Assembly (NCBI GenBank): GCA_023819145.1
Contig: JAMWCW010000004.1
Coordinates: forward strand, 73,935 to 124,084
From: Candidatus Omnitrophota bacterium
Lineage (GTDB): Bacteria; Omnitrophota; Gorgyraeia; DTHP01
Length of the DNA stretch: 50,150 nucleotides
Direction: 5' to 3'
Shown: piece by piece, positions 1 to 50,150 of the stretch
How the letters are laid out: each line of letters starts with the position of its first letter
Numbering within the stretch: the stretch's first letter is position 1
Notes under the pieces: generated by a model
Told to the model about the DNA's origin: nothing
What the model saw: the letters and a program-made list of their open reading frames with translations, nothing else
The model's database searches: none
Translations under genes and position numbers: made by a program

Positions 1-20
1 TTATTATAAAACAAAAAATT

Positions 21-1526
21 ATGAACAAAAAACAGACTAAAAAAAAGAGTCTAGCGTTGCGTTTATTAAATGAACCGCATTTTCTTAAAGAAAAAGAGTT
101 TTTTGACAAATTAGTGGGAGAAAACACTGTATGGTGGATTGCGGAAGGAAAATTAAGTGAAAAAAGTTTGTTTCTTGTGAAAACAAACCAACCATCATGT
201 CATAGGCTAAGAAAGAAAATATGTGTATCTTGGTTAAGAAAATCAACCAAAAGCAATAAACATGATTCAAATAAATGCTCTCTAAATTTTAAGATAACTT
301 ATTTCTCTTTATCTTTAAATAATGGGGAAGATAATCCTTGCGTCTTATATATATGCCATCTTCGTAAAGATATGCCTTCATTGGCTGTTGAATGTTTAAA
401 TACTACGCTGAAACTTATCATTGATAAAACCAGGAAAGAAGAAGAGCTGAAAGAAATATACGAAACAGTAAAACCCCGTGCAATAGCACTCTCCACAGTT
501 CATACTGTGCATCGTCTAATCTCATCTACCTTAAATCTAGAAGAACTGTTGCCACGGATTGCCCGACTATGCCTTCAGGTGCTACGTGCGCGTAAATGTT
601 TAATAAGCCTGGTAGACCCTGATAAGAAAATAATTTCCCCTAAGGCCTTTATTGACTTGGATTCTAAAGAACCAAATACCCTAAAAATACCCTCTCAAAA
701 ACTTAATCATGAAAAACAGGTAGTCAAAAATGCAAAAATATATCTCAATGACAACTGCATCTGTATACCTTTAATCGACCAAGATGTTATCGGCACAATA
801 AGAGTAGAAGGTAAACAAAACAAGGAACCTTTTACTAATGCGGAAAAAGAGATACTTACGGTCTTGGCAGAACAGGCAATAGTAGCGATAAAGAATTCTC
901 AACTATACGAAGAAAGAGGAAGAATCCTCTGGGGGAGTATCCGTTCGCTTGCTGCTTTATTAGATATAAGGCTACCTGCCACTTATACTCATCCTGTAGG
1001 TTTCGTGGAAATAGTGCTTGAAATAGGAAAGGAATTAAAGCTATCTGAAGAAGAAATGGAAATCTTAAAATATGCAGCTTTACTTCTGGATGCAGGTAAA
1101 ATTAGTATTCCTGATGAAATTCTCATGAAACCTTCCAAGCTCACCGGTAAAGAATACGGTTTGATTAAAGAGCACCCCATTAAGAGTGCCGAGATCGTCG
1201 GAACGATAGAAGCAATGAAACCTGCTATACCTTTAATCATGCACCATCATGAACGTTATGATGGCAAAGGTTATCCCATGGGACTTAAAAGAAATGAGAT
1301 CCCCATGGGAGCTAGGATCATTGCCCTTGCGGATGCTTTTGAAGCAATGATTTGTAAAAGGCCATATCGAGGAAGAATCATGAGCATAGAAGAAGCAGTA
1401 AGAGAGATCAAAAAATCTTCGGGTTCCCAATTTGACCCTTCGGTGGTAAAAGCCTTTTTGAAACTCATCAAAGAAGAAAGGATAAAAAATATAATTTGCA
1501 GAATGCAGAAGATAGCAAAACTTTAA
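21..1526 (+). CDS. GAF / HD-GYP domain protein, HD motif degenerate
   Basis: This 501-residue protein has a GAF-like sensor region at roughly residues 160-300 and an HD-GYP domain at about 310-490. HD-GYP domains normally hydrolyse cyclic di-GMP with a metal centre. The first ligand His (H324), the HHHERYDGKGYP signature (from H408) and the RPYR motif are present. The HD dyad itself reads LLDAGK (L356-D357) instead of the usual HDIGK, so one metal-ligand His is missing, and the usual DA(Y/F)DAM segment reads DAFEAM. Activity is therefore doubtful and it may only bind or sense the nucleotide. It has no membrane segment. It starts two bases upstream of a winged-helix gene, and four PilZ genes or relics plus a c-di-GMP riboswitch lie within 11 kb. 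Confidence 0.88.
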   Translation: MNKKQTKKKSLALRLLNEPHFLKEKEFFDKLVGENTVWWIAEGKLSEKSLFLVKTNQPSCHRLRKKICVSWLRKSTKSNKHDSNKCSLNFKITYFSLSLNNGEDNPCVLYICHLRKDMPSLAVECLNTTLKLIIDKTRKEEELKEIYETVKPRAIALSTVHTVHRLISSTLNLEELLPRIARLCLQVLRARKCLISLVDPDKKIISPKAFIDLDSKEPNTLKIPSQKLNHEKQVVKNAKIYLNDNCICIPLIDQDVIGTIRVEGKQNKEPFTNAEKEILTVLAEQAIVAIKNSQLYEERGRILWGSIRSLAALLDIRLPATYTHPVGFVEIVLEIGKELKLSEEEMEILKYAALLLDAGKISIPDEILMKPSKLTGKEYGLIKEHPIKSAEIVGTIEAMKPAIPLIMHHHERYDGKGYPMGLKRNEIPMGARIIALADAFEAMICKRPYRGRIMSIEEAVREIKKSSGSQFDPSVVKAFLKLIKEERIKNIICRMQKIAKL

Positions 1527-1527
1527 A

Positions 1528-1824
1528 ATGAAAAATATCCTAAAAGCCATACGTTCACCTGTTAAGAAGAAAATCATTCTTTTCTTCCGCGAAAACCCTT
1601 ATTCTGTAGACAGTGTGCGAGGAATATCCACTTGGTTAAATATGAAACCTAATATAGTAAGAAAGGCCCTTGAAGAATTAGTCAAAGATGGGATACTCAT
1701 AGCCCATCGAGGAGCAACAACTACTGGATATGCCTACACTCAGGATATAGACATCTTAAATCAAATAGATGAATGTTTGTCTCCAAAAAGGAATGAAAAA
1801 AGAGATGCAGACCGACTTATTTGA
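1528..1824 (+). CDS. small winged-helix DNA-binding protein
   Basis: A 98-residue protein whose residues 10-75 read as an ArsR/MarR-like winged helix: a helix containing SPVKKKIILFF, a helix-turn-helix over the VRGISTWLNMKPNIVRKALEEL region (written here only as a landmark), then a wing beginning near DGILIAHRG. No effector domain or metal-binding cysteines are visible. It begins one base after the HD-GYP stop codon, so the two are surely co-transcribed, and it overlaps the next reading frame. It could be a local transcription regulator, but its target cannot be told from sequence. Confidence 0.75.
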   Translation: MKNILKAIRSPVKKKIILFFRENPYSVDSVRGISTWLNMKPNIVRKALEELVKDGILIAHRGATTTGYAYTQDIDILNQIDECLSPKRNEKRDADRLI

Positions 1825-2278
1825 AGAGGCAATTCAGAAAAAAATAAAGAGAAATTATTATCCGTCACTTAAAAAACTTTTTCCCTACGGATTTGTAAAT
1901 ATTAGATTAAGTTATGAAGGATTAATATTTTCTCTCATTGTCTTTATGCTTGTTTGTGTAGTTATTTTTAGTCTCGGAGTAGAGAAAGGTAAGCACTCTA
2001 CTTTAATAGTAAACGATACGCCTGGATTAGGTAATGAAGTATCAAAAAATTATTCTTCCAAGAAATATACCATTCAGGTTGCTGCTTACCGAGATAAAAA
2101 AATGGCATTAAATCTCATAAAAGAATTAATGCAAAACAGATATAGGCCTTTTGTTATCTATGCGGATAAAATGTATCATGTCTGTATTGGAAAATATCTA
2201 AATAAAGAAATCGCAAGAGAAGAATTATATAATTTGTTAAAAAAATACAAAACCAGTTATATAAGAACAATTCCTTAA
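1793..2278 (+). CDS. single-pass membrane protein with SPOR domain
   Basis: The protein has a short basic cytoplasmic N-terminus, one transmembrane helix (LIFSLIVFMLVCVVIFSLG) and a C-terminal SPOR domain of about 70 residues beginning YTIQVAAYRD. SPOR domains bind denuded septal peptidoglycan, so a role at the division site is likely. The gene overlaps the winged-helix gene. Three in-frame ATG codons (1769, 1793, 1805) are possible. AAGGA at 1788-1792 abuts the second and lies 12 bases before the third, so the start is uncertain by a few codons. The topology and domain are clear; the partner is unknown. Confidence 0.8.
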   Translation: MKKEMQTDLFEEAIQKKIKRNYYPSLKKLFPYGFVNIRLSYEGLIFSLIVFMLVCVVIFSLGVEKGKHSTLIVNDTPGLGNEVSKNYSSKKYTIQVAAYRDKKMALNLIKELMQNRYRPFVIYADKMYHVCIGKYLNKEIAREELYNLLKKYKTSYIRTIP

Positions 2279-2295
2279 AACAAAAGGAGGTAATC

Positions 2296-2541
2296 ATGAG
2301 CCAGCATCCGAGTTTAAAATATTCTCGAGTAGATACCCAACACCGTAATGTTTTGAAAAGAATTGAGCGTATAAAATTGTTAAAAGAACAAGGCAAATTA
2401 GATAAGACTGTTTCACTTTTTAAACTACCCAAAGTAAAAAGAATTAGACTAAAAATAAAGAAAGAAAAAACAGAAGAAAAAGCAAAAACTGCCACAGAAA
2501 CACCTCCTACGACATCTGAGAATAAAGAAACCAAAGGATAA
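2296..2541 (+). CDS. small basic protein of the Chlamydiae/Verrucomicrobia type
   Basis: An 81-residue, Lys/Arg-rich protein starting MSQHPSLKY with the internal pattern HRNVLKRIERIKLLKEQGK, then LPKVKRIR and a charged low-complexity tail. This resembles the family of small basic proteins described for Chlamydiae, Verrucomicrobia and relatives (TIGR04137 from memory), thought to be ribosome- or RNA-associated. A textbook ribosome-binding site (AAAGGAGG, 2282-2289) precedes the ATG, suggesting high expression. It is one of the better lineage markers in the window. The function is not established. Confidence 0.75.
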   Translation: MSQHPSLKYSRVDTQHRNVLKRIERIKLLKEQGKLDKTVSLFKLPKVKRIRLKIKKEKTEEKAKTATETPPTTSENKETKG

Positions 2542-2554
2542 TAATAGAGAAGAA

Positions 2555-3637
2555 ATGACGAGAGTTAGATTAAACCTCGGAGAAAGAAGCTATACGATTA
2601 TTATAAATAAAGATAATTACGCCGGCCTAGGTAAAGAGATTAAGAATTTATCCATTGGTAAAGACGCATTTATTGTTACAGACCAAAGAATAGCAAAAAT
2701 ACTCGGAAGAAAAATAACCTCTTCACTAAAAAATAAAAACTTAACCTCCCATATAGAAACTGTCCCCACTTCAGAGAAATCAAAATCTCTAAAAACATGG
2801 ACTAACTTAATTGAAAAATTAGTAAGTTTTGACAAAAGGAAAGAATTGTTTCTAGTGGCCTTGGGTGGTGGAGTAGTGGGAGACCTCACGGGATTTATTG
2901 CTTCGGTTTATAAAAGAGGTATCCCCTATATACAAATACCTACCACGCTCCTTGCACAGGTCGATTCAGCTATTGGCGGGAAAAATGCTATAGATTTGCC
3001 CTGTGGGAAAAATATTCTCGGGACCTTTTATCAACCTCGTTTAGTATATTCAGAAATATCTGCTCTTAAAAGCCTATCTCTTCGAGAAATTAAAAATGGC
3101 TTAGCCGAGGTTATAAAATATGGAGCAATCAAAAACAAAAAATTATTTAGATATTTAGAAGATACGGATTTAAACTCCAATTCCTTTAATTGGGAATATA
3201 TCATTTTAGAATGTACTAAGATTAAAAAAGAAATTATTGAACAAGATGAATATGATAAAAAAGAATTAAGAATGATTCTTAACTTCGGTCATACCATTGG
3301 ACACGGCATTGAGACTGCTTCAGAATACTCAAGAAAATATAGCCATGGCGAAGCCATATCCTTAGGAATGCTTTGCGCTACGGAAATAGGAATAATGTTA
3401 GGAATTACTCCTCTAAAGGATTTAAAAAGATTAGAGAACTTAATTATTAAAATTGGCCTACCCCAAAAAATTAGATATTTAAAACTTGATAATATTATAA
3501 GAGCCATTACTTATGATAAGAAATTCCGTGGTTTAAAAACTCGCCTAGTAATCTTAGAAGAAATAGGAAAAGCCAAGATAGTCAAAGATATTTCCTGGAA
3601 TTTAATCAAAAGGGTAATAAAAAAGAGGATGGCTTGA
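2555..3637 (+). CDS. aroB: 3-dehydroquinate synthase
   Basis: AroB converts DAHP to 3-dehydroquinate, the second step of the shikimate pathway, using NAD and a divalent metal. The 360-residue length is normal. The sequence shows the NAD-binding GGGVVGDLTGF motif, the PTTLLAQVDSAIGGK motif, the Glu/Lys of NGLAEVIKYG, and the metal-binding His residues in NFGHTIGHGIE and SHGEA. It sits 13 bases after the small basic protein gene and 4 bases before a PilZ gene. No other aro gene is nearby, so it is an isolated pathway member within a mixed operon. Confidence 0.97.
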   Translation: MTRVRLNLGERSYTIIINKDNYAGLGKEIKNLSIGKDAFIVTDQRIAKILGRKITSSLKNKNLTSHIETVPTSEKSKSLKTWTNLIEKLVSFDKRKELFLVALGGGVVGDLTGFIASVYKRGIPYIQIPTTLLAQVDSAIGGKNAIDLPCGKNILGTFYQPRLVYSEISALKSLSLREIKNGLAEVIKYGAIKNKKLFRYLEDTDLNSNSFNWEYIILECTKIKKEIIEQDEYDKKELRMILNFGHTIGHGIETASEYSRKYSHGEAISLGMLCATEIGIMLGITPLKDLKRLENLIIKIGLPQKIRYLKLDNIIRAITYDKKFRGLKTRLVILEEIGKAKIVKDISWNLIKRVIKKRMA

Positions 3638-3641
3638 TATT

Positions 3642-4004
3642 ATGGATGAAAATCTTTCTTTACAAAACCGAAGAAGATATCATCGTATAAATTTTGATAC
3701 CTCAGTAACTTACCAAACAAAAGTTGGCAGTCGCTTAAACCATACCTTAACAAGAGATTTAAGCGAAGGAGGTATGGGGGTAATCTTTGAAGAATTTTTA
3801 CCTAAGGATGCGGAATTAATCCTGGAATTTAGCCTCAAGAAAAATAGCACCCCCATTAGAACCAGAGCGAAGGTAGTGTGGGTGCAAAAACTTCCTTATA
3901 CTGAACGATATCGAGCAGGTTTAGAATTTGAAGAGATGGAAGCCCTACAGAAGTCGAATCTTAAAAGATTTATAAATAAAGAACCTCTTTTGTTTTACTA
4001 TTGA
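3642..4004 (+). CDS. PilZ domain protein (cytoplasmic)
   Basis: A 120-residue stand-alone PilZ domain. The N-terminal Arg motif (NRRRYHRINF) and the second signature DLSEGGMG, the two elements that bind cyclic di-GMP, are both present, followed by the beta-barrel segment ending in YRAGLEFEEM. No membrane segment. It follows aroB by 4 bases. It is one of three intact PilZ genes here and should act as a soluble c-di-GMP receptor; its output partner is unknown. Its TGA stop lies inside the -35 box of the next promoter. Confidence 0.88.
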   Translation: MDENLSLQNRRRYHRINFDTSVTYQTKVGSRLNHTLTRDLSEGGMGVIFEEFLPKDAELILEFSLKKNSTPIRTRAKVVWVQKLPYTERYRAGLEFEEMEALQKSNLKRFINKEPLLFYY

Positions 4005-4029
4005 AATCGTCCCTTGTTTTTAGTATAAT
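4001..4029 (+). promoter_or_regulatory. sigma70-type promoter for the secreted protein at 4039
   Basis: TTGAAA (4001-4006), a 17-base spacer and TATAAT (4024-4029). The -35 contains the stop codon of the PilZ gene. Only 9 bases separate the -10 from the ATG at 4039, so transcription should start about 2-3 bases before the start codon and the mRNA would be nearly leaderless. Confidence 0.75.
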
Positions 4030-4038
4030 TCATACAAT

Positions 4039-4830
4039 ATGAAAGTAATTAAAACAATTCTGTATCTATCTTTAGGAATCCTGTTATGCGTTAATGTTGT
4101 TTATGGAACCGAGAATGATAATATCCTTGGAGTGAGAATTCTTTCTGTTAATCGCGAGCATAATTTTTTAGTAATTGACGTTGGAAGCAAAGATGGTTTG
4201 AGTGAAGGGATGCAAGTAGATTTGTTCAAAGATGGGAAGAACGTTGCTACTCTACAAATTATTCGGGTTAAGGAAAAGGTTTCTGCTTGCGACATTAAAC
4301 GCGTAGAGCCCAATTATATTTTGAAAGAAAAAGAAGTTTACAGCTTAACAATTACAAAAACCCTCTTTTCTCCGCGAATAAAAAAGGTTACTCCCGAAAA
4401 AGAAGTCAAAAAGAAAGAAAAGACAACAGCCTTCATTCCTATTCTGCCAATGATGGTGCGTATTGAAGCAAGAAAAGAAATAGTCAACTATTACCTGAAT
4501 GAAACTTTAAAAGATATGAATTTTATTATCACTTCTTCAAATATCAAAGAAGGTATCTTCACCGCACACAAATTTCTATCCTTGCCTTTCTGGGATGAAA
4601 TCTGGGCAGACCTTAAAGGCACAACTGACCACCGTGCAGTATATGAGATAAACACTCTTGATGACGAAACAGGCACTACTTTAAAATTAGATATCCGTAT
4701 AACTTACACTAATAAAAAGGGTAATATTGAAGAGAAAAGCGTCCGGCAGAATTCAGTAGTTGTCAAAGATGCTTTAGAACTTGTTAAAACTGTAAAAGAT
4801 AAATCTGAAATTTTAACGCGAGAGAGGTAA
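4039..4830 (+). CDS. secreted protein with FlgT-C-like N-terminal module
   Basis: A 263-residue protein with a Sec signal peptide (basic start, then a hydrophobic stretch, cleavage probably near VYGTEN). Residues about 30-105 (ILSVNREHNFLVIDVGS, then KDGLSEGM) resemble the small beta-rich module at the C-terminus of FlgT-like outer-envelope proteins. The region from about 135 on has alternating strands and is not recognised. The promoter upstream suggests a near-leaderless message, and the coding sequence is followed after 4 bases by the zinc protein gene. Periplasmic or outer-membrane associated; function unknown. Confidence 0.65.
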   Translation: MKVIKTILYLSLGILLCVNVVYGTENDNILGVRILSVNREHNFLVIDVGSKDGLSEGMQVDLFKDGKNVATLQIIRVKEKVSACDIKRVEPNYILKEKEVYSLTITKTLFSPRIKKVTPEKEVKKKEKTTAFIPILPMMVRIEARKEIVNYYLNETLKDMNFIITSSNIKEGIFTAHKFLSLPFWDEIWADLKGTTDHRAVYEINTLDDETGTTLKLDIRITYTNKKGNIEEKSVRQNSVVVKDALELVKTVKDKSEILTRER

Positions 4831-4834
4831 GACA

Positions 4835-5017
4835 ATGGCTGAAGAAAAAAAGGCACCAGAAACCCCAAAAACCGAGACCAAAACCGCGGGAAAACCAAGA
4901 AACTGTGTCTTTTGTAACAAAGTTTTAAAACGCAGGTATTGGTATTACCGCAACGGCAAATACTATTGCAAAAAGAAGTGCTGGAAAGAAGAACAGAAAA
5001 AGGCACAAAAAACATAA
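4835..5017 (+). CDS. very small zinc-binding protein
   Basis: A 60-residue protein: a charged Pro/Lys-rich N-terminal third, then CVFCNK and, 15 residues later, CKKKC, giving a four-cysteine zinc knuckle around aromatic residues (RRYWYY). A good ribosome-binding site (AGAGAGG) lies before the ATG. It follows the secreted protein by 4 bases and ends just before a strong hairpin. Presumably a nucleic-acid or ribosome-associated zinc finger, but no family is recognised. Confidence 0.65.
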   Translation: MAEEKKAPETPKTETKTAGKPRNCVFCNKVLKRRYWYYRNGKYYCKKKCWKEEQKKAQKT

Positions 5018-5022
5018 TAGAT

Positions 5023-5080
5023 AATCTGTGTTTATCAAAATAAACTGCAAATAAATTTTGATAGGCACAGATTTAATTTT
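5023..5080 (+). terminator. long hairpin followed by T-run
   Basis: AATCTGTG-TT-TATCAAAAT (5023-5041) pairs with ATTTTGATA-GG-CACAGATT (5055-5073). The central TT/GG can form U-G pairs in RNA, giving a 19-pair stem with a 13-base loop, followed by TAATTTTT. It probably ends the 4.0-5.0 kb transcript just before the tRNA. Confidence 0.65.
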
Positions 5081-5085
5081 TACAG

Positions 5086-5157
5086 GGGCCTATAGCTTAA
5101 TGGATAGAGTACAGGGCTCCGGACCCTGATGTGAGGGTTCGATTCCCTCTAGGCCCA
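5086..5157 (+). tRNA. tRNA-Arg (anticodon CCG)
   Basis: A complete cloverleaf: acceptor GGGCCTA/TAGGCCC, a D-arm with GGATAGAG, anticodon stem CAGGG/CCCTG around loop CTCCGGA (anticodon CCG, reads CGG), T-arm GAGGG-TTCGATT-CCCTC and discriminator A. CCA is not encoded. 72 nucleotides. Confidence 0.95.
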
Positions 5158-5179
5158 GTAAATATAAGACTTTAAAAAT

Positions 5180-5569
5180 ATGAACGAGCACAAGCATAAA
5201 GATAGACGGAAATACCCTCGTTTAGAAAAGAAACTCCCCATCAAAGCTTTTGGAGAAACTTTTGATTTCTATACTGAGACGATGAATATTGGAGCTGGAG
5301 GAGTGCTTTTTTACCTTGATAACCCTATACCCATCGCCACTAAACTAAAGATAACTCTCGTACTTCCTTCAAAAAAAGAAAAAAAGGATATTAAAATAGA
5401 CTGTGAGGGGGTAGTGGTAAGAATCCAAGAGAATCTAACGGTTACCGGACAGGGAAGATATTATATGGCAATAATGTTCACGGAAATCTCTCCTGAAAAT
5501 AGAGCAAAAATAAATCAATTTGTCAACGAACAACTCGGTATATCCGAAGGGGAGGAAGAAGGTGATTAG
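5180..5569 (+). CDS. PilZ domain protein (cytoplasmic)
   Basis: A 129-residue single PilZ domain. The first binding motif is DRRKYPRLEKK (RxxxR) and the second, MNIGAGGVLF, keeps the NxGxGG pattern. A short acidic tail follows the barrel. It is preceded by tRNA-Arg and overlaps the next gene by 8 bases, so translation is coupled. It should bind cyclic di-GMP; the effector function is unknown. It is divergent from the other PilZ genes here, so it is not a recent duplicate. Confidence 0.87.
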   Translation: MNEHKHKDRRKYPRLEKKLPIKAFGETFDFYTETMNIGAGGVLFYLDNPIPIATKLKITLVLPSKKEKKDIKIDCEGVVVRIQENLTVTGQGRYYMAIMFTEISPENRAKINQFVNEQLGISEGEEEGD

Positions 5570-5885
5570 TTTAGAAGAATTCAAAAAAATAGAACTGAAA
5601 GTTGCTAAGATAATTGAAGTCAAAGAACATCCACAAGCAGATAAACTGTATGTGCTTAAGGTAAATACGGGAAATGAGATTAAACAATTGGTAGCGGGAA
5701 TAAGAAAATTTTATACTCCCCAACAACTCCTGAACAAAAATATTGTTATTATCAACAACCTCCAACCGGCAATGATTCGGGGGATAGAAAGCCAGGGGAT
5801 GCTTCTGGCTGCCTCCGACACAAACAATAATATCTCTTTGATTTTACCCGATAAGGACATTGCTCCCGGCAGTACTATCCGCTAG
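5562..5885 (+). CDS. tRNA-binding domain protein (MetRS C-terminal / CsaA type)
   Basis: About 107 residues of EMAP/MetG-type OB fold: VISLEEFKKIELKVAKI, then EHPQADKLYVLKVN, and MIRGIESQGMLLAA, the classical tRNA-binding motif set. It matches the detached C-terminal dimerisation domain of methionyl-tRNA synthetase. The longer open frame from 5520 would overlap PilZ by 50 bases. I chose the GTG at 5562 because GGAGG (5551-5555) is well spaced and homologues begin at this residue. It may serve MetRS in trans or be a CsaA-like chaperone. Confidence 0.85.
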   Translation: MISLEEFKKIELKVAKIIEVKEHPQADKLYVLKVNTGNEIKQLVAGIRKFYTPQQLLNKNIVIINNLQPAMIRGIESQGMLLAASDTNNNISLILPDKDIAPGSTIR

Positions 5886-5887
5886 AT

Positions 5888-6367
5888 ATGTTGTGTCTGA
5901 AGAAAAATTACATTATTGGGGTAATCGGAACTTCTAACCCTAATAAGCGAATTGTCCATATTGCTGAAGAAATAGGAAAAGAAATTGCCGCTGGAGGATG
6001 TATGCTTATATGTGGTGGTTTGGGGGGAGTAATGGAGTTCTCGGCAAAAGGGGCTAAAGAAAAGAAGGGAATAACCATCGGAATTCTCCCTACCGATGAC
6101 CCTTCTACGGCTAATAAATACATTGATATTCCTATCGCAACAGGTTTAGGCGAGGCAAGAAACATTATTATCGTAAAAACTGCGGATGCTTTAATCGCGG
6201 TGGGCAAGGGTTTAGGTACACTTTCGGAAATTGCTTTTGCGCTTAAATTAAACAAACCCCTTGTAGGCATAGAAACCTGGAAAATTCCGGGAATAATCTC
6301 TCTTCCTAAACCCCCTGAAGTAGTAAAAAAAGCGATAGAACTGGCAAAAAAGTCAAAAAGGGGATAA
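5888..6367 (+). CDS. SLOG-fold nucleotide-binding protein (TIGR00725-like)
   Basis: A 159-residue Rossmann-like protein with GVIGTSNP at the N-terminus, the glycine-rich CGGLGGVMEFSAKGA motif and GKGLGTLSEIAFAL, which together define the LOG/DprA-like SLOG superfamily. The PGGxGTxxE motif of active cytokinin-monophosphate phosphoribohydrolases is altered to GKGLGTLSE, so the reaction is uncertain. It starts 2 bases after the tRNA-binding gene and ends 5 bases before the HIT gene, within one operon. Confidence 0.8.
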   Translation: MLCLKKNYIIGVIGTSNPNKRIVHIAEEIGKEIAAGGCMLICGGLGGVMEFSAKGAKEKKGITIGILPTDDPSTANKYIDIPIATGLGEARNIIIVKTADALIAVGKGLGTLSEIAFALKLNKPLVGIETWKIPGIISLPKPPEVVKKAIELAKKSKRG

Positions 6368-6372
6368 TCGTC

Positions 6373-6720
6373 ATGGAAAAAGATTGTATCTTTTGTAAAA
6401 TTATCAGAAAAGAAATTCCTGCAAAAATAGTCTACGCTGATAAAGATGTCTTGAGTTTTGAAGATATAAATCCGCAGGCACCGGTACATCTTATTATTAT
6501 CCCCAAAAAGCATATTGAAAAGATAAGCGATATCACTGAAAAAAATTACCCTTTAGTGGGAAAATTAGTATTTATCGCCCAGAAACTGGCCAAAGATAAG
6601 AAAATATCTGACTCAGGATATCGCTTGGTATTTAATTGCGGTAAGGATGCAGGCCAGGCAGTATTTCACGTTCACCTTCATCTTTTAGGGGGAAGAAAAT
6701 TAACCTGGCCTCCGGGATAA
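6373..6720 (+). CDS. HIT family nucleotide hydrolase (HinT-like)
   Basis: 115 residues, the usual HinT length. The zinc-site residues CIFCKI at the start, the conserved PVHLIIIPKKH segment and the catalytic histidine triad HVHLHLLGGR are all present, ending in the typical WPPG. These proteins hydrolyse phosphoramidates of purine nucleotides. Cytoplasmic. It lies 5 bases downstream of the SLOG gene. Confidence 0.94.
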   Translation: MEKDCIFCKIIRKEIPAKIVYADKDVLSFEDINPQAPVHLIIIPKKHIEKISDITEKNYPLVGKLVFIAQKLAKDKKISDSGYRLVFNCGKDAGQAVFHVHLHLLGGRKLTWPPG

Positions 6721-6785
6721 AAAACAAGATGCAAAAATCAAAAGGAAAAATTAAAAAAATGGTTACTGGTTACTGGCGATCCCCA

Positions 6786-7760
6786 ATGAAGTTGCTACTT
6801 AAAAGAAATCTTGAGTTCCCGATAAGAATCTTCATAGTGATAATTCTTCCGGGATTGGCTACTTCTTTCTTAAGCGGTTGTGCTACCGTTTACAATCCCG
6901 CTACCCAGCAGAAAGAATTAATCTTAATTGACACAGGAACTGAAGTTATGTTGGGTAAACAAATAGATTTTCAAATTTCTCAAAGTTACGAAATTGTCAA
7001 AGGAACTCAGGATAATGAAAGGGTAAATATCATCGGAAAAAAAGTCGCTGAGGTTTCGGACCGTCAAGATATAAGATATATCTTTAAAATTGTTAAGGAT
7101 AAGGAAGTCAATGCTTTTTGCACCCCTGGCGGTTATGTTTATATCCATACCGGCCTTCTAGAAAAAGTTAACGATGATGAGCTTGCTTGTGTGATTGGTC
7201 ATGAGATAGGACATGTTGCTGCTCGGCATATTGTCAAGAAACTTCAGGCACAGCTCGGTTATGAACTCTTAGTCAGTCTTGCCTTAGGCAGGGGAGGAGC
7301 GCAAGAAATAGAAAAAGCACTAAATGTTGCTTTTAATATTATTGCTTTAGGTTACAGCAGAGAAGATGAATTCTTGGCTGATAAATTAGGAATAAAGTAT
7401 GCTTATAAAGCAGGTTATGACCCTCAAGCGATGATAAACTTTTTCAAAAAATTACAAGAACTAAAAAAAGACAAAACCATGGCCACCCCACTTTTCTTGC
7501 GTTCCCATCCCTACTTAGAGCAACGCATCGAAAGAGCAGGCCAGGAAATTACAAAACTTCAACAACCAGAACTATCTTCCTTAACTCTAACCAACCCGCA
7601 ACCTCTTTCTCCTAAAAACCCCACTCTTTCCTTACAAGAAGAAAAAACCAGCACTGCTTTTACTACAAAATATAAAAAATGTCCTACCTGCGGTAAAATC
7701 TATCCCCGTAATTACCAATATTGTATCCAAGATGGAAGCTCGTTAATTGCTTATCCTTAA
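6786..7760 (+). CDS. M48-family zinc metalloprotease, lipoprotein, with C-terminal zinc ribbon
   Basis: A 324-residue BepA/YcaL-type peptidase. The signal sequence ends in a lipobox (LSGC). The HEIGHVAARH zinc motif and the downstream SREDEFLAD glutamate motif are intact. The C-terminus adds a ribbon with CPTCG and a further Cys (QYCIQDG), unusual for the family. The frame is open up to an ATG at 6729, but that stretch is AT-rich intergenic-type sequence with GGTTACTGGTTACTGG, so I place the start at 6786; no clear ribosome-binding site supports either. A paralogue lies at 12404-13162. Likely role: quality control of envelope proteins. Confidence 0.87.
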   Translation: MKLLLKRNLEFPIRIFIVIILPGLATSFLSGCATVYNPATQQKELILIDTGTEVMLGKQIDFQISQSYEIVKGTQDNERVNIIGKKVAEVSDRQDIRYIFKIVKDKEVNAFCTPGGYVYIHTGLLEKVNDDELACVIGHEIGHVAARHIVKKLQAQLGYELLVSLALGRGGAQEIEKALNVAFNIIALGYSREDEFLADKLGIKYAYKAGYDPQAMINFFKKLQELKKDKTMATPLFLRSHPYLEQRIERAGQEITKLQQPELSSLTLTNPQPLSPKNPTLSLQEEKTSTAFTTKYKKCPTCGKIYPRNYQYCIQDGSSLIAYP

Positions 7761-7962
7761 GAACATTACTCATTCAATATTATTCACTGTTAAAACTAAA
7801 TTTACCATCCTCACCCCCTTGGCACTAACCATTTTATATGCTATATATTTTGTGCAGATGTAGATAAAGAAATAGAGCAGAGTAAACTACCTGATGTTCT
7901 TAATTAGAACAGAAGGTTTTTATTATCTGCTTATTTCATAAATTTATTATGATTATTAAAAA
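7761..7962. other. intergenic gap without gene
   Basis: About 200 AT-rich bases. A short inverted repeat GTTCTTAATTAGAAC lies near 7895-7910, and a TATGAT hexamer (7948-7953) sits exactly 9 bases before the next ATG, but no convincing -35 accompanies it. No coding sequence was seen on either strand. Confidence 0.4.
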
Positions 7963-8811
7963 ATGAAGTATTCTAAACTTAAAACCATCGGGATAGTAGC
8001 ACACCTAATAACCACAGTTTTATTTTGCTCAAGCATAACCTTAGATACTAATGTTAATGGCAACTTTGTTTTAATTACCCGCCGCGTTAGAGATCTATCC
8101 ATAGAATCCCTTTATACTTCCACTTTAGCTAAAATAGAGCAAACTTTCGAGAGAATTTTAGGAAATAAGAATAAGGTATTGGACGAACTTCAAAGAGATC
8201 AACTTAATGTTTTCAAAGAACAACTCAAGGCTTTCGCAGCCCAAGCTAGGCTTCTTTATCGTGATGGTCCTGCAAGAGATTCAAAAGTTCCTTCCGATAT
8301 AGCTAATTTTCACCAACAAATTGCAATCCGTGTGTTACAGGAACTCGATACGCTCATAACCATGCTCAGTAAGGGTAGCATTACATTTGAATACGAAGGG
8401 AAAACTTTTACCTCAGAAATCGAACAAAGTCCTAAACGAATAAACATCCTAATAGGACAAAACGGAAATGTTTATATTGATTCGGCAAAAGAATTTGCAA
8501 TTAATAACCGTATACCTTGGGAAAGATTTATTAATTATGTTGCAAGTAATTTAACACATACACAAGGTCAAATAGCTCAACAACGTTTAGCACAACGATT
8601 TTCTCTAAGAATAGACTACGTTCAAATAAGACGCAATGGACAAACTTATGGTGTTGCTGTTTTAGATATTACTTCTCCCTATATTTGCATAATGCTTGCC
8701 TTACGTAATCAAGCAGGAAGATATCACAACCTGCTATTCGGGGTCAAATCGGAATACCAATTTCTAACAGAAGCTAAAAAATTCTTTAGCCTCTTCGATA
8801 TTCCTTTGTGA
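7963..8811 (+). CDS. uncharacterised exported protein
   Basis: 282 residues. The N-terminus (basic, then hydrophobic IGIVAHLITTVLFCSSI) looks like a signal peptide or anchor. The middle is helical and Gln-rich, and the C-terminal half has strand-like segments such as LRIDYVQIRRNG and GVAVLDITSP. No catalytic motif or family is recognised. It is the last + strand gene before the convergent junction with the - strand block and has a 200-base gap before it, so it may be its own transcription unit. Confidence 0.6.
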   Translation: MKYSKLKTIGIVAHLITTVLFCSSITLDTNVNGNFVLITRRVRDLSIESLYTSTLAKIEQTFERILGNKNKVLDELQRDQLNVFKEQLKAFAAQARLLYRDGPARDSKVPSDIANFHQQIAIRVLQELDTLITMLSKGSITFEYEGKTFTSEIEQSPKRINILIGQNGNVYIDSAKEFAINNRIPWERFINYVASNLTHTQGQIAQQRLAQRFSLRIDYVQIRRNGQTYGVAVLDITSPYICIMLALRNQAGRYHNLLFGVKSEYQFLTEAKKFFSLFDIPL

Positions 8812-9015
8812 TAAAATAATAACCGAAAGACAAACAGGAATAGACTTATCCCATGCTTATCCACAGAAAAAACGATATTAATCATAAGTTATTATAATAA
8901 AATCACTTAAACTCTATTTATCTCTCCTCACGAAGTTAACATAATATATATTATAGGAAGTCAATTATACATGCGGAATTCCCTTTGGGTCTTTAAGAAT
9001 AAATAAAAAATGACT
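8812..9015. other. convergent intergenic region
   Basis: The meeting point of the + and - strand gene blocks. It is AT-rich and contains an exact DnaA-box 9-mer (TTATCCACA, 8857-8865) next to a one-base-off copy (8846-8854). No strong hairpin-plus-T-run terminator was found. Convergent genes argue against an origin. Confidence 0.4.
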
Positions 9016-9162
9016 CTATTCTGGTTGAGGCTTAATTAAAATTTCTCCCGAAGCACGTCCAGGCTTGGACTGTTTAACATTTTCTAAACTCAGGCGGGAA
9101 CATCCGCTAAGGGGAAAAATAACCAAGAATATTATCGAAATTAATCTAAAAAACAGCTTCAT
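9016..9162 (-). CDS. very small lipoprotein
   Basis: A 48-residue reading frame: MKLFFRLISII, a hydrophobic stretch, then the lipobox LSGC at residues 18-21 and a short hydrophilic tail ending IKPQPE. Its ATG overlaps the ancestral stop of the pilT pseudogene (ATGA), the arrangement of a translationally coupled last gene of an operon. The signal peptide and lipobox are intact although everything just upstream is broken. Function unknown; plausibly envelope or pilus associated. Confidence 0.6.
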   Translation of the reverse strand: MKLFFRLISIIFLVIFPLSGCSRLSLENVKQSKPGRASGEILIKPQPE

Positions 9163-10201
9163 CTTTTAAAAAGGGTTGCGTCTTTGGCAAAAGGCACAAT
9201 CACTTCGTATTTCACCAAACCTTTTTTATACAGCTCTAAAAGCGACATATCCATGGTACGCATCCCGTATTGTGCCCAGTCTGCAGTAAGGCATAAATCT
9301 GCTGGGTTTGACCTTGTCGAATTAAGGCAGAAATTGCCGGGGTCATAACCAGAACCTCGGTAGCCACTACCAACCCCTTACCATCTTTGCGCGGAAAAAG
9401 CAACTGTCCAATACCCCCCCCGTAAACATTCCGCTAACTGAATTCTGATTTGTGCCTGTTGGTTCCCGGGAAACATGTCAATTATGCGGTTTACAGCCTG
9501 AATTGTTTCGGCGGTATGTAAGGTAGTAAAAACCAAGTGTCCGGTTTCCGCTGCAGAAAGCGCCGTTGCCACAGATTCTAAGTCCCGCATCTCTCCAATT
9601 AAGATTACATCAGGGTCCTGCCTTAATACATGTTTTAAGGCGTTATTAAAAGAAATAGTATCTATGCCTACTTCTCTTTGCTTAATGATACTTTTTTAGG
9701 GGTAAAAAGAAATTCAACGGGGTATTCTAAACTAACAATTACTTCTCCACTCGTCTGATCAATAAGTTCAAGCATCGAAGCTAAAGTTGTAGATTTCCCG
9801 CTACCCGCGGGTCCGGTTACAATAATAAAACCGCTCTTTTTCAAAGCCAATTACTTAACTACTACCGTAAGCCCTAATGCTTCAATTGTGGGAATCTTCT
9901 GAGGAATCACGCGAAACGCTGCCTCAATATTCCCTTGCTGTTTATGAATATTTACCCGAAACCTACTCCCATCAGGTAATGCATAAGAACAATCAAGTTC
10001 TAATTCTTTATCAAATTTTACTCTCTGCCGAGGGTCGATTAAACCATAAATAATGTGCTTTAAATCCTCACGGCTATAGGGACTATTTCCCAAAGTTTTT
10101 AATTCTCCATAAATACGCAATACAGGAGGAAGATCAACGGTAAGATGTACATCGCTCGCTTATAATCTTACTGCTTTCGCCAATACTTTATCAATGTCCA
10201 T
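9159..10201 (-). pseudogene. pilT: pilT (type IV pilus retraction ATPase), broken by nonsense and frameshift mutations
   Basis: Reading the - strand from an ATG at 10201 gives a full-length PilT only if errors are ignored. The start is MDIDKVLAKAVRL, then an in-frame TAA (10160-10162), then ASDVHLTVDLPPVLRIYG. A second in-frame TAA (9851-9853) sits where PilT normally has Glu just before the Walker A block [13 protein letters not shown] frameshift near 9690-9697 moves to the frame of [11 protein letters not shown] and GEMRDLESVATALSAAETG. More frameshifts follow at a run of eight C (9414-9421) and near 9290. The C-terminal TMDMSLLELYKKGL is still readable. PilT powers pilus retraction; here it cannot be made. 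Confidence 0.88.
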
Positions 10202-10533
10202 CCGCTCAATATAATTATTTATCACCTCCTGGTCGGATTTATTCATTTCTATGAAATCAATCCCTAAACCATACTTAGCAAGATGTGTCCTCTCTTCTAC
10301 CCTTATCACCCTGCCTTTACACAGAATTGTTTTAGAAGCAGGAGGAAAATCTAATTGAAGACTTAAGAGGGTTTCTAAAGTAAAACCTTCTCTACTTCTA
10401 AATATAATCCTTTGTCACTAATATTCTCGACAGGCGCAGTTTTTATTTCCTTTTCTCCTTCCACGACATATCTACACATAAAACGTGTACGGAGACGTTT
10501 GGCCTCACGTTTTTCGACAAAACCTTCATTCAT
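10160..10533 (-). pseudogene. PilZ domain gene with frameshift, running into pilT
   Basis: An ATG at 10533 with an excellent ribosome-binding site (AAGGAGG) opens MNEGFVEKREAKRLRTR, then ENISDKGLYLEV, a PilZ N-terminal half that stops at 10375. The next frame continues the domain (LETLLSLQLDFPPASK, then AKYGLGIDFIEMN), so one base was lost or gained near 10380-10390. The second half reads without a stop into the first 13 codons of pilT, so the ancestor may have been a PilZ-PilT fusion or two overlapping genes in the same frame. It sits 14 bases after the intact PilZ gene. Confidence 0.8.
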
Positions 10534-10547
10534 CTCTTTTCCTCCTT

Positions 10548-11051
10548 CTATGCCTCTTTACTTTCTAAAGAAGAAATAAAATTCAATAAATGTAATTGTG
10601 TAGGGGTATCTAAGGTGGTAAAACATACACCGGCATAAAACACTCTTTTAGGGGATGAATCTTGAGTAACTTCTTTCTGCCAGGCGATTTTGCCTAAGAT
10701 AAATAATTTCTCTTTTCGCTCCGGAATATCTACCCAGATTCTTAACAATGTCCCTTCCCTCAGTTTCTCATAAATAATTAAACCAATTCCTCCCTGGGAG
10801 ATATCTCGTGAGCAAATTTCTTTTAGAGGTGTTGGTTTTCCTGAAATTTCATATCCAATGGTTAAGCTTGCTGGAAGTCGTTTAAATCTACGACGCTCAT
10901 TTCTATTCCATAATCCTACCATTCTACCTTCAGCACGGTTTTCTTTTCTACTACGATAGTCCTCATAATATACATAAATTAGGACTACAATACTAAGACA
11001 CAAAAGCAAAAACATGTAATATATTAAATCGTTCTGAAAATAGGAATACAT
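10548..11051 (-). CDS. membrane-anchored PilZ protein
   Basis: 167 residues: an N-terminal transmembrane helix (YYMFLLLCLSIVVLIYVYY), a linker, then a PilZ domain with NERRRFKRLP as the first c-di-GMP motif and SRDISQGGIG as the second. It is the only intact c-di-GMP effector left in this operon and is the first gene after the riboswitch, whose T-run ends about 70 bases upstream. The protein probably translates c-di-GMP level into a membrane event, originally together with pilT. No strong ribosome-binding site was seen. Confidence 0.87.
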   Translation of the reverse strand: MYSYFQNDLIYYMFLLLCLSIVVLIYVYYEDYRSRKENRAEGRMVGLWNRNERRRFKRLPASLTIGYEISGKPTPLKEICSRDISQGGIGLIIYEKLREGTLLRIWVDIPERKEKLFILGKIAWQKEVTQDSSPKRVFYAGVCFTTLDTPTQLHLLNFISSLESKEA

Positions 11052-11122
11052 AGTTGTTCTAATTTTATCATAAACGGTAAGAATAAGAAAATAAAAAATT
11101 AACTTAGTGCTTTAATCGCAGG

Positions 11123-11363
11123 AAAAAAGATTGAGAGACCGATAAAGTTCTCTTGAGATTCTTCGGCAACCCAGCCACCTTAGCGCTTTTTACTCTATTA
11201 TTTCCTCACCTCCTTTTCCTTATTCCGCGCTTTAGGCCTGTCGGCTTTGCCCCGCCTGCAGCTACTTGCTTCTGCTGTGCGTCGGGGTCCCGATGGAGAA
11301 CCTCTTTGGAACTCTTCATTCGGGACGTCCCCCGATTTCTCGGGGTTTGCCTTTATCGGTCTC
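11123..11363 (-). promoter_or_regulatory. cyclic di-GMP-I (GEMM-I) riboswitch with inserted hairpins
   Basis: On the - strand the conserved blocks appear in order: GGCAAACC (11351-11344), a P1b hairpin CCCCGA-GAAA-TCGGGG with the tetraloop, GACG (11329-11326), a 76-base insert, CAAAGCCGACAGGCCTAAAG (from 11249), a long P2-type arm, and GGTGGCTGGGTTGCCG (about 11178-11163). The G before CAAACC, the As of CAAAGCC and the C of TTGCC, which contact ligand in the known aptamer, are kept. GAGACCGATAAAG at the 5' end (11363-11351) is perfectly complementary to 11147-11135, and six Us follow, a likely expression platform. A TATCAT -10 lies 7 bases upstream (11376-11371). The downstream genes are PilZ and pilT, as expected for this class. 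Confidence 0.85.
11250..11325 (-). repeat. 76-base double-hairpin insertion inside the riboswitch
   Basis: The stretch separates GACG from CAAAGCC, which are adjacent in the known aptamer. It folds into two hairpins: GTCCCGA/TCGGGAC (the G coming from the flanking base) enclosing GAGTTCC/GGTTCTC, then CCCCG/CGGGG enclosing CAGC/GCTG. It is far more GC-rich than its surroundings. No flanking duplication was found. It looks like a small repeat element, but no second copy lies in this window. Confidence 0.7.
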
Positions 11364-11642
11364 CACTTTGATGATAAGCAAGTTTCTTGCCTGAATGTAA
11401 ATTAAGAAGGTAATTTTTATCTATTTTCCTAAGCATTGAATATAAAAAACTTACGCTCTTAAAGAGGTAAAGTTACTCAGCTAATGTATAGCGAAGAAAT
11501 AAAAATACCAAGAAAGAATGTAATTATTTGTTACCACTATAATCCTAAATTTGTAAGTTATTATATCTGATGATATTACATAAGTAAACTTTGGTTACCC
11601 CTGTAACTTTCCTTACCCCCCCCTAACCTTTTGGAACCGTCT
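11364..11642. other. intergenic region upstream of the riboswitch
   Basis: Roughly 280 AT-rich bases with no coding sequence. It includes the putative riboswitch promoter (TTTACA 11396-11401 on the - strand with a long 19-base spacer to TATCAT), a small hairpin CTCTTAAAGAG near 11456-11466, and runs of C near 11616-11623. Nothing else was recognised. Confidence 0.4.
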
Positions 11643-11731
11643 CCCACCTCGTAGGTGTCCTTTTTATTCAATTGTAAGTTGCTTAATGGCTGGAACTTAT
11701 AATGGATGTTTTAGACCACCTACGAGGTGGG
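11643..11731. repeat. paired palindromic repeat at the end of the signal peptidase gene
   Basis: CCCACCTCGTAGGTG (11643-11657) recurs as its exact reverse complement at 11717-11731. Each copy is itself a CACCT/AGGTG hairpin. The right-hand copy lies inside the last codons of the signal peptidase frame (read as NPPRRW). This looks like an inserted small palindromic element. Confidence 0.6.
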
Positions 11732-12240
11732 TTAGGGGTTTGTTCTGCTTTTCTGATTACTTGGGTAAAAAACAATTTGGGATGGGTAAAAAATTTGTAG
11801 AGAGAAAGAAAGAGAATCAATAAAGGAAAGCCGTAAATTCTCAAATAAGTGATAACCTTTCCATATAAATACCAGAATCCTTTATCTAAATTTCTTTTTC
11901 TATTGTTTCTTCTTACCGCCACCACTTTACCTAAAATATCCTCTTTTTCTAAAGGAGGGTCTTGACTAAAGATAAAATTGTCTCCGCAGGTAATGAAATT
12001 ATCTTTTTCTTTACTAAGCAAACGATGGGCAGTAAGTATTTTGGGAGTATCTCTCGAGAAAGTAACTATCTCTCCCCTTTTTATCTCCTCTACCTTTACC
12101 GGAATAATCTTTACAAAATCCCCCTCCCTAATTACCGGTTCCATACTTTTTCCTGTAGTCTCTGCCCAAATAGAAACTCCTTCTTTCAAAAAATTTATAT
12201 GAATTTCTTCTAAAAATTTATCTATTTCTTTATTTTCCAA
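11683..12240 (-). CDS. S26-family signal peptidase (type I, SipW-like)
   Basis: 185 residues. GKSMEPVIREGDFV carries the nucleophilic Ser motif of S24/S26 peptidases, followed by RGEIVTFSRD and LTAHRLLS. The basic partner typical of the SipW/archaeal class is probably the His in this AHR motif. A C-terminal hydrophobic segment (YGFPLLILFLSLYKFF) would anchor it. The last 20 or so residues (from about TPNPPRRW) are encoded by a palindromic repeat and are probably not original. The start overlaps a radical SAM/SPASM relic by 19 bases, so the peptidase may once have processed a modified peptide. Confidence 0.8.
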   Translation of the reverse strand: MENKEIDKFLEEIHINFLKEGVSIWAETTGKSMEPVIREGDFVKIIPVKVEEIKRGEIVTFSRDTPKILTAHRLLSKEKDNFITCGDNFIFSQDPPLEKEDILGKVVAVRRNNRKRNLDKGFWYLYGKVITYLRIYGFPLLILFLSLYKFFTHPKLFFTQVIRKAEQTPNPPRRWSKTSIISSSH

Positions 12241-12365
12241 GAGAATAATTTTCTCAATTTCTTCAAATAAAGATAGATTGCTTCTTCCGCACAGTTACCA
12301 CAACCTCTATTTTTACGAAACTCATTGTACTTTTTGGAAAACCAAATTTCTGAGAATCTTCTCTC
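12222..12365 (-). pseudogene. C-terminal relic of a radical SAM/SPASM protein
   Basis: An open frame of about 47 codons without any usual start codon reads SEIWFSKKYNEFRKNRGCGNC, then a helical tail. The pattern (E)IW-S-KY-EFRKN-CxxC is the usual end of SPASM domains in peptide-modifying radical SAM enzymes. The rest of the gene is absent, as the M48 gene ends 39 bases further upstream. It overlaps the signal peptidase start. I read it as a deletion remnant; a genuine small protein using a non-standard start is less likely. Confidence 0.5.
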
Positions 12366-12403
12366 TTATAAGCCTATAATTAAGATTCAACTTTACTTTT
12401 TAC

Positions 12404-13162
12404 TTATTTATTCAGGTAATCCTCGAAACTAATCCTTCCGTAAATTTCTTCACGCACTGCCCTAATCCTTTCATTAATATAAGGATGGGTTCTACCATAA
12501 AGAGGTCGAATGGGTTCCTTCTTTTTTATTTCTTTAAATTTTTCTAAAAAAGATAAAGCTCCTTCAGGATTAAAACCTGCCTTCTGCATAAAACGGACTG
12601 CGAGTCTATCTGCCATAAATTCATCTTCGCGGGAATAGGAAAGCATTAATAAATCTAAGGCGGTGCTTGTTCTCCTTATAGTCTCGGTATCTGGAGCACC
12701 AGCTTTGGCTAAGACCATTAGAATGTTAAAACCTAAATTCTTTTTTAATAAATCCACGGAATGCCTTGCCACAATATGGGATATTTCGTGGGCTAAAATA
12801 TAAGCAAGTTCATCATCATTACTCACTTCTTCTAATAAACCACTAAAGACATATACGTATCCTCCGGGTAAAGCAAAAGCATTCTTTTCATCTTTATCTA
12901 ATACTTTAAAATAATACAAGATGCTTTTACGGTCAGATGACTGAACGAGGCTTTGCCCAATTTCATTTACTCTTGATTGCAGTAATAAATCTTCAGAAAT
13001 CTTAAATCTATCCTCTACTTGTTTTGTAAGCGCTTTGCCTATCTTTACTTCTTCTTCATCACTCATAAAAATAAATTCTTCTTTTCCAGTGTAGGGATTA
13101 AATTGCGTGGCACAGGCACTTGTAAAAAAAGCGAGGAAAAGAAACAAAAATTTGTTTTTCAT
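12404..13162 (-). CDS. M48-family zinc metalloprotease, lipoprotein
   Basis: 252 residues. The signal sequence ends in TSAC, a lipobox. The zinc motif HEISHIVARH and the distal SREDEFMAD motif are present, as is the LPGGYVYVFSGLL strand found in BepA/YcaL proteins. It is clearly paralogous to 6786-7760 but lacks that protein's C-terminal zinc ribbon. Likely an envelope quality-control protease attached to the inner leaflet of the outer membrane. The promoter places the mRNA start only 2-3 bases from the ATG. Confidence 0.92.
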   Translation of the reverse strand: MKNKFLFLFLAFFTSACATQFNPYTGKEEFIFMSDEEEVKIGKALTKQVEDRFKISEDLLLQSRVNEIGQSLVQSSDRKSILYYFKVLDKDEKNAFALPGGYVYVFSGLLEEVSNDDELAYILAHEISHIVARHSVDLLKKNLGFNILMVLAKAGAPDTETIRRTSTALDLLMLSYSREDEFMADRLAVRFMQKAGFNPEGALSFLEKFKEIKKKEPIRPLYGRTHPYINERIRAVREEIYGRISFEDYLNK

Positions 13163-13171
13163 TATTATAAA

Positions 13172-13201
13172 ATTTTACCAAATGAGGTGATGGGTTTGCA
13201 A
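13172..13201 (-). promoter_or_regulatory. promoter of the second M48 lipoprotein gene
   Basis: On the - strand: TTGCAA (13201-13196), an 18-base spacer and TAAAAT (13177-13172). The -10 ends 9 bases before the ATG at 13162, predicting a nearly leaderless transcript, the same geometry as at 4001-4029 and 25930-25958. Confidence 0.55.
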
Positions 13202-13224
13202 GAAAATTGGAATAAATTAAGCGC

Positions 13225-13473
13225 TTAAACTTTAATTTTATCCAGACTCTTGATTAAATCATCAAGTTTGATACTGGGGTCTACCTGTTTAATCTCCTCT
13301 GCCAGCTTGATAACTTTTTCTTTTAACTTTTCATTGTGAGTCTTTAACCAGAGAGAATATACATCAAGAAGAACATTTTCTTTTTCTTTCAGAGTATATT
13401 TTGCTTCATATTCACGAAATCCTCGTAGGAATTCGAACCATTCATTCACAGGTAATTGACTGTATGGAAACAT
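13225..13473 (-). CDS. uncharacterised small cytoplasmic protein
   Basis: 82 residues, strongly charged and helical, with Trp-rich WFEFLRGF near the start and a C-terminal helix KLDDLIKSLDKIKV. No signal peptide, membrane segment or known motif. A clear ribosome-binding site (AAAGGAGA) and an excellent sigma70-type promoter upstream make it a real, separately transcribed gene. Function unknown. Confidence 0.7.
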   Translation of the reverse strand: MFPYSQLPVNEWFEFLRGFREYEAKYTLKEKENVLLDVYSLWLKTHNEKLKEKVIKLAEEIKQVDPSIKLDDLIKSLDKIKV

Positions 13474-13520
13474 TTTTGTCTCCTTTAATCTTTAAAAATC
13501 CTTTTATTCTTTCCATAATA

Positions 13521-13549
13521 AGTATAACACAGAATACCCAGACTGTCAA
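13521..13549 (-). promoter_or_regulatory. strong sigma70-type promoter for the 82-residue protein
   Basis: On the - strand: TTGACA (13549-13544), 17 bases, TATACT (13526-13521). The -35 contains the TGA stop (13548-13546) of the upstream methyltransferase gene. The leader to the ATG at 13473 is about 40 bases. Confidence 0.8.
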
Positions 13550-14517
13550 GGGGTATGAGTTGAATTTATTTTTTCCAATAAACAAAGGAAAAAACCTTCC
13601 ATTTCTAGAGTAGGGAGGACTCTTGAACAATGGTGAATTTCAGGCAGAAATTCGACTCCTTGCCATTTTCTTAGCCCAGGAACAATGTTCGGTGGAAGAT
13701 TAAGTTTTATCTTTTGGGTGATTATTTTTCCTTTAAACCTTTGTAAAACCCAGTTTATCACTCCTTCATTCTCCTCTGGAGAGAAGGTACATGTAGAATA
13801 TAAAATCTTCCCTCCCACCTTCGCACTTTGAACAGCAGAAAAAATGAGTCTTTTTTGCTTGCGTACCATCTCTTTTACTTTGTTCTCCTTCCAGAAAAGA
13901 AAAGTTCTGGGATTAGTGGTATCAAAACGACCCTCACTAGAACAAGGTGCATCTAATAACACTTTATCAAAATGTTCTTTATACTTAAGCCAGATATTTT
14001 CCCCTCTACATAAAACAGCTTCAGTATTATTAACTCCTTGTTCTTTCAGATTATTAAGCAATTTGAAAAACCGTTCTTTTGACTGCTCTACCGCAACAAT
14101 CCTACCTTGATTATGCATTAACACTGCCATCTGAGTAGTTTTACTTCCTGGTGCAGAAGTTAAATCCAATACAATTTCTCCTGGTAAAGGAGCTAAAACC
14201 AAAGGCGGAAGCATACTGGAGAGACCTTGAATATAGATGTAACCTTCCTTATAAAGTTCTGATTCCATGAGTTCTTTCTTTCCTGCATTCTTCAAGATAA
14301 AAGCCTCGGCGTACCAAGAAACCTTTTCTATTCTGAAACCCAACATTTTTAACTTATCCACCGCTTCCCGAGGATCAATTTTCAAAGAGTTTATCCGAAA
14401 AGTCGTGGGCTTTTTCTCTGTGAAGGTATGCATCAAGTTAGGAAATTTAATTGAGGGGAAGATTAACCTCATTCGTTCTATGAAATCAGTAGGTAGCTTA
14501 TAAACTGCATTTTTCAT
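13546..14517 (-). CDS. 16S rRNA m5C methyltransferase, RsmB/RsmF family
   Basis: A NOL1/NOP2/Sun-family methyltransferase of about 323 residues. SAM-binding motif I is DLTSAPGSKTTQMA. The two catalytic cysteines are in DAPCSSEGRF and LYSTCTFSPEENE. The N-terminus lacks the NusB-like domain of RsmB, so it is closer to RsmF or a minimal form. The open frame extends to a TTG at 14550, which would overlap the osmC gene; the ATG at 14517 removes the overlap. It is second after the radical SAM and OsmC genes in one operon. Confidence 0.88.
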   Translation of the reverse strand: MKNAVYKLPTDFIERMRLIFPSIKFPNLMHTFTEKKPTTFRINSLKIDPREAVDKLKMLGFRIEKVSWYAEAFILKNAGKKELMESELYKEGYIYIQGLSSMLPPLVLAPLPGEIVLDLTSAPGSKTTQMAVLMHNQGRIVAVEQSKERFFKLLNNLKEQGVNNTEAVLCRGENIWLKYKEHFDKVLLDAPCSSEGRFDTTNPRTFLFWKENKVKEMVRKQKRLIFSAVQSAKVGGKILYSTCTFSPEENEGVINWVLQRFKGKIITQKIKLNLPPNIVPGLRKWQGVEFLPEIHHCSRVLPTLEMEGFFLCLLEKINSTHTP

Positions 14518-14536
14518 AAATGAATACTTATCTTGA

Positions 14537-14917
14537 TTAAAAAATCTCAATGTCTATCTCAGGTGAATTCTTAAGTGTATTGTGAATAGGACAGTTTTTG
14601 ACAAAGTCAATAATCGCACTTTTTCTCTTATCTTCAAGACGCCCTTCTTTAATATCAATACTTATTTTGATATTTCTAAAGCAAAGAGGTTGTTCACGAG
14701 GAATTTCACCTTCTGCGGTTATTTTGAATTGGGAGATATCCAACTTGGCATTTTCTAAATATTTTTGAAAATAAACCCCTATACAACCTGCTAAAGATGA
14801 TAAAAATACATCGGGAGGAGTCATCCCTTTACCCTTTAAATCAATATTGAACAGATAGTCCTTAGATTTGGCAATAAAAAATGTGTTTCCTCTATGTTCT
14901 AATTCTACCCTGTACAT
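14537..14917 (-). CDS. OsmC/Ohr family protein
   Basis: 126 residues with both conserved cysteines, in SSLAGCIGVY and NCPIHNTL, in the usual OsmC positions. The family reduces organic hydroperoxides or handles sulfur transfer; the YhfA-like subgroup fits this length. Its ribosome-binding site AAAGGAGG lies in the last codons of the radical SAM gene, whose stop is 1 base away, so translation is coupled. Confidence 0.9.
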   Translation of the reverse strand: MYRVELEHRGNTFFIAKSKDYLFNIDLKGKGMTPPDVFLSSLAGCIGVYFQKYLENAKLDISQFKITAEGEIPREQPLCFRNIKISIDIKEGRLEDKRKSAIIDFVKNCPIHNTLKNSPEIDIEIF

Positions 14918-14918
14918 A

Positions 14919-16259
14919 CTAAACCTCCTTTCTGCAAAACTTTCTGTTTAACTTATGGTTTAATTCTTTGAGCATTTGAAATTTATTATACTCTCCCTTA
15001 TAAAGCGGAAAAACAGAATTATTATGCCACAAAGGGTCAAGGTTTGTATCTAATTTTGCACGGTTATATTCATAAGTGCCGGGAACAGGAGAATACTCTT
15101 CAAGATAAACCCTCGCTTTAAAAGAATGCGCAAAATAAATAGACTCCTCTATTTCTTCAAATGGTTGTCCTGGAAGTCCTATAAGGAGATATATTCCTAT
15201 ATCGGAAGAACTGTATCCTGCCTTTTTCAAGAGTTTAACTGCTTCAATAATCGTTTTTTTATTTACCTTCCCACCGGTTAACCTCTGTCTATTGAAAGAA
15301 ACGCTTTCTAGTCCTAAACGAGGCTGAAGAAAATTTGTTTTTTTCATAAGATGGGCAAGTTCTTCATCTAAAAAACAGGCATTTAAACCATTAGGAGTAT
15401 GGAAATTTAATGGGAGTTGGTATTCTAATATTTTCTTAAGAATAATTTTAATATGTGTATCAGCTTTATATAAAAGAGCATCGTCATAAAAAGCGAAGTT
15501 TTTTATCTTTAGTTTCTGATGGAAGTATACAATTTCAGAAAAAATATCTTCAGGATTATGCTGATAAATCTTAGGTTCCAACAAATACCAACCACAATAA
15601 CTGCATTTAAATGGACAACCAGAGGAAGTTCTTAAAGCTATATATTCATTTTTGGAGTAAATTTCATAATAAGGGGGTAAATAAATAGAATTTATATCAT
15701 AAGTAAAATCTTTGGAAAGAATCTTTCCTAACAAGATCAATAATTCTTTAAGGTCTCCTCCTTTAAAAACAAAATCTGCCCTGCTGTATTCTAAAGCATG
15801 ATGATAACATAAGGTAGCATAAATACCTCCTAAAATAATGGGCACCTTAGGATAATTTTTCTTTAAAATTTCTAAAACTTCGAATACTCCTTTATACCAA
15901 TAAGTCATTCCCGAAGTAACTAAAATAATATCTGGTTTTTTAAATTTCTTTAGTAGTTTTTTGAAAATAATAGGAGGCATTCCATAACGTTTATATTTTC
16001 TCGGTATATCCTTAAATATAGATGGTTTCTCTACTTCCTCCGCATAATATTTTCCGATACCACAAATACCTTTATCAGTGATGCGGTTTATCATCTGGGG
16101 ATGAAAACGGTCAAGACAATCAATAAAGCGAATTTTAAAACCTAAATTTGAAAGTAATCTCGCAATCTTTAGAAACCCAATGGGCTTAGAAAATAAATCG
16201 TAACAAGCAAAATCATAAATCCAAGGATTAACCATTAATACACACACTTCTCTTCCCAT
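14919..16259 (-). CDS. B12-binding-domain radical SAM protein
   Basis: 446 residues. An N-terminal Rossmann-like region (about 1-185, with GFLKIARLLSNLG and PIILGGIYATL) matches the cobalamin-binding half of such enzymes, followed by a radical SAM core whose cluster motif is CPFKCSYCGWY. The substrate is unknown. These enzymes methylate or rearrange unreactive carbons, or act on lipids. It lies upstream of osmC and the rRNA methyltransferase, with a 67-base gap from rsmA. Confident on class, not on reaction. Confidence 0.85.
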   Translation of the reverse strand: MGREVCVLMVNPWIYDFACYDLFSKPIGFLKIARLLSNLGFKIRFIDCLDRFHPQMINRITDKGICGIGKYYAEEVEKPSIFKDIPRKYKRYGMPPIIFKKLLKKFKKPDIILVTSGMTYWYKGVFEVLEILKKNYPKVPIILGGIYATLCYHHALEYSRADFVFKGGDLKELLILLGKILSKDFTYDINSIYLPPYYEIYSKNEYIALRTSSGCPFKCSYCGWYLLEPKIYQHNPEDIFSEIVYFHQKLKIKNFAFYDDALLYKADTHIKIILKKILEYQLPLNFHTPNGLNACFLDEELAHLMKKTNFLQPRLGLESVSFNRQRLTGGKVNKKTIIEAVKLLKKAGYSSSDIGIYLLIGLPGQPFEEIEESIYFAHSFKARVYLEEYSPVPGTYEYNRAKLDTNLDPLWHNNSVFPLYKGEYNKFQMLKELNHKLNRKFCRKEV

Positions 16260-16326
16260 ACTTTAAAAAATTTTACATCTAATAAAGAAAAACCATTTAA
16301 TTATTTAAATTATCAATGCATAATAA

Positions 16327-17181
16327 TTAATGTTTTTTAAAACTATCCAAACATTCAGCTAAAGCGATAAAATCTTCTATACTCAAAGTTTCAGGTCTTC
16401 TTAGGGAATTTATTTTTGCTTTCCTAAGAGCAATCATTAATTCTTCTCTTTTATAACCCAGTTTACTCTTTAACAAAGCATTAATTATTTTTTTGCGCCT
16501 ATTCTGGAAAGAAGAGCGAACAATGGAAAAGATTTTTTTTTCTATATCTTTTTTTGTTCTCGGTTTTTTTATAATTTCTATTTTCAAAAAACAGGAATCC
16601 ACTTCTGGCCGGGGAAAAAAACAATTTCTTTTTATGGAAAAAAGGATGATTGGTTTTGCATAGAAGTTAACAAATACGGTTAGGGACCCATAACTTTTCT
16701 CACCAGCTCTAGCAACTATTCTCTGTGCAAGTTCTTTTTGTAAACTGATATATATAGAATCGATGTATTCATGATTCTCGATTAGATAAGAAATGATGGG
16801 GGTAGATATATAATAAGGAAGATTGCCTATTACCTTTAACTTCTTATAAGAGGAATGTTCTTGATGAGGAAAAGGAAATTTAAGAATATCGGTGTTTATT
16901 AATTCTAGATTCTTAAAAGAACGAAGTCTTTCTTTGAGTATTTTACAGAATGCTTCATCTTTTTCTACTGCATAAACAAACCTCGTTTTTCTACACAATT
17001 CTTCAGTAAGAGCACCTAGCCCCGGCCCAATTTCCAAAACTGTATCCCTCTTGGATAGTTGACAAACTAAAATGATTTTTTTTTGGATATTCTTATCAAC
17101 TAAAAAATGTTGTCCCCAAAATTTCTTAGGAAAAAGATTATAAATATGGAAAATCTCGGTTAATTCAGAAAGAGAGAGCAT
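16327..17181 (-). CDS. rsmA: 16S rRNA dimethyladenosine transferase
   Basis: KsgA dimethylates A1518 and A1519 of 16S rRNA late in 30S assembly. The 284 residues show the usual start (PKKFWGQHFLVDKNIQ), SAM motif I LEIGPGLGALTEEL, the acidic YAVEKD, and the catalytic NLPYYIS motif. The C-terminal domain is present. The ATG overlaps the 3' end of pdxA by 17 bases, making this the last gene of the run beginning at 23258. Confidence 0.97.
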   Translation of the reverse strand: MLSLSELTEIFHIYNLFPKKFWGQHFLVDKNIQKKIILVCQLSKRDTVLEIGPGLGALTEELCRKTRFVYAVEKDEAFCKILKERLRSFKNLELINTDILKFPFPHQEHSSYKKLKVIGNLPYYISTPIISYLIENHEYIDSIYISLQKELAQRIVARAGEKSYGSLTVFVNFYAKPIILFSIKRNCFFPRPEVDSCFLKIEIIKKPRTKKDIEKKIFSIVRSSFQNRRKKIINALLKSKLGYKREELMIALRKAKINSLRRPETLSIEDFIALAECLDSFKKH

Positions 17182-18139
17182 TGCGAGATAACTGATAAGT
17201 CAGTTTTATTGCTTCATACATAGAATGAAAAGAAGCAATACCTTTTCCGGCAATATCAAAAGCGGTTCCATGTCCGGGAGAGGTGCGAATAAAAGGAAGT
17301 CCCAAAGTTATATTCACGGTGTGTTGGGGATCAACCATTTTCACCGGAATCATTACCTGGTCATGATACATACCTATAATACAATCGTATTTATTATCTC
17401 TATAATTTGAGAACAGACCATCAGCAGAATATGGGCCAGAAATATTTGCTATATGCTCTTTATTAATTTTTTTAACCGCAGGAATAATTATATTTTTCTC
17501 CTCCACTCCCAACAACCCTCCTTCTCCGCCATGGGGATTAAGAGAACATATCGCTATGCGTGGCAAAGAAAGATAAAAATATTTTTTAATATACTCTGCC
17601 ACAATTTTAATACCTTTAAAAATATAAGAATAATTTATGAGACGGTTAACCTCCTTTAAAGAAATGTGTCGTGTTAGAGGAACTACACGCAGATATCTAT
17701 TTGCCAACATCATCATAACATTTGTTATTTTAAAAGAAGAACTAAGATATTCAGTATGTCCAACAAACCTTTTCCCCGACCTGTTTATCATTTCTTTACT
17801 CACGGGAGCGGTGACTAAAGCAGAAATTTCTTTCTTCTTTAATAGACGAATTGCTACATCAATGTAATCCAGCGCAGCCCTGCCATATTCAGGTTTACAG
17901 AACCCCGGTCTAAAACTTTTGGGAACGTTATTTAAATCAACTAACACTATATTACTTCTTGAAAATAGATTCCTTATTTTAAAGAGAAGTAAATATCTTT
18001 CCAGAACACATCTATCGCCAATAATCAGAAAATTAATAGGTAATTTCTGTAGTGACAACTTGTCTACTGCCTTAATTAAAACCTCCGGACCAATTCCCGC
18101 GGGGTCTCCCATAGTTATACCTATGGTTATCCTATTCAT
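17165..18139 (-). CDS. pdxA: 4-hydroxythreonine-4-phosphate dehydrogenase
   Basis: PdxA oxidises 4-phosphohydroxy-L-threonine in DXP-independent-style pyridoxal phosphate synthesis. The sequence begins ITIGITMGDPAGIGPEV, contains the metal ligands in VGHTEYL and GMYHDQVMIP, and ends with the conserved RTSPGHGTAFDIAGKG. 324 residues is normal. It overlaps both the SurA-like gene (8 bases) and rsmA (17 bases). The surA-pdxA-rsmA order is familiar from many bacteria. Confidence 0.96.
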   Translation of the reverse strand: MNRITIGITMGDPAGIGPEVLIKAVDKLSLQKLPINFLIIGDRCVLERYLLLFKIRNLFSRSNIVLVDLNNVPKSFRPGFCKPEYGRAALDYIDVAIRLLKKKEISALVTAPVSKEMINRSGKRFVGHTEYLSSSFKITNVMMMLANRYLRVVPLTRHISLKEVNRLINYSYIFKGIKIVAEYIKKYFYLSLPRIAICSLNPHGGEGGLLGVEEKNIIIPAVKKINKEHIANISGPYSADGLFSNYRDNKYDCIIGMYHDQVMIPVKMVDPQHTVNITLGLPFIRTSPGHGTAFDIAGKGIASFHSMYEAIKLTYQLSRNALSF

Positions 18140-19088
18140 TTATCTGGATAAATGCTTTCTCTTTCAACTCAGCAACCCAATTATTGAATCTTTCGTCCAG
18201 TTTACGTCTATAGAGCATATTTCTAATATCTAACTGCACATCGGCAAAATTCAATGTTTTACCACGTATATACTCATCCACCTTGAATAAATAGAATCCA
18301 CCCTCGGTTTCAATCCATTGGGATATGTCTCCAGTTCTTAGAGAGAAAATAATCTCTTCTATCCGTGGGGAGAGCTCTCCTCTCTTAATTTCTCCCATTA
18401 TTCCACCTTTAAAAGCAGTAGTTCCTTCGGAGTATTTCCTGGCAACTTCCTCAAAAGGCGTATTTTCTTCAAGTAGGATACTGATTTCATCCAGCCTCTG
18501 CATAATCTCTTCAGAGGAGCGCCCCTGTTTATAAACAAAAATATTTTTAAGTTTCACTCTATCAGGCTCCCTAAACTCTTCACTATGTTCTTTGTAAAAT
18601 TCCTCTACCTCCTGAGGGGTTACTACTATTTTATTCCTTACTTTGTTAAAAAATAGTTTTTGCAAAATTATTTCATACTCAAATGACTCCCGCAAGTCAT
18701 CGATGGATAAACCTGATTCTTTTAAGCCTGAAAGAAACACTTCTTCGGTAGGAAATTTTTTCTTTACATTATCCAGCATCTCTTTTATTTCCCCCTCCGT
18801 CGCTGAAATATTTTCTTTCTTTGCTTTCTCCCTAACAAGCTTGTTTATGATAAGCCTATCGAGCAAGGTTTTTTCCAATTCTTTTTCCTCTTCTTGGGTT
18901 ATATCCCCTTTTCTATTCTGCTTTATCTGATAGATTAGAAAAGTTTTTTTGTGCTCCAATTCACTTTTAGTAATTAATTCATCATTTATTATGGCTACAA
19001 TACGATTCTGACTTGACTCGTTTTCTCCGCCACAAACCATCTGCGAGAAAATAATTACAATAATAATCGTTAATAAAATATTTTTCAT
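18132..19088 (-). CDS. SurA-like periplasmic peptidyl-prolyl isomerase
   Basis: 318 residues with a Sec signal peptide (LLTIIIVIIFSQMVCGG), an N-terminal SurA-type helical domain (AIINDELITKSELEHK) and one parvulin domain at about 165-265 (RVKLKNIFVY, then KGGIMGEIKRGELSP). Only one parvulin domain is present, against two in enteric SurA. It should help outer-membrane proteins fold. It follows mfd by 1 base and overlaps pdxA. Confidence 0.9.
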   Translation of the reverse strand: MKNILLTIIIVIIFSQMVCGGENESSQNRIVAIINDELITKSELEHKKTFLIYQIKQNRKGDITQEEEKELEKTLLDRLIINKLVREKAKKENISATEGEIKEMLDNVKKKFPTEEVFLSGLKESGLSIDDLRESFEYEIILQKLFFNKVRNKIVVTPQEVEEFYKEHSEEFREPDRVKLKNIFVYKQGRSSEEIMQRLDEISILLEENTPFEEVARKYSEGTTAFKGGIMGEIKRGELSPRIEEIIFSLRTGDISQWIETEGGFYLFKVDEYIRGKTLNFADVQLDIRNMLYRRKLDERFNNWVAELKEKAFIQINE

Positions 19089-19089
19089 T

Positions 19090-21042
19090 TCAGACCAATT
19101 GTTGAACTATAGTGCGATGGTTCTTAACATTACTATTCACATATTCTTCCTTATAAGTCTGGAGACGATTTATTGCTTCTCGAAGTAAACGACAGTATAA
19201 GTCAAAACCTATTTGATAGATATAACCATGCTGTTGTGTCCCAAGGATGTTTCCAGCACCTCTTATTTGAAGGTCTTCCAAGGCAATTTTAAAACCAGAG
19301 CCTAACTCTGTATGTTTTTCAATCGCCGATAACCGCTTCTTTGCCTCAGAATCTAATACTGCTCCTTTAGATACGAGAAAGTAGGCATATGCCTTTACGT
19401 TAAACCTTCCCACCCGTCCTTTTAATTGGTAAAGGTCTGATAAACCAAAATGATCAGCATGATTTACTAAGATAGTATTTACATTAGGTATATCTATACC
19501 TGATTCAATAATAGTTGTGCAGACGAGCACATTAAATCTTTTCTCTATAAAATCTAACATTACTTTTTCCAGCATGCGTTCAGGTAATTTTCCATGTGCA
19601 ACTCCAATACTTGCCTCAGGAATAATTTGAGATAATCTTCGGGCAATTTTTTCTATGCCCTCTACCCGATTATGCACAAAGAATACCTGACCGTTCCGCC
19701 CTAACTCGTTAAGAATAACTCGACGAATAAAACCTTCATCATATTCGCAGACGCGTGTCTCCACAGGCATACGCTCCTTAGGAGGGGTGTTGATTACAGA
19801 CATATCCCTGGTTCCCATAAGCGCCATGTAGAGTGTGCGAGGAATAGGAGTAGCGGTTAGAGTAAGCACATCAACAAGGAGTCTTAATTTCTTCAATTTT
19901 TCCTTATGCTCTACTCCAAAACGCTGTTCCTCATCAGTAATTACCAAACCAAGGTCTTTGAATTTTATGTCGGGAGAAAGGAGTCGATGCGTCCCAATAA
20001 CAATATCTATAATCCCTTTATTGAGAGCTGTTACAATTTCCTTTTGCTGCTCTTCACTGCGAAACCTACTAAGCATCTCTATATTAACAGGAAAATGTTG
20101 CATCCGAGTTTTAAATGTATGGTAATGTTGTTCTGCCAGAATTGTAGTAGGAACCAATATGGCAACCTGTTTATTATCCATAACTGCCTTAAAAGCAGCA
20201 CGTAAAGCAACTTCAGTCTTTCCATACCCCACATCACCACAGATGAGCCTATCCATAGGATAAGGTGATTCCATGTCTCTTTTAACTTCTAAGGTTGCCT
20301 TTATCTGATCAGGGGTTTCCTTATAAGGAAAACTTTTTTCCAATTCCTTCTGCCACGCTGAATCCGGTGAAAAAGAAAAACCGGTGAGTATTTTCCTCTT
20401 AGCATGCATCTCCAATAACTCTTGCGCTTTTGACCATATTCCTTTACGCGACCTTTCCTTTACTCTCTGCCATTCTTTAGCCCCCAAGCGATACATACGT
20501 GGAGGTCTGCCTTCAAACCCAATGTATTTTTGAATCAAATGCATATCCTGCTGAGGAACATAAAGCTTAGCTCCATCTTTATATCTTAATACAAGACAAT
20601 CCTGAAATCTATTCTTATCTAAACGAATTTTTCTTCTGCCTTCGTATATCCCAATTCCGTAAATTACATGCACCACATAGTCACCCGGTTTTATCTCTAC
20701 AAAATTCTGGATAGGGAAATTTTCATCAAACCTCTCATAAACTGTCTTTATGTGATGGGCTTTTTCAGAGCAAGGGAGAATGATAATTACTTCATAATAA
20801 CTAAATAATTCTCCCGTAGCAATATTAAATCCTCTTAAAGAATCTATTTTCTTTTCATCCCATACAATTTTTACGGGAGACTCGAATGTAACAGGAAAAA
20901 TCTCCACTACTTCCCCACGATAACAAAAATCTCCTTCTTCGTCCACATCATCTCGCCGCCGGTATCCTAAATTATTAACGCAACGAATAAACTCTCCCTG
21001 GTGAATTTCTTGACCTTTAAATATCTTGAGCATATCAAACAT
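19090..21042 (-). CDS. mfd: short Mfd-like transcription-repair coupling factor, no UvrB-like module
   Basis: Mfd is normally about 1,100 residues; this one is 650. It keeps the end of the N-terminal module (VNNLGYRRRDDV, then GEVVEIFPV), the RNA-polymerase interaction domain (VHVIYGIGIYEGRRK) and a full superfamily-2 translocase (GDVGYGKTEVALRA, TDEEQRFGVEHKE, TATPIPRTLYMAL, TTIIESGIDIPN, QLKGRVGR). Missing are most of the UvrB-homologous domains that bind UvrA, and the C-terminal inhibitory domain. It starts 1 base after argS, so truncation by assembly is excluded. It may dislodge stalled RNA polymerase without recruiting repair. Confidence 0.9.
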   Translation of the reverse strand: MFDMLKIFKGQEIHQGEFIRCVNNLGYRRRDDVDEEGDFCYRGEVVEIFPVTFESPVKIVWDEKKIDSLRGFNIATGELFSYYEVIIILPCSEKAHHIKTVYERFDENFPIQNFVEIKPGDYVVHVIYGIGIYEGRRKIRLDKNRFQDCLVLRYKDGAKLYVPQQDMHLIQKYIGFEGRPPRMYRLGAKEWQRVKERSRKGIWSKAQELLEMHAKRKILTGFSFSPDSAWQKELEKSFPYKETPDQIKATLEVKRDMESPYPMDRLICGDVGYGKTEVALRAAFKAVMDNKQVAILVPTTILAEQHYHTFKTRMQHFPVNIEMLSRFRSEEQQKEIVTALNKGIIDIVIGTHRLLSPDIKFKDLGLVITDEEQRFGVEHKEKLKKLRLLVDVLTLTATPIPRTLYMALMGTRDMSVINTPPKERMPVETRVCEYDEGFIRRVILNELGRNGQVFFVHNRVEGIEKIARRLSQIIPEASIGVAHGKLPERMLEKVMLDFIEKRFNVLVCTTIIESGIDIPNVNTILVNHADHFGLSDLYQLKGRVGRFNVKAYAYFLVSKGAVLDSEAKKRLSAIEKHTELGSGFKIALEDLQIRGAGNILGTQQHGYIYQIGFDLYCRLLREAINRLQTYKEEYVNSNVKNHRTIVQQLV

Positions 21043-21043
21043 T

Positions 21044-22741
21044 TTACATCTTCTCCGGCAAAGATATACCCAGAAGTTTTAGCCCATTTCCTATAACAAC
21101 ACCTACCGCCATAGCCATGATTAATCTAGTATAACTTTTCTCTATGTCGGAATCAATAATTCGATAACGTGCATAGTACTGATGAAAAGTTTTAGCCAAC
21201 ATCTGAAGGTAAACTATAAGAATGTTGGGCTCAAGATTACGTTCTACTTCTAAAATTATATAATGAAACTGATGTATGAGACGGATAATATTCAATTCCT
21301 CTTCTTGAAAATGAGAAATTAGCAAATCTATAACCTTAGAATCACTTAAGATTTTATCCAATTCTATTCCTCGTTCGCGCGCATGTTCTTTCAAACTGTT
21401 GATCCGGGCATGGGCATATTGAAGGTAATAAACGGGATTTTCTGCAGAATCTTTTTTGGCTAAAGCGATATCAAAATCTAAATGGCTATCCAAACGACGA
21501 CTTAAGAAGAAGAATCTCGCTACATCTTTGCCTATTTCTTTTACCACTTCTTCCAGAGTGATAAAGGTCCCTGCACGCGTAGACATAGGGACGACTTTCC
21601 CATTTCGATAAAGATTAGCCAATTGAACAATAAGAATTTTTAATTTTTCCTCATCATACCCCAAGGCTTTTACCGCTGCTCGTAAACGAGAAATGTACCC
21701 ATGGTGGTCCGGACCCCAGAGATTAATGAGCCAATTGAATCCACGTTCATATTTATCTTTATGATACGCAATGTCTGAAGCAATATATGTTAAACTACCG
21801 TCTGATTTCCGAACAACTCTGTCTTTATCATCACCAAAAAGAGTGGATTTAAGCCAAAAAGCACCTTCTTTATGGTAAATAAATCCTTTCTCTTCCAACG
21901 ATGCAATTACTTCCTTAACGCACCCTGATTTTATTAAGAAAGATTGACTTACCCAGTTATCAAATTTGACCCCAAAATTTACTAAATCTCCTCTTATTAT
22001 TTTTAATATTTCCTCGCAACCAAAGCGAATGAAAAAATCCCGGGTTTCAATATCCCATTCTTTAAATCTTTCTCTATCCAAAGGAATTCTTTTGGCAATT
22101 TCAAATATGTAATCTCCTTTATAACCATCAATGGGGAAATCTTTTTCTTCTCCAAGTAATTGCCGAAATCTTACCCAGATGGACTTGGCTAAATTATCCA
22201 TCTGAATTCCTTCATCATTTATATAATATTCCCTCTCTACCTTATATCCTAAAAAAGAGAGAACATTTGCTAAAGCATCTCCGATAGCTGCCTGCCTTCC
22301 GTGAGCTATGCTCAAGGGACCGGTAGGGTTAGCACTTACAAATTCAACTAGAACAGAAGAACCTTTACCATAATCGGAACTTCCAAACTTATCACCTTCA
22401 ATAAGGCAATTGATGACTTCTCTATAAAGATATTTTTCTGATAAAAAGAAATTAATAAATCCTGGAAGACGAAAATCGATTTTCTTAACTATATTCTTTA
22501 AAAAGGAATCCTTCTCAATCTCTCTCTCTAACTCCAACAGAATATTATTCCCTATGTTTTGAATATCATCTTTCAATAAGTTAGTTAATTTAAAGATAAT
22601 ATTAGAATATAAGTCACCGTGACTTAACTGGTGGCAAAGAAACAGCTCAATATTTAATTTGGAATCTTTTAATTGAGGGAAACGGTATTTTATGGAATTT
22701 TCCAAACAGGATTTTATTTTTGGATATAAGATTCTACTCAT
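21044..22741 (-). CDS. argS: arginyl-tRNA synthetase
   Basis: 565 residues, class I synthetase. The N-terminal Add-1 tRNA D-loop binding domain is followed by EFVSANPTGPLSIAHGRQ, which holds the HIGH-equivalent HGR motif, the YINDEGIQMDNLA segment and the VVPMSTRAG loop that replaces KMSKS. The C-terminal DALR anticodon-binding domain (YYLQYAHARI) is complete. It charges tRNA-Arg, one copy of which lies at 5086. It sits 10 bases after rsfS and 1 base before mfd. Confidence 0.97.
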   Translation of the reverse strand: MSRILYPKIKSCLENSIKYRFPQLKDSKLNIELFLCHQLSHGDLYSNIIFKLTNLLKDDIQNIGNNILLELEREIEKDSFLKNIVKKIDFRLPGFINFFLSEKYLYREVINCLIEGDKFGSSDYGKGSSVLVEFVSANPTGPLSIAHGRQAAIGDALANVLSFLGYKVEREYYINDEGIQMDNLAKSIWVRFRQLLGEEKDFPIDGYKGDYIFEIAKRIPLDRERFKEWDIETRDFFIRFGCEEILKIIRGDLVNFGVKFDNWVSQSFLIKSGCVKEVIASLEEKGFIYHKEGAFWLKSTLFGDDKDRVVRKSDGSLTYIASDIAYHKDKYERGFNWLINLWGPDHHGYISRLRAAVKALGYDEEKLKILIVQLANLYRNGKVVPMSTRAGTFITLEEVVKEIGKDVARFFFLSRRLDSHLDFDIALAKKDSAENPVYYLQYAHARINSLKEHARERGIELDKILSDSKVIDLLISHFQEEELNIIRLIHQFHYIILEVERNLEPNILIVYLQMLAKTFHQYYARYRIIDSDIEKSYTRLIMAMAVGVVIGNGLKLLGISLPEKM

Positions 22742-22751
22742 AAGAAATTAT

Positions 22752-23087
22752 TCAGAATTCTATAGTGGGGGCTTCGCCCCAGAGACGGTCTAAATCGTAG
22801 AATTTTCTGGTTGGTTCATAAAAGATATGGACGATGATATCGCCGTAATCAAGTAAAATCCACGTGGAAGAAGCGCCTTCTTGATGCCATGGTTTAAAAC
22901 TCCGCAGAAGAAGTTCTTCTTTCACTGCCTCACTAATGGCCTCCATTCTTTTTAAGGAAGCCCCTGAACAAATAACAAAAAAATCGGCAATTGTAGAAAT
23001 TTTCCGAATATCAAGAATTCTTACATCGTCTGCTTTTTTAGCTATACATAACTTAGCGATAAAAATTGCTTTTTCGTATGAATTTAT
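22752..23087 (-). CDS. rsfS: ribosomal silencing factor RsfS with apparent ATA start codon
   Basis: RsfS binds L14 and blocks subunit joining in poor growth conditions. The ATG at 22946 would give only 64 residues and lose conserved sequence. Upstream in the same frame the protein continues: SYEKAIFIAKL, KKADDVRILDIRK, TIADFFVICSGAS. No ATG, GTG or TTG exists before the in-frame TGA. The best start is ATA at 23087, exactly where family members have Met, 10 bases after GGAGG within a full-consensus AGGAGGTGAT (23103-23094). That gives 111 residues, the normal size. The gene lies between a zinc ribbon gene and argS. Confidence 0.85.
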   Translation of the reverse strand: MNSYEKAIFIAKLCIAKKADDVRILDIRKISTIADFFVICSGASLKRMEAISEAVKEELLLRSFKPWHQEGASSTWILLDYGDIIVHIFYEPTRKFYDLDRLWGEAPTIEF

Positions 23088-23120
23088 TTCTCAATCACCT
23101 CCTGGTTATAAAAGCAATTT

Positions 23121-23258
23121 TTATTTCTGGATTCTAAAAAGCGTGGTTCCACAATCAGGACATTTACCTTTCACAGCATTGCGCCCATTTTTTAAGGTTA
23201 CCTTCTGGGCATCCTTCATTTCTTTCTTTGCCTTACACTTCACACAGTATGCTTCCAT
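23121..23258 (-). CDS. 45-residue zinc ribbon protein (DUF5679-like)
   Basis: MEAYCVKCKAKKEM, a middle VTLKNGRNAVKG, then CPDCGTTLFRIQK: two CxxC pairs forming a minimal zinc ribbon, matching the DUF5679 pattern as I remember it. A ribosome-binding site AAGGAG precedes the ATG and a consensus promoter lies upstream. It is the first gene of the rsfS-argS-mfd operon. The role is unknown; in other genomes the family is often mixed with information-processing genes. Confidence 0.75.
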   Translation of the reverse strand: MEAYCVKCKAKKEMKDAQKVTLKNGRNAVKGKCPDCGTTLFRIQK

Positions 23259-23304
23259 CTTCGACTCCTTTTGTTAAGAGGGTTATTAATTTTACAGTGT
23301 AATT

Positions 23305-23334
23305 AGTTTATCACATAAAACTCTTTTATGTCAA
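23305..23334 (-). promoter_or_regulatory. promoter of the zinc ribbon-rsfS-argS-mfd operon
   Basis: On the - strand: TTGACA (23334-23329), an 18-base spacer and TAAACT (23310-23305). The -35 contains the TGA stop (23333-23331) of thrC. Confidence 0.65.
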
Positions 23335-24422
23335 TAGCCTAATGCTGTCACTATTCTTTTGAATTCGGCATTAATCTTTCTTGGAGGGGTAACCGTTCTC
23401 ATTACCAAATCAGGATCTTTTAGACCGTGACCGGTAAGGATACAAACTATTCTTTTTATTGATTTGGAAAATCTTAAATCCCGGGAACGGAAATATCTTT
23501 TCTTTATGAGTTTCAATAATCCTGCAACAGAGGCTGCAGAAGCTGGTTCAACAAAAATGCCTTCGTATTGGGCAAGAAGTTTATATGCCTCAAGAATTTC
23601 GCTATCCGAAACTATATCTATAAAACCACCTGATTCGTCTTTTGCCTCTACTGCCTTTTCCCAACTCGCCGGATTGCCTATACGTATAGCGGTAGCAATG
23701 GTTTTAGGATTTTTTATCACTTTGCCCCTAACAATAGGAGCAGCTCCTTCTGCTTGAAAACCAATCATCTGCGGAAGCTTTCTAATCTTTTTATTTTGAT
23801 GGTATTCTTTATAACCTTTCCAATAAGCAGTGATGTTACCTGCATTGCCTACTGGAATAATGTGAAAATCGGGTGCTTCTTTTAAAACATCACAGATCTC
23901 AAAACTGGCAGTCTTCTGTCCTTCTATACGATAAGGGTTTAGAGAATTTACTAAAGTTATGGGATATTTATGGGTAATTTCACGAACTATTTCTAAACAT
24001 ACATCAAAGTTACCCTCTATCTCTAAAACCTTTGCCCCGTGGACCAAAGCCTGAGAAAGTTTACCCAACGCAATGTAACCGGAAGGAACAAGTACAAAAC
24101 ACTTAATCCCCGCACGTGCGGCATAACAGGCAGCAGAAGCAGAAGTATTCCCTGTAGAAGCACAGATAATGGCTTCTGCTCTATCTTCACATGCTTTAGA
24201 AACAGCTACAGTCATCCCCCGGTCCTTAAAAGAACCAGTGGGATTAAATCCTTCGCATTTAAAGTAAACCTGAAATCTTTTTCCTAATAACTTACCGATG
24301 TACCTTGAAGGAACTAATGGCGTATTTCCTTCTTTTAAGGTGATAACCGGAGTTTTTGAGGAGACAGGCAGATATTTTTTGTAGTATTTTATAACCCCCG
24401 GCCACTCTATTTCTATATTCAT
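23331..24422 (-). CDS. thrC: threonine synthase
   Basis: A PLP enzyme converting phosphohomoserine to threonine. The 363 residues include [14 protein letters not shown], the PLP lysine in [23 protein letters not shown] and the phosphate loop [13 protein letters not shown]. It is the short, class-II-free bacterial form. The ATG overlaps the hom stop (ATGA), so the pair is translationally coupled. No thrB (homoserine kinase) is nearby. Confidence 0.96.
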
Positions 24423-25720
24423 GGATTTAACTCTTCAATTCTTATTGCCACAGGTTTGTCTCTTACCACCGCAAGTTTCTCAATCATCTCCAAGGCAGTG
24501 CGCAGATTCTGCTCTTTTGCTTCGTGGGTAATAATAACTACCGGTACAACTCTTGCCCTTCTTCTTTCTTTTTGATTAACGGAAGCGATACTAATTTTCT
24601 TTTTTCCTAATATACCAGAAATCTTGGCAAGCACCCCAGGTCTATCAATAGCCATGAAACGAATATAGTAACGTGATTCTACATCCTTAAGAGGAAGCAA
24701 TCCTTTTATTCCCTGCGGGTAAAATAGATTAAAACGATTATAACTAATACCCGCAACAATACCCTTGGCTAAGTCTACGATATCACTTATAACCGAACTG
24801 GCAGCAGGCATCTGTCCCGCTCCAGCGCCATAAAATATAGTCTCACCTACCATATCTCCATCAACGTATACCGCATTATGGATCCCTCTGACTGAAGCTA
24901 AAGGGTGTTTTTCTGGGATGAGCGTTGGGTTTACCCTTATCTCAAGAAGCCGATTCTCTAATTTAGACACTGCTAAAAGCTTTATTACATAACCCATCTC
25001 TTTGGCATAAAGGATATCGAAATAAGAAATATTAGAAATACCCTCTATATATATCTTCTTTATATTCACATGGTATCCAAAGCCTAATAAAGTAAGTATC
25101 AAGAGTTTATGAGCTGAATCAATCCCTTCTATATCCAGATAGGGATTTCTCTCAGCATAACCTTTATCCTGCGCAAGTTTTAAGGCATACCGAAAATCAA
25201 AACCTTTTTCGTACATTTCTGTAAGAATAAAATTTGAGGTTCCATTGAGAATCCCTAAAATAGAAATGATTCGATTGCCAATAAGACTCTCTCGGATTGC
25301 TTTAATTATGGGAATCCCTCCACCAACACTTGCCTCAAACCCTAAACTTAAACCTTTTTTATGAGCTAAAGAAAAAATTTCTTTTCCCTCTTCAGCTAAA
25401 AGAGCTTTATTGGCAGTAACTACATGTTTATTATTATTAAAAGCAGAAAGAATATATTCCTTTGCCGGATGTATCCCCCCAATTAATTCCACCACTATAT
25501 CTATCTCTGCATCATTAAGAACATCTATGGCATCTTTAGTAACCATTGCTGAAGGAAGGTGTAATTTTCTAATCTTTTTTTTATCTATTTCACAAACCTT
25601 CTTTAATTTTAGTTCAAACCCTAATTTATTTTTCAAATAATTTTTCTTTTCTAAAAGCGTTTTTGCTACGCCTTCTCCTACAGTTCCTAAACCCAACAAA
25701 CCAATATTAATAACTTTCAT
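24419..25720 (-). CDS. hom: homoserine dehydrogenase with ACT domain
   Basis: 433 residues. NAD(P)-binding [16 protein letters not shown], the conserved [13 protein letters not shown], and the catalytic region [14 protein letters not shown], then [13 protein letters not shown]-terminal ACT domain ([18 protein letters not shown]) should mediate threonine feedback. It reduces aspartate semialdehyde to homoserine. It is preceded 14 bases upstream by a DUF3096 gene and followed by thrC. Confidence 0.96.
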
Positions 25721-25734
25721 TTATTCCCCCCTAA

Positions 25735-25920
25735 TTACAATCTAAAAAAGAATCTCAAAAAAGAAAAATCTCTCTGGGAACCGATTCTTTTAAATTGTAA
25801 ACTAATCATAACCAATAAAATTCCCAAGAAAATGAGCAAAAAAGCGACGATTATCGACAAAAGTTTTGGATAAATGGCAATAAGTACACCACAGATAATC
25901 AAAAATATACCTATAAGCAT
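25735..25920 (-). CDS. small membrane protein (DUF3096-like)
   Basis: 61 residues with two transmembrane helices (GIFLIICGVLIAIYP and IIVAFLLIFLGILLVMI) joined by a KLLS turn, then a basic tail. This fits the DUF3096 family of tiny inner-membrane proteins. A promoter lies 9 bases upstream, so the hom-thrC operon apparently begins with it on a nearly leaderless mRNA. Function unknown. Confidence 0.7.
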   Translation of the reverse strand: MLIGIFLIICGVLIAIYPKLLSIIVAFLLIFLGILLVMISLQFKRIGSQRDFSFLRFFFRL

Positions 25921-25929
25921 AGTGAAAAT

Positions 25930-25958
25930 ATAATACCAGAAGAATAGTTTTTAAGCAA
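25930..25958 (-). promoter_or_regulatory. promoter of the DUF3096-hom-thrC operon
   Basis: On the - strand: TTGCTT (25958-25953), 17 bases, TATTAT (25935-25930), then 9 bases to the ATG at 25920, so the mRNA probably starts 2-4 bases before the start codon. Confidence 0.6.
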
Positions 25959-25989
25959 GGATTTTTTGAATAAGGTAGGAATGATATAA

Positions 25990-26115
25990 ACTTTCAGGTA
26001 TAGATGCAAAACTAAATATGCTCGGCTAGTTCCTTGGTTAAGCTTAAAGCTACCCCCCTATAGCAAAAGTATGGTTGTCTAAAATAACCAGATCACTGGG
26101 TAGGGCTCTTTTTTA
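25990..26115 (+). ncRNA. possible structured RNA ending in a T-run
   Basis: In a 215-base gap between two - strand genes, the + strand shows GCTACCC (26049-26055) able to pair with GGGTAG (26098-26103), an inner hairpin GGTT/AACC (26073-26089), then GGCTCTTTTTT. Palindromic AAGCTTAAAGCTT-like segments lie just upstream. It does not match a riboswitch class I can name. It may be a small antisense-direction RNA or only a terminator. Confidence 0.3.
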
Positions 26116-26135
26116 TGCGGCTAATCTTCTATCCT

Positions 26136-26870
26136 TTAATAATAATATAATATATAATCAATCATCCTTTGGATTTCTTCTAAAAGCTCCCTATCCCTCT
26201 CGCTATCACTCCTCATGCGCTGTATTTCAACTTCCATTGCGGCGCTTACTTTGTAAAGCGAGGAGGCGTTTAAGTATTCGTGATATATATTATTATATAT
26301 AATTATAGAGATGTCTCCAACCGCTTTTTCGCGAACTACTCGGTTGTCATCGTTAAAGCGAGTTACTAGCTTTAAAGTCAAATCCAATTTCAGAATCTCA
26401 TCATTCAAGTGAAGAATAATCCGCCAGGCAATAGCATCAATAGCAAGAACACGAATTGAGGGATTATTATTATTTAGCTGGTCTGCAACTTTTAAAGCCA
26501 GAGTTCTTTTTGCGGATTCATCGCTTAAGGCAGGCATTATATCTCTTACCCGGAAAATTATTTCTCCTCTAATATCATCACTAAGATCATCATTATCTAA
26601 CTGTTCGGCTAAACGGCTAACTAAGTCTTGCTGGGTAGGGCCGGTTGAGGAAATTATCTTTTCAATGATTTTATCAAGCGCTACTCTTCGTCCGGCGATA
26701 GGACCTGTTAAGCCTGCAAATAAAGCATCTTCATCGCGCAAATCAGGGTCTTTTGCCCTGCGTAGAAAATCTGCGTTACCGTCAATACTTGCAATTTCAC
26801 TACAACCTAAAACTACTGCAAAAAGCAAAACCGATACTAAAAACAACCTACAAATCCCTGAATATCTCAT
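26136..26870 (-). CDS. HEAT-repeat-like lipoprotein
   Basis: 244 residues. The signal sequence ends in a lipobox (VVLGC). The mature part consists of repeated helix pairs of 35-40 residues (QQDLVSRLAEQL, then ALKVADQLNNNNPSIRVLAIDAI, written as landmarks), typical of HEAT/armadillo folds. An excellent promoter (26912-26940) and ribosome-binding site (AAAGGAGGGGAG) precede it. Probably a protein-protein interaction scaffold in the periplasm; its partner is unknown. It is a single-gene unit downstream of the acsB block. Confidence 0.7.
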   Translation of the reverse strand: MRYSGICRLFLVSVLLFAVVLGCSEIASIDGNADFLRRAKDPDLRDEDALFAGLTGPIAGRRVALDKIIEKIISSTGPTQQDLVSRLAEQLDNDDLSDDIRGEIIFRVRDIMPALSDESAKRTLALKVADQLNNNNPSIRVLAIDAIAWRIILHLNDEILKLDLTLKLVTRFNDDNRVVREKAVGDISIIIYNNIYHEYLNASSLYKVSAAMEVEIQRMRSDSERDRELLEEIQRMIDYILYYY

Positions 26871-26911
26871 TCTCCCCTCCTTTGTATAATGTTTTTAATA
26901 GTCCTAAAATA

Positions 26912-26940
26912 AGTATAACAGCACTTCATAGAGTTGTCAA
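26912..26940 (-). promoter_or_regulatory. strong sigma70-type promoter for the HEAT lipoprotein
   Basis: On the - strand: TTGACA (26940-26935), 17 bases, TATACT (26917-26912). The leader is about 35 bases. Confidence 0.8.
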
Positions 26941-27004
26941 GGTAGGGAGATTTTTTTACTTTATACCAAAATATTTCCTTTTCGTAAGTGGGAAAATTTT
27001 TTTT

Positions 27005-27038
27005 GGGGGGGGGGGAATGGAGAGTTTTTGGGGAGGGA
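27005..27038 (+). repeat. 11-base G tract followed by further G runs
   Basis: Eleven consecutive G (27005-27015), then GG, GGGG and GGG runs within 25 bases, just past the 3' end of acsB, so the acsB mRNA would carry the C-rich complement. The DNA could form a G-quadruplex. Confidence 0.5.
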
Positions 27039-27049
27039 TGTATTTCTGG

Positions 27050-29230
27050 TTATATAAGAGCGGGCATCTTCAAGGCAGGGTGTTTGACTTTTTCCAAGAA
27101 AGGAAGAAGTTCCTCCATACTTGTAGCCACGGTTTCATCGGCAATTTTATCTAAGAAGTCAGGGGTATTTTCTTCTTTTGCTCTTTTTTCTAATTTTTCT
27201 CTTAATTCTTCTTTCAATTCCTTGGGCATCCAGACAATTCTTAAAAAACCTCCTTCTGCAGAGATAAATTTTTTACTCACCATATAAAGCTTACCCACAC
27301 CTAAAAAACCAGGCGTCTGCACTCCTCCGCCTACAGAACCAGCAAGAGTAGTAAAAGTCATACCACAAGGAGTCATCCCAGTATAGTCTCTGTTTACAAT
27401 CATTACGCCATTTGTCTCAGGAAGAACCGCCACAATACACTCAAAACAACCACAGGAGGTTTGTGGTGAGTCCATAAGTGAATACATACTCACCTTTTCC
27501 ACAGTACGATTTGATTTTTGATGAATAAATTCATTAACATTTTCCCATTGGCCTAATTTAGAATCAATAACTTCTCCTTTTAAAATGGGCTGATTTGGAC
27601 CAGAAGGCATAATTTCATAAGAAGCTTTTGCATCTAACCAAGAATAGGCTCCACAAAGTCCTAAACGCTGGGGAGTAATAATACAAACATGATTGGGAGC
27701 AAAACTTTGACAAAGTGTACAAGAATAAAATGTGTCTACATTCTCATCGGTCATTTCTCCAATTCTTGCATCTCGCTCTTCGTATGTCTTTTTCGCTCCT
27801 ATAAGTAAGTTTTCTATTTTCTTTAACTCTGTATAAATTTTAACTTGCAACTTATCCACGATCGCTCCGTATTCTCGATGAAACATTGCATGGAGAATTA
27901 CTCCTATATGCTTAAGGCGAAAACCTTTATCAAATGCTTCGCGTGATATTCTTATCCAATTCATATCTCTTTGCCCGATATGCATTATACCTTGAGCATA
28001 GTTTATAAAACGATGTATCTGACGTTCTAAAATGGGCTCAAAATCCTTTTCCATTTTTCTTCCAGAAACCTCTACAATTATCGCTAAGGGCATAATTTTA
28101 TCTTTTAAGGAATCTATATCCGAACCAAAGATTTCGATTTTTCCATCTTCTATTTCATTGAGTTTACGAGAAACAAGATATTCAAAGGACAAACTTTTCC
28201 TTCCCCCAAATTCTACATAGAGATTCTCTTTTCTTACTCTTTCTCCTTCAAAAGCAGGAGCATAAGCAATAGGGATATTGATAGCAATAGTTTTTACTTT
28301 AATACCCCGTGTTAAAATACAGCTTTCTACTATCTTCTTATAGTCTCTTTCGGTTACTAAAGCTTCGTGTAAAGTAGTTTCGAGTTTTCCTATTTGAGGA
28401 ACATCTAAATTGGTAATAATCGGTATTCCTAAAGCAATAACCCCTAACCCTGTGGCTACTAAAATTTCATCTATATGTCCTAAAAGAAGCACAAAGGCAG
28501 GAACTCTATTTTTAATGTATTCCATAATTTGTTTCCAGTCTCCAGGTTTAATTCCCCCGTAAATAAGCGGAGCCCTAATAGCGAAATTTACCGCATAAAT
28601 TGCTGATAAATAATCTTCCCCCAAGCTGACAATATATTCTTCTAAACCCAATTCTACTTTTTTTTCTTCAAGTTGTTTTTTAAAAGTTTTTCCTTCTATA
28701 TTTCCTACCAATAAACTAACGATGGATCTTGTTTGAAATCCTCTAATTATATTTTCTGCTATATCCTTATTAGGAGTAGTACCAAGGATTACAGAAACTC
28801 CCGCAATACGCCCATCCACAAGCTGTACTCCCAAAGAACGAAGTATGCGGTCGGGAATAAAACCCAAGAAACCATCTTGAGGATGTTCCTTATTAAGAGT
28901 TTTAATTCCTGCGATTATTTCTTCACACAATAAAGTAGCCATTCCTTTATTAAATAATCCATCTAAATAAGAAATAAAAAGTCCATTTTTAGCAGGTTGA
29001 TTTTTATCCAATTTTTTGACTTCTTCAAAGACGGTAAGTAAATCATCTAATGTTTTTACTTCTATATTAAGCAGAGCGTAAGCTAAAGGAAAATAGTAAT
29101 TAGTTTCTGGAAAAGAAATTTCTTTTCTCTTTCCATATTTCTCTATATTCTTTTCTATCTCTTGTTGGGTAACTGCTAACAGTTTTTCTAATCCCTTTTT
29201 ACCTAAATTAATAATAACATCTAAAGACAT
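27050..29230 (-). CDS. acsB: acetyl-CoA synthase, catalytic subunit of CODH/ACS
   Basis: 726 residues, almost the same length as the acetogen enzyme (about 729). It joins a methyl group, CO and CoA at the Ni-Fe-S A-cluster. Ligands are visible as C504, C507, C516 and C526 (CTLCQSFAPNHVC, then LGLC) and the CGC motif in CGCFEC near residue 593, each offset by two from the Moorella numbering as I recall it. The N-terminal CODH-contact domain is present. It is last in the fhs-fchA-folD-metF-acsB block. The partner acsA is not in the window. Confidence 0.96.
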   Translation of the reverse strand: MSLDVIINLGKKGLEKLLAVTQQEIEKNIEKYGKRKEISFPETNYYFPLAYALLNIEVKTLDDLLTVFEEVKKLDKNQPAKNGLFISYLDGLFNKGMATLLCEEIIAGIKTLNKEHPQDGFLGFIPDRILRSLGVQLVDGRIAGVSVILGTTPNKDIAENIIRGFQTRSIVSLLVGNIEGKTFKKQLEEKKVELGLEEYIVSLGEDYLSAIYAVNFAIRAPLIYGGIKPGDWKQIMEYIKNRVPAFVLLLGHIDEILVATGLGVIALGIPIITNLDVPQIGKLETTLHEALVTERDYKKIVESCILTRGIKVKTIAINIPIAYAPAFEGERVRKENLYVEFGGRKSLSFEYLVSRKLNEIEDGKIEIFGSDIDSLKDKIMPLAIIVEVSGRKMEKDFEPILERQIHRFINYAQGIMHIGQRDMNWIRISREAFDKGFRLKHIGVILHAMFHREYGAIVDKLQVKIYTELKKIENLLIGAKKTYEERDARIGEMTDENVDTFYSCTLCQSFAPNHVCIITPQRLGLCGAYSWLDAKASYEIMPSGPNQPILKGEVIDSKLGQWENVNEFIHQKSNRTVEKVSMYSLMDSPQTSCGCFECIVAVLPETNGVMIVNRDYTGMTPCGMTFTTLAGSVGGGVQTPGFLGVGKLYMVSKKFISAEGGFLRIVWMPKELKEELREKLEKRAKEENTPDFLDKIADETVATSMEELLPFLEKVKHPALKMPALI

Positions 29231-29245
29231 CTTATCCCCCTTTTA

Positions 29246-30109
29246 TTATCCTAAATAATCAAGAATTTTAGGAACGATTTTATTCCAGCCGATAGGCATA
29301 ATGTGAATCCCTTGACACATTGGTTTTATTTCCCTAATAATTTCTACAGTTATCTCTATCGAAGTGGATACTTTATCTTGGGTACTTTCTATTCTTTTTA
29401 TAATTTTTTCAGGAATCTTCACTCCGGCTACATTATCATTCATATAACGCGCCATTTTTGCTGATTTTAATAAAACAATGCCTGCTAAAATAGGAATTTT
29501 AAAAGGTTCTACTTTTCTAATAAAACTAACAAAAGAGTCAATATCAAATACTGCCTGTGTTTGAAAAAATTGGGCTCCTGCTTTAATTTTCTTCTCCATC
29601 TTAATGATCTCTGGCTCCAATGGGTCAGCTCCGGGGTTAACCACTGCTCCCGGAAGAAAATTTGGTTTTCCTTCCAAAAAATTACCCATCATATCTTTAC
29701 CTTCGTTAAGGATATTAATCACTTCCAGAAGATGTACCGAATCAAGGTCAAAAACTGGCTTTGCATGGGGATGGTCGCCTAAGTGGGGATGGTCTCCAGT
29801 TAAAGCAAGAATATTTTCTATCCCAAATAAAGAGGCAGTTAAAAGATCTGATTGTAGGGCAAGTCGATTCCGGTCCCTACAGGTTAATTGGAATATAGGC
29901 TCAAATCCTCTCTGTTTAAGAACGATACACATTCCTAATGAACCAAGACGCATCACCGAAGATTGCAAATCGGTAACATTAATAGCATCAACCCTATCTT
30001 TTAGAACCTCTATCTCTTCTAAGAGCCTATTTACTTCGGTTCCCTTGGGGGGAGCGATTTCTGAAGTAATGATGAATTCACCTTGTTCAAGTTTATCTCT
30101 AAATGCCAT
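29246..30109 (-). CDS. metF: methylenetetrahydrofolate reductase
   Basis: 287 residues of the MetF TIM-barrel: EIAPPKGTEVNRLLEE at the start, VTDLQSS, LALTGDHPHLGDHPHAKP and FFQTQAVFD. It reduces methylene-THF to methyl-THF, the last step of the methyl branch before AcsE. No MetV zinc partner gene is adjacent, which differs from the MetFV arrangement of several acetogens. It sits 15 bases upstream of acsB and 22 bases after folD. Confidence 0.94.
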   Translation of the reverse strand: MAFRDKLEQGEFIITSEIAPPKGTEVNRLLEEIEVLKDRVDAINVTDLQSSVMRLGSLGMCIVLKQRGFEPIFQLTCRDRNRLALQSDLLTASLFGIENILALTGDHPHLGDHPHAKPVFDLDSVHLLEVINILNEGKDMMGNFLEGKPNFLPGAVVNPGADPLEPEIIKMEKKIKAGAQFFQTQAVFDIDSFVSFIRKVEPFKIPILAGIVLLKSAKMARYMNDNVAGVKIPEKIIKRIESTQDKVSTSIEITVEIIREIKPMCQGIHIMPIGWNKIVPKILDYLG

Positions 30110-30131
30110 CTTAAAATCAAATATCCTGATG

Positions 30132-30968
30132 CTAAATCTTTAGTGCTTTTACCAAATTGCGCATAAGCATGGTAACAGTGAGTGGTCCTACTCCTCCGGG
30201 AACAGGAGTAATAAAACTTGCTTTTTCTTTTGCTTTTTCAAATTCTATATCTCCTACAATCTTATCTCCTACCTTATTTATCCCTACATCAATAACAATC
30301 GCTCCTTCTCTTATCCACTCTCCTTTAATTACACCTGCCTTCCCTACAGCTACTACTAAAATCTCTGCTCTTTTTACATGCTCCTCTAAATGCCCCGCAT
30401 CGGATGTACCAATATGACAAACTGTAACTGTGGAAAACTCATTCAAGAAAAGTAAACTTAAAGGCTTTCCGACGATTTCACTATGTCCTACTATAACTAC
30501 CTCTCTACCATACAGATTTATACCCGTATATTTAACTAATTCAAATACTGACTCTGCAGTGCAAGGTATAAAACGTGGTTTACCTAAAAAAATATACCCT
30601 AAATTTTCCGGATGGATTCCTTCTATATCTTTTAAAACATTTATTTTTTCTATAACTCTCTGGCGATTAATTTGACTGGGCAAAGGCATCTGGATGATTA
30701 TCCCCTTTATTGTCCTGTCCTCATTCAAATCTTCAACTAACTGAATCAGTTTACCCTCTTGAACTCTCTCGTCTAATTTAAAGAGACAATATTTTATTCC
30801 TAAATCCTCAGCCGTTTTTCTCTGCTGCCTCAAATAGATTTCTGAAGAAGGATTTTCTCCTACCTGAATAGAAGCCAAAATGAGATTATCATTCAAAGCT
30901 TCAATTTCTCTTTTTAAACTTTCTTTAATCTTATCTGCCAGCATTTTCCCTTCCAATAATTTAGCCAT
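30132..30968 (-). CDS. folD: methylenetetrahydrofolate dehydrogenase/cyclohydrolase
   Basis: 278 residues. SSEIYLRQQRKTAEDLGI holds the catalytic Lys/Tyr region. GIIIQMPLPSQIN, VIVGHSEIVGKPLSLLFLNE and PVPGGVGPLTVTMLM are diagnostic. FolD interconverts formyl-, methenyl- and methylene-THF. A separate cyclohydrolase gene (fchA) lies 4 bases upstream, so this copy may act mainly as the dehydrogenase. It is part of the Wood-Ljungdahl methyl branch operon. Confidence 0.96.
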   Translation of the reverse strand: MAKLLEGKMLADKIKESLKREIEALNDNLILASIQVGENPSSEIYLRQQRKTAEDLGIKYCLFKLDERVQEGKLIQLVEDLNEDRTIKGIIIQMPLPSQINRQRVIEKINVLKDIEGIHPENLGYIFLGKPRFIPCTAESVFELVKYTGINLYGREVVIVGHSEIVGKPLSLLFLNEFSTVTVCHIGTSDAGHLEEHVKRAEILVVAVGKAGVIKGEWIREGAIVIDVGINKVGDKIVGDIEFEKAKEKASFITPVPGGVGPLTVTMLMRNLVKALKI

Positions 30969-30972
30969 TATA

Positions 30973-31611
30973 TTATTCTCCGTTTTTCTCGAACATTTTT
31001 TCTTTAACCCTCTCTTTAATTAACTCGGAAATCGTCTCGTTTTCTTTAATCAGCGGCTCTATGATTTTCCTTATTTCAACTATATAATTACAATCTTTCA
31101 AGTTATTTAGATTTATCTCAATATTCACGAGGGCGGATTGAAAGCCTGCCTTAAGTAGACTTGCAGATGCATAAAGGTCACTTATCAAATTGATGTTTGT
31201 TATGTCTACTAAACTCCTACATATCTTTAAAACCCTTATAGACAACTGGCATACCTCTAAAGGAACGGCTATTGCTTCTCTTATTGCCTCCCGGAACATA
31301 ATTCTGTCTTTTTCTTTTGAATTTTCTTTAACCGCCTTTCGAATTTGATTTACTTTTTCATAAGCAGTTATATCTAAATCAATAAGTTCCATGAGCCGAA
31401 AACGCAAAGATTCGTTATCTTCAAAAAATTTCTTAACCTCTTCTTCCATCTCTTTATATTTTTTTCTTCCGATGGTAAAGTTGCAAACCATGCTTATGAG
31501 GGCACTACCCATCGCAGATACCAAAGCTGCTGCTGAACCTCCTCCCGGAGCAGGTTTTTTATCTGCTAAATCATCAAGATATTTTTTAAGATTTTGATTA
31601 AGATACACCAT
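30973..31611 (-). CDS. fchA: methenyl-THF cyclohydrolase (FTCD-type)
   Basis: 212 residues of the formiminotransferase-cyclodeaminase family: LADKKPAPGGGSAAALV at the N-terminus is the folate-binding signature, followed by an all-helical body. In acetogens and purine-fermenting clostridia FchA performs the cyclohydrolase step, 10-formyl-THF to methenyl-THF. It lies between fhs (130-base gap) and folD (4-base gap). Confidence 0.92.
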   Translation of the reverse strand: MVYLNQNLKKYLDDLADKKPAPGGGSAAALVSAMGSALISMVCNFTIGRKKYKEMEEEVKKFFEDNESLRFRLMELIDLDITAYEKVNQIRKAVKENSKEKDRIMFREAIREAIAVPLEVCQLSIRVLKICRSLVDITNINLISDLYASASLLKAGFQSALVNIEINLNNLKDCNYIVEIRKIIEPLIKENETISELIKERVKEKMFEKNGE

Positions 31612-31741
31612 TTAAAAAACCTCAAAATACAAATATCAAAACAAGAATCTTTAAACTATGCATTCTGCTTTTTAATCTCTACCTGCCTCGATACTCGGCG
31701 AACCCGCCAATTTTGTGGCATAATTTTTTGATACATTAGCT

Positions 31742-33391
31742 CTATGATATTCCAATTATCTTGCCTTCGCTAGTAATATCCAGTTTCTCTGCCAAGGGGT
31801 TTTTGGGGAGCCCGGGCATAAGTAAAGTCTCTCCTGCAACCGGAACAACAAAGCCTGCCCCTGAAAAAATTTTTACTTCTTTAATCCTTAAATTCCAACC
31901 AGTAGGAACCCCTTTAATTTTCGGATTGTCAGAGAGAGAAAGATGGGTTTTGGCAATATTAACGGGCAAATTACCAAATCCTAAATGCTCTAAATGTTCC
32001 AACTCTTTTTCTGCTTCTGAAGAATATTCAACATTTTTCGCTCCGTATATTTCAGTGGCAATTATCCCTATCTTTTTCTTCAAGGGCAATTCTAATTTAT
32101 ACAACGGTTTAAAAAATGAAGGGTTTACCTGAAGTGTTCTCAAAACAACCTCTGCCAATTCCTTCCCTCCTTCTCCTCCCTTTGCCACTACTTCCGAAAT
32201 AACTGCCTTAATTCCTTTAGCCTCACAATGAAGTTTTATCGCATTGAGTTCATCGGTATAGTCTTTAGGGAAACGATTTATAGCCACGACCACGGGAACA
32301 CCAAATTTCAAAACATTATCAACATGATGGTCAAGATTCTTAAAACCCGCTTCTAGATAGCGAAGATTTTTTTCTCCTACTTTTTTCTCATCCTTTCCTC
32401 CCTGAATTTTCAAAGCTTTTGCCGAAACCACCAACAGTGCTAAGTCAGGCTTTAAATCAGCTTCTTGGCAAACAATGTTAAAGAATTTTTCCATACCTAA
32501 ATCTGTTCCAAAACCACTTTCAGTAATTACATAGTTCGCTAACTTAAGAGCCAGTTTTGTGGCAATAAGAGAATTATTCCCATGAGCAATGTTAGCAAAA
32601 CAACCTCCGTGTATAAGAACAGGCTGACCTTCGCAGGTCTGGACCAGATTTGGCTTCAAAGCATCCCTAAGTAAAACCGCCATCGCCCCACTTGCTCTAA
32701 GAACTCCTGCAGTAACAGGTTTACCATTCTTCGTATAGGCAACAATAATACGCGAAAGCCTCTTCTTTAAATCTTCTACACTCAAAGCCATAGATAAAAC
32801 TGCCATCACTTCAGAAGAAGCGCTTATGTCAAAACCAGAATTATGCACAAAACCATGTACTTTACCACCTAAACCACATTGAATATAACGAAGTTGTCTA
32901 TCATTTATGTCAATCGCTCTTCTCCAGAAAACCTTATTTAAATCTATATCCAAATCATTCCCAAAGTATATGTGATTGTCAATAATTGAAGCTAAAAGAT
33001 TGTGTGCAGAGGTTACGGCGTGTATATCTCCAGTAAAATGCAAGTTTATATCTTCAGCAGGTAAAACTTGTGAAAATCCACTACCGGTTGCCCCCCCTTT
33101 TGTTCCAAACATTGGTCCTAATGATGGTTCACGAAGACAGAGAATTACATTCTTTTTCAACTTTCCTAAAGCCTGTGTTAGACCAATAGCAGTACTGGTT
33201 TTCCCTTCACCAGACTTAGTGGGAGTAATGGTCGTAACAGTAATAAGTTTCCCATTCGGACGAGAAGCGATGCGTTGAAAAATATCCAGTTTTATCTTAG
33301 CCTTATGTTCTCCAAATAACTCTAATTCGTCTTCCCTTATTCCTGCAAGACGTGCAATCTCTCGAATCTGTTTCAATCGCGGTGTCTGCAT
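31742..33391 (-). CDS. fhs: formate-tetrahydrofolate ligase
   Basis: 549 residues, within the usual 550-560. The ATP-binding P-loop is TPTKSGEGKTSTAIGL. The GGATGSGFSQVLPAEDINLHFTGD region (landmark) and the VVVAINRFPKD and LVVSAKALK segments match the family throughout. It activates formate with ATP and THF to 10-formyl-THF, the entry step of the methyl branch. First of the fhs-fchA-folD-metF-acsB block, with yraN 21 bases upstream. Confidence 0.97.
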   Translation of the reverse strand: MQTPRLKQIREIARLAGIREDELELFGEHKAKIKLDIFQRIASRPNGKLITVTTITPTKSGEGKTSTAIGLTQALGKLKKNVILCLREPSLGPMFGTKGGATGSGFSQVLPAEDINLHFTGDIHAVTSAHNLLASIIDNHIYFGNDLDIDLNKVFWRRAIDINDRQLRYIQCGLGGKVHGFVHNSGFDISASSEVMAVLSMALSVEDLKKRLSRIIVAYTKNGKPVTAGVLRASGAMAVLLRDALKPNLVQTCEGQPVLIHGGCFANIAHGNNSLIATKLALKLANYVITESGFGTDLGMEKFFNIVCQEADLKPDLALLVVSAKALKIQGGKDEKKVGEKNLRYLEAGFKNLDHHVDNVLKFGVPVVVAINRFPKDYTDELNAIKLHCEAKGIKAVISEVVAKGGEGGKELAEVVLRTLQVNPSFFKPLYKLELPLKKKIGIIATEIYGAKNVEYSSEAEKELEHLEHLGFGNLPVNIAKTHLSLSDNPKIKGVPTGWNLRIKEVKIFSGAGFVVPVAGETLLMPGLPKNPLAEKLDITSEGKIIGIS

Positions 33392-33412
33392 ATTATTTTG
33401 TAGGTATAATCG

Positions 33413-33817
33413 TCAAACCGACCAAAAGTCATCTGTAAGAAAAGCGTTCTTTATATAGTTGATTTGGGGAATCTTCTTATCCCAGTTTATGGCGACTACA
33501 TCAAAACGAACATTATACCCTATTAACTGAAATCTCTTTATATAATTAACTGCAAGATTAATAAGATGTTTTCTCTTTTTCAGGGTAATCGCTTCTTCGG
33601 GTAAACCAAATTCTTTATTGGTTCTGGTTTTAACTTCTACAAAACAGATTGTATCCCTGTCTTGGGCAATAATATCTACTTCTTGTCTCTTAAAGCGGTA
33701 ATTCCTTGCTAATATTTGTAATCCTTTCTTCCTTAGAAAACCTGCGGCTAAGTTTTCACCTTTTGAACCAATCTCTGATGGGCGCAAAACTTTGGCGATG
33801 AAGGGGAGATGGACCAT
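33413..33817 (-). CDS. yraN: YraN/UPF0102 family endonuclease-fold protein
   Basis: 134 residues with the family pattern [35 protein letters not shown] and FVEVKTRTN, a restriction-endonuclease-like core (D-ExK). Function is not settled. The frame overlaps rnhB by 62 bases if the 33817 start is used. A TTG a few codons before GSKGEN would shorten the overlap. The rnhB-yraN order is common in bacteria. Confidence 0.88.
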   Translation of the reverse strand: MVHLPFIAKVLRPSEIGSKGENLAAGFLRKKGLQILARNYRFKRQEVDIIAQDRDTICFVEVKTRTNKEFGLPEEAITLKKRKHLINLAVNYIKRFQLIGYNVRFDVVAINWDKKIPQINYIKNAFLTDDFWSV

Positions 33818-34370
33818 GTTTTTTTAATAAATTAAAATGTAATTGTGTTCCATATCCTTTGTGTAATTTAAATGCATAATGTGGGAAAAAAAAGTCGTAA
33901 ACCTCCATTATTCTATCTCTAATTACTTTAGCCACAATCGAAGCACAGGCGATGGAAAAACTCTTCGACTCTCCTTTAATAATGCAAGTGTAAGGATAAT
34001 TTGAAGATATTTGTATCCCTGCGTCGGTTAGAACGTAATCTGGTTTTTTCCTTAAATTAATTAAAGCTGAATCGGCAGCAAATTGAGTAGCATAAAAAAT
34101 GTTAGTATTATCTATAAGTCCAACCTCTGCTATGCCAATCCCAATCCATGCGCTCTTAATTATCTCTTTGAAAGCTTCTGCACGCTGTTTAGGGGTAAGC
34201 AATTTAGAATCTGCAATTTTATGCGAGAGATAAATCTTCCTCTGTTCTGGCTTTAAAATAACTGCTGCCACTACAAGAGGACCAGCAAGAGGACCGCGTC
34301 CGGCTTCGTCTAATCCAGCAATAAATTCAAATTTCTTTTTCCTCAGCAGATTCTTTTCCCAAAGGAACAT
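33756..34370 (-). CDS. rnhB: ribonuclease HII
   Basis: RNase HII removes ribonucleotides and RNA primers from [22 protein letters not shown] holds the first catalytic acids (DE), and KADSK-type [18 protein letters not shown] and [14 protein letters not shown] follow. About 204 residues. The frame opens at a TTG (34382), but the ATG at 34370 is preferred. It overlaps the rplS end by 44 bases. Confidence 0.94.
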
Positions 34371-34737
34371 TATCCGTACCAAAATCTTCCTTAAGACCTT
34401 CTTTCTCTTCTATCCTTGCCCCTTTCCCTATTTTCGCTCTCAAATAATAAAGCTTAACTCTTCGAACCCTTCCTTTCCTAATTACACTAATCCCTTCTAC
34501 AAAAGGAGAATGTAAAGGATATGTCTTTTCTACTCCCACTCCATAGGTAATCTTCCGCACCGTAAAAGTCTCAGAAATTCCACTTCCTTTCCGAGCAATT
34601 ACTATCCCTTCAAATATCTGAATGCGTGATTTATCTTGCTCAACTATCTTTTCCTCAACTCTTACAGTATCTCCAATTTTGAAAACGGGGATTGTTTTTT
34701 TTACATAACTCCTCGTCAAATCATTTATTATTTCCAT
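34327..34737 (-). CDS. rplS: 50S ribosomal protein L19
   Basis: 136 residues. The core is recognisable from [36 protein letters not shown] (landmark) and [14 protein letters not shown] to [11 protein letters not shown] charged C-terminal extension (about 20 residues, [10 protein letters not shown] onward) goes beyond the usual 115 residues. A ribosome-binding site GAGGTGAT and its own promoter lie upstream, although the gene is also in the rpsP-trmD-rplS order. Confidence 0.96.
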
Positions 34738-34762
34738 TTTATCACCTCTTTTTTTGATTATG

Positions 34763-34790
34763 ATTATAGCAAAAAAAAATTAGTTTACAA
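34763..34790 (-). promoter_or_regulatory. promoter of rplS-rnhB-yraN
   Basis: On the - strand: TTGTAA (34790-34785), a 16-base spacer and TATAAT (34768-34763). It begins on the base directly after the trmD stop codon. Confidence 0.65.
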
Positions 34791-35483
34791 TCATATTTTT
34801 AGCTCTTTTTTGTTTTTGTCCCAAAGATCGGGTCTTTTTTCATGCGTCCTCTTCATCGATTCCATTTTTCGCCACTCTACTATCTTTTTATGGTCTCCAG
34901 AGAGAAGAATAGCAGGAACTCTCCATCCTTTAAAACTCGCTGGCCGAGTATATTGTGGATATTCAAGGAAACCAGAAGAAAAACTCTCTTCATTCAAAGA
35001 ATCACTGCTTCCTAAAACACCGGGAATCAAACGAACTACCGCATCTACAACAACCATTGCTGGTAACTCTCCGCAAGTAAGAACATAATCACCTATCGAA
35101 ATTTCCTCATCTATGAGATATGCCCTCACTCGCTCATCTACTCCTTCGTAGTGACCACAAATAAAGATGAGATGTTTTTCTTTGGAAAAACTCTCTGCTA
35201 TTCTCTGCTTGAATATCGTACCTTGTGGGGAAAGTAAGATGGTCTTTGAATCTCTTTTCTTTAATTCTTCTAAAGCATTATATATAGGTTCTATCTTCAT
35301 TACCATCCCTGGCCCTCCGCCAAATGGTCTATCGTCTACTTTTCTATGCTTATCTTTTGACCACCTTCTTAAATCGTGAATCCTAATCTTGACTAAATTC
35401 TTCTCCTGAGCAATTTTCAACATTGACTCTCCTAAAACTGGATTAAACATCTCGGGAAAAATGGTAATAATGTCTATTTCCAT
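34791..35483 (-). CDS. trmD: tRNA (guanine37-N1)-methyltransferase
   Basis: TrmD methylates G37 of tRNAs to prevent +1 frameshifting. The start [13 protein letters not shown] at 35483 is the family start; the open frame to 35519 is only upstream sequence. [28 protein letters not shown], the trefoil-knot SAM region [17 protein letters not shown] (landmark) and LLSGDHKKI are all present. 230 residues. No rimM gene stands between rpsP and trmD. Confidence 0.97.
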
Positions 35484-35527
35484 AATCAGCTCAATTTTAA
35501 ATAAACAAAGCAAAAACAAAGAATCAA

Positions 35528-35770
35528 CTAAATAACTTTTTCCTTCTTGAGTAAACTTTTCACAGATTGCGTTGGTTTGGCACCTTTTTTTAACCAGACG
35601 TCCATGCGCCTGCGATCAATATTGAATAAAGCAGGATTGGAATTAGGACTGTAAATACCCAGTTGTTCAACAAAGTCGGAATCTCTGCTTTTCTGCTGAC
35701 AGGCAACTACTATCTTATAATGTGGTTTGTGCTTCGTACCAAACCTTACCATCTTAATTATTAACGCCAT
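35528..35770 (-). CDS. rpsP: 30S ribosomal protein S16
   Basis: 80 residues: [19 protein letters not shown] at the start, [11 protein letters not shown] and [18 protein letters not shown], all diagnostic of S16. A strong ribosome-binding site (AAAGGAGAGG) is seen. It lies 39 bases after murA and 44 bases before the trmD start, in the usual rpsP-trmD-rplS order but without rimM or a KH-domain gene. Confidence 0.97.
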
Positions 35771-35809
35771 TTTCCTCTCCTTTCATTCAGAAACCCTTGT
35801 TTATGATTA

Positions 35810-37072
35810 TTAATCTTTCACCCGTTTAATCCTAGCGCCCAACTTAACCAACTTTTTTTCCATATTTTCATACCCACGGTCCAGATGGTAAATACGAGAT
35901 ACTTCTGTTTTACCTTTTGCCACAAGTCCCGCAAGAACTAAAGCGGCGGAAGCCCGTAAATCAGAAGCCATCACCGGTGCTCCGCTTAATCTTTTAACTC
36001 CCTTAACAATAGCTGAAGCTCCTTCCAACATAATTTCTGCTCCCATGCGATTTAATTCTGCTACATGCATGAATCTATCCGGATAAATCTTCTCAGTAAT
36101 TACCGAAATACCATCGATTACAGTCATCAAAGCCATCATCTGGGCTTGCATATCGGTAGGAAAACCAGGATAGGGTAAAGTTGTTACCTCCACTGGTTTC
36201 AATTTTCTTCGTCTTCTTACTCTTATACTATCACCATAACAATTTATCTCTATTCCTGTTTCCCTCAATTTATCTACTACTGCTCCCAGATGTTCAATAC
36301 AGGCAGATTTTATACATATATCTCCTTCAGTAATCGCCCCTGCAATCATATAAGTACCTGTCTCGATTCGGTCAGGAATAACGGAATAATCAACACCCTT
36401 TAGACCGTCTACTCCTTCTATTTCAATGATAGGGGTATTTATGCCTTTTATTTTAGCTCCCATTTTAAGTAGAAAGTTTGCCAAGTCAATAATTTCCGGT
36501 TCGCAAGCAGCATTTTCTATTAAAGTTTTCCCCTTTGCCAAAACCGCTGCCATCATCACATTCGCGGTGCCCAAAACCGAAGAACCAAAAGGTCCTCCTA
36601 AATAAACCCGTGTTCCCTTAATTTTTTTTGCCCTGGCTACGATATAACCGTGTTCGATATTAATCTTACTTCCTAAAGCAGAAAGCCCTTTCAGATGGAG
36701 ATCGATAGGCCGGTGTCCAATAACACAACCTCCGGGCATAGAAACTTCTGCTTTATGGAGTTTAGCCAATAAAGGACCTAATACACAAATAGAAGCACGC
36801 ATTGTCTTTACTAAACTATAGGGAGCAATGTATTTCCTTTTATTCTGTGGTTCAACTGTAACAGTGTAATTGTCCCACTCCGCTTTCATCCCTAATGCCC
36901 TTAAAAGTCTAATCATTGTATGAATGTCCCGTAAGGGAGGTACATTTCTAATTTTACAAGGTTCGTCGGTAAGAAGAGATGCGGCCATAATAGGCAAGCA
37001 GGAATTTTTTGCACCGCTAATTGCTACTGTCCCTTCTAAGGGCTTACCGCCTTCTATAATAAGTTTATCCAT
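35810..37072 (-). CDS. murA: UDP-N-acetylglucosamine 1-carboxyvinyltransferase
   Basis: The first committed step of peptidoglycan synthesis. 420 residues: GGKPLEGTVAISGAKNSCLPIMAA (landmark), the fosfomycin-target Cys in PGGCVIGHRPIDLH, FPTDMQAQMMAL, the catalytic D in SDLRASAALVLAGL and HLDRGYENME. Cys, not Asp, in the active loop means it should be fosfomycin sensitive. It sits between prmC and rpsP. Confidence 0.97.
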   Translation of the reverse strand: MDKLIIEGGKPLEGTVAISGAKNSCLPIMAASLLTDEPCKIRNVPPLRDIHTMIRLLRALGMKAEWDNYTVTVEPQNKRKYIAPYSLVKTMRASICVLGPLLAKLHKAEVSMPGGCVIGHRPIDLHLKGLSALGSKINIEHGYIVARAKKIKGTRVYLGGPFGSSVLGTANVMMAAVLAKGKTLIENAACEPEIIDLANFLLKMGAKIKGINTPIIEIEGVDGLKGVDYSVIPDRIETGTYMIAGAITEGDICIKSACIEHLGAVVDKLRETGIEINCYGDSIRVRRRRKLKPVEVTTLPYPGFPTDMQAQMMALMTVIDGISVITEKIYPDRFMHVAELNRMGAEIMLEGASAIVKGVKRLSGAPVMASDLRASAALVLAGLVAKGKTEVSRIYHLDRGYENMEKKLVKLGARIKRVKD

Positions 37073-37127
37073 AATACAATCAATATTATTGGATTACCAA
37101 CGGTTAATCTCTTTATAATATGCAAAT

Positions 37128-38048
37128 TTAATTGTTTTGACCATTGGTCTTAATAGAATTTGTTCTACCTCGATATAAAACAACCACTCTTTCTATTCCC
37201 CGAAGGTCTTTAATAAAATCTAATTGGGTAAACTCAGAATGAGAAAATATCTTTTCTACTTCTTTCTTCTGTCCCGCACCAATCTCCATAATCAAAATAC
37301 CATCGGGAGATAGATAATGAGGTGACTCGCTGATAATTTTTCTGATATAAAAAAGCCCGTTCTCTCCACCGTCAAGAGCAATCCGAGGTTCAAATTTTAC
37401 CTCTTCTTGCAAACAGTTGATTTCAGATGTCGGGATATATGGTGGATTGGAAACAATAATGTCGTAACAGGAATAAGAAAATCGTAGATTATCAAAGATG
37501 TCGCTCTGAATAAATTCAATTTTTTCAGAAACATTATTAAACAAAGCGTTAGATTTTGCCACCTCTAATGCCTCTAAGGAAATGTCGGTAGCGGTTATCC
37601 AAACATTAGATATTTTTTTTGCTAAAGAGATAGAAATACACCCTGATCCCGTTCCGATGTCTAATAACCTTAAAATTCTTTTTTGAGAAAATTCAACAAT
37701 TTTTATTACCGCCTCAACGAGTATTTCTGTATCACAACGAGGAATAAAAACCCCTGGAAAAACTATAAAGTTCAAGCCGTAGAACTCTGTGTTTCCAGTA
37801 ATATACTGAAGAGGATATTTTTCTTTTGCCCGTATTTTTATAAAATGCAAAAACTCTTTTTTAACATCTTCCTTTAATTTGTATTCTCTTTCCAAATATA
37901 TTTGCAGGCGGTCTTTTTTGGAAATAAATGAAAAAATCTCCTCTGCATTACGCCGAGGATTTTCTACATCATTACTATCTAAATACTTTGTAGCCCAGTT
38001 TATACACTCTAACACTGTATCATCTTTATGAGTAATAACTGCGGTCAT
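37128..38048 (-). CDS. prmC: release factor glutamine methyltransferase
   Basis: PrmC methylates the Gln of the GGQ motif in release factors. 306 residues with an N-terminal helical substrate domain, SAM motif [17 protein letters not shown] and the catalytic [10 protein letters not shown]. Its ATG overlaps the stop of its own substrate gene prfA (ATGA). The order rpmE-prfA-prmC is classical. Confidence 0.96.
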
Positions 38049-39166
38049 TTTATGAAATCTTTATCACTTGTGTTTGATGATATATCCGCTAATCTATGCT
38101 TCAATTTCTCTTCTCTCTCTGCTTTTTGTAAAGATTGAATCAATTCCATAAGGTCACCCTCGAGAACTTCTTCTAGTTTATAAAGAGTAAAATTTATCCT
38201 GTGGTCAGTGACTCTTCGTTGAGGAAAGTTATAAGTTCTTATCTTCTCACTCCGATCCCCTGTGCCAATAAAATTCTTTCGCGTTTGGTCTATTTTATCC
38301 TTCCTCTCTCTTATCTTAAAGTCAAGAAGCCTTGCCTTAAGCACACGCATCGCTTTCGCTCTGTTCTTTATCTGTGAACGTTCATCTTGACAGGTAACCA
38401 CAATATTAGTAGGTAAATGCGTAATTCTTACTGCGGAATCTGTAGTATTTACAGATTGTCCACCCGGACCTGAAGAACGATACACATCGATGCGAATATC
38501 CTTAGGGTCTATCTCTACTTCTACATCTTCCGGTTCTGGCATCACCACCACGGAAACTGCTGAGGTATGAATGCGTCCTGAAGATTCTGTAACTGGAATT
38601 CGTTGGACACGGTGCACACCCGATTCAAATTTAAACATACTGTATGCATTCTGTCCCTGTACAGAAAAGATAATTTCTTTAAATCCACCCAATTCAGTAG
38701 GATGAGAGTCTATATGCTCGTATCTTAAGCCACAACGGCTGACAAATTTGGTATACATCCTGTATAAATCTGCGACAAATAGCGATGCTTCCTTCCCCCC
38801 TGTCCCTGCGCGTATCTCTACAATAATATCTCTACCGGCATTAGGATCTTCTTCTTCTAAGAAAATAGTTTCCAGTTCCTCTTCTAAGTTTATCTTTTTT
38901 CCTTCCAATTCTTTGTATTCTTTCTCGGCAATTTCCTTAATCTCTGCATCATCGGTTCTGAGAACAGATTGCAAGTTATTCAATTCTTCGTTTATACGTT
39001 TATATTCACGGAATCTACCAATTGTATAAGAAAGCTTACTCAACTCTTTAGAAAGGTTTTGATATTTTATCTTATCATTTATCGTCTCGGGTAAGGTTAA
39101 TTCTTTTTCAATATCAACAAATCTCTCTTCCAGTTGAATGAATTTTTTGATAATTGCAGCGTTCAT
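38045..39166 (-). CDS. prfA: peptide chain release factor 1
   Basis: 373 residues, slightly longer than the usual 360. The peptidyl-tRNA hydrolysis motif [19 protein letters not shown] is intact and [11 protein letters not shown] is present. RF1 recognises UAA and UAG. It overlaps rpmE upstream and prmC downstream by 4 bases each (ATGA), so the three are tightly coupled. Assigned RF1 rather than RF2 because it has no internal programmed frameshift and from its prmC neighbourhood. Confidence 0.95.
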
Positions 39167-39369
39167 TTGTTCGAAGAACCATATTTCTTCTGAAATCTCT
39201 CAACTCTTCCTGCAGAATCAACCAGTTTCTGTTTACCCGTAAAAAAGGGATGGCATTTACTGCAGATTTCAATGCGGATGTTTTGTTTAGTAGACCGAGT
39301 ATGAATCACTTCGCCACAACTGCAAGTAATTGTAGTTTCTTTATACTCCGGATGAATACCTTTTTTCAT
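39163..39369 (-). CDS. rpmE: 50S ribosomal protein L31, zinc-binding form
   Basis: About 68 residues beginning MKKGIHPEY, the family start. The open frame reaches 39387, but AAGGAGG (39380-39374 region) lies just before the ATG at 39369. The CxC and CxxC pairs (TCSCGE, CSKCHPF) are present, so this is the zinc form. It has its own promoter and leads the rpmE-prfA-prmC operon. Confidence 0.96.
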
Positions 39370-39396
39370 TTTTTCCTCCTTATCCAAATTTTAGAT

Positions 39397-39425
39397 ATTT
39401 TATCAAATTTTATCATGTTTTTCAA
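39397..39425 (-). promoter_or_regulatory. promoter of rpmE-prfA-prmC
   Basis: On the - strand: TTGAAA (39425-39420), 17 bases, TAAAAT (39402-39397), preceded by TGA as in an extended -10. The leader is about 20 bases with a good ribosome-binding site. Confidence 0.6.
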
Positions 39426-39514
39426 ACAAAAATACCTCTAATAATCGATATAGAAAGCATTAATCAAATACTGGCAGGCTTAAAAATCTGCTCTTTAAAA
39501 CCAACCCCAGGGTG

Positions 39515-40963
39515 TCAGGGATGTAAGAAGCAATGTTCTATACCATTCCGACGATACCAGATATAATTTATATCATTTTCTCTGGTCCACCAGATGCTGC
39601 TCTTATCAGTATCACCGTACTCAACACCAGAGAATAAATAGTCTTTTATAATCAGGTAGTTTGAAACCGCTATAAAATCTCCCGCTTCCATCCTTTCTAT
39701 AATGTGTAACCTTAGACGTAAGGGATTATGCACATAATTAGCTACCATAACAGCAAAAGTTTCCAGGTTAAGGTCATATTTCCCAGAATAATAAAAATTA
39801 TCTAAGAACTGACTATCGGCTCTAAAACCTAATGCGGATATATTTCTAACCCCTAAACATTGATGGCAAATATGTGCAATTTCGTGCAGAAGAACACATC
39901 CATCTAAATTATGGTTAACAACAATTGTAGAAAAATTTCTAAATCCACTACGATAGGTGGATTTACCTCCAGGGAATTTATGTAAGTCTTGAGTCAAATT
40001 ACGAAAGACGATTAACCCCGGACCTATCAACTGTAACACATATTCTGGAAGCATAAGTGGTTCAAACAATGTAATTAGCGAGCCCAGGATATCATTACTA
40101 TCAACATAATCTAACCCTTCTACATCAATTCCAAAGTGCCTGCATAACTTCAAGAATTGGTTCTTGAGGTTTGCTAATAACTCTGAATCACTTAGGACAA
40201 TGGAAGGAACTGTTGGATAATCCCTAACACTAACATGTCTAAAGACAGGCTGTAACCAATATGCCTCAAATAAAGGACTCATATCTCTTGCCAAATCTTC
40301 TATCTTCTCATGAGGCTCAAAAGAATATTCTAATTTCCTCAATGTGGGATTTTCCATAACCTGCCATTTTTGTTCATCGGGCTTTTTATAGGCAATGAAA
40401 ATTAACTGTCGGAATCCTTGTTGCGTCATTATAGGAACCACGACCAAATTTGTTTCATACCCTGCAATATCCAGGGCAATAGCTTGAATTATAACTATCT
40501 CTTCTAAAGATGCATTTTTATCACTAAGTATCTTACTTAGGGGTCTGCAATGAAATAGCGGACTAAAAATGCGTGCATACAAATACTCCTCATCATACTC
40601 CGGCCAAAAAGAATCACCCGCGGATATTCCTTGAGTAAGTGCAAGGATTTCATCTGGAGTAGCATAGGGAACAAGCAACTTCAATTCCTCAAACCATAAA
40701 TATCGCGTTACCTCTGAACCGGGAAAATTCCTATAAGAGGAAGGAGAAAAAGTATGTTCTTCATCCTGTATAAGAGAAACATCTTGTAAGATATAATCAT
40801 ATAGTAGAGGAAACTGACATCCTTCAGAATGATTAATTGCCGTATTCAGCGATAAATCATCTGTTTCTTCTCTTGGAAGATACGAAAATGTTAAATTGGG
40901 AATAAAAAGAAATAACAAAATACACAGAAAAATAACTCTACCCATCGATACGATTCTTTCCAT
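39515..40963 (-). CDS. uncharacterised secreted protein with HExxH motif
   Basis: 482 residues. It starts with a signal peptide (MGRVIFLCILLFLFIPNLTFS after an alternative upstream ATG). The middle (about 130-250) contains AIALDIAGYETNLVVV and WQVMENPTLRK, loosely recalling a transglutaminase-like fold without a clear triad. Near residue 360 is LLHEIAHICHQCLG, a zinc-protease HExxH, and about 60 residues later LNLETFAVMVANYV could supply the third ligand Glu. No family is recognised. It has no close operon partner. Possibly an extracellular or periplasmic metallopeptidase. Confidence 0.65.
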   Translation of the reverse strand: MERIVSMGRVIFLCILLFLFIPNLTFSYLPREETDDLSLNTAINHSEGCQFPLLYDYILQDVSLIQDEEHTFSPSSYRNFPGSEVTRYLWFEELKLLVPYATPDEILALTQGISAGDSFWPEYDEEYLYARIFSPLFHCRPLSKILSDKNASLEEIVIIQAIALDIAGYETNLVVVPIMTQQGFRQLIFIAYKKPDEQKWQVMENPTLRKLEYSFEPHEKIEDLARDMSPLFEAYWLQPVFRHVSVRDYPTVPSIVLSDSELLANLKNQFLKLCRHFGIDVEGLDYVDSNDILGSLITLFEPLMLPEYVLQLIGPGLIVFRNLTQDLHKFPGGKSTYRSGFRNFSTIVVNHNLDGCVLLHEIAHICHQCLGVRNISALGFRADSQFLDNFYYSGKYDLNLETFAVMVANYVHNPLRLRLHIIERMEAGDFIAVSNYLIIKDYLFSGVEYGDTDKSSIWWTRENDINYIWYRRNGIEHCFLHP

Positions 40964-41097
40964 AAAATATAATTCTGTATTTGTAGATGATAAAAGTTTT
41001 TAAGACTTAACTCAATATATATAAAATAGGTAACTATAATTACATGTCATGGGACAAAACAAATCTAAAATAATTAGAGGTATGGTATAGCTATTTA

Positions 41098-41547
41098 CTA
41101 ATGCGAGGAAAGACTTTCCTTAACCAATGCACTTACTTTCTTGGAATCTGCTCTTACTCCTACTTCCGCCAAAACCTCTTTCATCACCTTACCCATATCT
41201 TTTAAAGAGGTCGCCTGGGTTTCTAAAATCTTTCTTTTTACAATCGCTGACAATTCCTCATCACTTAAAGGCAGGGGAAGGTATGTTTTAAGAATTACTA
41301 ATTCTTCATCTACCTTATCAATAAGCTCTTGGCGCCCTGAGTTAGCGATGCTTTCTTTCGCCTCTTCTAATCTTTTTTTCTGCTTGCTAAGTACCGAAAG
41401 CGTTTCCTCATCACTAAGTTTATCTTTTCTTAATTGAATAGCAAAATTCTTAAGCTCTGAACGAACAAAGCTTAAAAATTCTATGTGGTGTTTATTTCTT
41501 TCTTTAAGTGCCAACAAATAATCTTTATAAATTTTTTCTTCTATCAT
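41098..41547 (-). CDS. GatB/YqeY domain protein
   Basis: 149 residues matching the YqeY family: KERNKHHIEFLSFVRSELKNF (landmark) at the start, ELVILKTYLPLPLSDEEL and a C-terminal DMGKVMKEVLAEVG segment. The fold equals the tRNA-binding tail of GatB; the role is uncertain, possibly in tRNA-dependent amidation. It follows the DnaA-lid-like gene by 55 bases. Confidence 0.92.
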   Translation of the reverse strand: MIEEKIYKDYLLALKERNKHHIEFLSFVRSELKNFAIQLRKDKLSDEETLSVLSKQKKRLEEAKESIANSGRQELIDKVDEELVILKTYLPLPLSDEELSAIVKRKILETQATSLKDMGKVMKEVLAEVGVRADSKKVSALVKESLSSH

Positions 41548-41602
41548 AAAAACAAAAAATTACCCCTTCCTTAAAATTCAATAATAAGGCAACTAATATT
41601 AC

Positions 41603-41920
41603 TCAAACTCTTTGACGGTTTCTGTTCTTCTTTTTTCGCCTAGCAAAAAATCTCTGGGCAAGACTAAGATCAATGGGTTTTCTACGAGTCACGGCGTAGG
41701 CAATTAAATCCGTAGAGGTTTCCTCTAAAACCCGCACATTAGAATCCACTTTCTCGGCAATAAAATTGATTACCTCCGAAGGCAATTCCAGTCCCGCAAT
41801 CTCAGTCTTGAGTTTGAGCAATTCTGTACGCAGAGAAAAATCTAACTTTGCCCTGTCCCCACCTTGAGTATCAATAACCTTTAAAAGGTTATCTATTCTT
41901 GACTCAAGTGTGGTCCACAT
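41603..41920 (-). CDS. stand-alone DnaA AAA+ lid-like protein
   Basis: 105 residues. Residues about 45-95 (GLELPSEVINFIAEKV, SNVRVLEE, LIAYAVTRRKPIDLSLAQ) match the lid of the DnaA AAA+ domain, including the sensor-2 SNxRxLE motif. The Walker A/B half and the DNA-binding domain IV are absent. The first 40 residues are a charged helix; the tail is strongly basic (RRKKKNRNRQR). GGAGGTGA precedes the ATG. It might modulate DnaA or bind nucleic acid. It lies between rpe and yqeY and looks like a compact gene, not a decaying dnaA. Confidence 0.75.
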   Translation of the reverse strand: MWTTLESRIDNLLKVIDTQGGDRAKLDFSLRTELLKLKTEIAGLELPSEVINFIAEKVDSNVRVLEETSTDLIAYAVTRRKPIDLSLAQRFFARRKKKNRNRQRV

Positions 41921-41972
41921 TATTCACCTCCTTCCCTTATTATATGTTTAAAACCAGCTTAATCTCTTATAT

Positions 41973-42001
41973 ATTATACATCTTTTATTTCTTCAAGTAA
42001 A
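41973..42001 (-). promoter_or_regulatory. possible promoter of the DnaA-lid-like gene
   Basis: On the - strand TATAAT (41978-41973) covers the TAA stop of rpe. A weak TTTACT lies 17 bases upstream. The -10 is perfect, the -35 poor, hence the low confidence. Confidence 0.4.
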
Positions 42002-42609
42002 AGAAGAAAATTATCTTTAGGCACACCGGAACCAAATATCCCGCTCCCTACATAAGCTATATCTACACCTGCAGATTTTACTATCCTAATATTATCAACC
42101 TTAATTCCGCCATCTAAACCGATATAATAACTTCTCTTTCTTGAATGAAGTAAGTAAGACTTTTTCAAAACTTCTGGGATGAATTTACTTCCGTAAAAAC
42201 CAGGATTAACTGCCATGATAAGCAATATATCTATTTTATCCAAAAGATTTTCTATCTTTACTAAATCGGTTTCAGGATTAATTGCCAACCCTACTTCTAT
42301 CTTCTCCTTCCGAATGCTTCTTATCACTTGTTGAGAATCGTCCTTTGCTTCGTAATGGAAGATAATCCTCTTTACACCTGCTTTTTTAAAAGGGATAATC
42401 TCTTTTAGGGGATAATCAACCATGAGATGGACTTCTAAAAAAAGTCCTGTCTTTATACTTGCTAAAGCGTCTGCAGTAACACTCCTTGAAGGCACAAATT
42501 TACCGTCCATTATATCAATCTGAGCAATATCACTAAACGATTCAGCTTGACGAATCTTTATCTCTAAATCTTTTGGGTCATCAGTCAGAATGGCAGGGAC
42601 AACCTTCAT
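41974..42609 (-). CDS. rpe: ribulose-phosphate 3-epimerase
   Basis: 211 residues, TIM barrel. VPAILTDDPKDLE at the start, QIDIMDGKFVPSRS (metal His usually in this strand region is replaced by the DIMDGKFVP pattern), EVHLMVDYP, VNPGFYGSKFIPEVL and GLDGGIKVDNI. It interconverts ribulose- and xylulose-5-phosphate. It is 53 bases after panB. Confidence 0.93.
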   Translation of the reverse strand: MKVVPAILTDDPKDLEIKIRQAESFSDIAQIDIMDGKFVPSRSVTADALASIKTGLFLEVHLMVDYPLKEIIPFKKAGVKRIIFHYEAKDDSQQVIRSIRKEKIEVGLAINPETDLVKIENLLDKIDILLIMAVNPGFYGSKFIPEVLKKSYLLHSRKRSYYIGLDGGIKVDNIRIVKSAGVDIAYVGSGIFGSGVPKDNFLLLLEEIKDV

Positions 42610-42662
42610 ATAAAAGTTTACAGTCTAATGTTTACAGTTAACAGTAAATTTAGCAATTTAAA

Positions 42663-43499
42663 CTATTTTATTTTCTTAAACTCTTCAAGAGGCATAGAGA
42701 AAGAGTGTTCTTTTCCAGGGAAAATTCCTTTTTCTACTTCCTCTTTAAAATTTTTAACAGCATCTATAATTTTAGAACCAAGGTTGATATATTGTTTAGC
42801 AAACTTTGGCAAGAATCTCTCAAACAAACCAAGCATATCGTGAGTAACTAAAACCTGACCATCGCAATAAGAACCCGCTCCAATACCTATGGTAGGAATT
42901 TTTAGTTCCTCAGTAATAATTTTAGCAACGCTGTCAGGAATGCATTCCAAAACAATACTAAAACAGCCTGCTTTCTCAAAACTAATCGCAGTTTCCTTCA
43001 AGGCACGCGCTGTTTCTGCATCTTTTCCCTGAACTTTAAAACCTCCCAATTGCACAGCAGTTTGTGGAGTTAGTCCAATATGCCCCATAACCGGAATCCC
43101 TGCAGAAACAATTGCCTTAGTTATTTCAATCACCCCTGGATAATACTCTAATTTCACTGCATCACAACCTGCTTCCTTAATAAATCTTCCAGCATTGTAA
43201 ATTGCTTCTTCCTTACTTTTATGAAAAGACATGTACGGCATATCTCCTACTAACAAAGCATATTTTACTGCCCTTCTTACTGCCTTTGCGTGATGAAGCA
43301 TCTCTTCCATCGTCACGGGAATAGTACTTTCGTAGCCCAAAACAACCATCCCTAAAGAATCGCCTACCAAGATTATGTCTATTCCTGCTCTGTCAATAAA
43401 AGAAGCCAAGGGAAAATCATAGGCAGTAAGCATGGTAATTTTATTTTTTTTTATTTTCATCTGCATAATATCAGGAATAGTCATCTTTTTTTTATCCAT
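42663..43499 (-). CDS. panB: 3-methyl-2-oxobutanoate hydroxymethyltransferase
   Basis: PanB makes ketopantoate with methylene-THF, the first step of pantothenate and CoA synthesis, so it draws on the same folate pool as the neighbouring acetyl-CoA pathway. TAYDFPLASFIDRAGIDIILVGDSLGM (landmark), TMEEMLHHAKAVRRA, MGHIGLTPQ and GIGAGSYCDGQVLV are diagnostic. The ATG at 43499 is preferred over 43511 because GGAGGAG lies just before it. No panC or panD nearby. Confidence 0.96.
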   Translation of the reverse strand: MDKKKMTIPDIMQMKIKKNKITMLTAYDFPLASFIDRAGIDIILVGDSLGMVVLGYESTIPVTMEEMLHHAKAVRRAVKYALLVGDMPYMSFHKSKEEAIYNAGRFIKEAGCDAVKLEYYPGVIEITKAIVSAGIPVMGHIGLTPQTAVQLGGFKVQGKDAETARALKETAISFEKAGCFSIVLECIPDSVAKIITEELKIPTIGIGAGSYCDGQVLVTHDMLGLFERFLPKFAKQYINLGSKIIDAVKNFKEEVEKGIFPGKEHSFSMPLEEFKKIK

Positions 43500-43538
43500 T
43501 TTCTCCTCCATTTAACCTTTTAACTAATTAACCAATTA

Positions 43539-44312
43539 TTACTTTAGATAGGAATCGCAATAGATTTTTTTGTTCAAAAGTATCTCTGCAGTGCGTATTA
43601 CATCCCTTAACTCACTATCCAAGGGATCAAGGATGGCAGCATCCAGCCCACAACTTAATGCCATTGCCAAATAAATACGATTTATTAAAGAACGGTATTT
43701 TGTCCCTTGAGAAACATTACTTAAACCCAAAATTGTTTTCGGGGAAGGCTGAGATAACAGTTTTATCTGGCGAATGGTCTCTAAAACCTCTGGACACTGC
43801 ATCTGAGCAACATTCACAGGAAGAACCACCGCATCGATATACAAATCCTCTAAATCCAATCCTTCTTCTTGCCATTTATTGAGAATATTCAATGCCAGTT
43901 CTAAACGCATATTCGCATCAGAAGGTATCCCTTTTTTGGATATCGTAAGCCCAATTAAAGAAGCATTGTATTTCTTGGCAAGAGAAATTGAGATACTTAA
44001 CTTTTCCTCATCTGCAGATGTGGAATTAATTATCGGCTTGGACTTGCAAAATTGCAGTCCTTTTTCCATTACAGCCGATTTCGTTGTATCTATTGCCAGA
44101 GAGACATCGGTTACCTCCGTAATAACCCTTACCAACCATTCCATGGCAGAAACAGCTTCATCAACGGCTGTCCCAACATTGACATCTAAAGCGTTTGCTC
44201 CTTTTTCTATCTGTTTCAAGGCTAATTCTTGAATAAATTTTTTATTTCTCTTTTCAATTGCCTGCGCAACATCTTTAAACATCCCATTAATGCGCTCTCC
44301 AATGATAAACAC
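43539..44312 (-). CDS. acsE: methyl-THF:corrinoid iron-sulfur protein methyltransferase
   Basis: About 257 residues, the usual AcsE size (about 262). The GTG start (44312) has GGAGG 6-7 bases upstream; the longer frame to 44369 reads intergenic repeat-like sequence. The pterin-binding fold shows IIGERINGMF, GANALDVNVGT, IDTTKSAVMEKGL, INSTSADEEKL and LGLSNVSQG, with the Asn and Asp residues that hold methyl-THF. It passes the methyl group to AcsCD. It is separated from acsD by a 237-base gap and lies 39 bases before panB. Confidence 0.93.
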   Translation of the reverse strand: MFIIGERINGMFKDVAQAIEKRNKKFIQELALKQIEKGANALDVNVGTAVDEAVSAMEWLVRVITEVTDVSLAIDTTKSAVMEKGLQFCKSKPIINSTSADEEKLSISISLAKKYNASLIGLTISKKGIPSDANMRLELALNILNKWQEEGLDLEDLYIDAVVLPVNVAQMQCPEVLETIRQIKLLSQPSPKTILGLSNVSQGTKYRSLINRIYLAMALSCGLDAAILDPLDSELRDVIRTAEILLNKKIYCDSYLK

Positions 44313-44549
44313 CTCATACCTCCGTGTAATTCTGTAAATCCGAAACACGAAATCCAAAATCCGAAACAAATCCCCAGTTTATTTCGAATTCTAAACTCAA
44401 CCCTTTCAACCCCAAATAGATTCAAAATACAAAAATCAAAAATTCAAAAAAAAGATATTCCTGGTTTCGTTTATCATCGTATAGGACTTGTCATAAAACT
44501 GTTTCGCCTGTCTGCTATAGGCGGGAATTTCGATATCCGAATTTCAAAT
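44313..44549. repeat. low-complexity intergenic string between acsD and acsE
   Basis: Contains a degenerate tandem of ATCCGAAAC/ACGAAATCCAA-type units (44337-44375), AAAATCAAAAATTCAAAA (about 44432-44450) and a GC hairpin CGCCT/AGGCG (44507-44525). Frames through it are open but read only repeat-like peptides. No gene seen. Confidence 0.5.
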
Positions 44550-45509
44550 TTAATGAGCCATCAATCCCCTGATGGTCTCTTTTACCAAACTGATCGCCTT
44601 CGGATGATTCATTACTAAAATATCTGCTCCAGCATTTAGAAAAGCAATGGCTGTAGCTGCCTCCCAGAGAACCGCCCTTTCTTTCTGCTTTCCCCATAAA
44701 GGAACTTCTATCTCAGATATTCTTGCTTCTTTAGCCCGCCATGCTTCCTGCCCCACGAAATTAATCATTGGTTGAGAAAGCATTTTATCTCCATTTAAAC
44801 AAGCAAGTCTTGTTCTTTCCATAACTGAATAGGTATATTCAAGACCATATCCTAAGCCTCCGGTTGAATGGTGTATAACAATCCTCCGGGAAGAAAAACC
44901 TATATCCGCAAGTAGGATATTTAATTGCTTTGCCAAATTAACATCGATAGGGGTCTCTGCGATTAAAGAATGCCCTCCGCTTATACAGGCAGCTCCGATT
45001 ATTTTATAATTCTCCTGCACTGCAATACCCAAAAGACAATTTTCTCCTTTTACTATCTCTGAAACTCTCAAAAGAACATCGCCGTCTTTCTGAATAGCAC
45101 CGCTTCCCGTGATAATTAAAGGAACTTCTATATTTTTAAATACTTTTTCCACAGTTCTTTCTGCTTCTTGAGGAGAAACATCCTTTCCGTCAGGATGAGT
45201 ACTAAATAACCTCAAACAAAGCAAATCTACGCCAAATTCCTCTACTGCTTTTTTTGCCCAATCGACAGGGTTTTTAATGACACCCTTAAATTCTTCTTTA
45301 AGAGATTCAACCCAATTCTCGGGTTCGGTATCCCAAACTTCCATCGCTACTACTGGCGGGTTAATGATTTCTCCTTCGAAATGTAAGAAGGGTAAAGTAT
45401 TTTCTCCTCCGACCTTTATAACATTCTTTCTTGTCCCTCTTTCTTGGGAAGTTGCTCCAATAACTATCTCATTTACTCTCCCCGACCATTTCTCTACTAC
45501 CTTTTCCAT
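44550..45509 (-). CDS. acsD: corrinoid iron-sulfur protein small subunit
   Basis: About 319 residues, TIM-barrel CODH/ACS delta subunit: HFEGEIINPPVVAMEVWD near the start, TGSGAIQKDGDVLLRV, HHSTGGLGYGLEYTYSVMERTR (landmark) and the C-terminal NAGADILVMNHPKA. With AcsC it carries the methyl-cobamide. The ATG at 45509 has AGGGAG five bases upstream and is preferred to the GTG at 45515. It lies 78 bases after the CooC-type gene. Confidence 0.94.
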   Translation of the reverse strand: MEKVVEKWSGRVNEIVIGATSQERGTRKNVIKVGGENTLPFLHFEGEIINPPVVAMEVWDTEPENWVESLKEEFKGVIKNPVDWAKKAVEEFGVDLLCLRLFSTHPDGKDVSPQEAERTVEKVFKNIEVPLIITGSGAIQKDGDVLLRVSEIVKGENCLLGIAVQENYKIIGAACISGGHSLIAETPIDVNLAKQLNILLADIGFSSRRIVIHHSTGGLGYGLEYTYSVMERTRLACLNGDKMLSQPMINFVGQEAWRAKEARISEIEVPLWGKQKERAVLWEAATAIAFLNAGADILVMNHPKAISLVKETIRGLMAH

Positions 45510-45593
45510 AACCACTCCCTTATTCTATAAATTACCTAAATTTATTTTATCATATGGGCAATATTCTACGAAGAAAAATTTTAGAAGAACAAA

Positions 45594-46331
45594 TCAAATA
45601 AACTTAAATAAGAGCTCACTTAATTTCTGAAAGGCAATTGAATTTTCTATCTTTATTATTGACCCTCCTTCTTTCCAACAAGAATTTAATTCTTCATCTT
45701 CAGGAATTGTCCCCAAAAGATTTAAACTCTCTTTTTCAAATTTTTCAAATGCAGGAGATGCTGAATTGAAACGATTTAAGATAAGATATTTATTTTTTAT
45801 TTTTAATTTTAACTTTTGGGTAATATCTTGAATACGAAAGGAAGCAGTAAGGGAAACAGGATCAATTGTTGCAACGATAAATAAAATATCTAAATCGTCG
45901 GTAGTCCTCCTACTTAAATGTTCCATTCCTGCTTCGGTATCTATGACCACAACTTTATAATTGCGCGAAATTTTACTCAAGTATTCTCTCAAAAGATGAT
46001 TTATTGCACAATAGCATCCCGGCCCCTCGGGACGTCCCATAGCCAGTAAATCAACTTTATCAGATTCTACCAAAATTTCATTTATCCTTCGAAAAACAAA
46101 CTCATTCTTTGTTTCCCTCGTATCGGTTTTATTTTCTAATACTTCCTCTCTTACATCAGCAATTGTTTCTGTAAGTTCCAAGTCCAAAGCAATATTTAAG
46201 TTGGAATTTGGATCGGCATCTACAGCCAAAATAGGAGTCAATTTTCTTTCAATAAAGAATTTTATAGTTAATGCAGCCAACGTTGTCTTACCTGAACCAC
46301 CTTTTCCAGAAAAAGCAATCCTTAAACTCAT
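45594..46331 (-). CDS. CooC-type nickel-insertion / CODH accessory ATPase
   Basis: 245 residues of the MinD/CooC P-loop family: FSGKGGSGKTTLAALT (deviant Walker A with signature Lys), AVDADPNSNLN, a CYCAINHLLRE segment holding CxC of the CooC type, and VVIDTEAGMEHLSRRT. Such ATPases mature the Ni clusters of CODH/ACS (AcsF/CooC). The ATG overlaps the activator gene's stop (ATGA). Its own target here is probably AcsB or an unlinked CODH. Confidence 0.92.
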   Translation of the reverse strand: MSLRIAFSGKGGSGKTTLAALTIKFFIERKLTPILAVDADPNSNLNIALDLELTETIADVREEVLENKTDTRETKNEFVFRRINEILVESDKVDLLAMGRPEGPGCYCAINHLLREYLSKISRNYKVVVIDTEAGMEHLSRRTTDDLDILFIVATIDPVSLTASFRIQDITQKLKLKIKNKYLILNRFNSASPAFEKFEKESLNLLGTIPEDEELNSCWKEGGSIIKIENSIAFQKLSELLFKFI

Positions 46332-48292
46332 AACTTAGTTATTTGTTTTGAAAGAATCTTCTTAATTGATGGAAACTTATCTATGTCTGTATGCGGTAAG
46401 AACAAAGAGGCGCTATAATTGTTCATAAATTCGGCGTTGGTGCTTAAATCAATATAGGTCATTTTCCTGGCAATACTTTCTATCTCTTCATAAGCTTCCT
46501 GAGAAAGTAAACAAATCTTTGCACCCGTAAGAGAAGAATTACCCAAAAAGATAAATCTTTCACGAGGCAAATCAGGCAATAATCCAATCATTACTGCTTT
46601 TTCTATATCCAGATATGTCCCCAATCCTCCGGAGATGAAAAAGTATTTTACATCTTCAAAAGAAAGCCCAGTATGTTTTAGCAGAACTTCTGCTCCCGTA
46701 TATATGGCGCCTTTAGAGTGAATTACATTCTTTATATCTGATTCAGTAATAGTTATATCTTGGGAAACTGCGGTTTCGTCCTTATAGACGATGATAAACT
46801 CTATCTCTTCTCCTGTAACTATACGCTTGTCTCCATTTAATTTAATTTTTCCAGAACGTTCAATTAACCCATTTCTTAAAAGCTCACCCACAACATCGAT
46901 TATCCCTGACCCACAAATTCCTTTTGGCTTTGTATCACCAATAGTAGAAATTTTAACTTTATTATCCTTGCGAATTTCTATCCTCTGAATTGCTCCTTTC
47001 ATTGCCCTTATTCCCCATTTGACCCCTCCCCCTTCAAAACATGGCCCCGCAGAAGTAGAACAGCACACTAACCAATCATGATTTCCCAAAACAATCTCTC
47101 CATTTGTTCCCAAATCTATAAACATAGAAATTTCTTTATTCTTATGCATTCCGGAAGCAATCACTCCCGCCGTTATGTCTCCGCCGACATAACTGGAAAC
47201 AGCCGGAATACAAGAAAGTAAGGCTCGAGGATGAATCTTAATTCCTACTTCTACCGCTCTAATTACCGGAATAAAATTGGCAGTAGGAACATAGGGTTCT
47301 CTCCTAATCCATATGGGGTCAACTTTAAGCAAAAGATGAATCATTGTAGTATTACCCGCCACAGTTACTGCATAGATATCATTGAGACTAATGCCGTGGT
47401 CTTGTGCTAACTTTTGAATCAAATCATTTATTGTATCCACTACTGCATGGTGCAATTTTTCCAGTCCGTGAGACGATTCAGCTACAATAATACGTGAAAT
47501 CACATCCTCACCAAAGTCTATCTGACGATTGTAAGAAGCCTTGGCTCCCAAAACTTCCTGAGTATTAAGGTCTACTAAATAAGCTACTACCGTCGTAGTC
47601 CCTACATCTAAAGCAATCCCAAAATTTATTCTTGTAGTATCGCCAGGTTCAATAATTACTATTTCTGTAGTGCGATTGCGGTTTCCTAAGATTGCCGTAA
47701 TTCTCCAATTGCTTTCACGCAAAATTTTCCCCAGATTTCGCAAATTTGCAAGACCTGTTTGCATTATAGGAATTTCACGATTTTTGCGCAATTCGCGATA
47801 AAGTCTTTCCAAATCACTAATATTGTCCTGAAGTGTGGGAGGAGGAAGTTCGAGATAAATTTTTGTTGCAAGGGGACTGTGAGTAAAAATTCTTCTTCCT
47901 ACAGAGGGAACTTTTTCTATCTCTTCAGGAGGGGTATATAGACCAACCAAACGCTCCGCTTTTAATTCCGCAGTAAGAATTTCTATTTCTTCGATACGTG
48001 ATTCCGGGGGAACTTCTACAATTAAATCTGAGTTAGGGGTAGTTCTACAGGCAAGGGCATAACCCAATTTCCTTTCTTCACTGCTTATTCTCCCACTAAA
48101 CTCAGTGTTGTATTCTCCTTTTTTAATAATCACCTTGCACCGACCGCAAACACCCTCTCCACCGCAGGAATTAAAAATCTTAATTCCTGCTTTTAGAGCT
48201 GCTGAGAGTAAATCTGTGGCTTTAGAAATTTCTACTGTTTTATTATAAGGAGAGAAAGTAACTCTATAGGATTCCATTACCTTATCGTCCAC
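46328..48292 (-). CDS. reductive activator of corrinoid protein (RACo, ferredoxin-ASKHA ATPase)
   Basis: About 650 residues. The N-terminal [2Fe-2S] ferredoxin has CGGEGVCGRCKV and a last Cys in ALACRTTP. A linker region precedes a C-terminal ASKHA-type ATPase domain (ALDVGTTTVVAYLVD, GTNGEIVLGN, ISGGLGTYLDIE). RACo re-reduces accidentally oxidised cobalt of the corrinoid protein using ATP. It lies directly between acsC and the CooC gene. The first codon may be GTG 48292 or ATG 48277. Confidence 0.93.
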   Translation of the reverse strand: MDDKVMESYRVTFSPYNKTVEISKATDLLSAALKAGIKIFNSCGGEGVCGRCKVIIKKGEYNTEFSGRISSEERKLGYALACRTTPNSDLIVEVPPESRIEEIEILTAELKAERLVGLYTPPEEIEKVPSVGRRIFTHSPLATKIYLELPPPTLQDNISDLERLYRELRKNREIPIMQTGLANLRNLGKILRESNWRITAILGNRNRTTEIVIIEPGDTTRINFGIALDVGTTTVVAYLVDLNTQEVLGAKASYNRQIDFGEDVISRIIVAESSHGLEKLHHAVVDTINDLIQKLAQDHGISLNDIYAVTVAGNTTMIHLLLKVDPIWIRREPYVPTANFIPVIRAVEVGIKIHPRALLSCIPAVSSYVGGDITAGVIASGMHKNKEISMFIDLGTNGEIVLGNHDWLVCCSTSAGPCFEGGGVKWGIRAMKGAIQRIEIRKDNKVKISTIGDTKPKGICGSGIIDVVGELLRNGLIERSGKIKLNGDKRIVTGEEIEFIIVYKDETAVSQDITITESDIKNVIHSKGAIYTGAEVLLKHTGLSFEDVKYFFISGGLGTYLDIEKAVMIGLLPDLPRERFIFLGNSSLTGAKICLLSQEAYEEIESIARKMTYIDLSTNAEFMNNYSASLFLPHTDIDKFPSIKKILSKQITKL

Positions 48293-48362
48293 CGCTTATC
48301 CGCTTTGTTGTTAAACAGTCAAGTTTGACAGAAAACGGTTTTCCTTAAATACAAATCAATAG

Positions 48363-49700
48363 CTAACTATACAATTGCTTTAGAAACTTGGGGATTCCCG
48401 AGGCTTCTTTTGGGCCAACTACTACCTGCCAACCAGACTCTTCTTCCAGTTTTCCACTTAAAACTGCCACATAACCGGGAATAATAATCTTTCGATGAGA
48501 AAGCATTCTCTCTAATTCCAATCTTTTCAACGCTTGAGTAATTGCTTCTGCAGTAAATTTTTCTGCAGCCCAAGCAGTTAAAACCGACATCCCCTCAGTA
48601 TCCACTACTAAAAGATGAGAGGGAATCTTAGAATTTTCTATTTCCGGGGCAACCGTATAGAAAGTCAAAGAGAAATTTGTGGTTACTAAAAGCGGAGAGT
48701 TAATATTGGGTGAACCAATTCCATATAGTTTTGGTTCGACAGTAACCGGTTTCTGGGGGTCAGTAAAAATATTCTGTCTCAAAGTAAGAAGGGCCAAATG
48801 GGTTTCAAAATCCACAAAATCTACAACCACAATACTTGCATATTTGGAAATATATGTTCCTGCTTCAAGGGTACTTAGCTTATTATCTTTGTTTTGAGCA
48901 AAACAAATAAGAGGAAATCCTGCGGGGCGGAAATTCTTTAAAATTGCTAATCTTCTTAAAATGGTTAGATTCTGCAAGGTCTTCCCAATATTCTCAGCAG
49001 TGGCATTAAGAATCAATTCCCTATAACCTTTGTTAACCACTTCTTCTGCCAAAGAAAGAGTTTTTTCTAAAGACCCCCCACTAATCACGATGGGAAGTGA
49101 ATCTTCTTTAACCAAGTCTATAAGTTCATCGGAATTTGTTTTTTTAGTCCAATAAACAATTGGTCTTAAATCCTTAGCTATTTTTATTGATTCTTTTAAA
49201 GCCAATTTATCACTAGTTATAAGAATAATTCCTAAGGAACTTTTTTGAGAAGCCTTCTCTACCAGTTTCAAAAAACTATCTTTATTTTCCAAAGTTTGAC
49301 AAAGAGCAAGCATGTCCAATTTTAATTCCTGTCCTACTCTTTCAAAACAAAGAGAATTAATTTTAGATAAATTATTTTCTAATTCTTTGTCCGATAAATT
49401 ATCCTTTAAAGAAATAGCAACTGCTGGGGGGTGATAAAAAGTCTTTTCATGACGAAAGAGCACTGTTTCCCCTCCTAATTCTATCTTTCTATTGTCCCTA
49501 CCCACGGTTATAGTTCTTATTGGAGGTTCTGTGGCTTGCGAAAGGATTCTTTTGGTCTCTTCAGAAACATAAGGGCATTCCTCAATTGAGCCTTTCTTGG
49601 TTAACAAACGCATGGCGAAGGCAAGACAGGTAGGAGAACCGCATTTCTTGCAGTTTGTTTTAGGAAGTAATTTATAAATATCTAATGCCGTCAAAGCCAT
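48363..49700 (-). CDS. acsC: corrinoid iron-sulfur protein large subunit
   Basis: 445 residues. The N-terminal [4Fe-4S] domain has C17, C20, C25 and C42 (NCKKCGSPTC, then EEC), a TIM-barrel middle and a C-terminal cobamide-binding domain (LVVDTEGMSVLTAWAAEKF). This is the gamma subunit of CODH/ACS, the cobalt methyl carrier. It begins the acsC-RACo-CooC-acsD block, with tRNA-Pro directly upstream. Confidence 0.95.
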   Translation of the reverse strand: MALTALDIYKLLPKTNCKKCGSPTCLAFAMRLLTKKGSIEECPYVSEETKRILSQATEPPIRTITVGRDNRKIELGGETVLFRHEKTFYHPPAVAISLKDNLSDKELENNLSKINSLCFERVGQELKLDMLALCQTLENKDSFLKLVEKASQKSSLGIILITSDKLALKESIKIAKDLRPIVYWTKKTNSDELIDLVKEDSLPIVISGGSLEKTLSLAEEVVNKGYRELILNATAENIGKTLQNLTILRRLAILKNFRPAGFPLICFAQNKDNKLSTLEAGTYISKYASIVVVDFVDFETHLALLTLRQNIFTDPQKPVTVEPKLYGIGSPNINSPLLVTTNFSLTFYTVAPEIENSKIPSHLLVVDTEGMSVLTAWAAEKFTAEAITQALKRLELERMLSHRKIIIPGYVAVLSGKLEEESGWQVVVGPKEASGIPKFLKQLYS

Positions 49701-49719
49701 TTTAACTCACTTAAATAAA

Positions 49720-49795
49720 TCGGGGCGGACGGATTCGAACCGTCGACCTCTTGAACCCCATTCAAGCGCGCTAATCCAAACTGCGCCACGCCCCG
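49720..49795 (-). tRNA. tRNA-Pro (anticodon GGG)
   Basis: On the - strand: acceptor CGGGGCG/CGCCCCG, D-arm GCGC/GCGC with GGATTA loop, anticodon stem CTTGA/TCAAG around ATGGGGT (anticodon GGG), T-arm GACGG-TTCGAAT-CCGTC, discriminator A. CCA not encoded. It ends 20 bases before the acsC start. Confidence 0.95.
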
Positions 49796-49919
49796 AAATA
49801 AGCGGTTGACTGGTTAAATAGTTAAATGGTTAAATATAATAACTTTTTGTTACAAAATTATATATCTAAGCAAGAGAAAAAACAAGGAAATTTATTAGTT
49901 AGAAAAATTTGGGAGAAAT

Positions 49920-50150
49920 TTAATGTGGAAAAAACTGGCTTGAGGTATCAAGGAACAATACCGGATCATAAAAACCTATACCGCTTTGGCATAAAACAGG
50001 TTGTTCTGTATCTGCCCGTGGAGAGGCATAATATTGGGTAAATAAATCAAGAGCAATGTCTATCTGTTCTAATTTTGATTCATTTTTAATTAAATCTAAC
50101 AATTTTCTCTTAGCAGTTTCCTTATCAACTTCTCGGGTTACCAACTGCCA
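49920..50150 (-). CDS. C-terminal part of an unrecognised protein, runs off the window
   Basis: The last 76 or so codons of a frame whose start lies beyond the right edge: a helical KETAKRKLLDLIKNE stretch, then DLFTQYYASPRADTEQP and a C-terminal QSGIGFYDPVLFLD. No signal or motif recognised. The stop is a TAA at 49922-49920. The open + strand frame over the same bases is a shadow. Confidence 0.45.
   Translation of the reverse strand, partial: WQLVTREVDKETAKRKLLDLIKNESKLEQIDIALDLFTQYYASPRADTEQPVLCQSGIGFYDPVLFLDTSSQFFPH

Follow-up and report, generated by a model that had tools for sequence, protein, structure and literature searches.

A GEMM-I (c-di-GMP-I) riboswitch located upstream of a PilZ-domain gene carries a double-hairpin element exactly between residues G45 and C46 of its aptamer, without any duplication of the target. 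The window, i.e. the whole stretch of 50,150 nucleotides that was analysed, comes from a Candidatus Omnitrophota bacterium, and the inserted sequence is a copy of a dispersed 75–76-nt element. Taken together, these data are probably best explained by an aptamer that still binds c-di-GMP while bearing the element and acts on the PilZ gene as an ON switch, the element itself being selfish.

The split aptamer and its insert-free orthologue

Direct reading of the sequence reveals a complete GEMM-I aptamer on the - strand, from 11363 to about 11155. Its 5′ half consists, in this order, of GAGACCGATAAAG, GCAAACC, P2 with its GAAA loop and GGGACG, after which comes a 76-nt insert (11325–11250); CAAAGCC then follows, with GGCCTAA and GGTGGCTGGGTTGCCGAAG further downstream. 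Exactly 76 bases (11250–11325) separate G45 from C46. The P2 GNRA tetraloop (GAAA) and its P3 receptor (GGCCTAA) are both present. The features of the locus are the following.

11351–11363, - strand: 5′ aptamer strand GAGACCGATAAAG (5′ strand of P1 and J1/2, ending in G20), from sequence; identical in G001 and G002
11326–11350, - strand: P2 with GAAA tetraloop, GCAAACCCCGAGAAATCGGGGGACG, whose final two bases are C44 and G45 (residue roles, PMC3764141)
11288–11325, - strand: hairpin 1 of the insert, TCCCGA...TCGGGA, 38 nt (folding, stem comparison)
11250–11287, - strand: hairpin 2 of the insert, CCCCG...CGGGG, 38 nt, with zero joiner bases to hairpin 1 (folding, stem comparison)
11174–11249, - strand: CAAAGCC (C46, A47–A49), then P3, comprising the tetraloop receptor GGCCTAA, a long loop and a closing GGTGGC (G83 equivalent)
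11155–11166, - strand: CCGAAGAATCTC, C92 equivalent and 3′ strand of P1 (sequence, relatives)
11123–11147, - strand: putative expression platform, in which a T run follows CTTTATCGGTCTC, a strand able to pair with either 11351–11363 (13 bp) or CCGAAGAA
10548–11051, - strand: intact PilZ-domain gene, the probable target (PF07238, 48 bits)
9160–10533, - strand: pseudogenised second PilZ-like ORF and pilT, with several frameshifts and stops

The whole split aptamer gave no match in cmscan at the Rfam gathering score. With relaxed settings, its two parts, taken separately, match RF01051 with 29.1 and 28.5 bits, and its 5′ part matches RF03167 (c-di-GMP-I-GGC) with 31 bits (E 1.5e-5). These half-aptamer scores carry little weight by themselves, since control genomes also gave weak matches in the same search; the identity is settled by an insert-free orthologous aptamer from the same family (G001:C53, L027), which reaches 70.4 bits for a cut-off of 35. 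A SNORD44 match at the locus was rejected as chance. Folding of the insert yields a pair of abutting hairpins (-28.4 kcal/mol, z = -3.4, 0/200 shuffles as stable). The preliminary description, made from the sequence alone, had recognized both the GEMM-I aptamer on this strand and the 76-base double hairpin separating GACG from CAAAGCC, and these two readings are borne out, coordinates included.

Alignment of the G001 orthologue with the window stops at one edge of the insert and continues at the other, the flanks joining to the base, and comparison of the window with this empty site reveals no target-site duplication. It was also proposed earlier that the aptamer be scored with and without its insert: it falls below the threshold with the insert and lies well above it without, the latter score being that of the G001 orthologue, which stands in for the joined flanks of the window. 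The interruption is therefore the reason why Rfam misses the split aptamer, even if some insert-bearing relatives pass the RF01051 cut-off (42.3 bits in G046, 40 bits in G002). The search for the insert in relatives, which had been suggested too, was fruitful, as copies of the element occur elsewhere in the class; G000 and G002 carry homologous aptamer inserts with a compensatory stem change. The riboswitch thus shares with RF01051 and RF03167 the conserved blocks, the pocket residues, the GAAA tetraloop with its receptor and the downstream PilZ gene, but differs from them by the 76-nt double hairpin that separates G45 from C46 and would make P2 a four-way junction, and by its score below the Rfam cut-off.

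At the GEMM-I site and at the tmRNA site, where homologous copies are present in G000 and G002, the element is exactly absent from G001 (L027, L188, L189, L190). G001 and G002 belong to one genus, yet differ in the presence of the element at these two sites.

Ligand pocket, expression platform and downstream genes

In the crystal structure of the aptamer, C46 pairs with G21. G45 pairs with C22, and G20, A47, A48 and C92 are key ligand residues (PMC3764141); the roles of G20, A47 and C92 in the pocket and of the C44–G83 contact are described in PMC3764141 and PMC4744006. When the numbering is mapped by hand, all the published key residues (G20, C22, A23, A25, G42, C44, G45, A47–A49 and C92) are found in the window aptamer, as are the residues of the C44–G83 contact. 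Since G45 and C46, which the insert separates, are neighbours at the base of P2, both insert hairpins and the two parts of P2 can meet without any unpaired base. In a joiner-free four-way junction of this kind, P2 would be able to stack through, and the earlier proposal that a coaxial junction could leave the switch working is judged right. Left unconstrained, the RNA reaches a fold about 8 kcal/mol more favourable than that with the junction in an energy model that takes into account neither ligand, tertiary contacts nor junction-specific stacking; as energy folding alone prefers another fold, the junction is a structure that we infer. A terminal G is present in 23/23 aptamer inserts versus 13/73 other copies. 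It would keep a G beside C46, a hint that the pocket has been under selection since the element was inserted, the aptamer copies being partly non-independent.

The platform strand CTTTATCGGTCTC corresponds to 11147–11135 and the CCGAAGAA strand carries the C92 equivalent; both are conserved in G001 and G002. Since a scan of the - strand for standard terminators found none, the platform is proposed solely from pairing and conservation. A comparable arrangement makes the Geobacter pilM switch an ON switch (PMC9262584).

The functioning of the split riboswitch could be modelled as follows. In the RNA, the two hairpins would turn P2 into a perfect four-way junction; P2 would stack through onto the pocket with the hairpins pointing outward, and the aptamer would still bind c-di-GMP. 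Once ligand is bound, pairing would occur between the 5′ strand (11351–11363) and the 3′ strand of P1 (11155–11166). In the unbound state, 11135–11147 would pair with 11351–11363 or with 11155–11166 beside the T run, and transcription would end. The PilZ gene is thereby predicted to be under an ON switch, like the Geobacter pilM switch. The element would be a selfish palindromic repeat persisting wherever the host RNA or protein tolerates it.

As the pocket residues and the platform strands are kept, the switch probably works despite its insert, and c-di-GMP binding is predicted as the probable outcome. Alternatively, the element might have destroyed ligand binding in an operon that is now decaying. 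This is unlikely: conservation extends to all pocket residues, to P1 and P3 and to the platform strands, G002 keeps a homologous insert with a compensatory change, about 20 split aptamers have intact cores and the adjacent PilZ gene is intact, which have to be weighed against two pseudogenes (pilT and the second PilZ-like gene) and an RNA that, in full, folds better without the junction. The breakage of the second PilZ-like ORF and of pilT is the reason why a dead switch keeps a small share of the probability. The preliminary description had named PilZ and pilT as the downstream genes and noted broken genes below the switch. Both genes are found and frameshifts and stops do break pilT and the second PilZ-like ORF, the PilZ gene directly below the aptamer being intact; the argument from these broken genes to a dead switch is weakened by this intact gene and by the retention of the split aptamer in relatives.

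A dispersed double-hairpin element and its hosts

The region, used as a query in relatives, gave insert-only matches outside riboswitches. A covariance model (R1) built from 13 element copies gives the whole window insert a score of 63.6 bits and has matches of 73–80 nt in 40/246 genomes of the same Omnitrophota class. Several genomes have 9–19 matches with both strands counted; such counts are approximate, as one copy is often matched on both strands and no more than 19 candidates were scored per genome. The window's own genome has five candidates, two of which are strong. In a phylum-wide sample, the element matches in 9/193 genomes, all listed in the same class, and matching public records are labelled Omnitrophota. 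The consensus is TCCCGAATGnAG...CTTCGGGA-TCCCGAAG...CTnCATTCGGGA (73–80 nt), and its stems change jointly (TCCCG/CGGGA, TGCCG/CGGCA, CTCCG/CGGAG). An Rfam search of the copies retrieved no family that covers the element itself. The copies outside riboswitches and the R1 matches in 40/246 genomes rule out that the insert is unique to this switch; it is a copy of a dispersed, mobile-type repeat rather than a domain of this switch alone, a point that the preliminary description had missed.

At 6780–6854 of the window, a weak match (E about 4e-4) coincides with the beginning of an M48 peptidase gene; most of a lipoprotein signal peptide would be encoded by the matching sequence.

The hosts of the element are diverse. 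In the window's genome, one copy lies within a tmRNA gene, besides which no further tmRNA was found there above the cut-off; by reading of the sequence, it would be located in the first pseudoknot. In G055, a copy is inserted in the specificity domain of the only RNase P RNA gene. A TPP riboswitch (Rfam match; also L184, by motif) and an AdoCbl riboswitch (also L162, by motif) each hold a copy. Many others lie in partial tRNA copies beside an intact tRNA, in the D loop, the anticodon loop, the T loop or at the 7/8 boundary. Seven copies are in frame in protein genes, which by eye appear to be PabB/TrpE-, GltD-, PFK-, RsmD-, flavodiiron- and ferredoxin-like; each is exactly 75 nt long and stop-free. 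By a hand tally, about 23/78 copies fetched by score regardless of context are inside recognisable RNA sequence. It may tentatively be proposed that the mobile element preferentially enters structured RNAs, in loops or between stacked pairs where it would form a coaxial junction, and would thereby have given rise to a recurrent four-way-junction subclass of c-di-GMP-I riboswitches; this broader idea is put forward with considerable doubt.

Several element-split partial tRNAs (L138, L141, L174, L140, L150, L139, L151 and L049) directly adjoin intact tRNA genes and are mostly copies of the neighbouring tRNA.

Some of these sites would be expected to be harmful (anticodon loops of the partial tRNAs, RNase P specificity domain, TPP aptamer), and the element is exactly absent from G001 at two loci. 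This could evoke an intron-like element removed from the RNA after transcription, so that the host RNAs would never really be interrupted. Such a removal is very improbable: the length is a multiple of three in 7/7 in-frame copies versus 33/73 elsewhere (p about 0.004), and no known splicing motif was seen in the element. As the in-frame copies are all 75 nt long and stop-free, translation fits them rather than removal.

Two candidate movers were considered. Y1 transposases are about equally common with and without the element (Y1_Tnp in 17/20 element-rich and 16/20 element-free genomes), so REPIN-type mobilisation is not supported. GIY-YIG endonuclease ORFs accompany just three copies, each located at a tRNA 5′ end, and were not retained either. 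One small GIY-YIG ORF (L099 1501–2100, G061) lies between an element-holding tRNA 5′ remnant and an intact tRNA; this tRNA seems to hold a group I intron, and the stop codon of the ORF lies within the tRNA 5′ end. L147 and L183 resemble this arrangement.

Recurrence at the same aptamer site and relation to other repeats

A strict pattern, in which the aptamer blocks are fixed and separated by any 60–90 nt with no stem requirement, was searched in 384 genomes. It occurs at 15 places, of which 11 are genuine aptamers, all with a double hairpin (11/11); the other four (L055, L057, L058, L068) have neither double hairpin nor P3 and are chance matches. The same 384 genomes contain 85 insert-free strict-pattern aptamers (in 61 genomes), so that 11/96 carry a double hairpin of 60–90 nt. 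When other lengths and looser flanks are included, the number of split-aptamer candidates rises to 23, from ten families, and about 20 of these are secure. L164, L180 and L182, counted among the 23, were kept out of the secure set, as they look like a GEMM-I 3′ half without a clear 5′ half; L182 is the sole weak Rfam match among them. In families f9, f19, f24, f42 and partly f3, the hairpin sequences are unlike the element and have the same zero-joiner geometry. Among 18 aligned stem sets, 98.9% of cells are paired, a percentage biased upward because the collection of 23 candidates required stems (the 11 strict-pattern cases did not), and 8/10 pairs have two-sided changes (0/500 shuffles as high); aptamer copies from related genomes are not fully independent.

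G002, G176 and G189 each hold an element copy inside P2 itself. In G025 (L015 1832 and L036 1533, - strand), the recurrent aptamer site holds palindromes of another family, TCCGCC...GGCGGA-CCCGCC...GGCGGG.

The covarying stems, and the recurrence of one position and one zero-joiner geometry in ten families, unrelated hairpin sequences included, are what would be expected of a regulatory domain of the aptamer (e.g. a second sensor or a folding aid) that evolved under selection for its own function. This is nevertheless quite improbable, as the loops are not conserved, hairpin length varies between 12 nt (a mini hairpin, L071) and more than 50 nt, 85 strict-pattern aptamers have no double hairpin and homologous elements are also found outside riboswitches.

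Rickettsia palindromic elements (RPE) are found in frame in proteins, and also in tmRNA and RNase P RNA (PMC2229807). Judging from descriptions of RPE, the element would resemble them as a small dispersed palindromic repeat with many copies, in frame in conserved proteins and present in these same two RNAs; it differs by its length (about 75 nt versus 105–146), its two abutting hairpins and its phylum, and would also be distinguished by its copies in riboswitches and partial tRNAs. Like the REP/REPIN repeats associated with RAYT (Y1) transposases, it consists of short palindromic repeats in pairs. Double-hairpin elements made of two adjacent hairpins are also dispersed in fungal mitochondria. 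Unlike these, the present element resides in a bacterial chromosome, has conserved TCCCGAATG...CATTCGGGA ends and can be read through as protein. A literature search found no paper on palindromes in Omnitrophota, nor on a riboswitch with an inserted repeat. The double-hairpin element appears to be a new family, in a phylum other than that of Rickettsia.

Interrupted RNA genes of this kind can escape standard RNA family searches, and the same aptamer, available in natural forms with and without insert, offers a testable model for the gain of peripheral RNA domains. If the proposed reading is correct, selfish palindromes could lie beside a riboswitch's ligand pocket, or enter tmRNA or RNase P RNA, without destroying their host, and such tolerance would extend to a phylum far from Rickettsia.
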